From a bacterium (GTDB lineage Bacteria; Eisenbacteria; RBG-16-71-46; CAIMUX01), in contig JAUIHP010000001.1 of NCBI GenBank assembly GCA_030431975.1, positions 62,001-126,000 of the forward strand: a stretch of 64,000 bases of DNA. The letters run 5' to 3'. The notes under the pieces were generated by a model. It saw only the letters and a list, made by a program, of their open reading frames with translations, was not told where the DNA came from and made no database searches. The position numbers were made by a program, and so were the translations under genes. Positions 1-64,000 of this stretch are shown in pieces. Numbering within the stretch: position 1 is the stretch's first letter; each line of letters opens with the position of its first letter.

Positions 1-2
1 AG

Positions 3-800
3 TACCTCGGGATTCTCCTCTTCCCGCACGACCTCCACATGGAACGTCACTTCGTTTTCGACGGCGCCTCACTGAAGTGGCTCATCGGTATCGCCGTACC
101 TCTCATCGTCGGGGGATTGGCGCTGCGCCGGGTTCTGACCCGATTTGAAAGCCTGATGTTCGCCTGGTTCTTCGTAGGTCTGGTTCCCTTCCTGCACATC
201 GTCGCGCCACTCAGCGCCACGGTGGCGGAAAGGTGGCTCTACCTACCTTCGATCGGTTTTTGGGCGGCCGTTTGCAGCCTCGGCGTCCGATCGATCGGGG
301 CGTGGGGGCGAAACGCGAGGTACCTGGGTGTGGCCCTGGTGGTTGTTTGGATGGGATACCTGGGATTCGCCACCGTAGATAGGATCGGAGACTGGCGCAC
401 GTCCACTTCCCTCTTCGAACATGACGTCCAGTTCGCTGCGAACAGCTTTCTCGTGCACAACAATCTGGGAGTGCTCGCCATGGAACGGGGCGACTACACG
501 CAGGCCCAGGCCAGGTTCGAGCAATCCATCCAAACCCATCCCGGACAGCTCTACGGCCTCGCCCACAGTAACCTCGGGGAGGTCCTGGAGATTCTCGGAC
601 AGGAGAACGAAGCCGCGCGCCACTACTACCAGGCGATCAAGCTGAGCCGGGAGGCGCTGGCCTACGAGAAGCTGGCTCGGGCGTTTCTCCGTCGAAACGA
701 GATAGACGGCGCCCGGTCCCTCATCGATGAAGCGCTACGGTGGCATCCCAGGAATGAAACCCTGCTACGGATGTCGGAGCAGATCTCTCGCCAACCTTAG
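3..800 (+). CDS. C-terminal part of a TPR-containing GT-C type membrane protein (cut by window edge)
   Basis: The reading frame is open from base 3, in frame with and upstream of the first ATG (base 39), so the gene begins outside the window and 265 residues are visible. The visible part has several hydrophobic segments, a motif around ERWLYLPSIG that is typical of TMTC-like and bacterial TPR/GT-C membrane proteins, and then two to three TPR units (for example HNNLGVLAMERGDYTQAQARF). Such proteins are integral membrane proteins of the mannosyltransferase-like superfamily with TPRs outside the membrane. The substrate cannot be told. A similar membrane-plus-TPR design recurs at 52575-54782. Confidence 0.75.
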   Translation, partial: YLGILLFPHDLHMERHFVFDGASLKWLIGIAVPLIVGGLALRRVLTRFESLMFAWFFVGLVPFLHIVAPLSATVAERWLYLPSIGFWAAVCSLGVRSIGAWGRNARYLGVALVVVWMGYLGFATVDRIGDWRTSTSLFEHDVQFAANSFLVHNNLGVLAMERGDYTQAQARFEQSIQTHPGQLYGLAHSNLGEVLEILGQENEAARHYYQAIKLSREALAYEKLARAFLRRNEIDGARSLIDEALRWHPRNETLLRMSEQISRQP

Positions 801-821
801 AAAGGGAACCCGCGGTTCGGT

Positions 822-1691
822 CTAGAACTCGTTGAGGCGGGTGACGACGATGCCGCGGAAACGATCGATGCGCCCGAGGTACTGATCCAATCCAACTCGG
901 ACCAGCCCGTTCGATTCGTAGAGACCCGGCAGCGGCTTGAGCGCGGCGTGAAGAAGTTCGGTTCGCCCGTTCCGGCGATCGATGATTCCGATGTGATGAA
1001 TCTGTGTATCCCGACCGTCACTCTTGCCGTCGGGCGCACAGACCTGCGGCCCCACGAACCAGACGATGTCACCAGTACGGAGAGCGTCGTACGGAATCTG
1101 GTCCCGCGGTATGAAGGACACCTCACCGAGGCTTTCCGTGGCCGCTCCCAAACTGGCGGTCACGTCTTTGCCCCAGATCGCACTCTGAATCATGTCTTCG
1201 GAGTACTCGAGGTGCGCGGGATCGTCATAGTCGACACGACCCGCGTCGTCGACAGCCTTCTCGACCGACGCCCCGTAGAAGCGGGTGCCGAACGCAAACT
1301 GCACCGCCTCCTCTGCGGTCGTCGAACGGGCCAGCTCGGTCACGCGGTACATGAAGAGCACGCAATCGGTGGCATAGTCCTGGACGAGTCTTCCCTGACG
1401 GACGTATCCGTCGGCGTCGAGCCCGAAGACGTACTCCACCCTGCCCAAGTCCAGAAACCAACTGGCCCAGGCGGCGACCCGTTCTCCCAGAGGCAGATGG
1501 CCCAGGTGCGTGAGTGCCGCGTTCAGTCGTTCGGACTCCACGACCTCTGAGTTGTCGAGGTTGTAGCGGACCATACGCTGAAACCGCTCGAGGAGAGGGT
1601 CCTCAGCGCTCCTGGCACGAGCAGGTGCAATCACGAGTACTCCGAACAGCCCTATCAGGAGGCTCAGATGGAAGGCCTTCAGTCGTCTCAT
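822..1691 (-). CDS. DUF1460 N-acetylmuramoyl-L-alanine amidase-like protein
   Basis: This is a secreted or periplasmic protein of 289 residues when started at the ATG at 1691. The frame is open further upstream to 1802, but that part is arginine-rich, non-coding in character and runs up to the divergent gene. After a signal-like hydrophobic stretch (residues about 8-25) come the two hallmarks of the DUF1460 branch of the NlpC/P60-like papain fold: a candidate catalytic Cys110 in YATDCVLFMYR and His232/His233 in HHIGIIDRR. They are followed by the family's LLHA, YLGRIDRFRGI and terminal VTRL elements. Family members are thought to cleave peptidoglycan amide bonds; activity here is inferred. 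It lies convergent to the preceding gene and divergent from the next one. Confidence 0.75.
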   Translation of the reverse strand: MRRLKAFHLSLLIGLFGVLVIAPARARSAEDPLLERFQRMVRYNLDNSEVVESERLNAALTHLGHLPLGERVAAWASWFLDLGRVEYVFGLDADGYVRQGRLVQDYATDCVLFMYRVTELARSTTAEEAVQFAFGTRFYGASVEKAVDDAGRVDYDDPAHLEYSEDMIQSAIWGKDVTASLGAATESLGEVSFIPRDQIPYDALRTGDIVWFVGPQVCAPDGKSDGRDTQIHHIGIIDRRNGRTELLHAALKPLPGLYESNGLVRVGLDQYLGRIDRFRGIVVTRLNEF

Positions 1692-1801
1692 CCTTATGCT
1701 GGAACCCCAACCGGGCCGAAATCGTTCCGGCCTCTGACGTCTTCGGAGTATATCGCGACTTCTCCGTCTCGTCTCGGGGCCAGGAACGCTATCATGCCGC
1801 A

Positions 1802-3220
1802 ATGCATCGCCGAACCGTCTTTCTGCTCGCGGCCTACCTGTTCCTGCGTTGGATCCTGGCCACCGAACCCGGGTACACCTACGATGTCCAAGCCTACAAA
1901 CGGTGGGCTATCGGGGCCGCCATCGGCGGCGTCGACGAAGTCTATCTCCGCTCGGACATGGACTATCCGCCGCTCTACGCCTACATCCTCTATCCGCTGG
2001 CCAAGGTCTACCTTGCGATGGTTCCGCCGGACGGAGAAACGGTCGAGGACTCGACTCTCCTAACCGTTCTGGTCAAGCTCCCGCCACTCCTCTTCGATTT
2101 GCTGATGGCGGGACTCCTGGCCCTTTGGGTCCGCCGACGCAACATCGAGTCGCCCGATCGGTGGACCCGGTGGCTACCCTGGATCTATCTGCTCAATCCC
2201 GTCGTCCTCATGGAAGGCGCCTACTGGGGACAGCCGGACTCGATCCACAGCAGCCTGGTCCTGGCCTGCTTTCTTTGGTTGGGCTGGGCCAGGTCGGCGT
2301 GGCCGGCCTGGGTGCTGCTCGCCCTTGCCACATTGATGAAGCCGCTGGGAGCACCTTTCATTCCTCTGCTTGGGATCCTCAGCCTGGTGCGTCACGGGTT
2401 CCGCTCGACGGTGGTCGGTGGACTGCTGGGTTTGGCCACGGCCACGTTGATCTTTCTTCCCTACATCGTGACCGGCCGAAGCGAAGCGACGATTCAGCGG
2501 GTCCTCGGCGACGTGAAGGCCATGTCGTACACGTCGACCAACGCGCACAACTTGTGGTGGCTGATCGGTCCGTGGCAGGACTCCGAGGTGCCGTGGCTGG
2601 GACCACTCACCGCGACACACGTTGCTATGACGCTCTTCGGCATCTTCTATGTTGGAGTTCTATGGGCCGGGCACCGACTTCACAGAACGCCTGCGGCTGG
2701 CCCCGGAGTGGGAACCGGGCTCGAAACGAAGTCGGGTTCGATGTCGGAATCGGGAACGGAGTTGGATCCGGCAACGCGGCCAGAGTCGGGAGTCGCTCAA
2801 AGGAGCGTTTCTGGAATCACGCATCCTCAGATGATCGGGCTCGCCCTCCTCGTCGGATTGGGCTTCTTCATTCTCTCCACCCACATGCACGAAAATCACA
2901 TGTTCATCGCGATCCCGTTGTTGCTTCCGCTGACCGTCCTGCGCGGAAAGCGCCAGCGGTGGGTTCGTACGATCTTCATGGTGGCAACGGTGGGCGCGTT
3001 TCTCAATCTCATCCTTCACGACCTGGACTTCGTCGAGACGGCCCTCATAACCTCAGCCGGAAGCCTCGAGAAGATCAATCCACATCTGAAGCGCCCGTTC
3101 TACACAACGGAGTACGCAATGATCCAGGTAGGGGCTGTCCTCAACGTCGCCCTCTTCGCCTACCTCTGCTGGCAGTCGTTCCGACCGAACGGTGGTTGGC
3201 TTCGCGATCTCGGCCGGTAG
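1802..3220 (+). CDS. GT-C family glycosyltransferase (polyprenyl-phosphate-sugar dependent, mannosyltransferase-like)
   Basis: This is a polytopic membrane protein of 472 residues. Recognisable GT-C features are the periplasmic YTYDVQAYKRWA segment near the N-terminus, DYPPLYAYIL, the WGQPDS motif after LLNPVVLMEGAY, and a late THMHENHMF segment comparable to the HE-containing loop of PIG-M/DUF2029-like mannosyltransferases. GT-C enzymes take the sugar from a lipid-phosphate donor on the outer face of the inner membrane. An unusual serine/glycine/proline-rich stretch (about residues 297-340, nt 2690-2820) interrupts two membrane segments. The frame is open upstream to 1514, but the ATG at 1802 begins the membrane-protein homology. 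The acceptor is unknown. Confidence 0.7.
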   Translation: MHRRTVFLLAAYLFLRWILATEPGYTYDVQAYKRWAIGAAIGGVDEVYLRSDMDYPPLYAYILYPLAKVYLAMVPPDGETVEDSTLLTVLVKLPPLLFDLLMAGLLALWVRRRNIESPDRWTRWLPWIYLLNPVVLMEGAYWGQPDSIHSSLVLACFLWLGWARSAWPAWVLLALATLMKPLGAPFIPLLGILSLVRHGFRSTVVGGLLGLATATLIFLPYIVTGRSEATIQRVLGDVKAMSYTSTNAHNLWWLIGPWQDSEVPWLGPLTATHVAMTLFGIFYVGVLWAGHRLHRTPAAGPGVGTGLETKSGSMSESGTELDPATRPESGVAQRSVSGITHPQMIGLALLVGLGFFILSTHMHENHMFIAIPLLLPLTVLRGKRQRWVRTIFMVATVGAFLNLILHDLDFVETALITSAGSLEKINPHLKRPFYTTEYAMIQVGAVLNVALFAYLCWQSFRPNGGWLRDLGR

Positions 3221-3301
3221 TGGTTCCACCCGAACGATGGCGTCATAACCTCGGCAGGAAGCGTGCCCGAACGCAAAGGCACTGCCTGGTTCGTCCGTCG
3301 C

Positions 3302-4288
3302 TCAGCTCGACGACAGCTCACGAAGTAGCGTGGTCATCTGCTGTGCATTGGCGGCGGCTTTCCCGCCATGGCAGTTGTTGAAGAAGACGAAAGTCTGACG
3401 GGTTCGCGCGGCCGTGTCGTGAATCTTGCCGGCCCATTCCTCGAGCTCGGACTCATTGTAGAGGTAGTCGTAGCGCGTCGAGTTGTCCCCGTCCCACCAA
3501 CGTTCGGCGTTGCGTCCATGGAAGCGGAAATAGGCCGTATCGCCACTGACGCGGACGATCGGCGGAAAGAGACCGCGAAGATTCGGTGCGTCCACGACGG
3601 TGAATCCGAGATCCAGATCTCGCAGCAAGTCCGTTGCCGAAGTATTGGCCCAGCTGTCGTGGCGAAACTCCACGAAAGCCGGGCGCGAACCGAGGTGGTG
3701 ACGGATTCGCCGCAGCCAGTCTCGATTCTCTTTCGTGTCCCGAAATCGGTAGGGAAATTGAGCGAGAATGCCGTCCAGGCGCCCGGCCGCTTCCATCGGA
3801 GCGATCGCTTCGAGAAACGCATCCCAGGGTGTGGTGGCGGTGTCCCCGACTCGAGCGGCCGCCGGGGCAGACCGTTCACCAGTCGGCGGTTCCGAGACAT
3901 CGGGGCGCGACCCGATCGTTTCAAAGAGGTCGAGATTGACGGCCTTCTCCGTGGGACTCGTCTTCCCGCCGTTCGTCTTCCCGCGGCCCGTCTTCCTGAC
4001 ACCCGTGTAGCCCGCGCCCGACTTCTCACGCTCCGCTGCACGACCCGAGTCGCGGCCGTGCGTCAGCTCACCGCTTAGCTTGATGACAAAGCGAAACTCA
4101 GAGGGTGTTCGGTCAACCATCGACTGAAACGTCGAGGCCGGAGGAAGACGGTAGTAGGTCGAGTTGATCTCAACAGCGGGAAACTGTCGGGCGTAGTACT
4201 CCAGCATGTCCTGGGACCGCGTTCCATTCGGGTAGAACGAACCGATCCATCCCCTGAAACTGAATCCTGAAGTACCGACGTAAATCAA
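3302..4288 (-). CDS. DUF72 (YecE-like) TIM-barrel protein with an inserted low-complexity loop
   Basis: The protein has 328 residues and begins with the DUF72 signature IYVGTSGFSFRGW, followed by INSTYYRLP and FRFVIKLS, and later FVEFRHDSW and TFVFFNNCHGGKAAANA. These are the conserved strands of this TIM-barrel family, whose biochemical role is not established. Residues 79-154, between the strand ending KLSGELTHG and the helix beginning PWDAFLEAI, form a lysine/glycine/serine-rich insertion absent from ordinary DUF72 proteins. The start codon is TTG at 4288 with no strong Shine-Dalgarno site, so the exact start is uncertain. It follows the DprE-like pair on the same strand by 78 bases. Confidence 0.85.
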   Translation of the reverse strand: MIYVGTSGFSFRGWIGSFYPNGTRSQDMLEYYARQFPAVEINSTYYRLPPASTFQSMVDRTPSEFRFVIKLSGELTHGRDSGRAAEREKSGAGYTGVRKTGRGKTNGGKTSPTEKAVNLDLFETIGSRPDVSEPPTGERSAPAAARVGDTATTPWDAFLEAIAPMEAAGRLDGILAQFPYRFRDTKENRDWLRRIRHHLGSRPAFVEFRHDSWANTSATDLLRDLDLGFTVVDAPNLRGLFPPIVRVSGDTAYFRFHGRNAERWWDGDNSTRYDYLYNESELEEWAGKIHDTAARTRQTFVFFNNCHGGKAAANAQQMTTLLRELSSS

Positions 4289-4366
4289 ATGAGCACGGCC
4301 TCACGGGCTAGCCAGATTCAACACCTCGCCACGACCTTCATGAATCGTTCGGGCGGGTGTCCTGCG

Positions 4367-5107
4367 TCAAAACTTCGCCTTCCTCATGAACCCACGCGGT
4401 AACGCGCGAACGGCCGTCATGACGAAACGCCAGATCCCGGGCACATAGACCTCGGCCTGCTCTTTGTCGATCGCCTTCAGGATGCTCTTGGCGACCGGCT
4501 CCACATCTGCGGAGAACGGCGGCTCTTTCAAGCCTTCCGTCATGGTGGTACGGACGAAACCGGGTTTGACGACGATGACACGCAGACCATTCTCATGATG
4601 ACGAGCATCCAGACCGTTGAGATAGGCCGTCAGACCGGCCTTCGTCGCTCCATAGATGACAATCGGCTTGCGGCCGCGCTCACCGGCGACCGAGGAGAGA
4701 ACGCACAGGCGACCGCCTCCCTTGGCCAGCAACCGATCTTTGGCTGCCTCACAGAAACCGATCGTCCCGCAGAAGTTGGCATGCATCAGTCGGTCCCGAA
4801 GCGAAGCGTCCTGTTCGAGATCGTCCTGGGTGGCAAAGAGTCCGGCCGTAACGAGAATCGCGTCGACGTGACCAAGGTGCTTCTCCGCCTGATCCAAGGC
4901 GGTTTCGAAAGTCGAGCTGTCGAGCAGATCACACGCAGCCGTACCGACTGTCCCCCCCGAGCCGGAACGTGCTTCCAGGTCCTTCGCCGTAGCAGCCAGA
5001 TCGGAAGGGTTACGACCCAACAGGAAGAGAGAATCCCCACGCTCCGCCATCAGGCGCGCCACTCCCCGACCAATCCCTTTCGTTGCCCCCAACACCACGC
5101 ACTTCAT
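4367..5107 (-). CDS. dprE2: Short-chain dehydrogenase, DprE2-like (decaprenylphosphoryl-2-keto-pentose reductase type)
   Basis: This is a classical SDR of 246 residues with the nucleotide-binding GATKGIG (7-13), the serine region LSSVAG (Ser138/139) and the catalytic YGATK (Tyr152, Lys156). It overlaps the upstream FAD oxidase gene by four bases (ATGA), so the two are translationally coupled. That exact pairing is the arrangement of DprE1-DprE2, which together epimerise polyprenyl-phosphoribose to polyprenyl-phosphoarabinose through a 2-keto intermediate. The SDR call is certain; the DprE2 role is inferred from the partner and from a C-terminus ending in a short basic amphipathic segment (residues 228-246), as in DprE2 proteins. 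Confidence 0.75.
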   Translation of the reverse strand: MKCVVLGATKGIGRGVARLMAERGDSLFLLGRNPSDLAATAKDLEARSGSGGTVGTAACDLLDSSTFETALDQAEKHLGHVDAILVTAGLFATQDDLEQDASLRDRLMHANFCGTIGFCEAAKDRLLAKGGGRLCVLSSVAGERGRKPIVIYGATKAGLTAYLNGLDARHHENGLRVIVVKPGFVRTTMTEGLKEPPFSADVEPVAKSILKAIDKEQAEVYVPGIWRFVMTAVRALPRGFMRKAKF

Positions 5108-6459
5108 GAGCCGGCCTCCGTTTCTCGATCCCCGAAGAGACGGGCAGACTGCGCACTCATCAACCTCAGCTCGGGATCCCAGGCATTCCTTACTTCTGCG
5201 AACATCGGAAGCCGCGTTTCCATGGCGCGAAAGTGATTCTCGCGAGTCAGCGAGTCCTTGGCCAGGTAAATGCGTCCGCCGGCATCGACCACGATCTCAT
5301 TGAGTGTGTCCACCAGCTCCTGCGTCGCCCGCCCCCGCATCGGGATGTCCAAAGCAACAGAGACTCCGGCCTTCGGAAACGACAGGAGTCCCTTTCCTTC
5401 CTCGCCGCAATCCTTGACGACCGAGAGGAACGACCCGACCTCACCCTGTGAGAGGGCTTCGAAGAATCGGTGGTGCACGGACCTCGGTGTTCCTTGCGGC
5501 AACACGCACTGGTACTGAACAAAACCACGGGAGCCGTAAACCCGATTCCAGTGCTGCACGATGTCGAGAGGATAGAAGAACTTTTGCGGATGAACGATCC
5601 CACGCTTCCGTCTTGGCAGGTGCTTCCAGAAGTAGAGATGATTGAAGATCCGCATCGACCATGGCGCCAGCGCCCAACTCGGAAAGTCGAAAGGAACACT
5701 GAAGGACCGTCCGATTTTCGGAGGCCCCTGGGGAGCCTCATCACTTGTGGCCCACCGCCCTTTCATGACGATTCCCCGTCCGAGCCCTCGTCCTCGAGCG
5801 ACCGTATCCACCCAACTGACCGTGAAAGGCCATTCCTCGCTGGCCGCGCTCTGCTTGTCCAGCAGTTCTTCGAGGTTGGCCACCCGCTCGCTTTCTCCCC
5901 AAATCCATGGGGACGGAACGGCTTCCAACTGAAACTCGACTTCAAGGATGTGTCCGGTCAAACCCATCCCGCCGATCGTGGCACGGAACAGATCCGGTTC
6001 GGACTCTTCCGTCACTTCGAGAATGCGTCCGTCCGGTACCCGCATTTTGAGGGCCCGCACGTGCTCGCCGAAGCAGCCGGCGACGTGATGGTTCTTGCCG
6101 TGAATGTCGGACGCAACCATCCCGCCCAAAGTGACGAACTGCGTCCCGGGGCTGACCGGCGTGAACCAACCCCGAGGGAGAAAGACGCGAACGAGTTCCT
6201 GAAGCGAGAAGCCGGCTTCGGCCCGCAGGATCCCGTTCTTCTCGTCGAAAAAGAGAATCCGGTCGGCCGCAGTGGTTCGGGCGACGACGTCACCGGCACG
6301 CCCCGGCAGGGACGAGTCCCCGTAGGAACGCCCAAGCCCGCGCGTGAGGTTGACCTCGTGCGTGGCCGCAGCGAGATCCTCCGAGACCCGCTCTTCGGCC
6401 ATGACGCGGGGAAACCGACCCCATCCGACGAGTTCGCGTACCGACATCCAGTCCTTCAT
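5104..6459 (-). CDS. dprE1: FAD-binding oxidase, DprE1-like (decaprenylphosphoryl-ribose 2'-oxidase type)
   Basis: The protein has 451 residues and starts at an ATG. A PCMH-type FAD-binding half is clear: RGLGRSYGDSS (about 40-50), SPGTQFVTLGGMVASDIHGKNHH (103-125) and a GMGLTGHI segment. The C-terminal half has the FVQYQCVLP and AKDSLTRENHFRAM elements characteristic of DprE1-like oxidases. In actinobacteria this enzyme oxidises the 2'-hydroxyl of polyprenyl-phosphoryl-ribose for arabinan synthesis. Here it sits in a diderm genome, followed at once by its SDR partner. The sugar and lipid are inferred; an alditol-oxidase-like function is the alternative. Confidence 0.75.
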   Translation of the reverse strand: MKDWMSVRELVGWGRFPRVMAEERVSEDLAAATHEVNLTRGLGRSYGDSSLPGRAGDVVARTTAADRILFFDEKNGILRAEAGFSLQELVRVFLPRGWFTPVSPGTQFVTLGGMVASDIHGKNHHVAGCFGEHVRALKMRVPDGRILEVTEESEPDLFRATIGGMGLTGHILEVEFQLEAVPSPWIWGESERVANLEELLDKQSAASEEWPFTVSWVDTVARGRGLGRGIVMKGRWATSDEAPQGPPKIGRSFSVPFDFPSWALAPWSMRIFNHLYFWKHLPRRKRGIVHPQKFFYPLDIVQHWNRVYGSRGFVQYQCVLPQGTPRSVHHRFFEALSQGEVGSFLSVVKDCGEEGKGLLSFPKAGVSVALDIPMRGRATQELVDTLNEIVVDAGGRIYLAKDSLTRENHFRAMETRLPMFAEVRNAWDPELRLMSAQSARLFGDRETEAGS

Positions 6460-6555
6460 GGCCGATTGTGGCCTGGTTACGCCATTCGAGCTGAGAGGCT
6501 CCCCGCAGATCGATGGAAACTCGAAGCGCCTGGCGCCAGCAGTTCCCCGAGGCTC

Positions 6556-7605
6556 CTACAGATCCGGGAACCTCTCTTCGAGAATCTTAGGACGCGGACC
6601 CACCGAGTCCCAATCTTTCAGTCGCCCGGCCGGATTGAACCCGATCCACTCCGGAAGCAGCTCCGAGTTCAGGAAGAACTGACTGGCCATAAGCGGAGGC
6701 GGAAAAGCGAAGTCCCGAAGGTCGTCCAGGCCGAGGCTGGGAAGGAACCATGGCAGGTCGATGTCGATCTTCGGGAAGTAGGCGGCCCCGCCGATCCGGA
6801 AGTCCTTGGGAATCTCACCGGGTTTCAGGTCCGAGTGCCACATGACCATCGCCCCCATGTGATGGGTGCCGTACTTGCGGACGTAGAGTCCGTCCATGTC
6901 GTAGAACGTGATCAGGCGCAGCCGGTGGCCACGATCCTCGATGGTCTCCAGCTTGACCCGTCCGGTGAAATGCTTCTCGAAAAGCAACTCGACTTTGTCG
7001 CCATCCGCCGTGACCCATTCCCGACTGAGGACCCGGCTCTTCTCCCCGTGACGGTTCTTGATCTCGTCCGTTCGCACCAGAACGGTGATCTCTCCGTACT
7101 GGAATCGCTCTTCATAGTTCTTCGGGATGTCGTAGCGCAGACAGAAGTGATCTTCCCCAAGCTGAGCCACGTTGACGTGCCGCAGCGGATACATCGCGCC
7201 GTTGAAGTAGGAGTCGATCATGGGCTGGAAGTGACCGGGCCCATCCATCCGTGCTACCGCTCCCTTTATGCCGGTCAGGTTCGAGATCGTTCCCATACCG
7301 GTCCAGCAATGGAGCTGGAAGAAGCGCCGCGCCGAGACTTCGGCCTTCTTTCGATCTTCACCAAAGGCGCCGGAACGCAGCAGCTCATCGGCGTGCTGGA
7401 TGACCTCGTAGTTGTGCCGGGAAAAGGATCGTCCGATCGAGTCGATCGCCGAACGGGTCAGCCGAATGCTGACCCCAAGATCCGTCTGATCACAAAGAGC
7501 GGTCGGTGGGTTGTAGAAGCCGACTCCGGTCCACTCTCGGGACTGGACGGGAACCGCGAGAAGCAACAGACAAAGAAGAGGCAGCAGTCGACTGATCCGG
7601 GACAA
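6556..7605 (-). CDS. Secreted protein of unknown function, 349 residues
   Basis: I do not recognise this family. From a TTG at 7605, preceded by an AAGGAG eleven bases upstream, the product starts with a clear signal peptide (a short basic end, then a leucine-rich core ending PVQSREW). The frame also contains an ATG at 7671, which would add 22 residues lacking signal character. The mature protein is soluble-looking, rich in aromatic and charged residues, with a long mixed beta region. It lies 84 bases after the stop of the TRAP large permease gene, on the same strand and ahead of the DprE-like pair, so it may belong to the same transcription unit. Confidence 0.7.
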   Translation of the reverse strand: MSRISRLLPLLCLLLLAVPVQSREWTGVGFYNPPTALCDQTDLGVSIRLTRSAIDSIGRSFSRHNYEVIQHADELLRSGAFGEDRKKAEVSARRFFQLHCWTGMGTISNLTGIKGAVARMDGPGHFQPMIDSYFNGAMYPLRHVNVAQLGEDHFCLRYDIPKNYEERFQYGEITVLVRTDEIKNRHGEKSRVLSREWVTADGDKVELLFEKHFTGRVKLETIEDRGHRLRLITFYDMDGLYVRKYGTHHMGAMVMWHSDLKPGEIPKDFRIGGAAYFPKIDIDLPWFLPSLGLDDLRDFAFPPPLMASQFFLNSELLPEWIGFNPAGRLKDWDSVGPRPKILEERFPDL

Positions 7606-7689
7606 AACGAGAACAGCTCCTTCAAACAACGGATGGTTCCGGGGTGACTGGGTTGGATCGATACTTTGCATTCATGACGGCGGCGCTCT

Positions 7690-8997
7690 CTATCCCATCC
7701 ATCGCAGCAATGCCAAGGATAGCTGCGGAACGTAGGTAATGACCAGCAGGGCCAGAAGGAGAGCGACCAGCCAACGAACCGAAGCACGGTAGACCTCGAC
7801 CACCGGTTTCTGAAACCGATAGGACGAGATGAACAGATTGAGTCCCACCGGCGGAGTCGAGTAGCCGATCTCGAGGTTCGCCAGGAAAATGATCCCAAGG
7901 TGAACGAGGTCGACGTCGTACTCCTGCGCCAGGGGAACGATCAACGGCACGACGACGATGAGTGCCGAAAAGATGTCCATGAGAAAACCGACGACCAATA
8001 GAAATGCATTGAGCACGAGCAGGAAGACCAGCTTGTTGTCGATCCCGCTCCGGACCCACTCCAACAGCTGCAACGGCACTTCCGCATCGATGAGGTAGTT
8101 GGTCAGGCCCAAAGCCGATCCCAGAATGATGAGAATGCCCCCGACAAGGGTCATGCTCTCCGCCGCGATCGCCGGAAGGCGCGAGAATGGAACGTCGCGA
8201 TAGATGAGCACCTGCGAAACGAAGGCATAGAGCGCCGTCACCGAGGCAGCCTCGATCACCGTCAGTTTCCCGCCGTAGATGCCGCCGAGAACGATGATCG
8301 GAAGCGGCAGCTCCCACAGAGCCGACCGAAGCGCCGGCAGAAGCGTCTGCATCCGAAACGGCGTCTTCGGGACGTCGCGGACGGCGCCCTCGCGCATACA
8401 AAGAAAGGAGAGCGCCACGATCAGAAAGATGCCCGGGACGATTCCGGCGACGAAAAGCCGGTCGACGGTCGGAGCGTCCGCCGGATCCAGAAGCAGTCCT
8501 CCGGCGGCCGAGGTCGCAACGTAACTGTAGAGAATGAGCGGGAGACTCGGAGGAAAGAGAAGTCCCAGGCTTCCCGAGGTGGTCAGGAGCCCCAGCGAAA
8601 ACCGCTCGGAATACCGCTGCTGCAACAACGCCGGCATGAGCAGCCCACCCGCCGCCACGATCGTGACCCCACTCGCGCCTGTGAACGCGGTGAGCATGGC
8701 GCAAACGACCAACGAGACGATGGCGAGTCCGCCGGTCATCCAACCAAACGTGGCCTGGGAAAGCCGCACCAGCCGCGCAGCCGTACCGCCCTCGGCGAAA
8801 AGGTAGCCCGCGAACGTGAACAACGGAATGGAGACCAGCACCGGCGAGGTCGCGAGGCGAGTCATCTCTGAAATGACGGCGGACGCGGAGATATCTTCGA
8901 AATGAAAGGCCACCAGAGACCCGAGGCCCATGACGGCGAAGAGCGGCGTCCCGAGCAGCGCCAAAGCGAAGAGGATTCCCAGAACGAGCAGGGTCAT
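7690..8997 (-). CDS. dctM: TRAP transporter large permease (DctM)
   Basis: This is a 435-residue polytopic inner-membrane protein, the usual size for DctM. It shows the family's opening hydrophobic pattern, a GGLLMPALLQ segment with the conserved asymmetrical repeats, LLFPPSLPLILYSYVA, and the C-terminal TPPVGLNLF motif. In TRAP systems this subunit carries the solute together with Na+ down the sodium gradient. It overlaps the small permease gene by four bases (ATGA). Because the cell also has NQR, the sodium gradient for it is likely made by that complex (inference). Confidence 0.93.
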   Translation of the reverse strand: MTLLVLGILFALALLGTPLFAVMGLGSLVAFHFEDISASAVISEMTRLATSPVLVSIPLFTFAGYLFAEGGTAARLVRLSQATFGWMTGGLAIVSLVVCAMLTAFTGASGVTIVAAGGLLMPALLQQRYSERFSLGLLTTSGSLGLLFPPSLPLILYSYVATSAAGGLLLDPADAPTVDRLFVAGIVPGIFLIVALSFLCMREGAVRDVPKTPFRMQTLLPALRSALWELPLPIIVLGGIYGGKLTVIEAASVTALYAFVSQVLIYRDVPFSRLPAIAAESMTLVGGILIILGSALGLTNYLIDAEVPLQLLEWVRSGIDNKLVFLLVLNAFLLVVGFLMDIFSALIVVVPLIVPLAQEYDVDLVHLGIIFLANLEIGYSTPPVGLNLFISSYRFQKPVVEVYRASVRWLVALLLALLVITYVPQLSLALLRWMG

Positions 8998-9752
8998 GCC
9001 GAACCCTCCGCCATCGGGGTCGACTTCTGGGCTACAGGAGCCGATTCGTTTGCCGCCAAGACCGATCGCTGCGCTGCATCAGCCGGGCCGGGCGCCGCCG
9101 TAGCTGAGTCCTTCGCCGAAGAGGCAGCTCCCCCATCGTCGGAACGCTCCCCGCTATGGGAACCGCCCTCCTGCGTCGGCGGCTGGACCACGAACGCCGC
9201 GACGAGAAAACGATAGGCCAGAAGAGCAAACCCGATCAGAAGAATGGACTGCACATGCCAGGTCTGAAGTCCCAGGAAAGCGTCCTGTGCGAACTCCTTT
9301 TCATAGGTCAGGTACTCATAGGCGCCGTTGGCCATGGCCACGCAGATCGCAGCGGAAAGAAAGGAGAGCACGCGAACCAGAATCTTCCGCGGTGTCGGCG
9401 GCAGGATCCGGCCGAAGACATCGATCGCGATGTGGCGCCCCTTCGCCGTGGCAGCAAAGGCGCCGAGAAACGCCAGCCATAGGACGAGCGAACGGAGCAG
9501 TGGGTCGATCCAGACGAAGCCGGATCCGAAGACGTTGCGATAGACGATCTGAAAGGACGAAAGCAGGACGAGACCGAAAATGATGACCGTCAGCATCCAC
9601 CGTTCGACGGCGCCGGTTACGGCAACGTACCTCTCTTCGGCCCGCACCCGGAAGATTGCCCGTACGACCACCGCAACCACGAGGACCGCAGAGAGGGCAA
9701 CAAGGAAGGGGCGTCCCGGAGAGAGCGCCCCGATGAGGAAGGATTCTTCCAC
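8994..9752 (-). CDS. dctQ: TRAP transporter small permease (DctQ)
   Basis: The 252-residue product starts at GTG (9752). Four membrane segments typical of DctQ are visible, with the family's WIDPLLRSLVLWLAFLGA around the second segment and GRHIAIDV after it. It is longer than usual DctQ proteins (about 160-190 residues) because of an alanine/serine-rich tail of about 55 residues after the last membrane segment, which is of low complexity and probably disordered. It overlaps DctM by four bases and follows DctP by 45 bases. Confidence 0.88.
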   Translation of the reverse strand: MEESFLIGALSPGRPFLVALSAVLVVAVVVRAIFRVRAEERYVAVTGAVERWMLTVIIFGLVLLSSFQIVYRNVFGSGFVWIDPLLRSLVLWLAFLGAFAATAKGRHIAIDVFGRILPPTPRKILVRVLSFLSAAICVAMANGAYEYLTYEKEFAQDAFLGLQTWHVQSILLIGFALLAYRFLVAAFVVQPPTQEGGSHSGERSDDGGAASSAKDSATAAPGPADAAQRSVLAANESAPVAQKSTPMAEGSA

Positions 9753-9797
9753 GAGCTTTCCTCAACCGGCGCAACTGCCGGCCTCTCCCCCTAGCCG

Positions 9798-10850
9798 CTA
9801 GGGAGTGGTTTGAGTCTCGGCCCGAAGCTCTTTCAGGGTCGCACGGACCTCGGCCAAGAGCTCCGCCGAATAGAGACCACCAATCATCGCCGTCGCGACT
9901 TCGTTGCCGATCTCCCGGAGCGAAGTAATCTCGGAAGCCGGCGGCACGACCGTCTCGACACCGCTCTCGGCGATGACGGTGCGACTCTGAGCGTTCTCAT
10001 CGATCGTCGCGACTCTGAGCTTGGCAAAGTGCTCATCACACAGCCGCTTCACCGTCGTACGATGTTCCTCTGGGATTTTGTTCCAAGCTCGGTTCGAAAC
10101 AACGACCGCTCCCATCGCATGGGTGATCGGAACATCGGTTGTGTAGCCGACGCGGGTGAACCACTGCAGGGCGATGCAACCGAGCGGCGAAACATAGACA
10201 CTCGAAATGAGTCCGGTCTGCAGGGAGGTCATGACGTCGGTGATCGAAAGCGGCACCGGCGAAACGCCCGCTTGCGAGAGGAACTCTTCGGCAAGAGGGT
10301 CTCCCTCCCACAGCCAGACCTTTTGCGAGGACAGGTCGGCCTTCGTGCGAATGGGCGACTTACTGTACAGATAGACGAAGCCGACGTCGGCCCAACCCAG
10401 GATGGTGTAGCCCGCCTCGTTGACGATGGCATCGAACTTCGGTCCGAGCTTTTCGTGCACCCGACGAACTTCCTCGTCGTTTTGGAACAGGAAAGGAAGC
10501 TCGAGAACGCGGAGCTCCGGCGCGATCGTTCCCAACCCCACTCCGGTAAAACCGCCGCCGTGGAGCTGACCGCTGCGAATCTTGCGCAGAACGATCGGCT
10601 CATCACCCTGGATACCGCCGGGATAGAACTTGAGCCCAACCGCTCCGCCGGTCTCTTCCTGAACGGCCTTGTCCAGGTCGCGCATGATGTTCATCCATGT
10701 CGAACCATCCGGAGCGAGCGTTGCGATCTTGAGTTGATGCTTAGGCTTGGCCAAAGCGGAGGGGGCCGCGATCAGCGACACGGAGCCGGCCACGATCAAC
10801 GCCGCCAACGCAGCGCGAACGGGCATGAGGGCTCGACTAGAAATATTCAT
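9798..10850 (-). CDS. dctP: TRAP transporter substrate-binding protein (DctP family, TatP-like)
   Basis: This is a periplasmic solute-binding protein of 350 residues. The ATG at 10850 is chosen because GGAG lies seven bases upstream and it opens directly onto a signal peptide ending SALAKPKHQ. After cleavage the sequence begins LKIATLAPDGSTWMNI, the usual DctP start, and continues with FYPGGIQGDE, LELPFLF, KVWLWEGDPLAE and SPLGCIALQWF. Its gene overlaps the upstream TatT-type lipoprotein gene by 14 bases; that pairing defines the TatP-T class first described in Treponema. The ligand is not deducible; no conserved dicarboxylate preference can be read from the sequence alone. Confidence 0.9.
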   Translation of the reverse strand: MNISSRALMPVRAALAALIVAGSVSLIAAPSALAKPKHQLKIATLAPDGSTWMNIMRDLDKAVQEETGGAVGLKFYPGGIQGDEPIVLRKIRSGQLHGGGFTGVGLGTIAPELRVLELPFLFQNDEEVRRVHEKLGPKFDAIVNEAGYTILGWADVGFVYLYSKSPIRTKADLSSQKVWLWEGDPLAEEFLSQAGVSPVPLSITDVMTSLQTGLISSVYVSPLGCIALQWFTRVGYTTDVPITHAMGAVVVSNRAWNKIPEEHRTTVKRLCDEHFAKLRVATIDENAQSRTVIAESGVETVVPPASEITSLREIGNEVATAMIGGLYSAELLAEVRATLKELRAETQTTP

Positions 10851-11754
10851 CCATCGTCTCCAGGAGATAGGCCGCCTTGTCCTTGGCGACTTCGTTCCAA
10901 AGCTGGTACTCGGGGAAAAGGTCATCCGGTGCCTCCAGAACCTCATTCAATGTCTCGACGTAGCAGTCCTCGTCGAAAATCCGGCGGCAATAGAACTCCG
11001 CATATAGAACCTTGAAGTACAACATGCGGTTCCCCGAGAGGCGGAACGCCTCGTCGAAGTTGGACTTGGAGGCTTCCGGCTTCCCACCGAGCATCTCCGG
11101 CCGAAAGCTTTGGAGGGAGGCCACCATCGCCAGCGGCAGGCCGTTGAAGAAGCCCGGCTCCAGTTGGATGATCCGGTCGAGATAAAGTTCCACCCGCGGC
11201 ATCTGCGCCACCGCGGCCGGAGCGCCGAGGTTGAGGCTGATCCACCCGGTCCAGTTGGCCACCGTCCAGAAGAGCAGGGGCACGTCGTCCTCGGAAATGC
11301 GGGCCAGAGTCTCGTCGGAAGGGATCGGTTTCTCGGCTTCGGCGTCCCGGAACCAGTCCCGTGATTCCAGCCTCTCGCGGCCCAGACGCCAGCCCTCCTC
11401 GTAGAGCAGCAGGGCACGGTCGGGGTCCTCGTCCTCGACGAAGCCGCGCGCGAACGAGAAGTAGTTTTGGGCTGCCAGAACCCGGAATTCCTCGACGTCG
11501 GGATGTTCCTCGGCAAAGCCTCTGAGTAGCAACAGGTTACCGGCAATCCCCTCCCGGACGGTTTCGATATCCTTGTCGCGGAAGGTTGTGTTCACGGCCG
11601 ATTCCATGAGCGGAATCATGGTGTTGATGGCGACCTTGTTGGTCACACCGCAGCCCGTGGAGAGCAGGCAGGAGCCCGCAACCAGGATCGACCACCGCCG
11701 CCAGCAAGGCCGGCGGGAGGCGAAAACACGGGGAATCGAGGGTTTCAAATCCAT
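10837..11754 (-). CDS. tatT: TatT-type TRAP transporter accessory lipoprotein
   Basis: The 305-residue product has a basic N-terminus, a hydrophobic core and a lipobox ending LLSTGCG, so it is a lipoprotein. The rest is helical and TPR-like, with YFSFARGFVEDEDPDRALLLYEEGWRLGRE and a run of aromatic-rich helices ending ETMDEYF. Size, lipobox and position before a DctP gene match the TatT family, which trimerises and docks several DctP subunits. The gene is first in the TRAP operon and has a near-consensus promoter placed so close to the ATG that the transcript would be almost leaderless. Confidence 0.85.
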   Translation of the reverse strand: MDLKPSIPRVFASRRPCWRRWSILVAGSCLLSTGCGVTNKVAINTMIPLMESAVNTTFRDKDIETVREGIAGNLLLLRGFAEEHPDVEEFRVLAAQNYFSFARGFVEDEDPDRALLLYEEGWRLGRERLESRDWFRDAEAEKPIPSDETLARISEDDVPLLFWTVANWTGWISLNLGAPAAVAQMPRVELYLDRIIQLEPGFFNGLPLAMVASLQSFRPEMLGGKPEASKSNFDEAFRLSGNRMLYFKVLYAEFYCRRIFDEDCYVETLNEVLEAPDDLFPEYQLWNEVAKDKAAYLLETMDEYF

Positions 11755-11763
11755 GGATCGGGG

Positions 11764-11792
11764 ATCATAGGACTTTGTCCGAAACCTGTCAA
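11764..11792 (-). promoter_or_regulatory. Sigma70-type promoter of the TRAP operon
   Basis: On the minus strand TTGACA (11787-11792) is followed after 17 bases by TATGAT (11764-11769). Only nine bases separate the -10 box from the tatT ATG, so transcription would start two to three bases before the start codon. Confidence 0.75.
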
Positions 11793-11815
11793 AACCAGTA
11801 AAATCATACGTTTAC

Positions 11816-11845
11816 TTGACGATGGGGGCGAGGATCGCCTAGTCT
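11816..11845 (+). promoter_or_regulatory. Candidate promoter of infA
   Basis: TTGACG (11816-11821) is separated by 18 bases from TAGTCT (11840-11845) on the plus strand. It is about 150 bases upstream of the infA start and lies back to back with the tatT promoter. Confidence 0.45.
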
Positions 11846-11994
11846 TCGGCGGATCGGCTTGCGACCGATCCACTCTCTCCGGCATCTAAACTGATAGCTG
11901 CGGGTTGCGGTCATCCGGACCGCCGCGCGTCAGTCGTCATGCCCGGGTCGGCCGCACGGGCGACGTTGGACTCTATTGGAGGAAACAGGACTTA

Positions 11995-12306
11995 ATGCCA
12001 CCCAGAAAGCGCAATACCGGCACCGCCGGGAAAGGTAAGGCGGGCAAACAAGCCGCGGCCCAGCGTCCCCGGGAAGAGAACACCCGAGAGGCCCGCGCCG
12101 ATGCCATCGAGGTGACCGGAACGGTCATCGAGCCCCTGCCTAATGCCATGTTCCGTGTCGAACTCGAGAACGGTCATGTCGTACTCGCTCACATCTCCGG
12201 AAAAATGCGCCGCCACTTCATCCGCATCCTGCGCGGAGACAAAGTGACGGTGGAACTCTCTCCTTACGATCTCTCGAGAGGTCGAGTCGTTTACCGGTAC
12301 AAGTAA
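11995..12306 (+). CDS. infA: Translation initiation factor IF-1 with basic N-terminal extension
   Basis: The last 70 residues are a textbook IF-1 S1/OB fold: [57 protein letters not shown] and the ending VVYRYK. IF-1 binds the 30S A site and assists initiation. The ATG at 11995 has GGAGG about 14 bases upstream and adds about 32 residues rich in Lys, Arg, Gly and Ala before the fold. Ordinary IF-1 is about 72 residues; this product is 103. I see no internal ATG that would give the standard length. The gene stands alone, outside a ribosomal protein cluster, just before an ABC exporter. Confidence 0.92.
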
Positions 12307-12362
12307 GCCCCTCTTCGCTCGTTTCGTAAGATCGCAACAAGACCGACTCGGAGGTTCGACTC

Positions 12363-14267
12363 ATGTGGTGGGACGATCATCACTCCGAGGAGGGGTACAT
12401 CCGGCGTTTGGGCGTCGGGGAGATGCTCTCTCGAATCGCGGTCCGCCTGCGCCCGGAACTGCCGCAACTCGGTCTAGGCATCCTCCTGATGTTGGTTGCC
12501 GTGGCCGCGGAACTCGCCGGGCCGCTCATCATCCGGCAGATCATCGATCAGGACATTCCCAACGCAATCGACGGCGCCGACCAGGGCGCCATCTTTCGCT
12601 CTGCCGCTCTCTTTCTCGCCGTCTTCCTCGTCGGCTCGGCCGCCACTTACGTGCAGATTCTGATCGTGGCCAAAGTCGGGCTGCGCACCATCGCACGACT
12701 CAAGCAGGACCTCTTCGACCACCTGCTTCACCTCGGTATGGACTACTTCGACCATCACCCACCCGGGCGAATCATGACCCGGGTCGAGTCCGACACCGAG
12801 CGACTTCAGAACCTCTTCTCGGAAGTGTCGCTGGCTCTCATTCGGACGGTCATCCTACTTGCCGGCACCTTCACCATCATGCTGAAGACCGACGTGCGGA
12901 TCACTCTCGCCGTCATCGGTCTCATGATCCCCTTCTTCATCGGCGCGCTCATCTTTCTGCGCGCGATGCGCAAGCTCTACAAGAAGGTCCGTCAGGTCTA
13001 CGCGGACCTGGCGACGTTCGTCGCGGAATACGTGCAGGGCGTACCCATCCTTCAGGTCTACGGCCGGCGGGAGTGGGCGCTCAAGAGGCTGGGCCAACGA
13101 AACCAGGCCCGTTACCGCCGGGAAGTCGGAACGGAGTTCATCGACTACGGATTCTGGGCCACCTTCGGAACGCTGGAAGTCCTCTCGGTCATGCTCATTC
13201 TCTATTTGGGTTTCAGCGACCGCTTCGGCGGGGCACTGACGTTGGGAACGGCCGTGCTCTTCGTCGAGTACACGCGGCGCGCGTTCTGGCCGTTGGTGCA
13301 GTTCACGGAGCAGCTCGGTTTCATCCAGAAGGCATTTGCGTCGGCGGACCGGGTCTTTGGGATTCTGGACACGGAAAGCTCTGTCAAGAACCGCGACGGG
13401 GCACGCACGGACATCCCCTCGGACTGGCAGGAGATTCGGTTCGAGAACGTGCGCTTCGGATACAAGTCGCCGGAAGGGCGGGACCTGACAACAGAAGGTC
13501 GAACAGTCCCGGTCAAGGCAGGATCAACCGAGGTCCGACCGGTCGCAGCCGAAGGGGAAGCGTCCGGCGCGATAGCGAAAGCCATCGACGGTGTCAGCTT
13601 CACCATCCGGCGCGGCGAACGGATCGCGCTCGTCGGTCCGTCGGGCGGCGGCAAGTCGACCCTGGTCGGGCTCTTCCTTCGCTTCTATGAGCAGGACGAA
13701 GGACGGATCACCCTTGATGGCGTCGACATTCGTGAGTACTCGCTGCAGGCATGGCGTTCGTCACTTGGATTGGTTCTGCAGGACATCCACCTCTTCCCCG
13801 GCACCATCGCGGAGAACCTGGAAGTCTTCCTTCCGCAACACGACCGCGAGCAGCTTCAGGGGACGATTCGGAAGCTCGGAGCGGGTGACATCTTCGAACG
13901 GCTGCCGCAGGGACTGGAGACGGAACTCTCCGAAGGCGGACACAACCTGTCCATGGGTGAACGGCAACTGCTCTGCTTTGCCCGCGCGCTCGTACGTGAT
14001 CCGCAGATCCTCGTTCTGGACGAGGCAACCTCGAGTGTCGATCCGGCAACGGAGCACCGGATTCAGGACAGCCTGGAACGCGCCATGCGCGGCCGGACCT
14101 CGGTCATTGTCGCGCATCGTCTCTCCACGATCGTCGGCGCCGATCGCATCCTCGTTCTTCAGAATGGTCAGGTCGTGCAGGAGGGCCGGCACGAGGAACT
14201 GCTCAAAGAAGGTGGACTCTACGCCGTCCTCTATCGCCTGCAGTTTGAGGCGGGAGACGTGGCATGA
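12363..14267 (+). CDS. ABC exporter half-transporter, catalytic-site subunit (BmrD/YheH-like)
   Basis: This 634-residue protein has a six-helix exporter domain followed by an ATPase domain. Walker A GPSGGGKST is near residue 425, the signature LSMGERQ near 529, Walker B ILVLDEATSSVD near 549 with an intact catalytic Glu, and the H-loop IVAHRLS near 582. Between the first strands of the ATPase domain (residues about 368-405) lies a non-conserved insertion. The next gene starts within its stop codon (ATGA) and encodes a second half-transporter with a degenerate site, so the pair is predicted to be a heterodimer. The start has GGAGG nine bases upstream. Substrate (drug, lipid or peptide) unknown. 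Confidence 0.9.
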   Translation: MWWDDHHSEEGYIRRLGVGEMLSRIAVRLRPELPQLGLGILLMLVAVAAELAGPLIIRQIIDQDIPNAIDGADQGAIFRSAALFLAVFLVGSAATYVQILIVAKVGLRTIARLKQDLFDHLLHLGMDYFDHHPPGRIMTRVESDTERLQNLFSEVSLALIRTVILLAGTFTIMLKTDVRITLAVIGLMIPFFIGALIFLRAMRKLYKKVRQVYADLATFVAEYVQGVPILQVYGRREWALKRLGQRNQARYRREVGTEFIDYGFWATFGTLEVLSVMLILYLGFSDRFGGALTLGTAVLFVEYTRRAFWPLVQFTEQLGFIQKAFASADRVFGILDTESSVKNRDGARTDIPSDWQEIRFENVRFGYKSPEGRDLTTEGRTVPVKAGSTEVRPVAAEGEASGAIAKAIDGVSFTIRRGERIALVGPSGGGKSTLVGLFLRFYEQDEGRITLDGVDIREYSLQAWRSSLGLVLQDIHLFPGTIAENLEVFLPQHDREQLQGTIRKLGAGDIFERLPQGLETELSEGGHNLSMGERQLLCFARALVRDPQILVLDEATSSVDPATEHRIQDSLERAMRGRTSVIVAHRLSTIVGADRILVLQNGQVVQEGRHEELLKEGGLYAVLYRLQFEAGDVA

Positions 14268-16348
14268 GCGCAAAGGCGAAGGCGAAAGAGCCGGCGTTCA
14301 CTCCCTTTGCGGAACCCGAAACCTGGACACCCACGCTGCGGGAACGGGTCGCGTGGATCTGGGAGTTCTGGGGGCCGAATCGCGGCTTTCTCATTCTCCT
14401 GTTCCTGCTGACCCTGATCTCGAGCGCGGTTGCCATCGCGTATCCGCTGGTCTTTCGTCACGTCCTGGATCTCTTGGCCGGCGGAGTCGGTGCGGACGAC
14501 CTTCAGTCCGCCGTTCGCGGAACGGTTCCCCCGGAAACGCTGTCGCGAATCCTTGGCATTCTCGGGCTCATCGTTCTCGGCCGATTCATCGCGAAGTTCT
14601 ATCCCGCGTTTCGGGCCTGGGTGAACCTGCGGCTCGACATCGGAATGCGAACGAAGGTCTTTTCGTCCATTCTCGACAAGGACCATCACTTCTTCTCCCG
14701 CTTCCGAACCGGTGACCTTTCGACACGGTTGATGGATGACATCACGGAGTATCCCAAGCTCGCCTGGTTCTCCTGCTCCGGTGTCTTTCGTGCACTGGAG
14801 TCCGGATCGAAACTCGTCTTCTGCGTCGGGACGATGTTCCTTCTCGATCCGCAGCTGACGTTACTTTCCGTTCTTCCTCTGCCGGCCATGCTGGCTCTCA
14901 TCTACCGGCTGCGGATGCGGCTGCGGTTGGCCCTGCTCGATCAGCAGCAGGCCATCTCGACAACCAACGACATGTTGGAGTCGACGTTCTCCGGGATTCG
15001 GATCGTCAAGGCCTTCGCCGCAGAAGCGGGGCCTTCGCACCACCTGAACGACATTCTGACCAACCGGATCGACGTGCAGTTCCGGGTCCGGATGCTCTTT
15101 GCGTTGGTGGACATTCTCGACACGGTGGCCAGCCGGGTCGGTCAGCTCGTGGTCCTGGCCGTCGGCGGCGTGTCCGTCGTACAGGGCGAGCTTTCGCTCG
15201 GCACACTCTATGCGTTCTACATCTATCTCGACATGCTGGTCGAGCCCATGATCGACTTGCCCAACCTGTTTGTGACGTCGCGCCAGGCGTTCGTTTGTAT
15301 GGACCGGGAGGAAGAAGTCCTGCGCTTCCCTTCCGGACCCGCGGCTCAGGATGAAGGCTCCGTAAGCTCCGCCCTCCCCCCCGCAGCGTTGTCGACGATC
15401 GAACTCGACGGAGTGGACTTCTCGTACGAGGGTCGCGCCGCTCAGCTTCAATCGATCGACCTCGAGTTGTCGGCGGGAGAGACGGTCGCGGTCGTTGGAG
15501 AGGTCGGTTCCGGAAAGTCGACGCTGCTTTCGGTCCTGGCTGGACTCCTCATCCCCGTCGGCGGATCGATTCGAGTCAACGGCCAGTCTGTGCAACGAGC
15601 GGAGTTGGAAGGGTATCGTTCAATGGTCGGGTATGTGCCGCAGCAACCCATCCTGTTCAGTGAGTCGATCCGGGAAAACATCGAGATGGGACGCGAGGCG
15701 CCGGGCGGCGTTGATCGGGATTCCATCGAGGGCGGCAGGCAGAAGTCGCTGGAACTTGAGTCGACGTCGGGTTCGGTGCCGGAGGCGCTACACATAACCC
15801 GATCCCCGGACGCCGCGCCGTCGACATCGCCGGCATTGGATGCCACGCTCGCGAAGAGCCCGCGGGAAGACTCCGTGACACCGAACCTTCCCGTCTCGAG
15901 CCACACTCCCTGGGCACGACAGTTGCTGACGTGGGTTCGGATGGAGACCGAAGTCGAGCGCATGCGTCACGGCGACGACACCGTTCTGGGACAAAAAGGG
16001 ACGGGCATCTCCGGAGGACAGCGGCAGCGCCTCTCGATCGCTCGGGCGCTTCACGGACGGCCCAAGCTACTGCTTCTGGATGACTGCACGGCCAGCCTCG
16101 ACGCCGAGAATGAAGACCGTCTTTGGGACGGGCTCCGGGCGGCGACGCCGGACGCCATCGTCGTCCTCTGTAGTCACCGCTTGGCGACCGTACGGCGTGC
16201 GGATCGAATCGTCGTTATGGAAGATGGGCGCATTGCCGGTAGCGGGAGCCACGACGAATTGCTGGAGAGTGTGCCGGCGTATCGGCGGTTCGTTCAGAGA
16301 GGGAAAGACGAAGCCGCGTCGAGTGGAGCCGTTACTGCCAGAGGCTAG
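14264..16348 (+). CDS. ABC exporter half-transporter, degenerate-site subunit (BmrC/YheI-like)
   Basis: The 694-residue product has the exporter fold, Walker A GEVGSGKST (near 413), signature ISGGQRQRLS (near 583) and Walker B LLLLDDCTASLD (near 603), in which the catalytic Glu is replaced by Asp. Asp at this place marks the non-hydrolysing site of heterodimeric exporters such as BmrCD and TM287/288. A serine/proline-rich insertion of about 70 residues (roughly 476-545, nt 15690-15900) separates the Q-loop region (YVPQQPILFSESIRENIEMG) from the signature helix, which is unusual because this distance is normally fixed. The gene overlaps its partner by four bases. Confidence 0.9.
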   Translation: MSAKAKAKEPAFTPFAEPETWTPTLRERVAWIWEFWGPNRGFLILLFLLTLISSAVAIAYPLVFRHVLDLLAGGVGADDLQSAVRGTVPPETLSRILGILGLIVLGRFIAKFYPAFRAWVNLRLDIGMRTKVFSSILDKDHHFFSRFRTGDLSTRLMDDITEYPKLAWFSCSGVFRALESGSKLVFCVGTMFLLDPQLTLLSVLPLPAMLALIYRLRMRLRLALLDQQQAISTTNDMLESTFSGIRIVKAFAAEAGPSHHLNDILTNRIDVQFRVRMLFALVDILDTVASRVGQLVVLAVGGVSVVQGELSLGTLYAFYIYLDMLVEPMIDLPNLFVTSRQAFVCMDREEEVLRFPSGPAAQDEGSVSSALPPAALSTIELDGVDFSYEGRAAQLQSIDLELSAGETVAVVGEVGSGKSTLLSVLAGLLIPVGGSIRVNGQSVQRAELEGYRSMVGYVPQQPILFSESIRENIEMGREAPGGVDRDSIEGGRQKSLELESTSGSVPEALHITRSPDAAPSTSPALDATLAKSPREDSVTPNLPVSSHTPWARQLLTWVRMETEVERMRHGDDTVLGQKGTGISGGQRQRLSIARALHGRPKLLLLDDCTASLDAENEDRLWDGLRAATPDAIVVLCSHRLATVRRADRIVVMEDGRIAGSGSHDELLESVPAYRRFVQRGKDEAASSGAVTARG

Positions 16349-16514
16349 AGTCCCGTGGGGGACGCGGTGATCGATCGCCTCAAATCGAGGGATCCCCTCC
16401 TGTTCTACCAGGGGAAGATCTTCTTGTTTGGAAAGCCCCACCCCTCCTAACATCTCCCACACCTTGATCAAACGGGTCTGTTTGCCCGTCGATCGTCAAG
16501 CAAGGGGGGCTTCC

Positions 16515-17072
16515 ATGATCCGTTTCGATTGGCGCCGCACTTCGCGGCATCTTGGCTCGTCTCTTTCCTACATCGGGCTTGTTGCACTCGCCGGTCTAGT
16601 ACTATTCAGTGCCGGCTGCGGCAGTGACGACTCCACACCATCCGCCCCGGACGGACCTACGTATCAGGAGCTTCCAGACGGAACGATCCTCGCGATCCCG
16701 TCCGGCGCCACCTACTTCTATTCTCACGTCGAAGTTTCCGGTGGGACCGGACAGTGGAATCTGCCTCCAGGTCCCGGAGAACTCGTAATTTCCCGCATCG
16801 ACTGGTCTTTCTGTGATCCGAAAGCGGCACGCTTGGAGTTTCTCGACGAGTTCAGCACTCCCGCGCCCTTCCTAACGTGGAGGCTTCCCACGACCATCGA
16901 AACTCCGTTGGCCGGGATCTCGATCCTCGGGTTGTTCTCGGGCAACAATCTCGAAGGGGGTATTCGAATGCTCCTCTACAACGCTCCCGAGCAGTATGAC
17001 GGCCTCGCATCCTACCGACTCACGAGTTGCGACGGAGATTGGATCTCTCTTTATGGGTACTACCGCAACTAG
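16515..17072 (+). CDS. Putative lipoprotein of unknown function, 185 residues
   Basis: The ATG at 16515 follows an AAGGGGG sequence and opens onto a basic N-terminus, a hydrophobic segment and a lipobox ending LFSAGCGSD. The mature part starts with a Ser/Pro/Asp linker and then a small beta-rich domain with no motif that I recognise. It ends SLYGYYRN. The frame is open upstream to 16428, but that part lacks signal features. It precedes a secreted ACC-repeat protein gene by 56 bases and may share its transcript. Confidence 0.65.
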   Translation: MIRFDWRRTSRHLGSSLSYIGLVALAGLVLFSAGCGSDDSTPSAPDGPTYQELPDGTILAIPSGATYFYSHVEVSGGTGQWNLPPGPGELVISRIDWSFCDPKAARLEFLDEFSTPAPFLTWRLPTTIETPLAGISILGLFSGNNLEGGIRMLLYNAPEQYDGLASYRLTSCDGDWISLYGYYRN

Positions 17073-17128
17073 TGTTTGGGCGTCGCAGATACGGTGTACG
17101 TCCCGCAGGCTTCGGCTCTGATTGCACG

Positions 17129-18361
17129 ATGATCCGTGGGGACAGAAACGCGGCGGTCGTCACGACCGCGGCATTGCTGTTCCTCGCCCTGATCGCACTG
17201 CCGGCTCAGGCGCTCGCGGACAGCATGCTCTACGCTCCCGCAGAGTCGGATGATCCCACCTATCGCCAGCTCATCTCCCAACAGATCGGCGGTCCCTGCG
17301 ACTACTTCGATGCGCGGCTGGGCACGCCGAGCCCCGAACTTCTGGCCTCCTATGACTGTGTCCACACGTGGTCGCGCGATCCGTACAACAGCCCGATTGA
17401 GTTCGGCGATCGGCTCGCCGACTTCGTCGACGGAGGCGGACGCGTCATCCTCGGCGCACACACTTCGTCGCAGGGCGGCAGCCTCATCCTGGGACGCATC
17501 ACCCAGTCCGGTTACCTACCTGTGACGAGCCTGGGCGCGAGCGATCAGCAAAGCGCCTGGGACGGCACCTGTCGGGAAGACTGCGTTTGGACGAACATTC
17601 CGGGTGTCTACGCATCGCATCGGGCGATCGGAACGATGGCAGACCCGGTCCATGCCACGGTCTGCGGCCGCTACGTCGACGGAGAGGTCGCCGTCGCCTT
17701 CAACAGTGATCGATCCGTGGCGTTCGTCAACGGCGCCGCGGCGTTTCCGTATCCGCTCGACCCGTACATGGCTCAGCTTGTCGGAAACGTTTGCCTTTGC
17801 GAGGCAACGTCGGATCCCGAAGGCGCGTGCTGTCTGGAAGATGGAAGCTGTGTCGTTCTGAACGCCGACGATTGCGACTTCGAAGGCGGAACCTATCTCG
17901 GGGACGGCACCCTCTGTGATCCGGACCCGTGTTCGCACGAAAAGACCGGCGCCTGCTGCCTCTCGAACGGAATCTGTATCGTGGTCACCGCCTCCCAGTG
18001 TCTCGAATCGAGAGGGACCTACTTCGGAGACGGGAGTCTCTGCAAGCCGGACCCGTGCGACGATGATCCACTCGGCGCGTGCTGCGCACCGGGGCAACCC
18101 TGCCTCGTGACGACGCCTGACGAGTGCGCGGCTCTCGAAGGCGAGTATCAGGGAGCGGACGTCCCCTGCGATCCCGACCCTTGCCCGGAGATCGCCGCGT
18201 GCTGTTTGAAGGACGGGAGCTGCATCCTTCTAACGGCAGATGAGTGCACGGCCCGCGGCGGGTCGTTCCAAACCGGAGTCGACACCTGCGACCCCAACCC
18301 CTGCCCTCCCGTTCCCATCCAGAACGTTTCCTGGGGTACCCTCAAGTGGAGTTGGCACTAG
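17129..18361 (+). CDS. Secreted GATase-like protein with four six-cysteine ACC repeats
   Basis: This protein has 410 residues from the ATG at 17129. A signal peptide ends near ALADS. Residues about 32-225 resemble the class I amidotransferase/ThuA-like fold often found in secreted FCB proteins (FVDGGGRVILGAH), without a clear catalytic triad. From about residue 230 there are four repeats of 36-39 residues, each with the pattern ACC..DGSC...C...G.Y.GDGT.CDPDPC (the last two more divergent). The C-terminus is VSWGTLKWSWH, related to the tails at 27240 and 57216. The repeats match the 22 copies in the protein at 28115-32587. Function unknown; extracellular location inferred. Confidence 0.75.
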   Translation: MIRGDRNAAVVTTAALLFLALIALPAQALADSMLYAPAESDDPTYRQLISQQIGGPCDYFDARLGTPSPELLASYDCVHTWSRDPYNSPIEFGDRLADFVDGGGRVILGAHTSSQGGSLILGRITQSGYLPVTSLGASDQQSAWDGTCREDCVWTNIPGVYASHRAIGTMADPVHATVCGRYVDGEVAVAFNSDRSVAFVNGAAAFPYPLDPYMAQLVGNVCLCEATSDPEGACCLEDGSCVVLNADDCDFEGGTYLGDGTLCDPDPCSHEKTGACCLSNGICIVVTASQCLESRGTYFGDGSLCKPDPCDDDPLGACCAPGQPCLVTTPDECAALEGEYQGADVPCDPDPCPEIAACCLKDGSCILLTADECTARGGSFQTGVDTCDPNPCPPVPIQNVSWGTLKWSWH

Positions 18362-18377
18362 CCGGTTTTCGCCCGAC

Positions 18378-19865
18378 TCAACTCACGAGCTTCTGCCCGA
18401 TCTCGCGAATGGTCCCGAAGACACGATCGATGTCGGTCGGCGTCGTGCGGTGCGAACAAATCGACAACCGAATGACGACGCGTCCCCGGTGTCGGGAACT
18501 CATGACAAATGCCTCGCCGGAACGCCGCAACTGATCGCAGATCTCCTGGTTGAGACGATCGAGATGTTCCGTCGCTTCGGGCTCCTGCTCACGCAGAGAC
18601 GCAGGCGCGAACCGAAACGAATAGATGTAGAGAACCGGTTCGTGCAGCACTTCAAACTCGTCCGCCTGCGACACGAGCGCATGAAGATGCTCGGCGCACT
18701 GAACGTTCTGGCGAAGAAGTCGCTGGTATCCCTCGACTCCATAGTGCTGAAGAGTCATCCAGAGTTTGAGGGCGCGGAAGCCGCGCGACATTTGAGGTCC
18801 GTAGTCGTAGTAGTCGAGACCTTCGTCCTCCGCAGGGATGCTCCCTCGAAGGTAGGGCGCAGACATCGAGAAGGATCGCCGCAGACGCTCCGGGTCGCGG
18901 ACGAGAAGCGCCCCGCACTCGTACGGAACATAGAGCCACTTGTGGGGATCGAGGGTGACCGAATCCGCGCGATTGAGGCCGGCGTAGAGCGAACGCTTCT
19001 CCGGCAGCATGCCGCCGACGGCGCCGCAGGCTCCATCGGCGTGAAACCAGAGCCCGTTCTCCGCACATACGTCGGCAATCTGCTCCAGTGGGTCGATGAT
19101 CCCCACGTTGATCGAACCGACCTGGGCCACGACCGCAAGAGGATGGTCGCCTGCCTCCCGGTCGGCAACGATGGCGGAACGAAGTGCATCGACGTCCATA
19201 GACAGATCAGTCCGCGACGGCACACGGACCACGGCATCGCGACCGATTCCCATCAGGTCCGTCGCCGCGGGAATGGAAACGTGTCCTTCGTGATCGGACA
19301 TGTAGACCCGAAACCGTCCGCCGTCCGGAGCATGGATACCGAGGCGCGTCACGTCGTGCTTGGCCAGGTTCCGGAGCGCGGCTGTAAGAGCGGTAAAATT
19401 CGCCATCATGCCACCCGACGTCAGGATTCCTCCCGCCGGGGTTCCGTATCCGATGGCTTCCGCGATCCACCTCAGCGTGACCTTTTCAATCTCCGTCGCG
19501 GCGGGAGCCGGCTTCCAACCGCCCGGATTCATGTTCACGGATGCGGCCAGCGCGTCGGCCAGGGTTCCGATCATGGAACCCGACCCGTTGACGTATCCGA
19601 AGTAGCGCGGCGAACCCAGGTGGGTGCTGTGCGGAAGGACGCGTTGCGTCCACTGATCGAGGATGCCGTCCGGGTCGCGCGGTTCGACGGGCAACGGCTC
19701 GTCGAAGACATCCGCGACATCCCCAGGGCTGGCTTGAGGGCAGACCCGGACGTCGCGAACCGACGCGTAGTACTCGCCGATCATGTCGATGACACGGTAG
19801 CCCAGCCGGCGGAACTCGCTGGGGGAAAGGTCTCCCTCGAACCAGTCATCGGTGGGCGAGTTCAT
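18378..19865 (-). CDS. PLP-dependent group II decarboxylase (aromatic-L-amino-acid decarboxylase-like)
   Basis: The 495-residue protein aligns with the AADC/tryptophan decarboxylase family throughout. Visible elements are HPRYFGYV-like HLGSPRYFGYVNGS near the N-terminus, TSGGMMANFTAL for phosphate binding, the ring-stacking His192 in SDHEGHVS, Asp277 in FHADGACG, and the PLP lysine Lys309 in DPHKWLYVPYE. Such enzymes make tryptamine, tyramine or related amines, or act on other amino acids; the substrate cannot be read from sequence. It lies downstream of the M28 peptidase gene on the same strand with an 80-base gap, and is convergent with the ACC-repeat gene (16 bases between stops). Confidence 0.9.
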   Translation of the reverse strand: MNSPTDDWFEGDLSPSEFRRLGYRVIDMIGEYYASVRDVRVCPQASPGDVADVFDEPLPVEPRDPDGILDQWTQRVLPHSTHLGSPRYFGYVNGSGSMIGTLADALAASVNMNPGGWKPAPAATEIEKVTLRWIAEAIGYGTPAGGILTSGGMMANFTALTAALRNLAKHDVTRLGIHAPDGGRFRVYMSDHEGHVSIPAATDLMGIGRDAVVRVPSRTDLSMDVDALRSAIVADREAGDHPLAVVAQVGSINVGIIDPLEQIADVCAENGLWFHADGACGAVGGMLPEKRSLYAGLNRADSVTLDPHKWLYVPYECGALLVRDPERLRRSFSMSAPYLRGSIPAEDEGLDYYDYGPQMSRGFRALKLWMTLQHYGVEGYQRLLRQNVQCAEHLHALVSQADEFEVLHEPVLYIYSFRFAPASLREQEPEATEHLDRLNQEICDQLRRSGEAFVMSSRHRGRVVIRLSICSHRTTPTDIDRVFGTIREIGQKLVS

Positions 19866-19945
19866 TGCCCGTCCCTACCATCATCCGTCGGCGAGGTGTC
19901 TACCCAAGGCTTACCATCGTCGGTGGGTACGTGCATGCAGAAGAC

Positions 19946-22591
19946 CTACCTTCGTCGGATCAACGTCACTTCCCTGGTGAACCACCGCCCGTCGATCTCC
20001 AACGACGCATAGTAGTTCCCCGACGGCACCGGGCGTCCGCGATCGTTCCGGCCATCCCAGGCCGTCGTCTGCTCACCGCCGGTCAGCCGCTCTCCGTTCC
20101 AGATGGAACGTACCGCTCTCCCCTGCACGTCAAAGATGCGCAGGGACACATCGCTGTCCCGCCGCAGATAGAACGAGAGCTCCGTTCGTCCCGCCGTCGG
20201 GTTCGGACGAACGTTGAAGAAGAGTGCCGTCTCCCCCGTCGTTCCCGGCGCGTCGGCGCCTCCGTAACCGAACTCACGGAGGGCCTGACCAAGCAGGCTC
20301 TCGGCGCCGTCCTCTTCCATGAAATAGAGCGGGACGTCGAGGAAGATGACCTGAGGCGACACGGCGGGCCAGGCGTGTCCGACGACCTGGCCGTCGTTGG
20401 GTCCGGGAGGAACGTCCGAAGACCGGTACGCCTCGATCGGAGCGGCGCCGTCTAATGGTGAACCGGTCAGTGCGTCCATGAAGATGAGGTTTGCTCCCTG
20501 GAACGGCCACTTTCCGGAGTCGACCGTCAACGAAGGATAGGAGCCGTCGAGGGGATCCGCTCCCGCGAAGTCGGACTCGCCGTTGGGAGCTGTCCGCAAC
20601 TCACCGACCTTGAGCACGTCGTAGAAAAAGTCTCCGGGCGCAAAGGTCGTGATGAGATCGGTGTTTCCGGTCAGCGTCTGTTTGAGTCCCCAACCGCAAA
20701 GAAAGACCTGTCCGCCGGACTCGACATACTGCCGAAGCTCCAACGTCGCTGCGCCCAAGGGACCCTGTCGAAGGTCGGAGTGAATGATCGCCGTCTTGTA
20801 GCGGCCCAGGTCCGCATCGGTCAAGGCAACGCCGCCCGACAGCTCCGCGGCATAGTCCCACTCTGCCATCACGGGATTCCCGGCCAGAAGTCCCGAGTAG
20901 TACGAATCGACCTGAGAGTCGTTGGGATTGCCGAGACCACCGCTTCCGTCTTTCGTCGCGTCGACGACGAGGATTCCGAACTGCAGTTCGAAGAGGCGTC
21001 CTTTGTCCGAGTCCGTCTGCGGGCTCTCCAATCCGTCGAGATCGACGCTGGAGATTCGGTAGTAGTAGTCGACTCCGGAACTCGCCGACGCATCGACGTA
21101 AGACGTCGTGCCGGCACCGACGGAGTCGAGCACGGTGAACCCGACGTCCGGATCGAGGCTTCGGAAGATGCGAATTCGGTCGAGATCGAGCTCGGGCGGC
21201 GTGTCCCAGTCGAGCTGGATCTGTGACGCTTGCGAACTGACCGTGAATCCCGGCGGAACGTGCGGGATCGTTCCCGGAAGAATCAGAACCTCTTCCGAGA
21301 ACCGGGACTCATGTCCGTCCTCGTCGTAGGCCGAAACGCTGACGGCGATCTCGACTTCGTCGGTCAGGCCGGTGATGTCAAAGCTGGTCGCACCACCGGC
21401 GTCGAAAATGTCCGCGTAATAGAGCGAGTCCGGCTCCGATGTGAAGCGGTAGGCGACACGGTAACCGTCGACATCCCCGGAGACGGGGTCCCAATTGACG
21501 CGAACGCCGCCACCCGTTCCGATGTCGAAGGCGGTCGTCCCACCCGGTGTCTCAGGGGCCATGGCCAGGTTGGCGATCAGGGCCACGTTGATGAGGACGT
21601 TGCGGCGCAGATAGGAGAACTCCATGTTGCCGATGGTGTCGGCTCCGTTGTGCTGCTGCAGCGTGTACTCCAGCGTCTCGATGAAGCGCATCGCCGGGTA
21701 GCCGACGTTGTGAAGCGGAATGTGATCGCCGCCGCGGCCCGGGCGGTCGAGTGCGGGTTCGAGGTTGATCGTCATTTCGGAGACGTAGGCTTCACCGATG
21801 AGCTTGGCCAGTCGAGCCAACTGCCGAGACGCGCCCGTATCAGGTTCGCCGGCAAACGCGCGGATGGAAAGGGAGTCCTGATGCGTGGTCGGCCCGTTGT
21901 CGCAGTCCGGAATTCCGGGACAACCGTCGATGTTGCCGATGGTGTCGTTGTTGATCATGGCATCGATATCGAGACCCTGCTGAATCGCGTGTTCGGCGTA
22001 GGCCTCCGATCCGACAAGCCCCTGCTCTTCACCGGTAAACGCCTGCAGGACCACGCTCGCTTCAAGAGAAAGGCTGGGGAGCAGACGCGCAAGCTCGACG
22101 AGACACGCGACCCCACTGGCGTCATCGTTGGCTCCGGGCTGGAAGGCGTCGGTGTTGCACCCATCGACCGTCCGGCTGTCGAGGTGAGCCCCAACGACGA
22201 CCAGGCGGGAAGGTTCCGAACCCACGACCGTTCCCAAAACGTTCCGGTGGGTGCGGTCGACACCACAAACGTCCGCATCCCAATTGAAGTAGCCGGCCTG
22301 AATGCCGCGATCCTGGTACTTAGTATGGACCCAGCGTCGGGCCGCACCGATCCCCATCGTCGAAGACAGCGTGTCTGACGCCGTGTTCCGGGTCACGAAG
22401 TCCTGCAGATCCTGGACGTGCGCAAAGAGGCTGTCCTGACTCACCTCGCTCAGCAGCGACACGATGGCCGGATCGAGCGCCAGCGCCTCCGGAGCCGCAT
22501 CCCCGCTTTCGGACAGCGAGAAGAGCGCGAAGGCCGCCGCGAGACACGTCAGTTGCGTTCGATGGTGCGACAAAATCCTGCGAGGGTGCAT
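19946..22591 (-). CDS. Secreted M28-family zinc aminopeptidase with FnIII modules and C-terminal sorting-type domain
   Basis: The ATG at 22591 is eight bases after AGGAGGT and starts an 881-residue precursor with a signal peptide. The M28 core shows VVGAHLDSR (near 133), PGANDDASG (near 150), FTGEEQGLVGS (near 184) and GGDHIPLHNVGYPAMR, which supply the two-zinc site and catalytic Glu. Two fibronectin type III modules follow (residues about 345-530), then a GATase-like region containing YVESGGQVFLCGWG, and a final FlgD/T9SS-like domain (VRPNPTAGRTELSF to REVTLIRRR). The ending matches that of the beta-helix protein at 33610-35976. Predicted to be an extracellular or surface exopeptidase. Confidence 0.9.
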   Translation of the reverse strand: MHPRRILSHHRTQLTCLAAAFALFSLSESGDAAPEALALDPAIVSLLSEVSQDSLFAHVQDLQDFVTRNTASDTLSSTMGIGAARRWVHTKYQDRGIQAGYFNWDADVCGVDRTHRNVLGTVVGSEPSRLVVVGAHLDSRTVDGCNTDAFQPGANDDASGVACLVELARLLPSLSLEASVVLQAFTGEEQGLVGSEAYAEHAIQQGLDIDAMINNDTIGNIDGCPGIPDCDNGPTTHQDSLSIRAFAGEPDTGASRQLARLAKLIGEAYVSEMTINLEPALDRPGRGGDHIPLHNVGYPAMRFIETLEYTLQQHNGADTIGNMEFSYLRRNVLINVALIANLAMAPETPGGTTAFDIGTGGGVRVNWDPVSGDVDGYRVAYRFTSEPDSLYYADIFDAGGATSFDITGLTDEVEIAVSVSAYDEDGHESRFSEEVLILPGTIPHVPPGFTVSSQASQIQLDWDTPPELDLDRIRIFRSLDPDVGFTVLDSVGAGTTSYVDASASSGVDYYYRISSVDLDGLESPQTDSDKGRLFELQFGILVVDATKDGSGGLGNPNDSQVDSYYSGLLAGNPVMAEWDYAAELSGGVALTDADLGRYKTAIIHSDLRQGPLGAATLELRQYVESGGQVFLCGWGLKQTLTGNTDLITTFAPGDFFYDVLKVGELRTAPNGESDFAGADPLDGSYPSLTVDSGKWPFQGANLIFMDALTGSPLDGAAPIEAYRSSDVPPGPNDGQVVGHAWPAVSPQVIFLDVPLYFMEEDGAESLLGQALREFGYGGADAPGTTGETALFFNVRPNPTAGRTELSFYLRRDSDVSLRIFDVQGRAVRSIWNGERLTGGEQTTAWDGRNDRGRPVPSGNYYASLEIDGRWFTREVTLIRRR

Positions 22592-22796
22592 GTAGGGGAC
22601 CTCCTGCGTTCCACGGGGCAAAAAGAAATGCCTTTCAAGTGTCCCGATTCGCGACTGGGCCAGTCAAGCAGGGAGCCGCTCTAATTCCCGAAATCAGTCT
22701 CTATCGTCCGATTTGGGGTGAATTCCGCAGGAGCGAAAGCCGTTTCGGCCGTGAAAGAGCGTGGAATCAGGGCTAGGCTCGTCCCAGGGAGTCGTC

Positions 22797-24662
22797 ATGG
22801 AAGGTCTGCTGATCATACTCGTCGTCCTGCTGGTCCTTTCCGGTCCGGTCGGGCTGTTCATAGGCCTGGCTTCGCTGGGACGGCTGCGCCGGATGGAAGC
22901 GGAACTTGACGAGCTTCGGCGCGCGCCACGTGCCTCGGGGGCAGAGCGCTCTGCAGATCCAACCTCCACGATCCCGACGACTTCGGCAGCCCCGCCAACT
23001 CCGGACGGTACGGGCGCAGGGGCGCCGATGGATGAGCCCCTCCCGTGGGATTCGGAGGCCGGTCAAACTCCTCCTCCTCTTCCGGCCTCACAGTTTTCGC
23101 GGTCCACGCAATCAACGGAGTCCGAGGAGACCGTAGAGAAGAGGCCGGGCGGACGCGACCTGGAGTCTTGGATCGGCGCCGAATGGCTGACCTGGATCGG
23201 GGTCGTCGCCATCCTCTTCGGCACCGCCTTCTTCCTTGCCGTTTCACTGGACACGCATCCGCTCGCCGGCATGGGACAGGTCGCCATCGGAGCCGGGGTC
23301 GCCGTCGGCTTCCTCGCGGTCGGCTCATGGCTGCTGGGTCGAACCGGGTTCTTCCTCGCTCAGGGACTGCTCGGCGGCGGCACCGCGTTGCTTTTCCTGG
23401 CCATCTACGCCGCAACGGAGTTTCACGGCCTCCTCGAAACGCCGGTCGCGTATGTCTTCCTTGCACTGACGTCCGTCGCCGGCGCGGTTCTCGCGGTCAG
23501 CAAGGACTCTCGAACCGTCGCCACTCTCACGTTGATCGGAGCGCTCCTCACGCCGTTGGTCATGGAGCCGCAACCGCAGCACTCGCTGTTCTTCCCGTAC
23601 CTCTTCTTCGTCAACCTCGGGACGGTCGTCGTTCGACTGCGCAAGGACTGGCCTGCCCTCGTGCTCGGTGCCTATCTCGCCACCGTGTTTCTGGTCTTCC
23701 TTTGGTGGGAGAGCCGCTTTTCCGACACGACTCGGTGGGAAGCCCTAGGTGGAGTCGGCGCCCTCTGGCTTCTCTACTTCGCCCTTCCATTCCTAGCCCG
23801 TACGACAACGGCCGTTTGGCGAACTGCGGGAACGGTCTTGGTCTTCGCCAATGCGATGGCGGGTTCGCTCTTCTTCTCGAACTGGGTGCAGGCTGATTCG
23901 GCCGCGGCCCAGGCGTCTGCATTATTGGGACTCATCTACATCTTCGTCGCCAGAGTCGTCGCACCCCGCTTGCGGGCGCCGCTCGGAATCATCTACGAGC
24001 TGGCCGGACTCATTCTTCTCGCCATCGCCATCCCCAAGTACTTTGGGCAGACCGCAACGACTGTAGCTTGGGCGGTTGGAGCGCTCGCCATTCTGTGGTT
24101 GGGAACGGCCACGCGTTCTCTCGGCCATCGCCTCGTTGGATACGGCCTCCTGGTCGGAGCCGCACTGCGACATCTCAGTCTCGACATCGATTTCGACCTG
24201 ATCGAACCCGGAACGTTGAGTGGGCAATGGATCAGTGGTCTCGTCGCCACCTGCGCCATCCTTGGCTGCGCCGCCCTGCTTTATCGAACTTCCGACGACA
24301 ACCTGACCCGGAGCGAGCGGGAACTGCGGACACCCGTGCTGGTCGCCGCACTGGCGTTTCTGCTGGAAGTCCTGACTTTGCAGACCTGGCGTCATCTCGA
24401 ACCGAGCGGCGAGCGCAGAGCACTGCTCGGGGTCTCGTGGGTTTGGGGGCTCTACGGCGCCGCTCTCATCGCCACCGGCTTCTGGACCCGTCTACGCGCG
24501 GTCCGACTGTCCGGCGTCGCTCTTCTGTTGGCACTCGTCGTCAAGATCTTCACCGTCGATCTTGCCGTGCTCGACCGGGGAGAAAGAATCGCCTCGTTCG
24601 TTGGCGTCGGTGTCCTGCTTCTCGTCATCTCTGTTCTCTACCAGAGGAAGAAGGGCACGTAA
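22797..24662 (+). CDS. DUF2339 multi-pass membrane protein
   Basis: This is a 621-residue protein with an N-terminal membrane anchor, a coiled segment (RRMEAELDELRR), a proline/serine-rich linker, and then the DUF2339 hallmark LESWIGAEWLTWIGVVAILFGTAFFL followed by about 16 hydrophobic segments to the C-terminus. DUF2339 proteins are large inner-membrane proteins of unknown function. The ATG at 22797 is chosen because it opens directly onto the first membrane helix. The gene is divergent from the M28 peptidase gene, with about 200 bases between the starts. Confidence 0.85.
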   Translation: MEGLLIILVVLLVLSGPVGLFIGLASLGRLRRMEAELDELRRAPRASGAERSADPTSTIPTTSAAPPTPDGTGAGAPMDEPLPWDSEAGQTPPPLPASQFSRSTQSTESEETVEKRPGGRDLESWIGAEWLTWIGVVAILFGTAFFLAVSLDTHPLAGMGQVAIGAGVAVGFLAVGSWLLGRTGFFLAQGLLGGGTALLFLAIYAATEFHGLLETPVAYVFLALTSVAGAVLAVSKDSRTVATLTLIGALLTPLVMEPQPQHSLFFPYLFFVNLGTVVVRLRKDWPALVLGAYLATVFLVFLWWESRFSDTTRWEALGGVGALWLLYFALPFLARTTTAVWRTAGTVLVFANAMAGSLFFSNWVQADSAAAQASALLGLIYIFVARVVAPRLRAPLGIIYELAGLILLAIAIPKYFGQTATTVAWAVGALAILWLGTATRSLGHRLVGYGLLVGAALRHLSLDIDFDLIEPGTLSGQWISGLVATCAILGCAALLYRTSDDNLTRSERELRTPVLVAALAFLLEVLTLQTWRHLEPSGERRALLGVSWVWGLYGAALIATGFWTRLRAVRLSGVALLLALVVKIFTVDLAVLDRGERIASFVGVGVLLLVISVLYQRKKGT

Positions 24663-24765
24663 CGGTCGTGTAACAACTCACCGACACTCACGAATCTGCG
24701 GAACTACGTGCAATTTGATTCGGTCCTACCTCAAGAACCATCGACCAAATGAAGAGGAGCGATTC

Positions 24766-25872
24766 TTGAAACGGAACCCCAAGAGCGGAACCGGACGGCG
24801 TTTTTGTTGGATGCGAGTCGTGGTTCTCGCCATCATTGCGATTGGGCTCGAATCCCAGCCCGCGTGGTCGGCCGACGAAAGCAGTGCCGAGGCAGCTGAC
24901 GAGTCCGCCGGCGCGTCAGAACCGTCGGCCATCCAACCCGCAACCGGACCAGGATCCTGGCCGGACCCCAACGCGGTCAGCGCCTTCATTCGCCAGATGC
25001 ACGAGGATCGCGACGGTAACCTGTGGTTCGGAACCAACGGGGACGGCGTTGCCCGGTTCGATGGCAAGGCGCTCCGGTACTTCTCCCTCGACGAGGGATT
25101 CGGCGGCGTCGCCGTCCGCGGGATTCTCGAGGACAAGGACGGCCACATCTGGTTCGGAACCGAAGGTGGCATCAGCCGATTCGACGGCCAGTCGTTCCTA
25201 AACCTCGGGACCGAAGATGGGCTTCCCCACTCCGACGTCTGGAGCATGGCCTTCGACTCCGATGGAGCCCTTTGGGTGGGAACTCTCGAGGGTGCGGCCC
25301 GGCTCGTCGACGGCTCTTTCGTTCCCTTCGAACTTCCGTCCACGCCTCGCGATCCGTATCGCGGTGTGACCAGTGAACGCATCGTTCACAGCATCACCCA
25401 GGACAGTCGCGGTCGGATGTGGTTCGGTACAAACGGTGGCGCGTTCATTTGGGACGGCACGACGCTCTCCAACCTGTCTGTCACGGATGGACTGTGCGGT
25501 GACGCGGTCAACGACATCCTCGAAGACAAGGACGGGAGCTTCTGGTTCGCCACACACCACAACGGCGTCTGCCGGTTCGACGGAAAGTCCTTCACTCATG
25601 TTTCCAAGGACGCAGGGATCGAAGGAATCGAGGCATGGCAGTTCCATCTCGACGATCGTGGCCACATCTGGTTCCCGATCGAAAACGAGGGCCTCTATCG
25701 CTACGACGGGAACTCGTTTCGCAACTACACGGCGAACCAGGGTCTGGACTGCGCGGTGCAATGCGTGATGATGGACCGTGCGGGTCGTATCTGGGTAGGA
25801 GGCTACAAAGGCCTCTTCCGGCTCGAGGGGGACCGTTTCGTTCCAGTCCTGAAGGACGGTCCCTGGCCCTGA
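24766..25872 (+). CDS. Secreted beta-propeller (two-component regulator propeller) protein
   Basis: The product has 368 residues when started at TTG 24766, which has AAGAGGAG seven bases upstream and gives a good signal peptide; an ATG at 24811 is the alternative. The mature protein is built of about seven repeats of the Reg_prop kind, each with D..G.LWFGT..G..RFDG (for example DRDGNLWFGTNGDGVARFDG and DKDGHIWFGTEGGISRFDG). Such propellers normally form the sensor part of hybrid histidine kinases, but here the protein ends after the propeller with no membrane helix or kinase. It is likely a periplasmic or surface ligand-binding protein; its partner is unknown. Confidence 0.85.
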   Translation: MKRNPKSGTGRRFCWMRVVVLAIIAIGLESQPAWSADESSAEAADESAGASEPSAIQPATGPGSWPDPNAVSAFIRQMHEDRDGNLWFGTNGDGVARFDGKALRYFSLDEGFGGVAVRGILEDKDGHIWFGTEGGISRFDGQSFLNLGTEDGLPHSDVWSMAFDSDGALWVGTLEGAARLVDGSFVPFELPSTPRDPYRGVTSERIVHSITQDSRGRMWFGTNGGAFIWDGTTLSNLSVTDGLCGDAVNDILEDKDGSFWFATHHNGVCRFDGKSFTHVSKDAGIEGIEAWQFHLDDRGHIWFPIENEGLYRYDGNSFRNYTANQGLDCAVQCVMMDRAGRIWVGGYKGLFRLEGDRFVPVLKDGPWP

Positions 25873-25957
25873 GCCGCTTCCTTGCCGCCCACGCCGCACC
25901 GTCGATCGCCTATAGTTGAACTCTGTCGAAGAGATTGGGCATCCTCGGAGAACCTGC

Positions 25958-27235
25958 GTGTCGAACCCTCAACGCCAACCTCGTCTGCTCGTACGCGGAC
26001 TTAGCGGCCCCGTCATGGGCCGGACATGGATCGTCGAGCCCGAACGGGCTCTGGAGCTGGGTCGGGGTGTCGAGTCCACGAACGGAGTCGAAGCCGTCGC
26101 CATCCCGGACGCGCACGTTTCCTACCGCCACTGCCGCATCGAGCACGTCTCCGGCGTATTTCGTGCCGTGGACTTGAACTCCACGAACGGTTTTCGAATC
26201 AACGGACAGCCCATCGAGCGGGGAAGCAGCGCCGTTCTCGGAGACGGCGACGTTCTCTCCCTGGCCGGGGTCGCGCTCCGGGTGCAGTTCGAAAGCGAAG
26301 CGAGTCACGCGCCATCTGAAGAGGATGAACTCGGCAAGACCATGGTCTCGGTCAGCGAGTTGCGATCACCGGACTCATCGGTCATCCATGACCTCATCCC
26401 GTTTCCCATCGCCATGGGCATCCGCAAGGTTCGACAGGCCCTGGTCGCACTGGATCGTGTTCAGGAAGTGCTTCGTAGCTTCGAAGTGATGCTGCAGTTT
26501 CAGGTCCTGGTTGCACTCTCGGAGTACTCCGCGGGCACAAAGCGCACGTCCCGCGTCTCGTCCGTCCTCAATCTGCTGCGGCAGCGCCCACTGGCCATGG
26601 GGAAATGGATCGAGCTCTACGGCGGGCTGCGCGCCGCGCTCTCCGAGTCCGAGGATCTAGTCGTCGAAGAGCTGGGGCAGCCGGATGACGGGACCTGGAA
26701 GAAGGCCGCGGGCCGGCTTCTCGAGATACGTAACGATCTGTTTCATTCCGGAGGGCTGTCCGCGGAGGCGGCGGACGCTGTCGGTGGAGAGATCTCGGAA
26801 CTCTACAACTCCCTCGTCTCCGGACTGGGATACTGGATGGGGTACCGCTTCATCTTCGTCGAGCCGGGAACATGGCACGACGACGAGCAGACGTTCCGCT
26901 ACCCATGTCGCGTGATCGTCGGCTACACGGTCCCGTTCGAGTCCCGTGTCCTCAAGAGCCCCAGCTGCCTGCCGGCCCGGGTGCCGATCATCATCGGGCG
27001 GGACAATCGGAAGCGGCTTTCGCTCGCGCCGTTCCAGGCCATCCTGGCCGGCGAGGACAAACAACTTCACTGGTTCATGGTCAACGAATGCGCAAGAAAC
27101 AGAGCCGTGCTCGGGACCTATCCGGCCAGCTTCCGAGCAACGGCTCCTATTCCTGATCTGCTCTCCGAGGAGTTCCCCACCTCGAACGCCCGGGCCGATT
27201 TCGTCGGCACCTTCGAACAACCCCAGTTGGGGTGA
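25958..27235 (+). CDS. FHA-domain protein with a possible HEPN-like helical domain
   Basis: The GTG at 25958 has GGAG seven bases upstream and gives 425 residues; a TTG at 25916 is possible. Residues about 10-115 are a forkhead-associated domain, with LELGRG (33-37), the phosphothreonine-loop SYRHC (55-59) and NSTNGFRING (74-83). A linker leads to an all-helical region (about 140-290) containing RNDLFH at 258-263, which fits the R-x4-6-H motif of HEPN domains, and then a beta-rich C-terminal region containing VPIIIGRDNRKR and HWFMVNECARNR. FHA domains bind phosphothreonine proteins. The HEPN suggestion rests on one motif and helical context. No protein kinase gene is in the window. Confidence 0.7.
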   Translation: MSNPQRQPRLLVRGLSGPVMGRTWIVEPERALELGRGVESTNGVEAVAIPDAHVSYRHCRIEHVSGVFRAVDLNSTNGFRINGQPIERGSSAVLGDGDVLSLAGVALRVQFESEASHAPSEEDELGKTMVSVSELRSPDSSVIHDLIPFPIAMGIRKVRQALVALDRVQEVLRSFEVMLQFQVLVALSEYSAGTKRTSRVSSVLNLLRQRPLAMGKWIELYGGLRAALSESEDLVVEELGQPDDGTWKKAAGRLLEIRNDLFHSGGLSAEAADAVGGEISELYNSLVSGLGYWMGYRFIFVEPGTWHDDEQTFRYPCRVIVGYTVPFESRVLKSPSCLPARVPIIIGRDNRKRLSLAPFQAILAGEDKQLHWFMVNECARNRAVLGTYPASFRATAPIPDLLSEEFPTSNARADFVGTFEQPQLG

Positions 27236-27239
27236 TGGG

Positions 27240-27956
27240 CTAGTAGAGAGCCTTGATCTGTCCCCAGGTCGTTTCGACCGTCGGGGTCGTGCAATCCTCG
27301 ATGGCTCGAGCGGAGATTCCCAGAGCCTGGGTCGGTCCCCAAGCTGCAGAGACATTCCCCCATCCGGTGGGGAATCCTTGTCCGGGTGCATAGTTCGTCG
27401 AAGGCAGGCCGCCTCCCACACCGTCCGTATCCGCGGCGATGAACCATCCGTTCGTTCCCGACCCCCAGTTTCCCCAGAAGCCGACAAACGCCGTACCCGT
27501 CGCGCTGCAGTCGGCGTCCACCTCCACCTCGTGGCGGCTGATGCTGGGCCAGAATGCAATCGCTCCCGGGTCAAAATCGGTCACGACACCGGTCACGGTC
27601 GTCGGGGTCATTCCGTCGGCCGAGTCCCAAACGTACACGTCCATCGTTTGTCCGGCCTGGTTGCCGGTGGCAGTGAAGTCGAACACCACCGAGCAAACTT
27701 TCTGACCGGGCACCGCATAGCGCTCGGCAAATGCGCCGTAGTCCGGCGGAAGCGCACCACCGCCACTCCATCCGTAGCCGTTCTCGTACGTTCCGTCGGC
27801 GTTTTCGAGCAGTGGGGCATCGCAGACGCCACCGTCGCCCGAGTCGACAAGGATACCCGTGCCCCCGCCCAGGTCTTCCGGTCCAGCCGAGACCCAAACC
27901 GGGTAGGCTGCGCCGGCGACAAGGCCTACGAGCAAGAGTCGATTCCAAGTTTTCAA
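27240..27956 (-). CDS. Secreted protein with C-terminal TWGQIK tail (paralogue of 57216-57947)
   Basis: Translation from TTG at 27956, seven bases after GGAG, gives 238 residues with a signal peptide (ending VWVSAGPED). The frame is open to 28379 but the added part is arginine-rich and lacks coding character. The body has a Gly-rich YENGYGWSGGG stretch, a VDVYVWDSADG-like motif (MDVYVWDSADGMTP) and FVGFWGNWGSGTNGWFIAADTDG. It shares these with the protein at 57216-57947, including the order of blocks and the tail (VETTWGQIKALY against VEASWGDLKRQF). No function is known to me; extracellular export is inferred. Confidence 0.7.
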   Translation of the reverse strand: MKTWNRLLLVGLVAGAAYPVWVSAGPEDLGGGTGILVDSGDGGVCDAPLLENADGTYENGYGWSGGGALPPDYGAFAERYAVPGQKVCSVVFDFTATGNQAGQTMDVYVWDSADGMTPTTVTGVVTDFDPGAIAFWPSISRHEVEVDADCSATGTAFVGFWGNWGSGTNGWFIAADTDGVGGGLPSTNYAPGQGFPTGWGNVSAAWGPTQALGISARAIEDCTTPTVETTWGQIKALY

Positions 27957-28114
27957 AGCATCTCTCCTTCGCTGTTTTACAGGACGTGGCCTTGAGGGAG
28001 GAGTCCTGGAATCGTAAGGCAGATCCACTATCCCGAACAAGAAGTCGGCGTCCAATCTCGGTTGGCCATTCTTTCGCGGCTGCAACCGCCGTCGGCTCGA
28101 GAGCCGAATCGAGA

Positions 28115-31100
28115 CTATCGGCTGCACGGTACCTCGGACTCGCCCACCGTTTGCTCCCCGGTGACCGCCCCGCCCAACTCGTACGTCACCTCGCGGGATT
28201 GGACGGAAAGCACCTGATAGTTGTAGCCACCGTAGAAGAAGATCGGATGGGACAGATGGCAGGACCCGTCGTTCCCGATCTCTCCGATCTGGATCCCTTC
28301 GTTGCTGGCTCCGGTGAACTCGACTTCCACCACGGCTCCGACCAGACGCTCCCCCGCGTCGAACAAGAGTCTCAGGCACAGGTCACTGGAGTTTTGACCG
28401 TGGGTGACTCCGAACTCGTATTCGGATATGAAGGCAATGAAGTCCTCACAGATCCCCGGTTCGCAGACGGTTCCGTCTCCCAAGTAGTCGCCCTCACACG
28501 ACATCTCGTTCGGGGTGACGAAGCAATCCAGGTCGACGCAGCACGCCCCACTCAAACAGATCAACGGAGAGTCACAGTCCGTCCCTTCGCCCAGCCAGAT
28601 CCCTCCGGAACACTGTGATGCCTCGACCAACTCGCACTCACCATTCGTGCAACATGCGCCGAGAGGCGGGCAAGGATCCGGATCGCAAGTCGAACCGACG
28701 CCGTGGAACTCGCCGAACTCTGCCATGCAAGCGAACTGCGAGCGAACCGTACAGCCCTCTGTCACCGTGCAGCACGCCCCATGACAGGTCGTGGGCTCAC
28801 ACACCCCGTTCAGGATGAAGGTGCCGTCGCAAAGTGGAGGGGTCGTCACGACACAGTCATCGATCGTGCAACAAACTCCGGTGGGACACATCTCGTCCGA
28901 AGGACAGTAGATTCCTGGTCCCCAGTAATCGCCGGCGCAGTCCTCTGCGGAAGGTACCAGTACGCAGGTGATCTCCAGGCAGCAGGCTCCGAGAGCTTCA
29001 CAAGGGGACGGCTCGCAGGCGGTGCCATCGCCCAGATAGAAACCGGCACAGTCTTCCTCGGGGTCCATACGACACTCGCCCGCAGTCAGGCAACAGGCCC
29101 CGAGCGGGAGACATGGATTGGGGTCGCAGGAGTCCTGTCCAGGGAAGTGATCACCGTCGCAGGAGAATCCGAACGTGAGCGAGCACTCCTCACCGATGCA
29201 GCAAACACCGTCCTGACAGATCGAGGGCGCGCATTCCGTACCTACTCCCAACCATGCGCCGTCCCTGTTTATGCAAGCCGCAGCGCTTTCCTCGATGGAA
29301 CACTCGTCCCCGACACAACAGGCGCCAGGCTCGTTCTGACACGGGTCCGGATCACAGGTCGTGCCGTCGCCCTGATACTCGCCGTCGCAAACCTCTTCAC
29401 CGCCGGTGACAGAGCAGGTCTCGTCGACGCAACAAGCACCCGCCGCGCACGGGTCGGGATCACAACCGCTACCGTCTCCCTGGTAGCTCCCCTCACACTG
29501 CCCGGACGGGACCACCGTGCAGGACGTGCCGATACAGCAGGCTCCCGTCTTCGGTTCGTCGTCGCATGGGTTCGGATCACAGGTCGCGTCGTCTCCCTGA
29601 TACTCCCCGTCGCAAAGTCCGGCTTCGGTGACCGAGCACTCGCTTCCGATACAACAGGCCCCGGTCGGTTGTGAACAGGGATTCGGATCACAGTCGATGC
29701 CGACACCCTGGAACTCTCCGTCGCAAAGAGCGGCCAGCGTGATCGTGCAGGACGCCTCGTCGCAGCAGGCTCCCGTTCCGCACGGATTGGGATCGCAGGT
29801 CGTGCCCGCCAGGTACTGCCCGCCCTGACCCGTGCAGGGGGATTCATCGAGAATCTGACAAGTCCCGCTTGGGAAACAGCATGCACCGGGCTGAGGGCAC
29901 GGATTCGGATCGCAGGAGGTACCGTCGCCCTGATAGTCGCCGGTGCACTGTACAGATGCGGTCAGGCGGCAACTGCCGAGTTCAAAGCAGCAGGCTCCCT
30001 GCTCATCGAAGTCGCAGATCTCCGGTGAGCAGGCGACACCGACGCCCTTGAAGTCGCCGTCACAGGACGCTTCGCGAAGGAACTCGCAGCGCCCGGCCTC
30101 CAAACAGCATGCTCCCGCCAACGGATCGGTACATGGTTCCGAGAAGCACGTTGTTCCGTCACCCAGGTAGTTCCCGCCAAGCTCGCGTTCGCAACGCAGT
30201 TGACTTCGGACGGTGCAGCGCTCGTCGGAGACGCCCCAGCAGCACGCGCCCTCGGGCGGTTGCGGACACGGGTTGGGCTCACACGAGGTCCCGGCTCCCA
30301 GGAACGAAGCCTCCTCCTGCTCTCCACACTGTGCTCGGGAGAGAACGGAGCAGTCGCCGATTTCGAAACAGCACGCACCCGGCTGCGGACAGGAGTTGGG
30401 ATCACATACGGTCCCGTTGCCAAGGTACTCCAGATCGCAGTCGGCCTGTGGCGAGATGAAACAGGTTCCATTGGGACGGCAACACGCGCCCGGCTGAGGA
30501 CACGGATTGGGATCGCAGCCCGTGCCGTTGCCAAGATAACTCCCTCCGTCGCAGTTCTCTGCGCCCGACGCAACGAAGCAACTGCCGTCGGCCAGACAGC
30601 ACGCTCCGGGCTGGGGGCAGGGGTTTGGATCACAGTCGCTACCGATTCCGCGGAAGGCGCCACCGGAATCGTTGCAGGCGGCCTGCGCCAAAAGGACACA
30701 GGAGCCGTCCGCGTTGCAACATGCTCCCGGACACGGGTTGGGATCGCAGACCGAACCGATTCCCAGAAAGAGTCCGGAAACATTGACGCAATCCGACGAA
30801 GCCAAAGGCAGACACTCTTCCCCGACACAACACGCTCCGATACAGGGATCCGGATCGCAACTCGTGACGTCGGCAAGAAGGAAACCGTCGCAGTCCTCCT
30901 GTCGGAACACGGTCCGGCAGGAGCCGTCGGTAAAACAGCACACACCGATGGCCGGAAGTCCCTGGCACCACTCCGGCGTCAGCGTTTGAGAACGCAACTG
31001 AGGCGTTTGGCGGGTAAGACCGGGATGGTCGGTGAGAATGTCTCCGTCCGATTCCGGGTAGATCCCGGTGATGTCATTGTCGGCAAAGTTCGCCCGGTCC

Positions 31101-32587
31101 GTGACGGCATTGGTAAAGCGACTCCCGAGCCGCTTCCCCGTCCGAAGATGATTCGCCATCTGCACCATTCTCGACGTCTCGTCCGCCCGCGACGAGGAAG
31201 CGATGCGGTAGTCGTGCTCTCCCAGCATGGCGGCCAGAGCCCCGCCGAACTGATCCGCGTAACACATGTCGAGAAAAACTCGGAGGCGACACGCCCTGGA
31301 TTCCGGGAGACAAAGGTGGTTCGGCCTCCAGGTAAACTGGACATCCGTGTGCTCCGCGAAGAACCCGGCGGTCTTCTCCTCGCCATGTGCGGTCACGTAG
31401 ACGATCAGTGTCGACTGACGGCCCTCGTCTTCCAGGCGCTGGCGAATGATCCCGTTGAACTCCTCGAACTTCGTCTTGTAGCGAGTGTCACTGGGTAGCG
31501 CCCACGGAACCTCCGAGAGATTGATCACCGCGATCTGGGAGGACGGAATTCCGTGGCCGAGAAACCACCGGTTCATGTTGCGGACGTCGGCCTCGAAGCT
31601 GGAGCCGAAGTCCCCCTGCACCAGAATGACGAAGGTGTCCGAGTTCGGTCCCGGACTTTGGAAGAAGTTGTCGTACGGAAGTGGCCCCGGCCGAAATCCC
31701 AGGAGTTCGTCAGGAAGCTGGATGACTTCGGCGTGAGGCTCGAAGTCGGCGCCGTCCGGAATGTCTTCGGGGTCAAAGTCACCCGGGTCCACACCCGTGA
31801 AGGTCAGATACTCGACTTCGTCGCGCCAGGTCGGCGTGTGGTTGATAGCCGGCGGCCACGTCGGTTCCTCGTGGATCGTAACCTCGCCGTCCGTCGCGTC
31901 GACTGTGACGTAGACGACTCCGTGAGCAAACCGGGCGTCGTACTCCGGATCCAGATAAAACAACCACGTTGGTGTGGAGATCCGAATGACGGCGTCGGCC
32001 GGCACGACCTCCCCGTTCAGTGCATAGTCAGATGGGTAGACGATGGATCCAGAAGGCAGTGGCTGCAGGACACCGAGCACGAGAAACGTCGGATCGAACT
32101 CGGACCGGATCGCGGCAATCGCATCCTCCCTGGAGATGGCAGGCTCGTAACCGAGGTCGATGGTGGCGCCGGGAATTCCGGAGAACGATCTCTCCATCCG
32201 GCGGGCTCCGTCGTCGGCAACGAGAGTCAGCGAGCCGTTCGGCAGCGACTCGAAACGAAACTCGCCGTCTCCTGCTGACTGGGAACTCGCCACCGTCCGG
32301 CCGGTCGCGTCCACGATCTGAAGAGCAACGCCGCTCGCGGGAACGGCCCCGTCCGACGCATCGCCCGGGTCGGACAGCAGGATGAAGCCCTCGCCTTGAA
32401 GGCCCGGGCCGGTCGGTGTCCGAAAGAGAAACGCTTCTGCGACGGCTCCCTCGACATCCGGATCGAACTCGACGTCACCGGGTGGTGTCGGCGGAGTCGG
32501 GTCCGACGAATCCTCGGAACACCCTGACATCCAGAGAAGAAAAGGGACGACTACGGCGGCAAAACCGAGGCGAGCAAGGTTACGCAT
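28115..32587 (-). CDS. Giant lipoprotein: caspase-like (clan CD) peptidase domain plus 22 six-cysteine ACC repeats
   Basis: This is a 1490-residue lipoprotein with a lipobox at Cys23 (WMSGCSE). Residues about 45-145 form a beta-rich carboxypeptidase-regulatory-like module (LQIVDATGRTV, FRFESLPNGSL). Residues about 315-530 look like a clan CD cysteine peptidase: strand TLIVYVTAHGEEK with His401-Gly402, and strand RVFLDMCYADQFGGAL with Cys442, the spacing and order of the legumain/caspase His-Cys dyad. Residues 548-1380 are 22 tandem repeats of about 34-43 residues, each with six cysteines (ACC...C...C...C.P..C). A 110-residue tail follows, ending EVPCSR. It is predicted to be at the cell surface, with disulfide-rich repeats as a stalk or binding array. 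Catalysis is inferred. Confidence 0.8.
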   Translation of the reverse strand: MRNLARLGFAAVVVPFLLWMSGCSEDSSDPTPPTPPGDVEFDPDVEGAVAEAFLFRTPTGPGLQGEGFILLSDPGDASDGAVPASGVALQIVDATGRTVASSQSAGDGEFRFESLPNGSLTLVADDGARRMERSFSGIPGATIDLGYEPAISREDAIAAIRSEFDPTFLVLGVLQPLPSGSIVYPSDYALNGEVVPADAVIRISTPTWLFYLDPEYDARFAHGVVYVTVDATDGEVTIHEEPTWPPAINHTPTWRDEVEYLTFTGVDPGDFDPEDIPDGADFEPHAEVIQLPDELLGFRPGPLPYDNFFQSPGPNSDTFVILVQGDFGSSFEADVRNMNRWFLGHGIPSSQIAVINLSEVPWALPSDTRYKTKFEEFNGIIRQRLEDEGRQSTLIVYVTAHGEEKTAGFFAEHTDVQFTWRPNHLCLPESRACRLRVFLDMCYADQFGGALAAMLGEHDYRIASSSRADETSRMVQMANHLRTGKRLGSRFTNAVTDRANFADNDITGIYPESDGDILTDHPGLTRQTPQLRSQTLTPEWCQGLPAIGVCCFTDGSCRTVFRQEDCDGFLLADVTSCDPDPCIGACCVGEECLPLASSDCVNVSGLFLGIGSVCDPNPCPGACCNADGSCVLLAQAACNDSGGAFRGIGSDCDPNPCPQPGACCLADGSCFVASGAENCDGGSYLGNGTGCDPNPCPQPGACCRPNGTCFISPQADCDLEYLGNGTVCDPNSCPQPGACCFEIGDCSVLSRAQCGEQEEASFLGAGTSCEPNPCPQPPEGACCWGVSDERCTVRSQLRCERELGGNYLGDGTTCFSEPCTDPLAGACCLEAGRCEFLREASCDGDFKGVGVACSPEICDFDEQGACCFELGSCRLTASVQCTGDYQGDGTSCDPNPCPQPGACCFPSGTCQILDESPCTGQGGQYLAGTTCDPNPCGTGACCDEASCTITLAALCDGEFQGVGIDCDPNPCSQPTGACCIGSECSVTEAGLCDGEYQGDDATCDPNPCDDEPKTGACCIGTSCTVVPSGQCEGSYQGDGSGCDPDPCAAGACCVDETCSVTGGEEVCDGEYQGDGTTCDPDPCQNEPGACCVGDECSIEESAAACINRDGAWLGVGTECAPSICQDGVCCIGEECSLTFGFSCDGDHFPGQDSCDPNPCLPLGACCLTAGECRMDPEEDCAGFYLGDGTACEPSPCEALGACCLEITCVLVPSAEDCAGDYWGPGIYCPSDEMCPTGVCCTIDDCVVTTPPLCDGTFILNGVCEPTTCHGACCTVTEGCTVRSQFACMAEFGEFHGVGSTCDPDPCPPLGACCTNGECELVEASQCSGGIWLGEGTDCDSPLICLSGACCVDLDCFVTPNEMSCEGDYLGDGTVCEPGICEDFIAFISEYEFGVTHGQNSSDLCLRLLFDAGERLVGAVVEVEFTGASNEGIQIGEIGNDGSCHLSHPIFFYGGYNYQVLSVQSREVTYELGGAVTGEQTVGESEVPCSR
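28448..30946 (-). repeat. Coding tandem repeats: 22 ACC/CDPNPC units
   Basis: This is the DNA for residues 548-1380 of the giant lipoprotein. Units are about 100-130 bases long and diverged in sequence, so the array is old rather than freshly amplified. Each unit encodes a Cys-Cys pair, one Cys after about five residues, one after about eight to twelve more, and a terminal C-D-P-N-P-C pair; many units are joined by a PQP linker. Confidence 0.85.
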
Positions 32588-32672
32588 TCATACCCCCCAT
32601 TTATGACGCGAGCGACGTTACCACGTCTTCCGGGCCCAGGCACGGTCATCGGCCTCGGCCCTGAACTGGGGG

Positions 32673-33041
32673 TTACTCGGGTCCGTCGCTGAGGCGGCGG
32701 CCTACGCACTCGACCACCCAGCCGGAGTCGGGGAAACTCGCCAGGGTTTGGTCATCAGAAGCAAGAACGAAGCGATCCGCCGATTCCTCCCGGACCTCGA
32801 AGCGGGCTTCGCTCTGTTCGCCGGGGCGTCGTACCTCGACTACGTCTCGGACGTAGAGCGGCTTGCGGTTCCAATCCCGCCAACCCGACCAGGAATCGGT
32901 ATCGGTGTAGACGATGGACATGCCCGTCCACCAGAACCCGTCTTTGGAGAAGAATCGGCGCTTGCCGTAGGTCCGGAGATAGCCGACGACTTCTGTGCCG
33001 AAGCGGAGGCGGTACCGCTTCTCGGTTCGCGGTTCGGTCAA
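32673..33041 (-). CDS. Small hypothetical protein, about 122 residues
   Basis: I do not recognise this protein. Strong third-position C/G use and a beta-strand-rich sequence (FWWTGMSIVYTDTDSW, FEVREESADRFVLASDD) support coding. The frame has no suitable ATG; TTG at 33041, six bases after AGGA, is the most likely start. The frame is open up to 33191, but that would overlap the nqrM copy and reads as a shadow. No signal peptide or membrane segment is apparent. Confidence 0.45.
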   Translation of the reverse strand: MTEPRTEKRYRLRFGTEVVGYLRTYGKRRFFSKDGFWWTGMSIVYTDTDSWSGWRDWNRKPLYVRDVVEVRRPGEQSEARFEVREESADRFVLASDDQTLASFPDSGWVVECVGRRLSDGPE

Positions 33042-33086
33042 ACTACCGTCCTGTTTCTGGGGGCCATGCGATAGCTTCGGAGCCAC

Positions 33087-33100
33087 GTCCCGTGCGGGAC
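33087..33100 (-). terminator. Short hairpin after nqrM copy 1
   Basis: GTCCC and GGGAC pair across a four-base loop just beyond the nqrM stop codon at 33110. There is no T-tract, so it may be only a stem-loop. Confidence 0.3.
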
Positions 33101-33109
33101 ACTGTTCCG

Positions 33110-33334
33110 CTAGCTGCGGGCGTCCGCGAGTTCCTGGTCTCCGCACCCGGAGGCCTTTTGCTCTTCGGCGGACCGTCCGCAGATGGAGCATGAGCTTTCA
33201 CCGAGTTCATTCTGGACCCGGCCGGCCATCCCGCCGCAGCTTCCGGAGATCTTCTTGCCGGTGACCATGACGCCGACGGCCATCCCCGCGATGGCGAGGC
33301 CGAATGCGGCCAACGTGACCAGGAACATCTCCAT
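33110..33334 (-). CDS. nqrM: NqrM-like NQR maturation protein (DUF539), copy 1
   Basis: This is a 74-residue protein: one membrane helix (MFLVTLAAFGLAIAGMAVGVMV) then KKISGSCGGMAG and a SSCSICGR...SGC segment. The KGSCGG-like motif and later cysteines mark the DUF539/NqrM family, needed for assembling NQR, probably by delivering iron to the NqrD/NqrE site. The ATG at 33334 has AAGGAG eight bases upstream. It is almost identical to the copy at 36058-36282 (differences at residues 16, 40, 56 and the last few). It lies apart from the nqr operon, divergent from the beta-helix gene. Confidence 0.85.
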   Translation of the reverse strand: MEMFLVTLAAFGLAIAGMAVGVMVTGKKISGSCGGMAGRVQNELGESSCSICGRSAEEQKASGCGDQELADARS

Positions 33335-33609
33335 CTCAAGAACTCCTTTGTGGACGGCTCGAAACGATCGCCCAACACTCTTTGACGCCGACTGGCTCCC
33401 CAAGGATACCGATTTTACCCTCACTGTTCGATCCCGGTCGCAATCGTTCGGTTGCGAGTCGGAGTGATCCTCCGCCTGTTGAGAGCCGCCCTTCGGATGG
33501 ATCGTCATTCCCTTGCAGCAATCGAGGTTGTCGAGCCACCCGTGACTTGGCACAAAGTTTTTGTCTCCAGCATCGATGGCCTAACAACAAGAAATCAGGA
33601 GGAAAACCC

Positions 33610-35976
33610 GTGTCCAAACAATGGAAGCTCACTCGAGCAAAGAACGCGCTCCTCTGCGCGATCACGGCACTGACGGTCGGGGCCTGCGCGGCCCAGGCTG
33701 CGACGATCACGGTTGACGACGACGGACCCGCCGACTACGACAACATCCATGATGCCATGGCGGCAGCATCGTATGGAGACGAGATCCTGGTCGAACCAGG
33801 GACCTACTTCCAGAGCACCTACACACTCCTCGGAGGCCCGGTTCAAGTCGGGGCTTACATGAAGAACGGCGTGCGGCTGGCGTCGACCTCAGGGCCCGGC
33901 GTGACCAAGATTCGGGCCGTCGCAGGTTTCAATCCAACCATTGGCGTCTACGCTCAGAACTGCGACGGGAAGACGGAGATCGACGGATTCACCATCGAAT
34001 CGGTGTCCTACGGAAGCGCCTTCGGTTACGGAGCCTGGATCTGGGACGGAACTCCCGTCTTCAAGAACTGCCGCATCAACCAGGCCGACGGAGCATCGTC
34101 GGCAAGCGTCGGAATCAAGGTCGACCAGGAAAGTGCACAGCCCGTCTTTGAGGATGGAGAGCTGAATGTCGAGAACGGGGTCCAGCTTACTTCGAGCGGT
34201 ATCATCGTGCGTCGCTCCGTGATCGAAGGCGCCGGAACGGGAATCGGGCGTGGATTCGACCTCACGGCCAACCTCGAGAACGTACTGATCTCCGACAACA
34301 CGATTATGGGGTTCGACGAAGGCATCTACATCCGCAGCTTCGCTTTCAGCCACGTTGCAGAGCCGGTCGTCGACGGCAACATCATTCGTGACTGCACCTA
34401 TGGCGTCTACGTGACTCCGTACGACACGGATGAGTCCGCCACCATTACGAACAACACCTTCTACGAGAACGACTACGGCATTCTTTTGAACGAAGGCTCC
34501 CCGAACATCGAAAGAAACATCTTCACCGAGTGCATCGGGGGCGTCTACGCCTCGTTCAGCGGAGTGGCGCCGTACATCGCGTGCAACAACGCATGGAACA
34601 ACAGCTTCGACTACGGCACCTGGGTCGACCCGGGCACGTCCAACAACAACTTCTACGAAGACCCACTTTTCTGCGACACCGTAGACTTCGAGCTCTACTC
34701 GAACTCCGGCTGTACCGCCTTCGGTAGCCCATGCAACCAGCTCGTCGGGGCGAAGGGTGTTGGGTGCCTCAGCGGCGGCAGTTGCCCCTACGTCTACGCG
34801 TTCGACGGTACTGGTTTCGTCGAGGAGAATACGGTCCTGGCCGCCGTACCGCAGGAACTCGCAGGAATGGACGAAGCCGACGTCAAGGATCTCCTCGTCT
34901 TTGAGACAGAGCTCCAGCCGGAGGACGGCCTTCACAAGGTGGAAATCCGAGAGTTCGAGCAGGAACACTCCTACTTCGACAAAGTCCAGCTGGTGGCCTT
35001 CGATCTGGAACCTGGTGAAGAGTTGGGAGTCCTTCCCAACGGAAAGGCTTTCGCCTATCGCGACAGGCTCTCTCCTGTCCGGGCCTGGGACGAGGGAGGA
35101 CGGGATGTGCTACCGAAGCTCCTGTCGGAGGATGGCGAGGTCGTCCGTGGAGCCGCCGGTAGCTCGATCTTCCTGGAGTTCGCCGCGCAGAACGGCAATC
35201 CAATCGGTGACATCATCGGGATCGTCTCAGGAATCAAGCACGACAACGGCGGGCGGCCGGATGGTGCGGAGTCCGGAATCTCGATCTGGAACGGAGCAAC
35301 GAAGGTCGGTGGCGTGAGTCCTCGCGAACTTCTCGGTACGGCGTTCGTCGGTCACAGCGCGATCGAGTCGCTGGTCGATCAGGACCGCTTGGTCCTTCGA
35401 GTCGAATGGAACTCCCGTCACGATCTGGACCAGGTCTCGATCTTCACCGTCACGAACGAAGAACTTACGGGCTCGATCCTTCCTCCGGTGTACGCCGATC
35501 ACTCGAAGTCCGGATCGTCCGTCCAGGCTGTGGCTGAAGCAGATGGAAGCTATGCTGAGCTGTCTCCCGGCGAGACTCTTTCGCTGGCGTTCGCTGCGAC
35601 CGCGACTGATGGACGCTCTGTCTACGCGCTGGCTCTGGAGGGGCACTACTACCGCCTCCCTGTGGCCTCCACCGGTTCTGAGACCGGACTCTTTGGACCG
35701 GGCGTGAAGCTAACCGGAAGTGCACCGAACCCGTTCCGTGATGAAACAAACATTCGCTTCAACCTGGCGTCACACGGACCAACGCGGGTCGCCATCCACG
35801 ACGTGGCCGGGCGACTGGTTCGAGTGCTTCACGACGGAGAGCTTCACGGTGGAAGCTACGAACTGACTTGGGACGGACGGACGGAAAGCGGCGAGGTCGC
35901 AACGCCGAGCGTCTACTACTACTCACTGGACCATGGCGGACACCGAACCACTGGCCAGGTAACCCTGATTCGCTAG
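33610..35976 (+). CDS. Secreted right-handed beta-helix protein with C-terminal sorting-type domain
   Basis: The start is GTG at 33610 behind AGGAGG. The 788-residue product has a signal peptide (ending CAAQAATITVDDDG). The segment ADYDNIHDAMAAASYGDEILVEPGTY is the standard opening of parallel beta-helix (DUF1565/PbH1) proteins, and about ten rungs follow to residue about 380 (for example NTIMGFDEGIYIRSF, NTFYENDYGILLNEG). A CxxxG-containing linker, a beta-rich region and a final FlgD/T9SS-like domain (NPFRDETNIRFNL to GQVTLIR) complete it. Such proteins bind or cleave polysaccharides or act as adhesins. It is flanked by the two nqrM copies. Confidence 0.85.
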   Translation: MSKQWKLTRAKNALLCAITALTVGACAAQAATITVDDDGPADYDNIHDAMAAASYGDEILVEPGTYFQSTYTLLGGPVQVGAYMKNGVRLASTSGPGVTKIRAVAGFNPTIGVYAQNCDGKTEIDGFTIESVSYGSAFGYGAWIWDGTPVFKNCRINQADGASSASVGIKVDQESAQPVFEDGELNVENGVQLTSSGIIVRRSVIEGAGTGIGRGFDLTANLENVLISDNTIMGFDEGIYIRSFAFSHVAEPVVDGNIIRDCTYGVYVTPYDTDESATITNNTFYENDYGILLNEGSPNIERNIFTECIGGVYASFSGVAPYIACNNAWNNSFDYGTWVDPGTSNNNFYEDPLFCDTVDFELYSNSGCTAFGSPCNQLVGAKGVGCLSGGSCPYVYAFDGTGFVEENTVLAAVPQELAGMDEADVKDLLVFETELQPEDGLHKVEIREFEQEHSYFDKVQLVAFDLEPGEELGVLPNGKAFAYRDRLSPVRAWDEGGRDVLPKLLSEDGEVVRGAAGSSIFLEFAAQNGNPIGDIIGIVSGIKHDNGGRPDGAESGISIWNGATKVGGVSPRELLGTAFVGHSAIESLVDQDRLVLRVEWNSRHDLDQVSIFTVTNEELTGSILPPVYADHSKSGSSVQAVAEADGSYAELSPGETLSLAFAATATDGRSVYALALEGHYYRLPVASTGSETGLFGPGVKLTGSAPNPFRDETNIRFNLASHGPTRVAIHDVAGRLVRVLHDGELHGGSYELTWDGRTESGEVATPSVYYYSLDHGGHRTTGQVTLIR

Positions 35977-36042
35977 CAAACGAAGAGGAGGGCGAGAAGA
36001 GCCGCTCAGGCCCTACCGACTCCTCGGTTACGATCCACTAAA

Positions 36043-36077
36043 CGGGTTTCGGGAAGATCAGTCCTTCCCGAAGCCCG
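36043..36077 (-). terminator. Strong hairpin at the 3' end of nqrM copy 2
   Basis: CGGGTTTCGGGAAG (36043-36056) pairs with CTTCCCGAAGCCCG (36064-36077), 14 pairs including one G-T, around a seven-base loop. The nqrM stop codon (36058-36060) lies inside the loop. On the minus strand a short TTTAG follows. It can act on both converging genes. Confidence 0.6.
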
Positions 36078-36282
36078 CTTCCTGGTCTCCGCACCCGGAA
36101 GCCTTCTGCTCTTCGACAGACCGCCCGCAGATGGAGCACGAACTTTCGCCGAGCTCATTCTGGATCCGGCCGGCCATCCCACCGCAGCTTCCTGAGATCT
36201 TCTTACCGGTGACCATGACGCCGACGGCCATCCCCGTAATGGCGAGGCCGAATGCGGCTAACGTGACCAGGAACATCTCCAT
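36058..36282 (-). CDS. nqrM: NqrM-like NQR maturation protein (DUF539), operon copy 2
   Basis: This 74-residue protein has the same membrane helix, KKISGSCGGMAG motif and cysteine tail as copy 1. It starts 30 bases after the apbE stop with AAGGAG upstream, so it is the last gene of the nqrABCDEF-apbE-nqrM unit. Its last residues (EAGFGKD) differ from those of copy 1 because they are encoded by the terminator-like hairpin. NqrM is a membrane protein with conserved cysteines required for a working NQR complex. Confidence 0.88.
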   Translation of the reverse strand: MEMFLVTLAAFGLAITGMAVGVMVTGKKISGSCGGMAGRIQNELGESSCSICGRSVEEQKASGCGDQEAGFGKD

Positions 36283-36312
36283 CTCAAGAACTCCTTTGTC
36301 TGCCGGCCGCAG

Positions 36313-37422
36313 TCAACGAGATCCGAGGCGCCTCGACCAGGCCTCACTCAACTGCTCGTTGTGACCGTCTTCCGTCGTCTCGAGAAACCGCGCCGACCAG
36401 CCCTTGGAATTGGCCAAGGCCAACCCGTCTTCGGAACCAAGAACGAGCAGAGCCGTAGCCCGCCCGTCGGCCAGTCGACAGGACTCTGCCCAAGTCGTCA
36501 CCTGCGTCGTTCGGTGGGTCACCGCGTTCCCGGTCGACGGGTCGATGGCATGCGGGAACCGCATCTGTCCGAACTCGACGAAGTTTCGATACGTCCCGGA
36601 GGTCGCGATCGCGCCTTCGTCCAGTTCGAGAACCTGACCGACCTGGCGTGTACCTTGTTTCGGCACCTCCAGGGCGACGGCCCACTCCTCACGACCCAAA
36701 GCCCCGCCGGCAACACGAATCTCTCCGCCAATCTCGACGAAGTAACGTCGGGCGCCTGCCCGCTCCAGGACCGCGGCCAGCTCGTCGACTCCGTGCCCTT
36801 TGGCGATGGCGGAAAGGTCGACCCGAACTTCCGGAGCGGACTTCCGCAACGCAGGCATCTCCGACGACGTTGGGCTCGGCGTCGACATTGGTACAGACCT
36901 CGACGCGGATTCAGCCGTCCGAACCGACAGTTGACGCCACCCGACCCACGGCAGAACCGCGGCAATTTCCGAGGAATCCGGCGGAGACTCCCGACGGCCG
37001 GCAGCTCCAAACCCCCAAACATCGACCAAAGGCCCCACGGTCGGATCAAACGCGCCGTCCGACTCGGCGGCCAGGGTCAATGCGTCCGCGACGACGGATG
37101 CGGTCGCGGACGAGACGGGAAACCAGTCCATGCTGGAATGACGGTTGAACCTGGAGATCTCGGATTCCGGATCGTAGGTCGACATACGTCCGTTGACCCG
37201 AACCAGGCACATATCGAGGGAGTCTCGAATCGCTGCAACATCGCCCGCGCCCGCTCGCGTGACCCACTTGACCTGAAAGGTCGTCCCCATGGTCGGGCCT
37301 TCGTGGAAGGCTTCGTACTCCGGACGAAGAAAAACCAGGAGCAAGGCGACCGTGACCATGAGTCCCAGCGCGGCGAGGGCCCGACGGCGCGTCGCGAAAC
37401 CACGTTTTGCTCCGTCATCCAT
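36313..37422 (-). CDS. apbE: FAD:protein FMN transferase (ApbE)
   Basis: This is a 369-residue inner-membrane anchored protein with one N-terminal helix. ApbE landmarks are visible: TMGTTFQVKW, a MSTYDPESEISRFN segment, GAFDPTVGPLVDVWGFG, VDLSAIAKGHGVD, YFVEIGGEIRV, IATSGTYRNF and FPHAIDPSTG. ApbE attaches FMN through a phosphoester bond to Thr in the SGAT-type motif, here in NqrB and NqrC, encoded just upstream. A short serine/proline-rich insertion (about residues 173-195) is not usual. It lies 32 bases after nqrF. Confidence 0.93.
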   Translation of the reverse strand: MDDGAKRGFATRRRALAALGLMVTVALLLVFLRPEYEAFHEGPTMGTTFQVKWVTRAGAGDVAAIRDSLDMCLVRVNGRMSTYDPESEISRFNRHSSMDWFPVSSATASVVADALTLAAESDGAFDPTVGPLVDVWGFGAAGRRESPPDSSEIAAVLPWVGWRQLSVRTAESASRSVPMSTPSPTSSEMPALRKSAPEVRVDLSAIAKGHGVDELAAVLERAGARRYFVEIGGEIRVAGGALGREEWAVALEVPKQGTRQVGQVLELDEGAIATSGTYRNFVEFGQMRFPHAIDPSTGNAVTHRTTQVTTWAESCRLADGRATALLVLGSEDGLALANSKGWSARFLETTEDGHNEQLSEAWSRRLGSR

Positions 37423-37454
37423 GGACCGCCCGCCACCACGCTGTTCGATTCGGA

Positions 37455-38669
37455 TCAGCCTCCGAAGTCGTCGAAGAGAATGTTCTCGTCCTCGACACCC
37501 ATTCGGTCCAGCAGATCAAAGACCGCCGCGTTCATCATCGGAGGACCGCAGATGTAGTACTCGCAGTCTTCCGGCGCAGGGTGGTCCTTCAGGTACTCGT
37601 CATGGAGAACCTGATGGATGAACCCGACATAACCCTTCCAGTTGTCCTCCGGGACCGGCTCGGACAGGGCCAGGTGCCACTTGAAGTTCGGGAACTCCTT
37701 GGCAATCTGGTCGAATTCCTCGACGTAGAATGCTTCGCGCATGCTACGGGCTCCGTACCAGAAGCTGACCTTTCGGGTCGTGGCGAGGCGACGGAACTGG
37801 TCGAATATGTGCGAGCGCATCGGCGCCATACCGGCGCCACCGCCGATGAAGATCATCTCGGCATCAGTGTCCTTGGCGAAGAACTCACCGTACGGGCCGG
37901 AGATGACGACCGGATCGCCCGGCTTCAGATCGAAGATGTACGAAGACATGATTCCCGGAGGATGGTCCGTGTTCGGAGGCGGCGTCGCGACACGCACGTT
38001 GAGCATGATCATGCCCTTCTCCTCCGGATAGTTGGCCATCGAGTAGGCGCGAACGACCGTGTCTTTGACTACCGACTTGTACTGCCAAAGGTTGAAGTGG
38101 TCCCAGGCGTCCCGGTACTCCTCTTCAATGTCGAAGTTCTTGTAGTCGAGTTCATGCGGAGGACACTCGATCTGGATGTAGCCGCCGGCGCGGAAGCCGA
38201 CATCCTCGCCTTCCGGCAGATCGAGAATGAGCTCTTTGATGAAGGTGGCGACGTTGTGGTTCGACCGCACCTTGCACGTCCACTTCTTGACCCCGAAGAC
38301 CTCTTCCGGAACTTCGACCTTCATATCGCCCTTGACGGCGACCTGACAGGAAAGCCGGCATCCTTCGCGCTCTTCCTTGCGAGTGACGTGGCCCTTTTCC
38401 GTGGGCAGGATGTCCCCGCCACCTTCGACGACGTTGACCTTGCACTGTGCGCACGTTCCGCCACCGCCGCAAGCAGACGAGACGAAGATCTTCTCGTCGG
38501 CCAGGACGTTGAGGAGCTTGCCTCCCGTCGGAACGGAGACGGTGCGCTCGTCATTGATCGTAATGGTGACGTTACCGCTGGCCACCAACTTGGACCGAGC
38601 GGCCAGAATCACCGTCACGAGCATGAGCACGATGACGGTGAACATGATGACGCCGAGAATGATCTCCAT
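37455..38669 (-). CDS. nqrF: Na+-translocating NADH:quinone reductase subunit F
   Basis: The 404-residue protein is the NADH-oxidising entry subunit. It has one N-terminal membrane helix, a 2Fe-2S ferredoxin domain with [10 protein letters not shown] (about 70-79) and a fourth Cys in CRLSCQV, and a ferredoxin-reductase-like domain with the FAD motif RAYSMAN and NADH motifs [11 protein letters not shown] and YICGPPMM. The C-terminus [10 protein letters not shown] is the usual NqrF ending. It is the sixth gene of the nqr operon. Confidence 0.97.
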
Positions 38670-38765
38670 CTGCTACTCCTGATTCCGTCGCGGACGCGCG
38701 GTTCCGAATCTCAGCCGGCGCGAGTCGGCGCCGACAACTTCAAAATCTCCGACCGATCGAGCCGC

Positions 38766-39377
38766 TTAGAGCTGGATCCCGGAAAAGGACATGAAGGCCA
38801 ACGCCATCAGTCCCACGATGATGAACGTGATCCCGAGACCCCGCAGGCCTTCGGGAACATCCGAATACTTGAGTTTCTCGCGAATCCCGGCCAGCGCCAC
38901 GATCGCAATCGCCCATCCAAAGCCACTTCCCAGACCAAACACGACCGACTCACCGAAACTGTACTCGCGCTCGACCATGAAGAGAGATCCACCGAGGATC
39001 GCGCAGTTCACGGTGATGAGCGGAAGGAAGATCCCCAACGCGTTGTAGAGCGCCGGCACATAGCGGTCGAGCGTCATTTCCAGAATCTGGACCATCGCCG
39101 CGATGACCCCGATATAGGTAATGAGTCCGAGGAAAGACAAGTCGGTGTCGGGCAGGCCCGCCCAGGAGAGAGCGCCCTCTTTGAGGACAAACGTGTAGAG
39201 CAGGTTGTTCACCGGAATGGTGATCGTCTGCACGACGACGACCGCAACGCCGAGGCCGATCGAGGTGTCGACCTTCTTGGAAACAGCCAGGAAGGTGCAC
39301 ATCCCCAGAAAGAAGGCCAGGGCCATGTTCTCGACGAACACCGCCTTGAGGAAGAGGTTCAGGTATTGCTCGAGCAT
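38766..39377 (-). CDS. nqrE: Na+-translocating NADH:quinone reductase subunit E
   Basis: This is a six-helix membrane subunit of 203 residues. It contains the paired half-helix region with [17 protein letters not shown] near the N-terminus and the INCAIL-like [16 protein letters not shown] segment, whose cysteines share an iron centre with NqrD. It follows nqrD by three bases. Confidence 0.96.
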
Positions 39378-39380
39378 CGA

Positions 39381-40007
39381 CTAGACCCCTTCTTCGATCT
39401 GATCCTTCTTGAAGGATCGCAGCACCCAAATGAACAGACCGATGATAAAGAACGCGCTCGGGGGCAGCAGCATCAGGCCGTTGGCGTTGTACCAGCCGCC
39501 TTCGGTGTTGAGCGCGAAAAGCTGCACTCCGAAGAGGCTCCCCGACCCGAAGAGTTCGCGGAAGACTCCGACGACGATCAGGATGAGGCTGTAGCCGAGC
39601 CCATTCCCGACCCCGTCGAGAAACGAGAGCCCCACGCTGTTCTTCATGGCGTAGGCCTCGGCCCGTCCCATGACGATGCAGTTCGTAATGATCAGGCCAA
39701 CGAAGACCGACAACTGCTTCGAGATGTCATAGGCGTAGGCCTTGAGGAACTGGTCGACGAGGATGACCAACGACGCAATGATCGTCATCTGAACGATGAT
39801 GCGGATGTTGGACGGAATGTGATTCCGAATCAGGGCGACGGACGCGTTCGAGAACGCCGTGACGAAGACCACGGCCAGACTCATGACGATGACCGTGTCC
39901 ATCTTCGTCGTGACCGCAAGCGCGGAACAAATCCCGAGCACCTGAAGAGCGATCGGGTTGTTGTCGAAGAGCGGACCGAAGAGCGCGGTTCTTGCTGCTG
40001 ATGCCAT
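39381..40007 (-). CDS. nqrD: Na+-translocating NADH:quinone reductase subunit D
   Basis: This is a 208-residue membrane subunit homologous to NqrE and Rnf[23 protein letters not shown] near the N-terminus and [20 protein letters not shown] in the middle carry the conserved cysteines. It is 11 bases after nqrC and is tightly linked to nqrE. Confidence 0.96.
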
Positions 40008-40018
40008 GTCAGATCCCC

Positions 40019-40798
40019 CTAACCCAGGCCGTCCGTCTTGAGACGTTCCAGATACTTTCCAAAGCCGTCGTCGCCCAGCCAGAACTGAACGGTGTTGGAA
40101 ACCCCGCGGGCCGTGATCGTGGCTCCACTCAGTCCGTCGATCTGGTACTTGCTCGATTCCGAGGACGGATTGACCGAGCCCTTGATAACTTCGATGGCGA
40201 CATCACCCTCGTTGTCGAAGGCCTTCTTGCCGACCCACGAAGACTTCCACTTCGGGTTGTCGACTTCGCCGCCCAGACCGGGCGTCTCACCGTGCTCATA
40301 GAACCCGAGCCCGCGGATGGTCTCGAGGTCGTCTCCCAAAGCGAGAAAGCCGTAGAGCGTCGACCAGAGTCCCTTCCCGTGAATGGGCAGAATGACGCCG
40401 GTCGTTTCACCGCCGTCTTTGATCAGGTAGATGGGAGCCACGTTCGTCCGACGCTTGATGCCGCCCAAATCCTGATTGCGAGTCAACTCGATTGATGTGG
40501 ACGGGTCTTTGGCCGCTTCCCGGTCATCGAAGGTATCGGGATCACCCTCGACGTACTCACCGGTCGTCAGATCGACGAGCTTGGCTTCGATCTTCTCCTC
40601 GAACACGGAGTCGACGTCGACCTCGGCCCCGTCCTCGACAATTCCTGCAGCAACCAGGATGTTCGACTTCCGGTCCAGGACCTTGTTGGCTTCCTGGGCC
40701 GGCCGCAGGGAAACCGCAGCCGTCGAGACCAGCACGGAGCAAACGACGCAGAGACCGGCCGCGACGGCCAGGACCTTGGTCGTCGAATCGTTAGACAT
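40019..40798 (-). CDS. nqrC: Na+-translocating NADH:quinone reductase subunit C
   Basis: This is a 259-residue protein with one N-terminal helix and a periplasmic FMN domain. The flavinylation motif is clear in [15 protein letters not shown], where Thr would carry covalent FMN placed by Apb[15 protein letters not shown] and [14 protein letters not shown] are typical NqrC segments. Its start overlaps the end of nqrB by eight bases. Confidence 0.96.
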
Positions 40799-41999
40799 AG
40801 CGAGCGGCCCTCCTCTTGATGTTTGCCTGGACCACGAAGTGGTCGATGACGGGCGCGAAGACGTTTCCGAAGAGGATCGCCAGCATGATGCCTTCCGGGA
40901 AGGCAGGGTTGACCACTCGAATCAACGTCGCCATCACACCGATGAGAAGCCCGTAGAACCACTTTCCTCGGTCGGTGAAGGTCGCGGTGACCGGGTCGGT
41001 CGCCATGTAGACGACACCGAAGGCCAAACCGCCGACGACGAAGTGCCAGTGCCACGGCATCTGGAACATGGGGTTCGTCTCACTGCCGATCATGTTGAGC
41101 AGGGCTGCACTTCCCAGCGCACCGACGAAGCAGGACAGGATGATCCGCCAGGAGCCGACGCCCGTCCAAATGAGGATGGCTGCTCCAATGAGGCAGGCCA
41201 GCGTCGAGGTCTCCCCCATCGAACCCTGGATGTTGCCGAGGAAGGCCTGCATCCAGGTCATCGACTCATGGACCGGCGCCATCCCGTTGGCGGCGCCGAG
41301 ACCGAGAGCGGTCGCCCCGCTCCAGCCGTCCACGGCCGTCCAAATGGCATCCCCGGACATCTCCGCCGGGTAGGCGAAGTAGAGGAATGCGCGCGCCGTC
41401 AGAGCCACGTTGAGGAAGTTCTTCCCCGTTCCTCCGAAAATCTCCTTGGCCATGATAACGCCGAAGGCGATACCGAGCCCGACCTGCCAGAGCGGAATGG
41501 TCGGGGGCAGAGTCAACGGGAAGAGAATTCCTGTCACCAGAAAGCCTTCGTTGACCTCGTGCTTCCGCACCATCGCGAAACCGACTTCGACGATTCCACC
41601 GACGATGTTCGTGACCAGAAAAGCGGGCAGGAAGTAGAGCGCACCGTGGATGAAGCAGGCCAGCGGGTTGTCGGCGGCATAGCCGATCCCGATGGTGTCC
41701 AGAACCCAGCCGCGCCACCCGCTCGCTCCTTCGAGTCCGAGCTTCTCGATACCGAGGTTGGCCTGATGTCCGGTGTTCCAGAGCGCCATGAGGATGCACG
41801 GAACCAGCGCCATGGCGACGGTGATCATCATCCTCTTCAGATCCATACCGTCGCGAACGTGAGTCCGTCCCCGGGTCGATGTTCCCGGAGTAAACAGGAA
41901 CGTGTCGATGGCCTCGTACAGAGGATAGAGGGTCTCGAGCTTGCCGCCCTTTTCGAAGGTCGGCGCCACCTTGTCGAGGGCGTCTCTCAGAAACTTCAT
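40791..41999 (-). CDS. nqrB: Na+-translocating NADH:quinone reductase subunit B
   Basis: This is a 402-residue polytopic subunit that houses the sodium path, riboflavin and a covalent FMN. The FMN attachment site is visible in [23 protein letters not shown]-like [32 protein letters not shown] and the C-terminal [10 protein letters not shown] match the family. It begins four bases after the nqrA stop. Confidence 0.96.
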
Positions 42000-42003
42000 C
42001 GGA

Positions 42004-43359
42004 TCAGCCCTCCTTCTCGATCGTTGTCAGAGCGTCGCGAAGGAGCACTCCCCAGTCCGTCTTCCCGGGGCAGACAAAAGTACATAGAGCGAGATCTTCC
42101 TCGTCGAGTTCCAGGACTCCCAAACTCGTGGCCGACTCGTAGTCCTTCGAAGCCAAAGCGCGGAGTAGATGCGTCGGAAGGATGTCCAGCGGCATGACCT
42201 TTTCGTAGGCCCCGATCGGGACCATGGAGCGAGGGCTGCCGTTGGAATCCGGCACCATATTGAATTTCTTCCCCGGAATCATCGAGGAGACGAAGACCGG
42301 CTTGTTGGAGAAGCTGTCGAAGCCCGGCATGTGCCAGCCCAGCAGCTTGCGCTCCGGCGTGTCCGAGAGCACGGATACCTGATTGTGATGACGCCCCAGG
42401 TAGTCCGTCGGTCCGTCCGCCAGATGTCCCTGCAGAACCGATCCGGAAATGATGCGGAGAGGACCATCGGCCGCTTCCGAACGCACCAACGCGCTGAGCT
42501 GGGCGCCGAGATGGGTCCGAACGAGTCGCGGCCGCGTGACGGCGGGGCCGGCCAGGGAAACGACGCGCTCCGTGGAAAGCTCACCGCTCTCCAGCAGGCG
42601 GGCCATGGCCAGAACCTCCTGATATCCGATCGACCAGACCGTCCTGTGCGCATGGACCGGCTGGATGGAATGGATGTGCGTTCCCGCGAGGCCGGCAGGG
42701 TGCGGTCCCTGAAACTTGTGCCACTCGACCCGCTCGTGATCCGGACCCTGAAGTTCGAAGTCCGGACCCGTGACAACGTAGACCGAACCCGAGGTCAGAG
42801 CGAGGAGAGCACGGATGCCCTTCTCGAGCAGTCGCTCACTGCCTTTCAGAACGACCGCCGGATCCGGGGCCAGAGGGTTCGTGTCGTGAACGTTGACGAA
42901 GATAGCGTCCGCCGTGTCGTCAACGCCGGGAGCTTTCGAGAACGGACGGGTCCTGAAGGCGGTCCAGGTTCCCGACTTGATCAACGTCTCGCGAAGCTTG
43001 TCCGGATTCGAATCCCACGGCTCCGGCAGGATCGGGAACTTCTCGGAACCCCCTTCACCCCGCTCGATCACCAACGAAACGAATACCCGCTTGTCGCCAC
43101 GGTTGATGCTCTCCACGATTCCGGCCGAAGGCGCGGTGTAGAGAACTCCGGGGTTCTTCTTGTCTTCCAAGAGCGGCTGTCCCTTGCGGACGCGCTCACC
43201 TTCCTTGACGAGCAGGGTCGGCCGAAGCCCGACATAGTCGGACCCCAGGATCGCGACCTTCGTGCCCTCGCGGGCCTTTTCTACGGCCTGCGGCTCGGGG
43301 GCGCCGGTAATCGGCAAGTCCAACCCCTTGCGGATTTTCCAAGTCTTTTTAGGTTTCAT
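42004..43359 (-). CDS. nqrA: Na+-translocating NADH:quinone reductase subunit A
   Basis: This is the 451-residue cytoplasmic subunit, first gene of the operon. It begins [14 protein letters not shown], the standard NqrA opening, and contains [27 protein letters not shown] and [23 protein letters not shown]-like [22 protein letters not shown] near the end. NqrA contributes to the quinone site. I could not define a convincing promoter upstream. Confidence 0.96.
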
Positions 43360-43676
43360 CCTTCTCCGCGCAGTCTTGGGGAACCCTTCTGCAAATCAAA
43401 GGGGGGATGTTAGTGCGGAACCTACGTAATGGCAACGTAACTGCATGAGTATCGGCCGTCAGTTTTGCATTTAAACCCTATTCGGTGGTTCCCTGCGGTT
43501 CCGCAGGCTTGGGCAGCAGAAGTGAAGGTTCTTCGTGAAATACGAGGTTGTGAAGTATACCGGCGGCAGCCTGGGGGCGCGACCGATGCCGGGCCAGCTC
43601 GCCGCAGCAAGCCCAACTACCCTAAATCTTTGCACCCCAAAGGATAGTCACCCCGCGCGGAAACAACCACCCCGGC
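43360..43676. other. Gene-free region upstream of nqrA
   Basis: This region contains no ORF I can support. It includes a perfect CCTGCG/CGCAGG hairpin with a GTTC loop near 43490-43506, and a possible long-range pairing of TTGGGC with GCCCAA about 100 bases apart, so a structured RNA on either strand is conceivable. It matches no RNA family that I can name with confidence. Confidence 0.4.
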
Positions 43677-43706
43677 TTGACGACCACCGAAAGGCGTTCC
43701 TATACT
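43677..43706 (+). promoter_or_regulatory. Promoter of the Gld-like ABC operon
   Basis: TTGACG (43677-43682), 18 bases, then TATACT (43701-43706). Transcription would start near 43713, giving a leader of about 140 bases before the ABC ATPase gene. Confidence 0.6.
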
Positions 43707-43712
43707 GCCTCG

Positions 43713-43854
43713 TTCGGCGCGCTGAGCGATTTCGGCGCCCCTCTCTCACCGGCCCCCCGACCGGTAGGGCCGGTTCCCGATCCCGTTAGGGACCGGAGCC
43801 CCCACGTCGGGGTGAAAAACTCGGAACAACGACAAGTCATCCTTGCGAGGAGCC
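43713..43854 (+). other. Structured 5' leader with overlapping hairpins
   Basis: Hairpin A pairs CCGGCCC (43749-43755) with GGGCCGG (43767-43773). Hairpin B pairs CCGGT-CCC (43770-43778, one base bulged) with GGGACCGG (43789-43796). The two share bases 43770-43773 and so exclude each other. A third hairpin CCCC/GGGG (43800-43812) follows. This layout resembles a switching leader, but I cannot match it to a known riboswitch class. Confidence 0.4.
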
Positions 43855-44790
43855 ATGATCGAGGTTCAGAACCTGACCAAAACCTATGGTCCAACCGTCG
43901 CCGTCGACGGGATTTCCTTCGAGATTCCCCGGGGGGAAGTCGTCGGCTTCCTGGGTCCGAACGGCGCCGGCAAGACGACGACGATGCGGATCTTGACCTG
44001 CTATCTCCCGGCCGATTCGGGAGAAGCTCGCGTCGCCGGCCATGACACGTTCACAGAGCCGGTCGAGGTACGGCGCCGCATCGGTTACCTGCCGGAAAGC
44101 GCGCCGGTCTACGCGGAAATGGGAATCGTCGAGTATCTCGACTTCGTGGCCGAAGTTCGCGGCATTCCATCTTCGGATCGAAAGAGCCGCATCGGTCGCG
44201 CCGTCGAGCGCACCGGACTCGGCCCCATGATCCAGAAAGACATCGGCCAGCTCTCGAAAGGGTACCGGCAACGCGTCGGGTTGGCGGCGACCCTCATTCA
44301 CGATCCGGAGGTTCTCGTCCTCGACGAACCGACGACGGGACTCGATCCCAATCAGATCATCGAGATTCGGCAACTTATCCGTGAGATCGGTCGGGAGAAG
44401 ACGGTCATCCTTTCGACCCACATTCTTCCGGAGGTCGAAGCGACCTGCGATCGCGTTCTAATCATCAACTACGGAACCATCGTGGCCAGCGGAACGACCG
44501 ACGAACTGACCCGGGCGGCCCAGGGTGAAGTCCTGACACGAATCAGTGTGCGAGGGGAAGCGGTCAACGTCGAGCCCGTGCTCATGAGCACGGAGGGCAT
44601 CGAGAAGGTCTCCCGCCTTGACCCGATCAAGGACGGCACCTGTCGCTACGAACTGACGACCAAGGATTCCGAGATCGAAGAACGACTCTTCCATCTCGCG
44701 GTCGGGAACAACTGGGTCCTGACCGAGTTGCACACGGAAACGCTCAGTCTCGAACAAGTCTTCACCCAGCTCACCTTGGGAGATCGATAG
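43855..44790 (+). CDS. ABC transporter ATP-binding protein (GldA-like)
   Basis: This is a 311-residue ATPase with Walker A GPNGAGKTT, signature QLSKGYRQRVGLA, Walker B VLVLDEPTTGLDPNQI and the switch His in LSTHILPEVEATC. The C-terminal 90 residues form the regulatory extension seen in GldA/NatA-like ATPases, ending EQVFTQLTLGDR. The ATG at 43855 has GAGGAG only two bases upstream; a TTG at 43843 is the alternative start. The following genes encode an ABC-2 permease and a GldG-like protein, so it powers that complex. Role in motility, secretion or copper/other export is not known here. Confidence 0.9.
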   Translation: MIEVQNLTKTYGPTVAVDGISFEIPRGEVVGFLGPNGAGKTTTMRILTCYLPADSGEARVAGHDTFTEPVEVRRRIGYLPESAPVYAEMGIVEYLDFVAEVRGIPSSDRKSRIGRAVERTGLGPMIQKDIGQLSKGYRQRVGLAATLIHDPEVLVLDEPTTGLDPNQIIEIRQLIREIGREKTVILSTHILPEVEATCDRVLIINYGTIVASGTTDELTRAAQGEVLTRISVRGEAVNVEPVLMSTEGIEKVSRLDPIKDGTCRYELTTKDSEIEERLFHLAVGNNWVLTELHTETLSLEQVFTQLTLGDR

Positions 44791-44793
44791 ACG

Positions 44794-45516
44794 ATGAGTC
44801 CGACACTCAGCATCGCCAAGAAAGAGTTCCGGGCCTACTTTCAGTCGCCCATTGCGTATGTCTTCATCACTCTGTTTCTCGTGCTGTCCGTTTGGATCTT
44901 CTTCTTCCTTTCGAACTTCTTCCTCGTCGGTCAATCGACGCTGCGGACGCTCTTCGACTGGATCCCGATTACGTTTCTCATCTTCGTTCCCGCGGTGACC
45001 ATGCGCACGTGGGCGGAAGAACAGAAACTGGGGACTGCCGAGATCCTGCTGACGTTCCCGGTGCGCGACTGGGAAGTGGTGCTGGGGAAGTTTCTGGCCG
45101 GACTCGCCTTCCTGTCGGTGGCGATTCTGCTCACGCTTCCGCTGACCGCGACGGTGGCCTGGTTGGGGAACCCCGACAACGGCGCCGTCATCGCGGGCTA
45201 CGTCGGCTCCATCCTTTTGGGAGCGGCCTATCTCTCGATCGGCCTTTGGGTCAGCTCGATGACACAGAACCAGATCGTGGCCTTCCTCATCTCCCTGGTC
45301 CTTTGCTTCATTCTCTTCATCGTGGGAATCCCCACGACGCTTTCCTCGCTTCCGGATTGGCTGGTGCCGTTCGTTTCGCGACTCAGTTTGGGAGCGCACT
45401 ATGACTCGATCGGACGAGGCGTCATCGATTCCCGCGACGTTCTCTACTTCCTTTCGATCATCGTCTTTTTCCTCTTTCTCAACGTTCAGAGCATTGCATC
45501 GAGGAGGTGGAGCTGA
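44794..45516 (+). CDS. ABC-2 type permease (GldF-like)
   Basis: This is a 240-residue protein with six membrane segments. It opens IAKKEFRAYFQSPIAYVF, the common start of the GldF/NosY-like permeases, and contains VTMRTWAEEQKLGTAEILLTFPV, also typical. The gene starts three bases after the ATPase stop and its own stop overlaps the next ATG (TGATG), so the three are one operon. Confidence 0.88.
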   Translation: MSPTLSIAKKEFRAYFQSPIAYVFITLFLVLSVWIFFFLSNFFLVGQSTLRTLFDWIPITFLIFVPAVTMRTWAEEQKLGTAEILLTFPVRDWEVVLGKFLAGLAFLSVAILLTLPLTATVAWLGNPDNGAVIAGYVGSILLGAAYLSIGLWVSSMTQNQIVAFLISLVLCFILFIVGIPTTLSSLPDWLVPFVSRLSLGAHYDSIGRGVIDSRDVLYFLSIIVFFLFLNVQSIASRRWS

Positions 45517-47189
45517 TGGCTGACGGCAGCAAACTGAAGTACGGCGTCAACTCCGGCGTCCTCATCCTGATCGTCGCCGGAATCCTCATCGCCCTGAACA
45601 CGATCGGCGCGCGTGTCTTTACGCGGGCGGACCTGACCGAAGGCAAAGAATTCACCATTTCCGACGCGACGAAGCGGGTGCTCAAGCGTCTCGACGACCT
45701 CGTGCTCTGCAAGGTCTACATGAGTCAGGACCTTCCCGAGCAGATGACGATCCTGGAACAGAACGTCGAGGACATCCTCCGCGAGTACCTGGTCTATGCC
45801 GACGGAAAGCTCCGCGTGCAGTACATCGACCCGGGCGAGAGCGAGGACCGTCGGCAGGAAGCCCAGTCCGCCGGTCTCCCCCAGCTGCAGGTCAACGTGC
45901 AGGAGCAGGACCAGATCCAGATTAAGAACATCTTCATGGGAGCGACGCTTGAGTACGGTGGGGAAACCGAGATCATTCCGGTCCTCGACGTGAATACGCT
46001 CGAGTACGACATGACCTCGACCATCGTCAAGTTGACCCTCGACGAAAAGCCGACCATCGGCTTTCTGACGGGAAGCGGCGAACGTGATCTCACTACCGAC
46101 ATGGCCGGCATCAATGAGCTTCTTCAGGAGGGGTTCCAAACCCGTCCCGTCAACCTGGACGGCGGAAACACACCGGTCCCGGAAGACGTCGACATTCTGG
46201 TCATTGCGGGTCCGACCGGTGTCTCGGAGCGGGCCAAGTTCGAGATCGATCAGTACGTGATGCGCGGCGGAAAGCTCTTCGTCCTCAACGACGTCATCAC
46301 GCTGAATGAACAGCAGGGCTTGACCGCCGTGCCCAAGAACTCCGGGCTGCGCGATCTCATGGCGTTCTACGGATGCGAGATCGAGGATGCGTTGGTCATG
46401 GAACACCCTCGTTACTCGGCGCAGGCCACGTTCTCGCAGGGATTCCTTTCCTATCTCGTTCCATATCCCTTGTGGCCGCGCGGGCAGGCGGGCCTGCTCA
46501 ATCCTTCGCATCCGATCACGGCGCAGCTCGAGTCCACGATGTTGCCGTTCACCGCGCCTTTGCGGCTGACGGTCCCCGGCGACTTCGACGCAGAGCAGGA
46601 AGCCGAAGAGGCGGAGGCCGATCTCGGCCTGGGACAGGATCAGCCCAATGTCGAAGGCGCGGTCCTTGTTCGCACCACCGAGCGCGCCTGGACCCAAAGT
46701 GGACGTTACGACCTCAACCCGCAATCGCCGGAAGCACAGGCCGCACCGGAAGTCGGAGAGAGCTACCCCTTGATGGTCGCTCTGAACGGTTCGTTCAGGA
46801 GCTTCTATGACGGGAAGGCGGTCCCGCCGCGGACGAACGCACCGGAAGGGGCTGCGGCCGACTCGATTCTCACGATGAGTCCGGAAACGCAGATCATCGT
46901 GGCCGGAAACTCGAACATCGTGACGAACCAGTTCCTACAGCTGCACCGCCCGAACACGCTTCTCGTGCAGAATTCCCTGGACTGGATGTCCATCGGCGAC
47001 GACCTGATCGAGATTCGTTCGCGGGGAGCCACGGATCGCCCGATCAAGGAACTCTCGTCCGCGGCAAAGACGGCTGTGAAGTACCTGAACATGTTCGGCG
47101 TCGCGGCACTCGTCATCTTGGCCGGGTTCATCTGGAATGGAGCTCGTCGACGCTCACGGCAGAAGCTCGTCGAAGAGTTCTCGAACTGA
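45516..47189 (+). CDS. GldG-like ABC transporter auxiliary protein
   Basis: The ATG at 45516 lies after GAGGAGGTGG; the product has 557 residues. A membrane helix near the N-terminus is followed by DLTEGKEFTISDATKRVLKRLDDLVLCKVYMS, the hallmark of GldG/ABC_transp_aux proteins, then a periplasmic domain with PTIGFLTGSGERD and DILVIAGPTGVSE. A second helix sits near the C-terminus (VKYLNMFGVAALVILAGFIW). In Bacteroidota the GldA-F-G complex is linked to gliding and type IX secretion; similar operons occur widely without gliding. Confidence 0.87.
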   Translation: MADGSKLKYGVNSGVLILIVAGILIALNTIGARVFTRADLTEGKEFTISDATKRVLKRLDDLVLCKVYMSQDLPEQMTILEQNVEDILREYLVYADGKLRVQYIDPGESEDRRQEAQSAGLPQLQVNVQEQDQIQIKNIFMGATLEYGGETEIIPVLDVNTLEYDMTSTIVKLTLDEKPTIGFLTGSGERDLTTDMAGINELLQEGFQTRPVNLDGGNTPVPEDVDILVIAGPTGVSERAKFEIDQYVMRGGKLFVLNDVITLNEQQGLTAVPKNSGLRDLMAFYGCEIEDALVMEHPRYSAQATFSQGFLSYLVPYPLWPRGQAGLLNPSHPITAQLESTMLPFTAPLRLTVPGDFDAEQEAEEAEADLGLGQDQPNVEGAVLVRTTERAWTQSGRYDLNPQSPEAQAAPEVGESYPLMVALNGSFRSFYDGKAVPPRTNAPEGAAADSILTMSPETQIIVAGNSNIVTNQFLQLHRPNTLLVQNSLDWMSIGDDLIEIRSRGATDRPIKELSSAAKTAVKYLNMFGVAALVILAGFIWNGARRRSRQKLVEEFSN

Positions 47190-47195
47190 CGGCGC

Positions 47196-47229
47196 GGCCG
47201 ATCTGCAGCACCGAAGCTCCGGATCGGCC
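47196..47229. repeat. Inverted repeat between the GldG-like and DUF4340 genes
   Basis: GGCCGATC (47196-47203) and GATCGGCC (47222-47229) are perfect eight-base arms around 18 bases, seven bases after the gldG-like stop. No T-tract follows, so it may attenuate or protect the transcript rather than terminate it. Confidence 0.4.
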
Positions 47230-47311
47230 ACCGACGAGACGCGACGCACAAGTCCATCACGGTTCGGTGTGACATCATCCGAGTCCCCATAACCGAGAGG
47301 AGATCGGAATT

Positions 47312-48304
47312 ATGAATGCCCGCACAACATTGACCCTCGGCCTCGTCTTCGCCGTCCTGGCCGGCGCGGCGTTTATGATGGAACGCAACCGGCAGGCGGA
47401 GAAGAGCCCGGAAGGCGACCGACTGTTTCCCAAGCTGAACTCCGAGAAGGTGACCGAGATCGGCATCCGGAAGGGCAACGTAGAGGTACAGCTGGCGAAG
47501 CAGGACGGAGTCTGGCTTTCCATGCTGGAAAACGAGAAGCCGGCCGATCCGAAGTTGATCGAAGAGTTGCTCGGAGACCTCGATCAGGTGACCAACGTCG
47601 GTCTCGTTTCGACGAATCCCGAGAACCACACCACCTATGAAGTCGGCGATACGGGCGTTGCGGTCGACATCAAGCAGGATGACGGAACGACGGTGTCCAT
47701 GATCGTAGGCAAACCCGGTACCGACTTCATGAGTACCTACATTCGAAGAGATGGCGCCGACGAGACCTACCGGATCCCCGTTTACCTGCGGACAAAGGTC
47801 GATCGAGGCGGTCGCACCTGGCGCAAAGAGACGTTCCTCGATATTCCGCAGAGTGATATCGCCCGCGTGACCCTGAAGGGCGAGCACACCGCAGTTATGG
47901 AAAACGTCGGTGGCAGCTGGAAGATGATTGAGCCGTTCCGTGGCACGGTCGATCCGAGCCTGCAGTCCGTCATCGTCAGTTCCCTCTCGAAACTGCGTTC
48001 GACCGGGTTCGCCGACACCGTCAGTGTGGCAGCGGCAGGGCTCGACAGCCCCACCCAGACGATGGAGATCGAGACGAAAGACGGGACCAAGCACTTCGTC
48101 GAAATCGGCTACACCAACGAAAGGCAGCAGACCTACACGCGTCTACAGGGCGACGATCAGATCTATCTGGTACCGCTCGGCCGGTGGAACACGATCTTCC
48201 GTGATCCTGCTGAGTTGGCGTTGCCGGACCCCGAGCCGACGGAAGAGAGCGGAGCGGAAGACAGCGGCGACGTGGAAGCAACGTCCGGAGCCGAGGGCGG
48301 CTGA
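47312..48304 (+). CDS. DUF4340 protein
   Basis: This is a 330-residue membrane-anchored protein that begins with one hydrophobic helix (TLTLGLVFAVLAGAAFMME). It has repeated beta modules with FPKLNSEKVTEIGIRKGN and VRLTLKGE-like IARVTLKGEHTAVMENVGGSWKMIEPF, as in DUF4340 proteins, and ends in a glutamate/alanine-rich tail. DUF4340 genes regularly follow GldG-like genes, so it is probably part of the same periplasm-facing complex. Its stop overlaps the next ATG (TGATG). Confidence 0.85.
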   Translation: MNARTTLTLGLVFAVLAGAAFMMERNRQAEKSPEGDRLFPKLNSEKVTEIGIRKGNVEVQLAKQDGVWLSMLENEKPADPKLIEELLGDLDQVTNVGLVSTNPENHTTYEVGDTGVAVDIKQDDGTTVSMIVGKPGTDFMSTYIRRDGADETYRIPVYLRTKVDRGGRTWRKETFLDIPQSDIARVTLKGEHTAVMENVGGSWKMIEPFRGTVDPSLQSVIVSSLSKLRSTGFADTVSVAAAGLDSPTQTMEIETKDGTKHFVEIGYTNERQQTYTRLQGDDQIYLVPLGRWNTIFRDPAELALPDPEPTEESGAEDSGDVEATSGAEGG

Positions 48305-48576
48305 TGAATCCTGTCTCCGGCGCCGCCGCAGTCTCGGACACCTCGCCCGAGGCGAGGAAGGTGCAAATCAGGATCTGGAGACGACTGGGCCCGAGCGGCC
48401 GCGTCGCCCTGGCGGCGAAAATGAGTGAAAATGTTCGTTCGATCGCCATGGATGGAGTTCGCCGGCGGCATCCGGAGTATTCCGAAGAAGAAGTACGGCA
48501 CGCCGTGTTCCGGATGATGCTCGGAGACGACCTCTACCGGCAGGCCTGGCCGGACCGACCGCTACTTCGCCCATGA
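48304..48576 (+). CDS. Small protein (90 residues), partner of a truncated nucleotidyltransferase
   Basis: The sequence contains KVQIRIWRRLGPSGRVALAAKMSENVRSIAMDGVRRRHPEYSEEEVRHAVFRMMLGDDLYRQAWP-type helices, i.e. an all-helical protein. I believe similar short proteins are often encoded immediately before a minimal nucleotidyltransferase; here its stop codon overlaps (ATGA) the start of just such a gene, which is broken. It is itself intact. Function unknown; a toxin-antitoxin-like or regulatory pairing is inference. Confidence 0.6.
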   Translation: MNPVSGAAAVSDTSPEARKVQIRIWRRLGPSGRVALAAKMSENVRSIAMDGVRRRHPEYSEEEVRHAVFRMMLGDDLYRQAWPDRPLLRP

Positions 48577-48698
48577 GCGATCTCCCTTCGTTTCTTCGGC
48601 GGCTGACCGCGATTCTGGAAGACTCACGAACGCCCTACATGCTCAAGCAACGACTTCACCGATGGCCGGTCCGCTGGGTTCTCCGAGGGATGAGCTAG
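48573..48698 (+). pseudogene. 5' remnant of a nucleotidyltransferase gene
   Basis: The 41-codon frame starts with FLRRLTAILEDSRTPYML, which resembles the first helix and the I-P-Y-M-L strand that precedes the GSxA motif of minimal nucleotidyltransferases. At that point (about 48645) the match stops: the expected TGS..S and the catalytic DxD are missing, and the DNA becomes the antisense of the SelL-like gene. It appears to be cut by a deletion or rearrangement. Its tail overlaps the 3' end of the opposing gene. Confidence 0.55.
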
Positions 48699-49208
48699 CA
48701 GCAGCCCCCCATCTGAGTCCACCACGTAGTCCCCACCCAGTTGCTTCCAGTCGATGTCCCCTCGGGTCTTTCTTTGTGGACGATCTCGCAATCGGCCGCG
48801 AACCATTCCCCGGATGTAGGCCCAGATCGTCGCCGGAACGAAGGGCCGCCACCACTCCCCGCCGATCGTCCCGTAGGCTTCATAGAGTCGGCGCTCGGGA
48901 TCGGATACGAAGTGAAACGGCGCCGTGAACGAGTCGGCAAGCCCGCGGAGATCATCTTCCGGCTCGAAGGAAATGACGATCACCTGCAGGTCGTTTCGAT
49001 TCCAGAGTGCGTCCGTCTGCTGCAACTGCAGCAGGTGTTCCCTTCAGGGCAGTCACATCAGGTGACGCAGAAAGATCAGCAGCGTTTTTTGCGTGGGGTT
49101 GGGAACGGCGAGAGACGTTCCCTGAAGCGAGACGGTCTCAAAGGTGGGGGCTTTGGTTCCCGCACGGATGAGATCCGGCGAAACGGAATCCGAGTTTGAC
49201 TCACTCAT
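48624..49208 (-). CDS. Candidate selenoprotein: SelL-type peroxiredoxin-like protein with UxxU motif
   Basis: From ATG 49208 the frame runs 194 codons to 48624 if two UGA codons (49053-49055 and 49044-49046; residues 52 and 55) are read as selenocysteine. The sequence around them is FLRHLMULPUREHLLQLQQ, exactly where relatives have FLRH-G-C-P-F-C-REHL, the redox CxxC of peroxiredoxin-like AhpC/TSA proteins. Downstream the family pattern is intact: VIVISFEPEDDL, FHFVSDPERRLYEAYG, QLGGDYVVDSDGGLLLAHPS and DRPSVKSLL. UxxU forms a diselenide in the SelL family. A perfect hairpin follows the second UGA. Six bases separate the gene from the upstream PLP enzyme gene. A gene-finder would miss the first 61 residues. 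Confidence 0.8.
49017..49034 (-). promoter_or_regulatory. Candidate bacterial SECIS hairpin
   Basis: In the mRNA sense, nine bases after the second UGA, CTGCTGC pairs perfectly with GCAGCAG around an AGTT loop. In the E. coli fdhF SECIS a stem with a G-U-containing loop sits at nearly the same distance. Here the loop G and U are bases 21 and 22 counted from the U of UGA. It lacks the bulged U of the fdhF element. Confidence 0.6.
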
Positions 49209-49214
49209 GTGCCT

Positions 49215-50267
49215 TCATACCTGATCGCGGCCGAGCAGGACGTCCCGGTAGGCAAACGTACTGAAGATTCCACCCGTGTGGACGAAGAGAACCGGGTCGT
49301 CGGCAAACGTGCCCCGCGTCATCTCCTCGACCAATCCGTAGAACGCTTTGCCGGTGTAAACAGGATCGAGAAGGAGCCCCTCCGTTCGGGCCGTCTCCTG
49401 GATGAGTGCGACTTCCTCGGGATAAGGCACCGCGTAGGCGGGACCTTTGTAGCCGTCCAACATTCGGACTTCATCCGACGCAATCGCAGGACGACTCAAG
49501 CCGTCCCAGCCACCTGCAAACTCATCCGCGATGGAAAGAACCTTGTTCCGGAAATATTCGCCATCGTTGCAGACCGGGACGCCCCAGATTCGCAGGTCTT
49601 TGAGACCCAGAAGCTCTCGTCCAAGGTGCAAGCCGGCAAGAGTTCCGCCCGACCCTGTCGCGACGACAACGTGTCGGACCGCCGGACGAACGCCACCCTT
49701 CGAAGACTTGGCCGAAGCGTCCTGAGTCGATGGTGACAGTTCGGCCTGTCCCATCAGTTCGATCAGGAACTGCACATAGCCGACGCTCCCCAGTGCGTTC
49801 GATCCGCCCTCCGGAACGATGTAGGGCCGCCGTCCATCGCCGCGAAGCCGCTCCGCCTCGGTTTCCAGCAGCGAGGCGCGCTCCTCGTACTGCTCCGCAG
49901 TGATGTAGCGCACATCAGCGCCAACCATCGTATCGAGGAAGAGGTTTCCATCCAGGGATTCGGGCTTGGTGCCTCGCAGATAGAGTCGGCTGTCGAGTCC
50001 CAGCCGCCGGGATGCCACGGCGGTGGCCCGACAGTGATTCGACTGGACTCCTCCGCAGGTGAGAACGATGTCGCATTTCTGGTCGAGAGCGTCCCGCAAC
50101 AGAAACTCGAGCTTGCGAACCTTGTTGCCGGAAAGGTCCGCGCCGGTTTCGTCGTCACGTTTGACATAGAGAGGACCCCGCCCGACGCGAGCCTCCGTTC
50201 GGGACAGGCGTTGGATCGGGGTCGGCAGATTGGCCAGCGGAACCCGGGACGGTAGGTCGAGGCTCAT
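49215..50267 (-). CDS. D-cysteine desulfhydrase / ACC deaminase family PLP enzyme
   Basis: This is a 350-residue fold-type II PLP enzyme. It begins with LPTPIQRLSRTEARVGRGPLYVKRDD; the PLP lysine lies in LSGNKVRKLEFLL, and CGGVQSNHCRATA and VATGSGGTLAGL bind cofactor and phosphate. The family includes D-cysteine desulfhydrase (releasing sulfide, pyruvate and ammonia) and ACC deaminase; subgroup not decided. A serine/lysine-rich loop near residues 175-192 is inserted before the TGSGG strand. It starts 12 bases after rseP and ends six bases before the SelL-like gene, so they are probably cotranscribed. Confidence 0.87.
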   Translation of the reverse strand: MSLDLPSRVPLANLPTPIQRLSRTEARVGRGPLYVKRDDETGADLSGNKVRKLEFLLRDALDQKCDIVLTCGGVQSNHCRATAVASRRLGLDSRLYLRGTKPESLDGNLFLDTMVGADVRYITAEQYEERASLLETEAERLRGDGRRPYIVPEGGSNALGSVGYVQFLIELMGQAELSPSTQDASAKSSKGGVRPAVRHVVVATGSGGTLAGLHLGRELLGLKDLRIWGVPVCNDGEYFRNKVLSIADEFAGGWDGLSRPAIASDEVRMLDGYKGPAYAVPYPEEVALIQETARTEGLLLDPVYTGKAFYGLVEEMTRGTFADDPVLFVHTGGIFSTFAYRDVLLGRDQV

Positions 50268-50279
50268 CGTCCCGGCCGG

Positions 50280-51374
50280 CTATCCAAAGAGACCCGCCAC
50301 CTTGGAGAAGAGTCCGACACGCCCCATGTCAAACCAGAGAATCGTCGCCATGAGGACGAGCAGTCCAACCATCCCGACCTGCTGGATTCCGATTTTGACC
50401 TTGGTCGGAATCGGCCGCCCGGCGATGGCCTCGGCCGTGATGAGCACGAGGTGGCCGCCGTCGAGTACGGGGATGGGAAGAATGTTGAGGAATCCAATGT
50501 TGATGCTGATGAAGGCGATGAATCGGGCCAGGGCCACACTCCCCTGTTCCGCGACCTCGCCACTCCACTTCGCGATCATGACCGGACCACCGAGGTCCTT
50601 GACCGTCGCCGCTCCCGTGAAGAGCATTTTGATCGACTTGACCGCCTGCCCGAGAATGAAAAGGGTTTGATCGGTTCCAGACTTGATGGCCGCCAGGAAG
50701 CCCACCTTTTCGTAGCCGTCGATTCCGGGTCCCGCAATGCCGATCAGCCCGATGGTCTCACCGGTGTCCGGGCTCTTTTCCGAGTCCGGCGTCACGGTTG
50801 CGATCTGAGTCTCGCCGTCCCGGATCCATTCGATCTCGAGCGCGACACCCGGATTGCCGTGAATGGTCTCGACCACCTGGGACCAGCTCTCAATGGACGT
50901 GTCTCCAATGCGGACCAGCTTGTCCCCCGCCTGAAGTCCGGCTTCAGCGGCCGGCTTTCCGTCGACCACGGCGGTCGGGATGGCTTCCTCCGACGGAATC
51001 GGTACGCCTTCCTTCAGGGTCAGCCCGGAGTAGATGGCCCAGGCCAGAACGAAGTTCAGAATGACGCCGGCACTGATGACCCAGACCTTCTGGAAGTAGT
51101 TCTTCGACATGAACTCGTCGGGGGCCCCGGTGATGTTTTCCGGGTTGTCCATCGACTCATCGATCATCCCGGCCATCTTCACGTAGCCACCCAGCGGGAT
51201 CCAGGAGAGGCAGTAGTCCGTGTCCCCGAACTTCTTGCCGATCATGCGGGGCGGAAAGCCGACGGAAAACCGCTCGACGCGGATACCGACGGAGCGAGCC
51301 GCGATGAAGTGGCCGAACTCGTGAACAACGACCACGACTCCGATGACGACGAGAAAAGCGAGGATGGTCTCCAT
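50280..51374 (-). CDS. rseP: Site-2 intramembrane metalloprotease RseP
   Basis: This is a 364-residue M50 protease with the zinc motif VVHEFGHF near residue 18, a conserved GPPRMIGKKFGDTDYCLSWIPLGGYVKM-type loop, one PDZ domain (about 125-215; PAAEAGLQAGDKLVRIGD) and the third zinc ligand region LNILPIPVLDGGHL. RseP cleaves membrane anti-sigma factors and signal peptide remnants. The E. coli enzyme has two PDZ domains; one is common elsewhere. It heads the run with the PLP enzyme and SelL-like gene. Confidence 0.95.
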   Translation of the reverse strand: METILAFLVVIGVVVVVHEFGHFIAARSVGIRVERFSVGFPPRMIGKKFGDTDYCLSWIPLGGYVKMAGMIDESMDNPENITGAPDEFMSKNYFQKVWVISAGVILNFVLAWAIYSGLTLKEGVPIPSEEAIPTAVVDGKPAAEAGLQAGDKLVRIGDTSIESWSQVVETIHGNPGVALEIEWIRDGETQIATVTPDSEKSPDTGETIGLIGIAGPGIDGYEKVGFLAAIKSGTDQTLFILGQAVKSIKMLFTGAATVKDLGGPVMIAKWSGEVAEQGSVALARFIAFISINIGFLNILPIPVLDGGHLVLITAEAIAGRPIPTKVKIGIQQVGMVGLLVLMATILWFDMGRVGLFSKVAGLFG

Positions 51375-51567
51375 GAAGGCTCCGTGCTGAAAAGCTCCGT
51401 GCAGGATTTGGTTCCGGGCTCCGGTTCGGCCCGGTCAATTCACGTAGGTCTACCGCGATGGCTAGGCGGCCAAGGGTGAGTCTAACCGACCGCCCAAGCC
51501 TAGGCGACCGTGGGCCCTTGTTTGGAGACACCCAAACGCGGCCCGCCGGTCGCCGATTCTTTGTCTG

Positions 51568-52257
51568 CTAGTCGCGGTTTCCGCCGAGAAGCCCCGCGCG
51601 CATGGCGAAATAGAGCAACTGGGCCACCGAGGCGATCGCCGCCGCAACGTAGGTCATGGCGGCAGCCGTCAGAACCTTTTTGACCCCATCGACTTCCGTC
51701 CCGGAAACGATCCCGTGCTGCTGGACGAGGACGACGGCCCGGCGCGAAGCGTCGAACTCGACGGGCAGCGTGACGAGCTGAAAGAGGACGGCCGCGCTGA
51801 AGAGAACGACGCCGACCTTGGCCAGTCCGAGCATTCCGAAGATGAGTCCGATGAAGATGAGCGGAAACGCCAGGCTCGATCCGACCTTCGTGATCGGAAC
51901 CAGGGCCGAACGCCAGGCCAGGGGTGCGTATCCCTTGGCGTCCTGAAGGGCGTGTCCGGCCTCGTGTGCCGCGACGCCGACCGCGGATACCGAGCGCCCG
52001 TCATAGACGTCGGGAGACAAACGCAGGACCTTCTTGGTGGGGTCGTAGTGGTCGCTCAGGAATCCGCCGACCCGTTCGACCTGGATGCCAAGTCCCGCCT
52101 GCTCAACGATGTACCGCGCCACTTCGGCCCCGCTCAGGCCGCGCTGGATCCCGACCTTGGAATACTTGCCGAACGCGCTCTTCACCCAGAACTGGGCGAT
52201 CAGTGACAGGATCATCGCCGGTCCCACGATGAGGAAGTACATGGGATCGAAGAACAT
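51568..52257 (-). CDS. YugP-like membrane zinc metallopeptidase
   Basis: The 229-residue protein has an N-terminal membrane helix, SDHYDPTKKVLRLSPDVYDGRSVSAVGVAAHEAGHALQ with HEAGH at 98-102, and three further hydrophobic segments including the FQLVTLPVEFDASRRA motif. These define the Zn_peptidase_2 (YugP) family, of unknown substrate. It is followed by 193 gene-free bases and then rseP on the same strand. Confidence 0.92.
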   Translation of the reverse strand: MFFDPMYFLIVGPAMILSLIAQFWVKSAFGKYSKVGIQRGLSGAEVARYIVEQAGLGIQVERVGGFLSDHYDPTKKVLRLSPDVYDGRSVSAVGVAAHEAGHALQDAKGYAPLAWRSALVPITKVGSSLAFPLIFIGLIFGMLGLAKVGVVLFSAAVLFQLVTLPVEFDASRRAVVLVQQHGIVSGTEVDGVKKVLTAAAMTYVAAAIASVAQLLYFAMRAGLLGGNRD

Positions 52258-52574
52258 AGTGGTCTAGCTCCTACGGTTTCGGCTTCGGAGTCCGCCCGTT
52301 GGTGGGCATTTCCCCTCTATGCCGGATGTTGTCAGCACTCAATCGGTTAGATGTTCTGACGCGGCAATGGATTGCGGCCTGGCCCAACCGATCCGGTCTG
52401 CCGCCGAGGCCACCTATCCGAACTCGCTACCTTACTAGACGTCCTGCTCACCCGAAACGTTTCCGTCATGCGCCGAACCTGAGCCCGACTGAAGGAACGG
52501 CCCGAACGCGCGAAAGCGAGGCGCGATCCCTCCAGACGGCCCGGTCGATACTTCCGAACGTCCTTCCACCGGTA
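52258..52574. other. Gene-free interval
   Basis: These 317 bases lie between the stop of the TPR membrane protein gene and the start of the YugP-like gene, both on the minus strand in different units. I see no ORF with coding character, tRNA or clear hairpin here; the promoter of the YugP-like gene should lie within it but I could not identify it. Confidence 0.5.
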
Positions 52575-60745: not shown

Positions 60746-61633
60746 TCAGACGGCCTCGATCTTCACACCGCCGTTGGTCGTGACCACCCGAAGTAGGGCA
60801 CCACCGTTCCCCAGTTTGGTCCGCACCCGTTTTGTCTTTCGTCCGACGTCGATACCGAAACCGCGACCGACATAGAGACTTCCGTTGGTCGTGCCGGTGA
60901 CGAGTCGGGCCGAATAGTCCTCCGGAATCATGAGCTGGATGCCGCCGTTGCGAGTCTCGACATTGAGCCCATCTCCGTTCCAGGTCTGTCCTTCGAACTG
61001 AACCACGATTCCGCCGTTCATCGTGAAGCCTTCGACATCGCCCGCCACATTTTCCAGTCGGATGCCGCCGTTGTGGGTGTCGAATTCGATCGTGCCATCC
61101 ACGTTCTCGACGGATATGCCGCCGTTGTAGGCGACAAGGTCGAGGTTGGAGTCCCTCGGGACTTCGATGCGGAAACTCACGGCGTACTTGAGGTGGCTGG
61201 GAGCTTCGACCTCGATTTGGTCGTCCGTCAGAATCCGGACATCCTTGGCCAACTCATCCGCCTCATCCCGGTAGACGTCCCAGAGGATGACGCGGGCCCA
61301 GATCTTGATCTCGTTCGTGTCCGTTCCCCGGACTTCGATTCCCCCGTTCTTCCCGGCGTCGACGACGATCGAGCTACGACCGGCTGGGATGGTGAGGGTC
61401 CGGACCTCACAGAAGGACGAGTTCCACTTACCGTCCTCGCACCAGGAGTGGTCGGCATCGACCTCCCAATCCCCCGCGAGCGCGGTTCCCGCCGTCAGTG
61501 GGACCAGCAGTGCCGCAATCCCGGCGAGAAGTGCCGGTAACGGCTTGCGGGAGTGGAGATCCCGGCAACAGGTGAATGCGTCCGCGGGCATCCGCCGAAC
61601 TTGAGGGCTCATGGCTGCGTTGGTTCGTTCCAT
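60746..61633 (-). CDS. Secreted DUF4097 beta-repeat protein
   Basis: The ATG at 61633 has GGGAGA upstream and gives 295 residues. A hydrophobic signal (about 32-54) ends TALAGDWEVDA. The rest is a series of short beta-helix rungs marked by repeated NGGI/NGGV (AYNGGISVENVDGTIEFDTHNGGIRLENV, TRNGGIQLMIPEDY, TTNGGVKIEAV), as in DUF4097 (putative adhesin-like) proteins. Related genes often accompany sigma/anti-sigma genes; none is seen here. An open frame extends to 61765, without coding character. Confidence 0.82.
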   Translation of the reverse strand: MERTNAAMSPQVRRMPADAFTCCRDLHSRKPLPALLAGIAALLVPLTAGTALAGDWEVDADHSWCEDGKWNSSFCEVRTLTIPAGRSSIVVDAGKNGGIEVRGTDTNEIKIWARVILWDVYRDEADELAKDVRILTDDQIEVEAPSHLKYAVSFRIEVPRDSNLDLVAYNGGISVENVDGTIEFDTHNGGIRLENVAGDVEGFTMNGGIVVQFEGQTWNGDGLNVETRNGGIQLMIPEDYSARLVTGTTNGSLYVGRGFGIDVGRKTKRVRTKLGNGGALLRVVTTNGGVKIEAV

Positions 61634-61839
61634 CGTGGTATCTCCCTTCACACAAGCATAGACGCAGCCGGCGCGAAAACGTTCAAGGCAACGGTCGGGA
61701 TTGTGGATTCTGGGGCCAAGGTGGCCCCGGGCCGGTAGGGCTGACAATGCCTCCCGCCCCACCAAACAAACGATCGTTCCCCAGTTTAGACGGTCTCACT
61801 TCAAAGTCTGCGACAGACGCACGGAGAATTCGCGATCGC

Positions 61840-61907
61840 AATGACGCAGGGCTCGGAACTTTGAATTCGGTCGCCTGCCCAACGCCGATGTGGGCGGCTG
61901 CGTCATT
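61840..61907. repeat. Inverted repeat in the DUF4097-DUF4105 intergenic region
   Basis: AATGACGCAG (61840-61849) and CTGCGTCATT (61898-61907) are perfect ten-base arms around 48 bases. It lies 24 bases downstream of the DUF4105 stop on the minus strand, so it may help end that transcript. The rest of 61634-61930 shows nothing else. Confidence 0.4.
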
Positions 61908-61930
61908 TTGCGAGGGAGGGCAGCCTCGGA

Positions 61931-62785
61931 TTACGGCACACCTGCGCTCGTCCTTCGGATTCGCATTCCGAAGTACGGATCTTCCAGGGCCGTCGCGACC
62001 CGATCGTTGACTCGGAAGACCCGGCGCGCTCCCTCCAGGTCGAGTTCTGTGTCGATGATTCCGTTCTCGAAGGCCAACTCATCCGCGTAACCGGGAAGCA
62101 ACAGTCGCCAGTCGAACCGGCCCCAGGCGTCGGGAGCGAGTTCGCGAACGTGGTCATAGATGTTCGTCGTGCAGTTGTTGCTCGCGGTGTTGTAGAACTC
62201 CGGCGACTCGGACAGCTTTTGCGCACGACGCATCATGGCGACGAAGAGTTCCTGGATCTGTTCCTTGCGCGCCCGGATCGGGTAGACAAAGACGTCGTCG
62301 TCCCACTGATCGGCACGCAAACCGATCAGGTCACGTTCGTCGCCGATGACGTAGAGCAGTTCGTAGTTGTGAACGAGCCCTTTCCAGATCGAGTAGTCCT
62401 CGCCGACTTCCTTTCGCGCCTCGACAGAAACCGCCACGAAGGTCGAGTCGGAAAAGCCGAAGCTCAGAAAGCTGTGTGCGGGACCGCGCCAGTTGTCGCG
62501 GAAGGGAGACAGCACGAACCAAACGGATTCGACATCTTCGATGCGAAACGTCCTGTCATAGTAATTTGCGTCGAACTCGCCCGCGTCGTGATAGCGGAAG
62601 TTGCGAATGTTTCGAACCTCGACGGTCCGGCCTTCCATCTCGATTTCCGGGAGAATGGAGTGTTCCACCTTCCAATCCCGATCGAGCGATGGAGAAATGA
62701 AGAGCCACCGTCCGGCGGCGAAGAGCATGACGAGTGCCAACGCGACGAGGACAAATCGGCCGAGTAAGCGCAGTGTGTTCTTCAA
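61931..62785 (-). CDS. DUF4105 membrane protein
   Basis: This is a 284-residue protein with one N-terminal membrane helix. It contains NFRYHDAGEFDANYYDRTFRIEDV, GPAHSFLSFGF and EFYNTASNNCTTNIYDHVR, which form the cysteine-containing core of DUF4105 (a family related to NlpC/P60-like folds; enzymatic role unknown). Its start overlaps the stop of the cysteine desulfurase gene by four bases (ATGA), so the two are coupled. Confidence 0.85.
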   Translation of the reverse strand: MKNTLRLLGRFVLVALALVMLFAAGRWLFISPSLDRDWKVEHSILPEIEMEGRTVEVRNIRNFRYHDAGEFDANYYDRTFRIEDVESVWFVLSPFRDNWRGPAHSFLSFGFSDSTFVAVSVEARKEVGEDYSIWKGLVHNYELLYVIGDERDLIGLRADQWDDDVFVYPIRARKEQIQELFVAMMRRAQKLSESPEFYNTASNNCTTNIYDHVRELAPDAWGRFDWRLLLPGYADELAFENGIIDTELDLEGARRVFRVNDRVATALEDPYFGMRIRRTSAGVP

Positions 62786-63969
62786 GCGGACCCCAGACGA
62801 TCAGCGAGTTTCCGAACGGCACCGAGGACGGCATCGATTTCTTCGTCCGTCGTGAAGCGACCGAGGCTGAAACGCACGGCGCCCATGCCCTCGTGTTCCG
62901 TCACGCCCATCGCGGAAAGAACACCGCTCAACTTCACCTCGCCGGAGTGACAGGCGGCCCCGGTCGAGGCGGCGACGCCTTCCAACTGGTTCAGAACTTC
63001 GGCCCCCACCTGACCGACAAAGTTCACTGAGCATGTGTTGGGAAGCCGTTCCGCACCGGCCCCGTTGACCGTGACCCGATCGCCCAGAATCTCGAGGAGT
63101 TCCGCTTCGAAACGGTCCCTCTTCCGGCGGGTGGCGGCAACTCCCCCCTCCTCGAAGTGGCGTTGGGCGACCTGCGCTGCCGCTCCCAAACCGACGATCC
63201 AAAGGGCGTTTTCCGTCCCGGCGCGTCGTCCGTCTTCGTGACCGGCGCCGTGTAGCAGCGGCTCCAAAGTGAGACCGTTCCGAATGTAGAGCGCACCGAT
63301 ACCTTTCGGCGCCATCAGCTTGTGACCTGCCACGGTCAGCAGGTCGACTTCCAACGCCCGAACATCGATCGGCACCTTCCCCACCGATTGCGACGCATCC
63401 GTATGCAGCAGGACTCCGCGGGACCGACAGATCCGGCCGATTTCTGCGACCGGCTGCAGCGTCCCCACTTCATTGTTGGAATGCATCACGGTAACGAGAA
63501 CCGTGTTCTCCTGAATGGCGGCTTCGATGTCGGATGGATCCACCCGGCCGGCCCGGTCCACGCCGACAACGGTCAGACCGACTCCGTGAACATCGCGAAG
63601 ATAGGCCAGCGGAACGGAAATGGCGGGATGCTCAATCGCGGACGTGATGAAGTGCGGAGGCTCGGCGAAAAGCCTTGGATCGTCCGCTCCTTCCAAGCCC
63701 GCCTGCGCACGTCGCCATCCACCGTAGACACCTTTGATGACGTGGTTGTTCGCCTCAGTCCCGCCGCCGGTGAAGACGATTTCTGAGGGTTCGGCGCCGA
63801 GAAGTGCCGCCACGTCCCGTCGACCATCATCGACAGCCTGCTTTGCCGGCCGGCCCGCCCAATGGGGACTGGAAGGATTGCCGTAGGCACTCTCGAAGTA
63901 GGGCTGCATCGCAGCCAGGACCTCGGGCGCGAGCGGAGAACTCGCGTTGTAGTCAAAGTAGATCTGCAA
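62782..63969 (-). CDS. Cysteine desulfurase (NifS/IscS-like, possible selenocysteine lyase relation)
   Basis: The start is TTG at 63969, seven bases after GGAGG; the product has 395 residues. It begins IYFDYNASSPLAPEV and shows GGTEANNHVI, HTDASQSVGKVP, the PLP lysine in TVAGHKLMAPKG, and the catalytic Cys340 in ASTGAACHSGEVKLSGVL. The enzyme transfers sulfur, or selenium, from cysteine or selenocysteine to acceptors. The GAACHS active-site context resembles that of SCLY-type selenocysteine lyases, but class cannot be settled by sequence reading. The upstream 31 bases of the window contain only its leader. Confidence 0.9.
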   Translation of the reverse strand: MQIYFDYNASSPLAPEVLAAMQPYFESAYGNPSSPHWAGRPAKQAVDDGRRDVAALLGAEPSEIVFTGGGTEANNHVIKGVYGGWRRAQAGLEGADDPRLFAEPPHFITSAIEHPAISVPLAYLRDVHGVGLTVVGVDRAGRVDPSDIEAAIQENTVLVTVMHSNNEVGTLQPVAEIGRICRSRGVLLHTDASQSVGKVPIDVRALEVDLLTVAGHKLMAPKGIGALYIRNGLTLEPLLHGAGHEDGRRAGTENALWIVGLGAAAQVAQRHFEEGGVAATRRKRDRFEAELLEILGDRVTVNGAGAERLPNTCSVNFVGQVGAEVLNQLEGVAASTGAACHSGEVKLSGVLSAMGVTEHEGMGAVRFSLGRFTTDEEIDAVLGAVRKLADRLGSA

Positions 63970-64000
63970 GGTTTTCCTCCGCGGTCGAGTTCTCGTGCTG

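Follow-up and report, generated by a model that had tools for sequence, protein, structure and literature searches.

The reverse-strand gene at 28115-32587 of the window, by which we mean the whole stretch of 64,000 nucleotides that was analysed, encodes a predicted lipoprotein with a diverged clan CD cysteine peptidase in a new architecture. The best explanation of the protein as a whole, to which we assign a probability of roughly 0.6, is a zymogen-like clan CD peptidase that is lipidated at its N-terminus, preceded by a companion domain and followed by an outward-directed arm of cysteine repeats.

Domain organization of the lipoprotein

The genome comprises 6.19 Mb in 59 contigs. The features of the gene and of the neighbouring frame are as follows.

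28115-32587, minus strand: whole gene, lipoprotein peptidase with 22 six-cysteine repeats, 1490 amino acids, ATG start
32519-32587, minus strand: lipoprotein signal peptide and lipobox (LWMSGC, Cys23), by sequence pattern
32216-32344, minus strand: CarboxypepD_reg-like beta stretch, residues 82-124 (Pfam PF13620, E 3.6e-4, under the cut-off)
31793-32140, minus strand: companion domain, residues 150-265, an N-terminal partner of clan CD peptidases
30968-31654, minus strand: clan CD cysteine peptidase domain, residues 312-540, predicted from profiles, alignment and model
31385-31387, minus strand: His401, predicted catalytic histidine, followed by Gly402; invariant column in alignments A5 (12 sequences) and A9 (5 sequences)
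31262-31264, minus strand: Cys442, predicted catalytic cysteine; invariant column in the same alignments A5 and A9
28442-30946, minus strand: 22 six-cysteine repeats, residues 548-1382, consensus GACCxxDGSCxxxxxxxCxGxYLGxGTxCDPxPC
28118-28441, minus strand: C-terminal domain of 108 amino acids, residues 1383-1490, without a family match
27240-28379, minus strand: downstream neighbouring frame with a TYENGY module and the C-terminus TPTVETTWGQIKALY; its true start is probably near 28000

The sequence elements on which an initial annotation of this gene had been built are all present. The N-terminus (MRNLARLGFAAVVVPFLLWMSGC before SED) forms a good lipoprotein signal with Cys23 as the +1 residue, and by this pattern, a signal peptide with LWMSGC at residues 18-23, the protein is a bacterial lipoprotein. 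His401-Gly follows a hydrophobic strand within VYVTAHGEEKT, and Cys442 is found at a D-M-C-Y strand end in VFLDMCYADQF, 41 residues from His401. A recount of the repeats gave 22 units with exactly six cysteines each, hence 132 repeat cysteines out of 140 in the protein. Scanning the 1490 residues against Pfam and NCBIfam revealed no named family except the CarboxypepD_reg stretch under its cut-off.

Because the lipid is N-terminal, the peptidase would be membrane-proximal, with the repeats beyond it and extending outward. The proposal of a cell-surface protease on a long disulfide-locked stalk is therefore retained for its first part, a cell-surface-type lipoprotein with a clan CD peptidase, and given up for its second, as the peptidase is placed between the anchor and the repeats. 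The stalk arrangement, reversed in this lipoprotein, may fit the many proteins in which repeats are located just before a C-terminal tail.

A diverged clan CD peptidase domain

Close homologues of the peptidase domain were absent from 59 relatives, 47 genomes of the phylum and the contigs of the genome itself, and the clan CD claim therefore rests on remote similarity. The sole weak match, in G022, is a truA-like gene by its own sequence and was rejected. A Pfam search with the domain gave nothing even at E 10, with PF01650 (C13) and PF00656 (C14) both unmatched, and a PDB sequence search with the single target sequence also gave nothing. Aligning that single sequence to the C13 group with hhalign yielded a probability of 0.7%, in what is an uninformative comparison.

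Profiles that did not contain the target recognized residues 300-548. The first, made from 27 C13/C14-like domains of other genomes, some of which had been recruited by a profile that included the target, scored 25.4 bits (E 1.2e-7 among 202 sequences, P 6e-10), while the best of 200 shuffles reached 0.3 bits. With 16 more distant domains, several of which exceed the Peptidase_C14 cut-off, P was 2e-6, and His401 and Cys442 fell on the catalytic pair. The check less exposed to target-biased recruitment is a profile of 19 peptidase domains recruited by the companion domain alone (E 2.8e-6 among 202, P 1.4e-8). Four companion-linked relatives gave a profile (P 1.8e-5) that placed Cys442 and aligned the histidine to another HG of the target, and this profile is therefore no witness for His401. 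Judged from its sequence, the domain has the ordered His-Gly and Cys after successive core strands and the above-chance similarity to members that characterize clan CD, and the predicted His401/Cys442 pair is intact.

An AlphaFold model computed from the target sequence alone had a pLDDT of 36 and was discarded. A 12-sequence alignment, guided by C13 rows, raised the pLDDT to 53.6 (pTM 0.56), with the predicted order b1 a1 b2 a2 b3(H401) b4(C442) a3 b5; b3 lies just before His401 and b4 just before Cys442. The top Foldseek matches of this model were unrelated and weak, with E not below 1e-3. The legumain match comes from a second look with VIA-align only, and not from the Foldseek ranking: for the C13-guided model (pLDDT 53.6) the top rows were legumains, GPI transamidase subunit K and metacaspases (Z 10.5 to 8.3), with unrelated Rossmann-type enzymes next (Z around 8). 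Family C25 was absent among the structural rows listed, which has no bearing either way. In the model, the peptidase fold is nearest to C13.

The predicted domain resembles legumain and other C13 proteins, including GPI transamidase subunit K, in strand order, in the His-Gly that ends b3, in the Cys after b4 and in their spacing, and these proteins are the best structural matches of the model. It differs from them in lacking a Pfam C13 score, in having Ala400 where most C13-like relatives have Asp before the histidine, and in being part of a lipoprotein with cysteine repeats rather than carrying the legumain C-terminal prodomain. In our reading of the alignment, the Arg/His loop of the legumain S1 site is not conserved, and asparagine specificity is therefore not expected. 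With the caspase- and metacaspase-like C14 peptidases the modelled domain would share the fold and the catalytic pair, and a paralogue in the same genome is over the C14 cut-off. In contrast to C14 peptidases, which are cytoplasmic, the target is exported, and it has no C14 match. By the Pfam models of the two families, the domain is a diverged clan CD peptidase outside both C13 and C14. The literature searched contained no mention of Eisenbacteria together with a caspase or a cysteine-rich repeat.

Alternatively, the clan CD domain might be catalytically dead and serve for binding, as the scaffold of an adhesin whose working part is the repeats and the C-terminal domain. Three observations fit such a protein: the peptidase region is very diverged and without close homologues, the motif after the cysteine is altered (C-Y-A-D in place of the usual C-x-S-G), and the repeats make up most of the chain. 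However, dead relatives in clan CD usually lose the histidine, the following glycine or the cysteine, and here all three are kept at a normal spacing (41 residues, compared with 37-64 in relatives). We consider a dead scaffold unlikely, and prefer a zymogen-like peptidase with an intact catalytic pair.

A companion domain linked to clan CD peptidases

Residues 150-265, which did not figure in the initial annotation, have no Pfam annotation and are homologous to L010 (BLASTP 3e-9), a protein from a different genome within the phylum; in that protein, too, the domain stands ahead of a clan CD domain. A profile of this companion domain was seeded with five copies and no peptidase residues: the target, L010, the same-genome paralogue, a second copy in G014, and L192. 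The paralogue (L189:2585-6223, minus strand) combines the companion with a Peptidase_C14-positive domain (23.0 bits, cut-off 21.4) and a FlgD-like tail, and is without repeats. In L192, from another phylum, the companion is a separate secreted protein of 156 amino acids (1736-2206, plus strand), and the gene after it (2203-3867, plus strand) encodes a clan CD-like peptidase. The start codon of the peptidase gene and the stop codon of the companion gene overlap, and the two form a natural in-trans pair.

Run over 385 genomes, the profile located the companion in 23 of them, 8 belonging to the phylum and 15 outside it, at 26 places altogether. By profile, the clan CD signature lies directly downstream at all 26 places, including all 21 that were not seeds and that belong mostly to other phyla; L211, without a plain HG dipeptide, and L206, split by a frame change, are exceptions in form. 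Within the same order, the companion domain is also present on C13-like proteins. This linkage is our strongest result, and supports the target peptidase independently of the peptidase sequence. Together with the target-free profiles and the legumain-like model, it upholds the original assignment of a clan CD peptidase on a lipoprotein.

The companion shares features with the PepSY/FTP propeptides of thermolysin-like (M4) peptidases, namely the N-terminal position, a helix that starts with [IL]SxEEA and an end of the form V-x-V-D-x-x-T-G. Unlike these propeptides, it is joined to cysteine peptidases of another clan, and His222 (target numbering) is conserved in 24 of 24 aligned copies. PepSY (PF03413) reached 13.4 bits on the target companion, below the cut-off of 24, and weak PepSY matches occurred in 3 of the 24 copies (best E 0.0016). 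The matches listed in a literature search for PepSY with caspase were all unrelated. From the strict N-terminal linkage and the weak PepSY-like pattern we infer a role as propeptide or chaperone, and the companion is probably a propeptide-like partner of the peptidase.

Six-cysteine repeats

Each repeat starts with a CC pair, is about 33-45 amino acids long, and has the cysteine spacing 0-5-7-(9..14)-4. The repeats are not a chance pattern, because the same unit recurs across the genome with E values down to 3e-94, in at least 335 well-formed copies distributed over 56 open frames. This number is a lower bound, since several repeat frames end at contig ends. Arrays reach contig ends at L044, L028, L012, L055 and L047 (contigs C51, C58, C11, C2 and C41), and these breaks of the assembly within arrays lead to an underestimate of the genome-wide count. 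The repeat was present in all 11 sampled genomes of the order, and with one or two each in 8 of 36 other genomes of the class and in 2 of 338 genomes outside it.

No match to the repeat was found in Pfam or among PDB sequences. Like EGF-like and other short six-cysteine repeats, it is a short unit that is present in many tandem copies in extracellular proteins, but it differs from these in its opening CC pair and in its spacing. Its even six-cysteine pattern suggests that each repeat probably forms three disulfides.

A receptor with a peptidase domain regulated by the repeats had been offered as a second possibility. The repeats are covalently joined directly after the peptidase domain, and could for example gate the active site in the manner of a sensor arm. 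However, they are found on about 55 other frames with unrelated partners, among them right-handed beta-helices, a subtilase, a di-haem peroxidase and a protein kinase, and the unit of companion and peptidase occurs without repeats in other proteins. Moreover, the nearest relative is within the same protein for only 3 of the 22 target repeats, from which it follows that the array is old and that the module is shared rather than private to the peptidase. The receptor proposal is not supported, and direct regulation by the repeats seems to us quite improbable; the companion domain is the more likely regulator. In the zymogen-like lipoprotein that we favour, the genome-wide distribution of the repeats argues for a function in reach or binding rather than in catalysis.

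Several other repeat proteins were noted. The window holds a second one (17000-18358, plus strand), a frame of 453 amino acids with 4 repeats and the C-terminus VPIQNVSWGTLKWSWH. A lipoprotein at L046:3390-9893 (minus strand) has 37 repeats and then a zincin-like motif (HEVGHNFDRPHT), with no Pfam match at 0.001, and at L050:4792-7062 (plus strand) a protein kinase domain shares a frame with 4 six-cysteine repeats. Two modules of about 190 amino acids recur beside the repeats in many proteins, TYENGYAWQYGG... and GGxLIVH...SPRLAGVTFGIDY...WFAGYxYYG, for instance in L040, L054, L041 and the window frame 27240-28379 (minus strand).

C-terminal tails and their possible role in sorting

The motif PTxExSWGx[IL]Kxx[YF]R is located at the extreme C-terminus of dozens of exported proteins, with or without repeats. 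It is carried by the own-genome loci L143-L172, and the genome contains 53 matches at E<=0.003, of which the best 30 all end 6-16 residues past the WG. Within the window the tail is found at 27240-28379 (minus strand), which is the next gene downstream of the lipoprotein peptidase, at 57216-58016 (minus strand) and at 17000-18358 (plus strand). It is present in 42 of 47 genomes of the phylum, as against 2 of 71 outside, and had no Pfam or NCBIfam match in the proteins scanned. The tail may be a sorting signal.

The WGx[IL]Kxx[YF]R tail closes 27 of the 56 repeat frames, and FlgD/T9SS-like domains close about 18. Inspected by eye and post hoc, the four true lipoproteins of the set, the target included, have neither tail. 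With an automatic pattern, the comparison of lipobox and tail did not reach significance (p 0.25); by eye it gave 0/43 versus 4/7 (p around 1.5e-4, hand-computed and post hoc). The 108-residue C-terminal domain of the target has neither a WGxIK nor a FlgD/T9SS-like tail, and a type IX C-terminal sorting domain had no match in Pfam or NCBIfam for this protein. Most economically, lipidation would take the place of a C-terminal sorting signal in the lipoprotein peptidase.

The surface peptidases of clan CD include the gingipains and PorU (C25), which go with type IX secretion. The target resembles them as a predicted surface peptidase of the same clan, and several other repeat proteins of the genome end in FlgD/T9SS-like domains. 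It is unlike them in being lipidated by pattern, in lacking a T9SS-like tail and in having no C25 match. One could imagine that the peptidase acts like a sortase and processes the WGxIK-tailed proteins, as PorU does type IX substrates, given that clan CD includes PorU, GPI transamidase and peptide ligases and that the adjoining downstream gene carries the tail. Yet the tail is widespread in the phylum, whereas the unit of companion and peptidase was found in 8 of its 47 genomes. We rejected the sortase on this mismatch, as highly improbable.

Proposed mechanism and significance

We propose that the lipoprotein is exported by Sec and held by its lipid at the N-terminus, probably in the outer membrane. 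Outward from the lipid would follow the small beta domain, the companion, the clan CD peptidase, the 22 repeats and the C-terminal domain. As a propeptide or intramolecular chaperone, the companion would hold the peptidase in a folded or inactive state until it is outside the cell, where the active enzyme may cleave proteins close to the cell surface. The repeats would form an outward-reaching, protease-resistant arm, made of a module that recurs on dozens of surface proteins in the order.

We also put forward a broader idea, in which we place less than even confidence. The companion may represent a new, dedicated propeptide or inhibitor family that serves clan CD peptidases of bacteria, either fused to them or in trans, and in Eisenbacteria one such zymogen may have become part of a surface layer made of cystine-repeat proteins. 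Many of these proteins may reach the surface by an undescribed sorting route in which the WGx[IL]Kxx[YF]R tail is recognized.

A specialist would most likely be surprised by the companion domain and the WGxIK tail. A zymogen hypothesis can now be tested for a whole set of unannotated clan CD peptidases of bacteria from several phyla: the companion domain is defined, and the pair that occurs naturally in trans is open to direct assay. In the uncultured phylum Candidatus Eisenbacteria, the six-cysteine repeat found throughout the genome and the C-terminal motif, which behaves as a sorting signal would, emerge as two lineage-specific features to which Pfam and NCBIfam gave no name in the scanned proteins.

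Follow-up and report, generated by a model that had tools for sequence, protein, structure and literature searches.

Selenoprotein L (SelL) is a UxxU selenoprotein of fish and other aquatic organisms, reportedly described by Shchedrina et al. in 2007, and relies on a eukaryotic SECIS together with SBP2. According to one report, the two selenocysteine (Sec, U) residues of eukaryotic (fish) SelL lie two residues apart and are inserted by means of a single SECIS (PMC3316567). In bacteria, a 'Prx-like thiol:disulfide oxidoreductase' (PF00578) has been listed with either a UxxC or a UxxU motif (PMC13188914, PMC9312934), and 'Prx-like 2' sequences with UxxU, belonging to a family tied to pfam04592, have been found in the GOS marine metagenome (PMC2398784).

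Here we describe a gene on the minus strand (48624..49208) of a 64,000-nucleotide stretch of bacterial DNA, hereafter the window, which we consider, with a probability of about 0.93, to encode a genuine double-Sec (UxxU) Prx-like selenoprotein of 194 residues in the SelL-related (PRXL2-like) family, Sec insertion being predicted from the sequence. As in SelL, judged by its description, a Prx-like protein would carry two Sec residues with two residues between them, and a single SECIS is proposed here to serve both; the combination of UxxU with a Prx-like fold that characterizes SelL is present in our protein, the motif by read-through and the fold by prediction. With the bacterial and marine proteins it shares the UxxU motif as listed; the GOS Prx-like 2 family was tied to pfam04592 and not to the NCBIfam family NF040769, whose cut-off our protein exceeds. 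Since UxxU Prx-like selenoproteins have already been listed for bacteria, the gene adds a member to a group that is already recognized. Its unusual features are the U/U motif within the SelL-related family and a candidate bacterial SECIS that might on its own serve two UGA codons.

An open frame interrupted by two UGA codons

Translation from the ATG at 49208 to the terminal TGA at codon 195 (48626-48624) gives M...FLRHLM-U-LP-U-REHLLQLQQ..., with internal TGA triplets only at codon 52 (49053..49055, minus strand) and codon 55 (49044..49046, minus strand), the predicted first and second redox positions. An earlier note on this DNA had described the same intact frame and had foreseen that a conventional annotation would give a headless protein of 133 residues; standard ORF calling does yield only a TTG-started fragment of 133 amino acids (49025..48624, minus strand). 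By codon-usage log-odds, for which nine neighbouring genes formed the training set, codons 1-51 score +13.7 bits and codons 56-194 score +11.7 bits, and the two other sense frames are clearly negative. Per codon, the score 3' of the UGAs is 0.084, below the 0.29-0.59 of the neighbouring genes. The chance of a 192-codon open frame arising from base composition is about 0.003.

The modest codon bias 3' of the UGAs would fit the view that a gene for a CxxC Prx-like protein acquired two nonsense mutations and is decaying, as would the fact that the present gene is the single known copy and is divergent, with a long branch. However, each of the two stops is a TGA, and they occupy exactly the redox positions and no other site; if a Cys ancestor had suffered two nonsense mutations at random, the probability of this outcome would be about 5e-4. 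The frame is otherwise intact and the core FLRH and RE are kept. This placement, with coding signal on both flanks of the UGAs, agrees with the earlier note's view that chance is an unlikely explanation. In addition, the genome decodes Sec and a relative carries UGA at the same first position (see below), and we regard decay to a pseudogene as very improbable.

Alternatively, UGA could stand for a different amino acid (Trp, for example) in this organism or be read by a suppressor, a proposal that has the two in-frame UGAs in its favour and nothing further. Of the nine neighbouring genes used for training, six end in UGA, and Trp is normally encoded by TGG (52 uses), so that UGA has not simply been reassigned; moreover, the in-frame UGAs seen sit on redox Cys positions and the Sec machinery is present. 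The probability of such a reassignment is in our estimate close to nil. On the odds of stop placement and the codon use of the neighbours, respectively, both the pseudogene and the reassignment were judged unlikely, and the double-Sec protein remains the preferred reading.

Selenocysteine decoding in the source genome

The source genome (6.19 Mb, 97% complete) encodes a tRNA-Sec (70.7 bits, anticodon TCA), SelB (366 bits) and SelA (494 bits), the latter two over their cut-offs, and a SelD (373 bits) that itself has one in-frame TGA in the context CAG-U-AS. The complete set of selA, selB, selC and selD, whose detection the earlier note had proposed as a check, is hence found in the same genome, and its inference that UGA is decoded as Sec is further supported by at least three other predicted Sec genes. 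These encode a peroxiredoxin with the motif FTGG-U-TAQC (TxxU; L082, G000:C10:356851-357219), a Prx-like protein with GGW-U-PYC (UxxC; L045, G000:C47:30957-31391) and the SelD mentioned above (L047, G000:C52:182266-183189). Across the phylum, tRNA-Sec is present in 39 of 47 genomes. At a locus of a different genome (L028, G005:C30), a gene for a Prx-like protein with GGW-U-PYC is followed nearby on the same strand by one for a YAG-U-PNC protein, which by eye is thioredoxin-like. As both stops of the gene described here lie on active-site Cys positions and its genome holds the full Sec machinery, the product is very probably a Sec-x-x-Sec redox enzyme.

Relationship to SelL-related redox proteins

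The read-through product scores 133.8 bits against the NF040769 profile 'SelL-related redox protein' (cut-off 120) and also matches AhpC-TSA and AhpC-TSA_2 of Pfam, so that the assignment as SelL-like made in the earlier note stands at the level of 'SelL-related'. A search with the NF040769 profile across 395 Bacteroidota genomes gave eight members above the cut-off (L051-L058), all of the CxxC form with the motif F[LV]RHFG-C-[IV]F-C-RE and none with an in-frame stop. Two weaker SelL-related members from Bacteroidota (L060, L061) are CxxS, the second redox Cys having been lost. Above the cut-off there is also L022, from a genome of the same class as ours (G011), whose motif is FLRHLG-U-IF-C-RE, its single TGA coinciding with U52; G011 likewise has a tRNA-Sec. 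This indicates that Sec at the first redox position recurs in the NF040769 family.

In our alignment (A1), U52 falls on the invariant Cys position in all 11 relatives (UGA in L022), and U55 lies opposite Cys in nine of the 11, the other two having Ser there. The expectation of CxxC at both UGA positions in homologues is thereby borne out, with UxxC in one case and Ser in second place in two, and scattered stops of the random kind that would point to decay are absent from the homologues examined. As to the flanking residues, FLRH before and RE after the motif match as claimed, whereas QLGGD and DRPSV only resemble QLGDG and DRPDY of L051, a likeness given less weight because MAFFT aligns the C-terminal region with gaps. 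Whole-length identity to the relatives is just 18-23% (about 20%), and the case is therefore carried by the motif and the profile score rather than by overall identity. The protein shares with NF040769 members a score beyond the family cut-off, FLRH-xx-C/U-xx-C/U-RE in the same place, its length and its overall layout. It differs in that both redox positions are UGA/Sec, whereas the Bacteroidota proteins examined are CxxC or CxxS and that of G011 is UxxC. In the tree it is placed beside the NF040769 set with support of 93/87, on a long branch that makes its exact place unsure. No other U/U form of the SelL-related family and no close UxxU homologue was detected in the genomes searched; a search of genome contigs returned no close relative, only a TlpA-like protein of Bizionia, and searches of viral contigs, phages and plasmids likewise returned no close relative.

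A candidate SECIS for two UGA codons

Downstream of the two UGAs, a candidate bacterial SECIS hairpin, CUGCUGC-AGUU-GCAGCAG (49017..49034, minus strand; 7 bp, -11.1 kcal/mol), has an AGUU loop in which the second nucleotide is G and the next is U. The distance to this loop is 25 nt from UGA52 and 16 nt from UGA55. The bacterial SECIS model allows loop distances of 16-37 nt (PMC13188914), and the hairpin satisfies this model for both UGAs, although it is not specific by itself. Model hairpins also lie downstream of the UGAs in this genome's SelD and Prx-like genes, their loops at a distance of 20-21 nt, and the UGA of the peroxiredoxin gene has a similar hairpin downstream. The terminal UGA of the UxxU gene itself is not followed by a model hairpin. 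For L022 and for the second Sec gene of L028, scanning under strict criteria gave no hairpin. Throughout the window, hairpins at or below -11 kcal/mol follow 2.5% of all TGAs. Among synonymous recodings with the amino acids fixed, 4.2% have an equally stable model hairpin, a share that falls to 1.2% when the loop must also contain G[G/U]; specificity is limited here because the codons CTG for Leu and CAG for Gln are complementary. The overall folding energy of the 59-nt region after the UGA is unexceptional (z -1.25), and an Rfam scan around the gene found neither a SECIS nor any other credible RNA family. The hairpin alone is weak evidence.

As 16 and 25 nt are both inside the range of 16-37 nt, one SECIS may serve both UGAs. 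It could be instead that only one UGA is decoded efficiently as Sec and that termination or misreading prevails at the second of the pair, whichever that is; the working form would then be rare, or the gene would act as a selenium-gated switch. Distances of 16 and 25 nt, as against 20-21 nt in the two other Sec genes of the genome, would be in keeping with this, and two UGAs in series would be expected to multiply termination losses. Yet both distances fall within the published range (PMC13188914), and eukaryotic SelL obtains a double Sec from a single SECIS, as set out in PMC3316567, albeit with a different SECIS system. Efficient decoding of one UGA only is in our view unlikely, though less so than the pseudogene. 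We lean towards a model in which two UGAs nine bases apart are decoded via one SECIS midway between the optimal spacings, giving a diselenide redox enzyme. Unlike SelL with its eukaryotic SECIS, this gene would use a candidate bacterial hairpin inside the coding region.

Gene neighbourhood

Immediately upstream on the same strand, with a gap of 6 bases, lies a gene for a PLP enzyme of the D-cysteine desulfhydrase family (49215..50267, minus strand; TIGR01275, 313.9 bits, cut-off 289.4), and next upstream one for an RseP-type site-2 metalloprotease (50280..51374, minus strand; TIGR00054, 282.7 bits). The short gap and shared strand make co-transcription plausible, and the D-cysteine desulfhydrase-family gene is a possible operon partner of the UxxU gene. 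The Cys relatives adjoin unrelated genes, which by eye we take to be malate/lactate-dehydrogenase-like and alpha/beta-hydrolase-like, and the neighbourhood therefore gives no conserved functional hint. L022 (G011:C686) is presumably flanked, again by eye, by a MerR/B12-binding-type regulator on one side and a photolyase-like gene on the other, surroundings that suggest a light or oxidative stress setting.

Predicted structure and proposed mechanism

The AlphaFold2 model has a peroxiredoxin fold with a mean pLDDT of 74, residues 1-32 being unreliable. Its best fold match is human prostamide/prostaglandin F synthase (PRXL2B; PDB 9us9 and 9usa; Z 15.7, rmsd 2.8, 147 aligned residues), which is also the best profile match (1.1e-7). 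C44 and C47 of the human enzyme, mutated in 9usa, align with U52 and U55; the human protein differs in having Cys where the bacterial protein has predicted Sec. The latter is probably a reductase of peroxide or disulfide.

We propose that SelB and Sec-tRNA-Sec, recruited by the hairpin just downstream, would insert Sec at UGA52, and that Sec would be inserted by the same route at UGA55, nine bases on, perhaps via the same SECIS. The resulting 194-residue selenoprotein with a peroxiredoxin/thioredoxin fold would have the active site Sec-Leu-Pro-Sec, whose two selenols may cycle between a reduced and a diselenide or selenenic state; a diselenide between the two Sec residues is suggested by analogy with SelL chemistry. 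The selenols may reduce peroxides, endoperoxides or disulfides, and the enzyme may be re-reduced by a thioredoxin-type system or partner.

Implications

Annotation pipelines would record this locus either as a pseudogene or as a headless protein of 133 residues, and such truncation makes the enzyme invisible in databases. If one hairpin does direct Sec insertion at both UGAs, the gene would be a bacterial, coding-region counterpart of the single-SECIS double insertion in fish SelL. The protein, if made, would represent a compact bacterial example of an active site with a natural diselenide, and its gene would offer a clean test of one bacterial SECIS serving two UGAs at different spacings.
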